From Desulfuromonadaceae bacterium (lineage in GTDB: Bacteria > Desulfobacterota > Desulfuromonadia > Desulfuromonadales > Geopsychrobacteraceae), in NCBI GenBank assembly GCA_013138655.1, contig WTCI01000114.1:1-6644 (forward strand): a stretch of DNA of 6,644 bases. Reading direction: 5' to 3'. Below are positions 1 to 6,644 of the stretch, one piece after another. The position numbers were made by a program, and so were the translations under genes. Positions within the stretch are counted from its first letter, which is position 1; the number at the start of each line of letters is the position of its first letter. The notes under the pieces were generated by a model that was not told the origin of the DNA, did not search any database, and saw only the letters and a program-made list of their open reading frames with translations.

Positions 1-182
1 CAGAAACAGGATGAGGCTGCAGTTCACCACTACCGTCTGGCTCTGCAACTGGCCCCCGAAAATGAAATGTTACCGATGCGTTTAGCGATGGCATTGGGGC
101 GATTAAGGCAGATCGACGAGGCGATAACAGTATTGGAGCGGCTGGTGAAGCAGCAGCCGGAGGCTCGTTTGGCACAGCTTTC
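1..182 (+). CDS. TPR-repeat protein, N-terminal portion (5' partial, upstream of a frameshift)
   Basis: Reading from base 1 in frame 1 gives TPR helices without a stop: a partial repeat (EAAVHHYRLALQLAPEN) followed by a complete 34-residue repeat starting at the Glu codon at base 64 and ending PEA near base 165. The gene starts upstream of the window, so its signal peptide, if any, cannot be seen. Frame 1 stays open to base 480, but TPR character stops near 180 and resumes in frame 3 (from 183), so this piece and the next entry are one gene broken by an apparent single-base loss. TPRs are protein-protein interaction scaffolds; the partner is unknown. Confidence is high that this is TPR coding sequence, lower on whether the break is biological or a sequence error. 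Confidence 0.8.
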
Positions 183-1337
183 CTGGCCCGCTTTTATCAG
201 GAAAATAAGCAACCCAAAGAGGCGGAAGCCGTCTATCAGGTGCTTTTGGAGCGCCAGCCTGATCAGCAGCGGGCCATTCTCGAATATGGCCGCTTGCTGG
301 AACAGCAAAAGCTCGTTGCTGAAGCATTTCAGCTTTACCGCGAGGGAGTCCGTCGGAACCCCCGTGCTGTTGCAGTTCGTCAGCAACTGGCGATGCTTTA
401 TCTGCAGCAGAACCGTTATCTGGAGGCCTTGGAACAGCTGGTGGCAATTCGTCAGCAATTTCCGGATAATCGACAGGTGATTGGGCGAATCGGTCTGATC
501 CAACTTGAGTTGGAACATTGGGAACAAGCTGAAAACGATTTTCGTGAACTGTTACGCCATGGGGAGAACCAGGGGCGTAATCGTTATTATCTCGGGATGG
601 CCCTGCTCGGTCAGAAAAAATATTCTGAGGCTGTCGAGGTGATGTCACCCGTCAGCGAAAGTTCTCCTGTTTTTGTGGAAACGGTCATGCAACTGACCTA
701 CATTTATAAACAAGCTGGCCAGGTCGATCAGGCCATTGTTGCCTTGAGAAAGGTTCTGCAACGGGGGATCCACCACCCGGAAATCTATTATTATCTGGCT
801 TCCTTTCTCGGTGATCAAGATGATCTCAATGGTGCGGTTGAAGTGGTTTGTGAGGGAATAGAACATTTCCCGCACGATATTGAACTGCGCTATCAGCAAG
901 CGGTTCTCCACGAGAAACGCGGTGACCGTCAGAAAGCTCTTGAGGTTATGCAGAATATTTTGAGACTGGATGCTGATCACCCGGAAGCCCTCAATTTTAT
1001 TGCTTATCACCAGGCTGAGACAGGAGAAGGATTGGAACTGGCGCTGACACGAGCGCAAAAAGCTTTGTCGGCGAAAAAAAGCGGTTATATCATTGATACT
1101 CTTGGCTGGATTTATTTCAAGATGGGGCGTTATGACGAGAGTCGGGAACAGTTGGAAGAGGCTTCCAGCCTGTTACCGGAGGATCCGGTGATTCTGGAAC
1201 ATCTCGGGGATTTATACCGTGCCTTGACGCTTTGGCAAAAGGCCGCTGAGGCTTATCGCAAAGTGCTTGAAGTCGATCCTCAGGCCGAGGGGGTGGTGGA
1301 GAAACTACAAGATCTGCCGTCTGAGGGTGCCCTGTGA
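183..1337 (+). CDS. TPR-repeat protein, main C-terminal portion (downstream of the frameshift)
   Basis: About eleven tandem repeats of roughly 34 residues make up almost the whole product, each with the usual small residue at helix A, A/G at position 20 and P/D at the turn; clear examples are LARFYQENKQPKEAEAVY at the start and DTLGWIYFKMGRYDES near the C-terminus. No enzymatic motif is present, so it is an all-alpha scaffold. Homologous coding begins at 183, directly after the shift. The first possible independent start in this frame is a GTG at 240 inside a repeat with no ribosome binding site, so it is unlikely to be a real start. The frame is closed upstream by TGA at 63-65. The TGA stop at 1335-1337 overlaps the GTG start of the next gene, implying translational coupling. 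The neighbouring lipoprotein suggests a role in envelope biogenesis, but that is inference. The gene may be a pseudogene if the shift is real. Confidence 0.85.
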   Translation: MARFYQENKQPKEAEAVYQVLLERQPDQQRAILEYGRLLEQQKLVAEAFQLYREGVRRNPRAVAVRQQLAMLYLQQNRYLEALEQLVAIRQQFPDNRQVIGRIGLIQLELEHWEQAENDFRELLRHGENQGRNRYYLGMALLGQKKYSEAVEVMSPVSESSPVFVETVMQLTYIYKQAGQVDQAIVALRKVLQRGIHHPEIYYYLASFLGDQDDLNGAVEVVCEGIEHFPHDIELRYQQAVLHEKRGDRQKALEVMQNILRLDADHPEALNFIAYHQAETGEGLELALTRAQKALSAKKSGYIIDTLGWIYFKMGRYDESREQLEEASSLLPEDPVILEHLGDLYRALTLWQKAAEAYRKVLEVDPQAEGVVEKLQDLPSEGAL

Positions 1338-2092
1338 GCCGTCTGTTTATTGGCCTGCTGTTGGTGGTGGTGACGGCCTGTGCCCGGCCGCCGCAAGTGA
1401 CTTGGACAGAATTGCCGACAGTGGAGTTTTTGTTGACAAGCCTTGCTGACACGACCGGACAGGTTCACTCCCTGGACAGTACGGCAAAAGTCAGCATGAC
1501 CGTCAAGGGAAAGTTCTTTTCCAGTCAGCAGTTTTTGTTGGTTGAGAAGCCCGACCGGCTTCGAGCCGATGTGTTGACCGGCTTTGGTCAATTGATCCTG
1601 CAGCTGACTGCGGATGGGCAAGAACTTTCGGTCTTTTTGCATACGACGGTTCCCGGTCGCTTCTTGCGTGGTCCGGCGACAGCGGAGAATCTCGCGCGCT
1701 TTACCAGAGTGCCGCTGGCAACCGAAGACATGGTGCGCTTGCTCCTCTACGAACCGCCGTTGATTACTTATCAGCAGGCTGAGGTTTCTGCTGAAGGAAA
1801 TACCCTGCTGCTGCGCTTAAACAATCAAAAATTTCGGCAGGAACTGCTTTTTGACCGGTATTTACGTTTCGTCGGCTGTCGTTATTTTTCTCAAGAGGGT
1901 ATTTTTCTTGAAGTTCTTTACGATAAATTTAACGAGCGAGATGCCTTCCCCCGGAAGATACAGATAAAGTTGGCGGAGGAAGACACAAAGGTTGTTTTTA
2001 TATTTTCTGATTTACAGACGAACGTCAGGATTGAGCCTGAGCGGTTCACCTTGGAAATACCGGCTCAGATTACGGTAGAGCCGATCCTTTAA
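1334..2092 (+). CDS. DUF4292/LolB-like outer-membrane-type lipoprotein
   Basis: The 252-aa product starts with a lipoprotein signal peptide: Arg3, a hydrophobic core (residues 4-13) and lipobox VTAC with the acylated Cys at residue 16. The mature part is predicted mostly beta: an opening helix (about 28-38), then strands such as VSMTVKGKFF and QQFLLVEKPDRLRADVLTGFG (about 56-82), resembling the LolA/LolB/DUF4292 fold that cups lipids or lipoproteins. The function of this family is not established. The start is GTG 1334, supported by GAGGG at 1323-1327 six bases upstream and by the complete signal peptide; GTG overlaps the upstream TGA as GTGA. It is probably anchored in the outer membrane (residue +2 after Cys is Ala, not Asp). 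It follows the TPR gene, and the pair may be one envelope-related unit. Family assignment is from sequence character and context, not a search. Confidence 0.75.
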   Translation: MSRLFIGLLLVVVTACARPPQVTWTELPTVEFLLTSLADTTGQVHSLDSTAKVSMTVKGKFFSSQQFLLVEKPDRLRADVLTGFGQLILQLTADGQELSVFLHTTVPGRFLRGPATAENLARFTRVPLATEDMVRLLLYEPPLITYQQAEVSAEGNTLLLRLNNQKFRQELLFDRYLRFVGCRYFSQEGIFLEVLYDKFNERDAFPRKIQIKLAEEDTKVVFIFSDLQTNVRIEPERFTLEIPAQITVEPIL

Positions 2093-2104
2093 AAACGCAG
2101 GTTA

Positions 2105-2117
2105 TTCGGAGTCCGAA
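2105..2117 (+). promoter_or_regulatory. Perfect dyad enclosing the Shine-Dalgarno of the peptide-binding protein gene
   Basis: TTCGGAGTCCGAA is a perfect inverted repeat (arms TTCGG and CCGAA, loop AGT) ending at the base before the GTG start at 2118. The likely ribosome binding site GGAG (2108-2111) lies in its 5' arm and loop, so a folded RNA would mask it. The short stem may be marginal in stability; regulation is inference. Confidence 0.4.
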
Positions 2118-3740
2118 GTGCGATCAATATTCATTGGAGCAGTGTTTCTACTATTTTCCCTGTCGGCTTGTGATAACCCGCAGGAAGCCAGTCTTCCCGG
2201 GGTTGAAAAGGTCTTGACGCCTGAGTACGGTGATACCTTCATTGAGGCATCCATCGGTGATGCCAGTACTTTGCTGCCGGTGTTGGCCTCGGATTCCGCT
2301 TCCAGCGATATCAATGGTCTGCTCTATAATGGGCTGGTTCGCTACGACAAAAATCTGGTTCCTGAAGGTGAACTGGCTGAATCCTGGGAAATTTCCGCAG
2401 ATAATCTGACGATTACCTTTCATCTGCGTAAAGGGGTCAAATGGCACGACGGTGCACCCTTTACGTCTGCTGACGTAAAATTCAATTACGAACTTTATGT
2501 CGATCCGAAGACGCCGACGGCCTATGCCGAATCCTTTAAACAGGTGACCCGTGTCGAAACGCCTGATCCGTACACTTTTGTTGCACATTATGAAAAACCT
2601 TATGCCCCGGCGCTGATCAGTTGGGGGATGTCGGTGCATCCGAAGCATTTGCTTGCGGGGCAGGAGGTGACCAAAAGCCCACTTGCCCGCAAGCCAATCG
2701 GGACCGGACCGTATAAGCTGGCAGACTGGCAGGCCGGGGAGAAGATTGTTCTCGAAGCGAATCCCGATTATTTTGCAGGACAGCCCTATATCAAACGGGT
2801 CGTCTACCGGATCATTCCCGATATTTCGACGCAGTTTCTGGAGCTACAGACCGGCAGCCTGGATTTTATGGGGCTTGCGCCGCTGCAGTTTGATCGCCAG
2901 ACGGATACGCCGGCATTTCGGCGGCTTTATAATAAGTTCCGTTATCTCAATTTTGGTTATACCTACCTCGGTTACAATCTTAAGCGGCCGCTTTTCCAGG
3001 ATAAAATGGTTCGCCAGGCGCTTGCGTACGCCATCAACAAAGAGGAAATTATTGAGGGTGTGTTGCTTGGCTATGGTGCTGCCGCTACCGGGCCTTACAA
3101 GCCCGACACCTGGGTCTATAATGCGGATGTACCGAGATATGACTACAACCCCGAGAAAGCTCGCGAACTGTTTCAAGCTGCCGGCTGGATCGATTCAGAT
3201 GGGGACGGGGTGCTGGATAAGGATGGGCGGAAGTTTGCTTTTACTATCGTCACCAATCAGGGGAACGATCTGCGCTCCAAAACCGGTGAAATTATTCAGC
3301 GACGCTTCAAGGACGTTGGTGTTGAGGTTAAGTTGAGAGTGATTGAGTGGGCGACTTTTCTTAAAGAGTTTATCAATCCGGGTAATTTTGATGCAACGAT
3401 TCTCGGCTGGACGGGTGGCCCGGAGCCTGATCAGTTCAATATCTGGCATTCGAGCAAAATCGGTCCACGGCAGCTCAATTTTATCGGTTTTAAAAACGCC
3501 GAAGTTGATCAGTTGCTGGAAGAGGGGCGGCGAGTTTTCCCTCCGCAACAACGTAAAGCCTATTATGATCGTTTTCAGGAAATTCTGGCTGAAGAGCAAC
3601 CCTATACTTTTCTCTATATCCCGGAAGCTCTACCGGCCGTCTCAAAACGTTTTCGCCGGGTCGAACCTGCTCCGGCCGGGATCCGCTATAATTTTACCCA
3701 ATGGTTCGTTCCTGCGGCGGAACAGAAATATTCTCGATAG
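2118..3740 (+). CDS. ABC transporter peptide-binding lipoprotein (SBP_bac_5, DppA/OppA type)
   Basis: The 540-aa product is the substrate-capturing subunit of a di/oligopeptide importer. Residues 1-18 form a lipoprotein signal peptide with lipobox LSAC and acylated Cys18, so it is membrane-anchored rather than a free periplasmic protein. The family signature lies at about residues 86-122 (LAESWEISADNLTITFHLR, then KGVKWHDGAPFTSADVKF). GTGPYKL near 195-201 and QALAYAINKEEI near 303-314 are also typical, and the length is usual. Residues 359-367 (DSDGDGVLD) form a calcium-loop-like DxDxDG turn seen in many members of this subgroup. The start is GTG 2118 with GGAG six bases upstream, inside a small dyad. 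It is followed after 77 nt by the permease gene, with a hairpin in the gap. Peptide is the default substrate of the family; the actual ligand (peptide, nickel, or other) cannot be read from sequence. Confidence 0.93.
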   Translation: MRSIFIGAVFLLFSLSACDNPQEASLPGVEKVLTPEYGDTFIEASIGDASTLLPVLASDSASSDINGLLYNGLVRYDKNLVPEGELAESWEISADNLTITFHLRKGVKWHDGAPFTSADVKFNYELYVDPKTPTAYAESFKQVTRVETPDPYTFVAHYEKPYAPALISWGMSVHPKHLLAGQEVTKSPLARKPIGTGPYKLADWQAGEKIVLEANPDYFAGQPYIKRVVYRIIPDISTQFLELQTGSLDFMGLAPLQFDRQTDTPAFRRLYNKFRYLNFGYTYLGYNLKRPLFQDKMVRQALAYAINKEEIIEGVLLGYGAAATGPYKPDTWVYNADVPRYDYNPEKARELFQAAGWIDSDGDGVLDKDGRKFAFTIVTNQGNDLRSKTGEIIQRRFKDVGVEVKLRVIEWATFLKEFINPGNFDATILGWTGGPEPDQFNIWHSSKIGPRQLNFIGFKNAEVDQLLEEGRRVFPPQQRKAYYDRFQEILAEEQPYTFLYIPEALPAVSKRFRRVEPAPAGIRYNFTQWFVPAAEQKYSR

Positions 3741-3768
3741 TGCCCATCCGGAAATACTGGATGGGTGC
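3740..3768 (+). promoter_or_regulatory. Intercistronic hairpin between binding protein and permease genes
   Basis: CCCATCC (3743-3749) pairs perfectly with GGATGGG (3759-3765); two G-T wobbles and a G-C pair extend the stem outwards to 3740 and 3768. No T-run follows (next bases are GACGAAAG), so it is not a canonical intrinsic terminator. Its place directly after the binding protein stop codon suits an RNA-stabilising or partial-attenuation element, which would give more binding protein than permease. That role is inference from position. Confidence 0.5.
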
Positions 3769-3817
3769 GACGAAAGTTTCCCGTTTGTAAACTCGATAAA
3801 TTGCGAAAGCTGACTGG

Positions 3818-4804
3818 ATGCTGCGCTATATCTTCAAACGTCTGCTGATACTTGTTCCCTTGTTGTTTGGGATTACCCTGATCTCTTTTGTGGTGATTCA
3901 TTTGGCTCCGGGGGAACCGACCGATATGCAGACGCAAATGAATCCGCAGGCCGGCACTGAACTGCAGGAACGGTTGCGGGTACAATACGGGCTTGATCAG
4001 CCGCTCTATGTACAATACGGGAAATGGTTGTCGCGGCTGGTTCAGCTCGATTTCGGGGAGTCTTTCGCCACAGACCGACGCCCGGTTTTTGACAAGGTGG
4101 TGGAGCGTTTGCCGGTGACAATGCTGCTTAATGTCCTGTCAATCTTATTGATTCTTGTGGTTTCGATCCCCTTGGGGATTGCTTCTGCCGTCAGGCGCAA
4201 TTCGGGATTTGACCGGGTCACCACGATGCTGGTTTTTGCCGGTTTTGCCATGCCTTCTTTCTGGCTGGCCCTGTTGTTAATGGACTGGTTCGGTGTGCGG
4301 CTGGGTCTTTTGCCGATCTCCGGTCTGAAATCTCTCGGTTATGAATACCTGAGCTGGAGTGGACAACTGCTCGACCGTTTGGCGCACTTGATCCTGCCGG
4401 TTTTTGTTTCTGCTCTCGGCGGGGTGGCTGGATTCTCTCGTTATATGCGTTCAAATATGTTGGAAGTGGTGCGGCAGGATTATATTCTTACGGCGCGTGC
4501 CAAGGGCCTGTCGGAAAAGACCGTCATCTATAAACATGCTTTACGGAATGCGCTGTTACCGGTCATCACTATCCTTGGGTTGTCAGTCCCTGGACTGATT
4601 GGCGGGAGTGTCATATTCGAAACCATCTTCGCTATTCCGGGGATGGGTAAGTTGTTCTACGATGGTGTCATGATGCGGGATTATCCGTTGATTATGGGGA
4701 TTCTGGTGATGGGTGCCGTGCTGACCCTGCTTGGTAATCTGCTGGCCGATATCTCCTACGCGATTGCCGATCCACGCATCCGCCACGGACAACAGGAGGG
4801 CTGA
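3818..4804 (+). CDS. Peptide ABC transporter permease, DppB/OppB type
   Basis: The 328-aa inner-membrane subunit forms half of the translocation pore. The N-terminus [18 protein letters not shown] is typical of the family and fixes the start, although the ribosome binding site is weak. About six membrane segments are visible near residues 9-30, 100-122, 135-158, 188-206, 248-272 and 290-316. The EAA loop that docks on the ATPase subunit is clear at about 225-248 ([20 protein letters not shown] then ALLP), followed by the conserved [12 protein letters not shown]. The large loop after segment 1 ([20 protein letters not shown]) is also characteristic. Its partner is the DppC-type permease, but the two genes are separated by an unrelated GspE_N gene, whereas they are normally adjacent. 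The weak ribosome site and upstream hairpin suggest lower expression than the binding protein. Confidence 0.94.
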
Positions 4805-4849
4805 ATGTTCGTGTGTTGGAAAACTGTCCGGGAGAATTTATGCAACTGA
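4794..4849 (+). other. Strong Shine-Dalgarno plus 14-codon mini-ORF overlapping the next gene start (possible leader peptide)
   Basis: AGGAGGG at 4794-4800 is the best ribosome binding site in the window. It is followed by ATG 4805, immediately after the permease TGA, which opens a 14-codon frame (MFVCWKTVRENLCN, stop 4847-4849) that runs past the ATG of the GspE_N gene at 4840. Ribosomes ending here would stop 7 bases beyond that start, allowing coupling. The alternative is that AGGAGGG serves the GTG at 4813 in the GspE_N frame, but that spacing (12 nt) is long. A real peptide is unproven. Confidence 0.2.
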
Positions 4850-5454
4850 AAGCGAACCGACTTGGAGAAATGTTACTGGAAGCAGGTCTGATCGACCAGT
4901 TCCAGCTCGATTCTGCGCTGTCAATGCAGCGGAATCTGGGAGGACGGATCGGTAGTGCGCTGGTCAAACTTGGTTATCTGCCGGAAGAGACGATGATGGA
5001 ATTTCTGGAATCGCAGGCGAAATTTTCTCGTATTTCGCTGGAAGATTTAGAAATTCCTCCGGAATTAATCGCAATTTTGCCGGCAGAAAAATTGAAGTAT
5101 TTGCTGGTGGTGCCGATTGAGTTACGTCATTCAGGGTCAGAGAAGATTCTCCGCGTGGCGATGACTGATCCGACCAACCAAAACCTGATTAACGAATTGC
5201 AGTTTGCGAGCGGCTGCCGGGTGCTGCCGGTGCTGGCCTCGGAAAATGAAATTCGTCAAGCCTTGAAAAATAATCTGCCGGCTGAACCGCTGCAGTCGCC
5301 CGAACCTCCAGCTGAAAATTTCATTTTGGAACAACAGGGCGTCGACTTCAGTGATCTTCCGGGTGATGATGTGCGCGTTGATCGTTTGCTGGAGGTTTTG
5401 CAGGAGAAGGGCATTTTGAGTGCGATTGACGTAGAACGGATAAAGTTTGGTTAA
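4840..5454 (+). CDS. Stand-alone GspE/PilB N-terminal (MshEN, T2SSE_N) domain protein, probable c-di-GMP receptor
   Basis: The 204-aa product matches the N-terminal regulatory domain of type II secretion and type IV pilus ATPases (GspE/PilB/MshE) but ends before any Walker A/B ATPase core. Motif 1 (residues 7-30) has R7-L8-G9, L12-L13, G16, L17-I18, L23, L27, Q30. Motif 2 (36-59) has R36-I37-G38, L41-V42, G45, L47, L56, Q59. They are joined by five residues (RNLGG). This is the two-motif pattern known from MshEN domains to bind cyclic di-GMP. The rest of the T2SSE_N domain follows (about 72-142, with IPPELIAILPAEKLKYLLVV and the conserved VAMTDPTN). Then come a Pro/Glu-rich linker (146-160) and a C-terminal helical piece (181-201) that resembles a third, degenerate half-motif. 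The chosen ATG has GGGAG (4830-4834) five bases upstream; GTG 4813 would add nine residues but lacks well-spaced support. The protein is cytoplasmic (no signal peptide). It sits between the two permease genes, suggesting a link to the transporter; this is inference. Confidence 0.88.
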   Translation: MQLKANRLGEMLLEAGLIDQFQLDSALSMQRNLGGRIGSALVKLGYLPEETMMEFLESQAKFSRISLEDLEIPPELIAILPAEKLKYLLVVPIELRHSGSEKILRVAMTDPTNQNLINELQFASGCRVLPVLASENEIRQALKNNLPAEPLQSPEPPAENFILEQQGVDFSDLPGDDVRVDRLLEVLQEKGILSAIDVERIKFG

Positions 5455-5456
5455 TT

Positions 5457-6311
5457 ATGACGATCCAGCGTAGTGTATTTATCCGTGATGTTGTTTGGCA
5501 ACGCCTGCGCCATAATCGGATGGCTATGGTCGGTGGTGCGATAGTTCTGTGTATGTTTTTGATGGCCGCAGTTGCCTCTTTAGTCTGTGCCGATCCTTCC
5601 GTCATTGATGTCGGACAACGACTGTTGCCGCCGAGCTGGGAACACCCCATGGGCACGGATGATTTAGGTCGTGGTGTGCTGGTGAGGATGTTGTACGGTG
5701 CGCGTATCTCCTTGCTGGTCGGTTTTGTCGCCGTCGGTGTCTCCAGTTTGATCGGTATTCTGTTCGGTTCTCTGGCAGGGTATTACGGTGGCTGGATTGA
5801 TGCGTTAATCATGCGGTTTGTCGATATCATGCTCTGCTTCCCGACTTTTTTCCTGATTCTCGCGGTGATTGCTTTTCTGGATCCATCAATCTGGAATATC
5901 ATGATCGTCATCGGCCTGACCAGCTGGATGGGAGTAGCGCGGCTGATTCGTGCCGAGTTTCTCAGTCTGCGACAACGTGATTTTGTGCTTGCCGCACAAG
6001 CACTGGGGGCCTCTGATCTGCGTCTGATATTCCGGCATATTCTGCCGAATGCTCTTTCTCCGGTGCTGGTTTCGGCCACCCTGGGTATCGCCGGGGCCAT
6101 TCTGACGGAAAGTGCCCTGTCCTTTCTCGGGATTGGGGTGCAGCCGCCCACGCCTTCCTGGGGAAACATGCTGATTACCGGCAAACAGACCCTTGGCAGC
6201 GCCTGGTGGTTGTCGGTGTTTCCCGGTGTTGCAATTTTAATTACCGTACTGGGTTATAATCTCCTCGGTGAGGGGATCCGTGATGCCCTGGATCCGAGGT
6301 TGAAAGAATGA
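5457..6311 (+). CDS. Peptide ABC transporter permease, DppC/OppC type
   Basis: The 284-aa inner-membrane subunit is the second half of the pore. The short OppC_N region (about 11-45: VWQRLRHNRMAMVGGAIVL then a membrane segment) is followed by the conserved HPMGTDDLGRGVLVRMLYGA (63-82). Further membrane segments lie near 84-108, 120-142, 147-165, 203-224 and 254-275. The EAA loop is at about 179-199 (AAQALGASDLRLIFRHILPN) and is followed by the family hallmark ESALSFLGIGVQPPTPSWG (218-236). ATG 5457 lies two bases after the preceding TAA with only a weak ribosome site, so translation is probably coupled to the GspE_N gene. The ATG of the next gene overlaps its TGA (ATGA at 6308-6311). Length is at the short end of normal for the family; nothing appears missing. 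Confidence 0.94.
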   Translation: MTIQRSVFIRDVVWQRLRHNRMAMVGGAIVLCMFLMAAVASLVCADPSVIDVGQRLLPPSWEHPMGTDDLGRGVLVRMLYGARISLLVGFVAVGVSSLIGILFGSLAGYYGGWIDALIMRFVDIMLCFPTFFLILAVIAFLDPSIWNIMIVIGLTSWMGVARLIRAEFLSLRQRDFVLAAQALGASDLRLIFRHILPNALSPVLVSATLGIAGAILTESALSFLGIGVQPPTPSWGNMLITGKQTLGSAWWLSVFPGVAILITVLGYNLLGEGIRDALDPRLKE

Positions 6312-6644
6312 CCGCCGAACAGTTTTTAGCTTCTCGTTTTAAAGCCCTGGCAGATGCAGATTATCTAGCAGTGTATGCTGGCTATCATGTTGATGCGCCT
6401 TTTTTGCAGCAGTTCCCGGACTCCGCCGATTATTGTCAGTTTGCCGAGCAGCAATTGAGTGGAATAGTGGTGAAAAGCTGGAGATCTCTGTGCCAACGAC
6501 AGCTTGCTGACGGCAGCGAGGAACATCTCTTGTTGATGGAACTGTCTGTTGACGGGGTTTCTCAATGTTTTTACGAGCTGGCTTTGCTGATTGAGACAGC
6601 TGAAGGTTGGCGTTATCACTCTGCGCAAAAACTCGGCGGGGATG
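6308..6644 (+). CDS. YchJ-like NTF2-fold protein (3' partial)
   Basis: An open frame starts at ATG 6308, overlapping the permease stop by 4 nt, with GAGG (6296-6299) eight bases upstream. It runs through the end of the window (112 codons visible). The visible sequence begins MTAEQFLASRFKALADADYL, then YHVDAPFLQQFPD, and ends YELALLIETAEGWRYHSAQK. The layout of helices followed by beta strands, ending in 'GWRY.S.QKL', resembles the central NTF2/SnoaL-like domain of YchJ-family proteins. The N-terminal SEC-C zinc motif (CPCGS) of full YchJ is absent; a C-terminal one cannot be excluded because the gene is cut. Function is unknown. Coupling to the permease suggests co-expression but not necessarily a transport role. 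The family call is tentative. Confidence 0.7.
   Translation, partial: MTAEQFLASRFKALADADYLAVYAGYHVDAPFLQQFPDSADYCQFAEQQLSGIVVKSWRSLCQRQLADGSEEHLLLMELSVDGVSQCFYELALLIETAEGWRYHSAQKLGGD

Follow-up and report, generated by a model that had tools for sequence, protein, structure and literature searches.

A stand-alone MshEN protein is encoded between the two permease genes of a Dpp/Opp-type ABC importer, and we propose that it is a dedicated regulatory subunit, a predicted c-di-GMP sensor that would control this importer and thereby the uptake of, probably, peptides. Judged from the sequence, this function appears reasonably probable. The window, i.e., the whole stretch of DNA that was analyzed, is an entire contig of 6,644 bases from a draft genome of 2.45 Mb that is 93% complete.

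The importer and the MshEN gene

The following features were assigned in the window:

2118..3740, plus strand: family-5 solute-binding protein (Pfam SBP_bac_5, 3e-103; lipobox-like LSAC, read by eye)
3818..4804, plus strand: DppB-type permease (Pfam BPD_transp_1, 4e-44, and N-terminal domain)
4840..5454, plus strand: gene for the stand-alone MshEN protein, 204 aa (ORF list, Pfam, NCBIfam)
4840..5454, plus strand: parts of the MshEN protein, i.e., N-subdomain with the motifs, alpha/beta C-subdomain, disordered linker, and C-terminal helical hairpin
4858..4929, plus strand: c-di-GMP motif I, R7-Q30 (sequence; positions mapped to PMC5013675)
4945..5016, plus strand: c-di-GMP motif II, R36-Q59 (sequence; positions mapped to PMC5013675)
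5371..5448, plus strand: C-terminal helical hairpin, residues 178-203 (AlphaFold2 and conservation in distant stand-alone relatives)
5457..6311, plus strand: DppC-type permease (Pfam BPD_transp_1, 1e-35; OppC_N, 3e-11)

The SBP_bac_5 protein and the two BPD_transp_1 permeases, one of them with an OppC_N domain, place the importer in the Dpp/Opp type by family, and its substrates are probably peptides. The nearest NCBIfam equivalog models for the permeases were of the nickel and oligopeptide types and, among those listed, all matched below the cut-off. The binding protein and both permeases are shared with known Dpp/Opp importers (PF00496, PF00528, PF12911), whereas the MshEN gene is additional and DppD/DppF-type ATPase genes are absent from the window. 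Near the operon, no ATPase of this type with more than 100 bits was found in the loci of 16 relatives (up to 20 kb). The draft genome contains one OppC_N permease, the DppC-type protein of the window, and 17 ABC-ATPase matches, including one adjacent pair of Dpp size. In the 6 kb examined, this orphan dppD-dppF pair (G000:C278; L057 4149-6009) is not accompanied by a permease gene, but the contig ends right after the ATPases and a neighbor beyond could be missing. The pair probably energizes the importer of the window. The same genome yielded 20 GGDEF matches, and therefore, c-di-GMP is presumably made. A small gene at 6308-6643, which overlaps the dppC stop by 4 nt and has no Pfam or NCBIfam match, is retained 3' of dppC in many relatives.

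An earlier note on this DNA had described a free-standing MshEN frame with both c-di-GMP motifs, tightly spaced between DppB- and DppC-type genes and lacking an attached ATPase domain. Each of these points was borne out. The frame at 4840-5454 is present on the plus strand with the motifs at the bases listed above, the neighbors were identified by their Pfam and NCBIfam matches, and the gaps are 35 nt from dppB to the MshEN gene and 2 nt from its stop to the dppC start. A purine-rich GGGAGA is found a few bases 5' of the ATG at 4840; an alternative in-frame GTG start at 4813 is possible, yet less likely. MshEN (PF05157) was the sole Pfam match of the 204-aa protein (E 9.4e-15; 54.8 bits versus a curated cut-off of 23.1). 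The T2SSE ATPase domain (PF00437) by which membership in the PilB/GspE secretion ATPases was judged was absent in the Pfam search, and the frame stops at residue 204. The NCBIfam model NF053729 ('c-di-GMP_motif, MshE-related') matched residues 7-59 (E 2.3e-17), and the PilB and NfrB models matched as well, far under their cut-offs.

A truncated PilB pseudogene was ruled out by the intact frame, the conservation in 80 genomes, and the separate score range: among the matches listed, PilB-size frames (mostly 566-692 aa) reached at most 175.3 bits, and the stand-alone orthologues scored apart from them. A plasmid-borne gene was also rejected, as only three weak matches were obtained among 72,556 plasmids, none of which covers 80% of the query. 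Public sources, where they name stand-alone MshEN proteins at all, use 'PilB' or 'hypothetical'. For example, P0003, P0010, P0121, and others carry the public name 'type IV pilus assembly protein PilB', and their listed Pfam domains are MshEN, in some cases together with PF14332, without a secretion-ATPase domain.

Conservation of the c-di-GMP motifs and predicted structure

The protein has the two 24-residue motifs with a 5-residue spacer that are expected of a c-di-GMP-binding MshEN domain. Motif II differs from that of the V. cholerae protein by two conservative changes, I37 for Leu39 and M52 for Leu54. Conservation was analyzed with 58 distinct importer-linked sequences of the order, which do not stand for every one of the 80 genomes with an orthologue. 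Leu8, Gly9, Leu23, Leu27, and Gly38 were invariant (58/58), and Gln30 was kept in 57, Leu56 in 56, and Gln59 in 52 of the sequences. The arginine positions yielded less uniform results: at the first, 26 sequences have R, 27 have K, four have M, and one has L, and at the second, 39 have R, 13 have Q, and six have L. When R or K was demanded at both places, the two motifs were complete in 38/58 sequences of the order, in 13/15 of a set comprising sequences from outside the order plus L116, and in 2/7 other MshEN proteins of the window's genome.

PMC5013675 describes Gly and Leu changes in MshE as costly and cites earlier changes of Arg9, Asp12, and Gln32 that altered the affinity at most five-fold; its Discussion nonetheless terms Arg9 and Gln32 important. 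According to PMC11731258, the GSPII-B domain of PilF, which carries Lys and Leu at the arginine places, has a c-di-GMP affinity of 6 nM, which becomes about 500 nM when Gln is changed to Glu. Loss of the arginines is thus not strong counter-evidence to binding, because a domain without them is such a tight binder. Losses of Gln59 may be strong counter-evidence in one sub-clade (L053, L054, L071, L073, L076, L078). In these six sequences motif II is eroded, with Arg replaced by Leu and Gln by Ser, Thr, Ala, or Asn, and the second half-site is probably weakened. In addition, Gln30 was lost in three of the four orthologues situated away from the importer, all three from one family.

An AlphaFold2 model, built on a 68-row alignment, had a mean pLDDT of 83 and a pTM of 0.64. 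It contains a four-helix N-subdomain and an alpha/beta C-subdomain (pLDDT block means 81-95 for residues 11-150), as expected of an MshEN fold, followed by a low-confidence linker (residues ~151-175) and the C-terminal hairpin. The LxxL...KG pattern of the hairpin recurs among stand-alone relatives of other families, and we infer that residues 178-203 are a candidate docking element. With Foldseek, the best PDB match was the MshE-c-di-GMP complex 5htl (E 2e-10, TM by target 0.67), followed by the PilF domain 9g1w (TM by target 0.76) and then by more PilF and PilB domains.

The motif data bear on the possibility that the protein is an importer subunit or assembly factor without c-di-GMP control, in which the MshEN fold would serve as a docking or scaffold module only. 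Gene linkage is silent about a ligand, the R/K rule leaves 20 sequences of the order without two complete motifs, and XpsE is a published MshEN protein that has lost binding (PMC5013675). Nevertheless, the invariance of the five Leu and Gly contacts, the near-invariance of Gln30, and the tight binding by a PilF domain with Lys and Leu at the arginine places argue for a retained ligand site, and we consider a pure scaffold rather unlikely.

Placement of the gene within the order

The distribution of the gene was surveyed in 136 genomes of the order, with an orthologue defined as a stand-alone MshEN protein of at least 180 bits. Orthologues were present in 80 genomes, which excludes an accident of a single genome; this count omits frames below 180 bits that are shorter than PilB (e.g., in G117, G131, G044, and G127), some of which may be cut by contig ends. 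Orthologous dppC genes were found in 126 genomes and dppB genes in 120. In 75 of the 80 cases the MshEN gene is directly upstream of dppC. The full order dppB-MshEN-dppC, with dppB within 1.4 kb, is present in 52 genomes, and in 23 others dppB is elsewhere or past a contig end, which in some of them may merely reflect contig ends. One genome has dppB-MshEN alone, and in four the MshEN gene is located elsewhere (G063, G064, G070, G135). A dppC gene without an MshEN gene was found in 46/136 genomes, including 13/13 dppC-bearing genomes of family f18, and ten genomes have neither gene. Because so many genomes keep dppC without it, the MshEN gene is dispensable in the lineage.

The neighborhood of dppB and the MshEN gene is not uniformly compact. 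A gap of 0.8-1.3 kb separates them in 8 of the 52 genomes, and where this gap was read, it contains an extra gene, OmpA-like or epimerase-like (named by eye); extra genes of the operon were seen at this position and not between the MshEN gene and dppC. The gaps from the MshEN gene to dppC are 14-488 nt (match coordinates). The two genes also adjoin one another in three well-assembled genomes in which dppB is distant: about 19 kb in the complete genome G055, 5 kb in G041, and about 800 kb, on one contig, in G074. In G128, dppC occurs at two sites, both accompanied by an MshEN copy, but with a contamination rating of 6% for this bin, the sites may come from two strains.

A DppC profile scan of named genomes yielded 80 loci. 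In 18 of the 27 closest, dppC is immediately preceded by an MshEN gene (E <= 1e-6), including the loci of Malonomonas rubra, Pelovirga terrestris, a Geopsychrobacter sp., and a Desulfuromusa sp. Among the 53 more distant loci, this was the case, at the same threshold, in one, L116 of an unplaced bacterium, which has the order dppB-MshEN-dppC-dppD. In line with the earlier note, which called DppB- and DppC-type genes normally adjacent, an MshEN gene thus does not usually separate them.

Relatives beyond the order

A class-wide search of 277 genomes (E <= 1e-49) gave 80 matching genomes, all of which belong to the order. For the phylum, an evenly drawn sample of 395 genomes was analyzed. A profile built from sequences of the order alone detected 12 further genomes, and in ten of them the best copy is beside dppC or dppD (11 when the second copy of G178 is counted). 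A wider profile, partly built from these matches and hence biased towards them, detected 41 genomes (E <= 1e-48). Eight of these belong to the order, ten have frames of PilB size, and the frames of the other 23 are shorter; of these 23, 22 are informative because the frame of G405 is truncated at the end of its contig. In 21 of these 22 genomes outside the order, from nine families, the MshEN relative adjoins a Dpp/Opp gene; the importer genes were called with profiles from permeases of the order and ATPases of the window's genome, which show family and not substrate.

The arrangements are diverse. The order dppB-MshEN-dppC, sometimes followed by dppD-dppF, occurs in f45, f35, and G222 of f37, and dppB-MshEN with no dppC next on the examined stretch in f46 (two genomes) and G251 of f37. 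MshEN-dppD-dppF is found in f68, f108, and f117, and two MshEN genes followed by dppD in f54. In f64, for the second copy of G178, the order is MshEN-SBP-dppB-dppC-dppD; the best copy of G178 stands alone, and G214 has an MshEN gene without a Dpp/Opp neighbor. In L147 and L153 of f54, the two tandem MshEN genes upstream of dppD differ from one another, and the first, with 363 and 413 aa, exceeds the second in length. All 12 genomes of the class to which f45, f68, f108, and f117 belong have the gene, 4 beside dppC and 8 before dppD-dppF. The MshEN gene thus accompanies the permeases in operons that lack ATPase genes and accompanies the ATPases in other families.

Together, 76/80 orthologues in the order adjoin dppB or dppC, and with the 21/22 cases outside it, the placement is conserved far past a single genus, which the earlier note had named as the support to look for. 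The link is wider than the description 'between permeases', as the gene is elsewhere also found before ATPase or binding-protein genes. Among the genomes sampled, importer-linked stand-alone MshEN proteins occur in nineteen family-level groups.

Controls and phylogeny

No Dpp gene was found beside the seven further MshEN loci in the genome of the window (0/7; flanks of at most 1.5 kb, two of them cut by contig ends) or at the two PilB loci that were opened. One of these further loci, L056 (1697-7392, contig C192), encodes a second MshEN protein of 379 aa. It is followed by a gene for 265 aa, a gene for a GGDEF protein, and MlaE and ABC-ATPase genes, so that another MshEN gene, together with a cyclase, adjoins an ABC transporter. 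At L055 (2288-2998, reverse-complemented locus, contig C227), MshEN is followed by a response-regulator-like receiver sequence (by eye). MshEN-ABC fusion proteins were not found; the search with MshEN before DppD gave three proteins, two of which are PilB-like by Pfam (PF00437), and the third, P0221 (479 aa), has MshEN only.

In the tree, f45, with the gene between the permeases, and f68, f108, and f117, with the gene before the ATPases, fall into one supported clade (100/98). Three long-branched MshEN proteins of the window's genome fall inside the importer-linked group, and a topology holding all importer-linked MshEN proteins together was not rejected (AU p 0.31). In a larger tree, the split from the MshEN proteins of the window's genome had a support of no more than 80/59, and a single origin of all importer-linked MshEN proteins is thus one possibility among others. 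We infer that the pattern, together with the clade of f45, f68, f108, and f117, fits one ancestral SBP-B-MshEN-C-D-F operon that was variously broken. Part of the linkage pattern could also stem from prolonged joint inheritance of such an operon.

Proposed function and alternatives

In the most parsimonious interpretation, the MshEN protein would be a cytoplasmic regulatory subunit, and the role proposed for it would comprise five steps. First, it would be made together with the permeases, for which the gene order and the 2-nt spacing are observed and co-translation is likely. Second, the four-helix N-subdomain is predicted, from the conserved contacts and the fold, to take one c-di-GMP between the motifs. 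Third, the N- and C-subdomains would move relative to each other upon binding, as has been described for GSPII-B of PilF. Fourth, the protein may dock on the cytoplasmic side of the importer, possibly with its C-terminal hairpin, and bind there to DppC, to the DppD-DppF ATPases, or to both; these partners are suggested because the MshEN gene travels with their genes. Fifth, ATP-driven uptake would be altered. An increase is more likely than a decrease because c-di-GMP is reported to promote the function of MshE and NfrB, although the direction is a guess. Counter to the proposed role, the gene is dispensable in the lineage, a few orthologues lie away from the importer genes or are not followed by dppC, motif II is eroded in one clade, and no fusion of MshEN with an ABC protein was found.

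The signal might also flow in the reverse direction, so that the importer reports the peptide supply to the c-di-GMP network; the MshEN protein would then not gate transport but act locally as a buffer or reporter. Some transporters double as sensors, and the many GGDEF matches of the genome would provide such a network. In contrast, Pfam revealed no cyclase or phosphodiesterase domain in the 7 ORFs of the window or in the 5 neighbor genes of relatives that were scanned, and the characterized MshEN proteins in PMC5013675 and PMC8669469 are effectors, which makes a reporter quite improbable. Another machine, a type IV pilus or secretion ATPase, could be the target of a protein that is merely co-transcribed with the importer, since MshEN is commonly part of PilB/GspE and the closest sequences among solved structures are pilus ATPases. 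Yet in several arrangements and families the gene accompanies components of a single importer type, and action on a pilus ATPase, an alternative raised in the earlier note, found no support among the gene neighbors seen; we regard it as very unlikely. A passenger gene held by slow operon turnover without a functional tie to the importer is highly improbable, for although the upstream TPR and lipoprotein-type genes are likewise conserved in place, the MshEN gene stays beside dppC after operon break-up and is found with the ATPase genes in other lineages.

As a c-di-GMP-sensing subunit, the protein would combine features of several known systems. It shares the fold, the two 24-residue motifs with spacer, and the Gly/Leu contacts with V. 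cholerae MshE and with the MshEN domains of PilB/PilF, but has no ATPase domain, is encoded with an ABC importer, and has an extra C-terminal helical hairpin. In E. coli NfrB, MshEN also occurs outside pilus and secretion ATPases and controls a membrane enzyme, but there it is fused to a glycosyltransferase and controls exopolysaccharide synthesis, not import (PMC8669469). Functionally, the closest parallel is the regulation of BusA and OpuC by c-di-AMP via CBS domains. The osmolyte ABC importers OpuA/BusA and OpuC are controlled by this cyclic dinucleotide from the cytoplasmic side, with the CBS domain in the ATPase subunit (PMC10243994), whereas in the present case a separate MshEN protein would act on a peptide-type importer, and the control is predicted. 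The MshEN domain and, for c-di-AMP, the control of an ABC importer by a cyclic dinucleotide are therefore already known. A link between MshEN and an ABC importer was not found in open-access titles and abstracts; the supplementary tables of PMC5013675 may list such proteins.

The extension to a family of stand-alone MshEN proteins in the phylum is more tentative, and we place it somewhat short of an even chance: these proteins may be c-di-GMP-sensing subunits of peptide ABC importers and provide a direct post-translational route from the motile/sessile decision to import. A function is thereby suggested for a protein group now named 'PilB' or 'hypothetical', and it is testable in the cultured anaerobes of the family, Malonomonas rubra, Desulfuromusa kysingii, Pelovirga terrestris, and Geopsychrobacter electrodiphilus. 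So far, c-di-GMP is known mainly for its action on pili, flagella, secretion, exopolysaccharide, and transcription. If the proposal is true, the c-di-GMP signal would be tied directly to feeding, as c-di-AMP is to osmolyte import, and the signal for swimming or settling would likely also govern what the cells take up.
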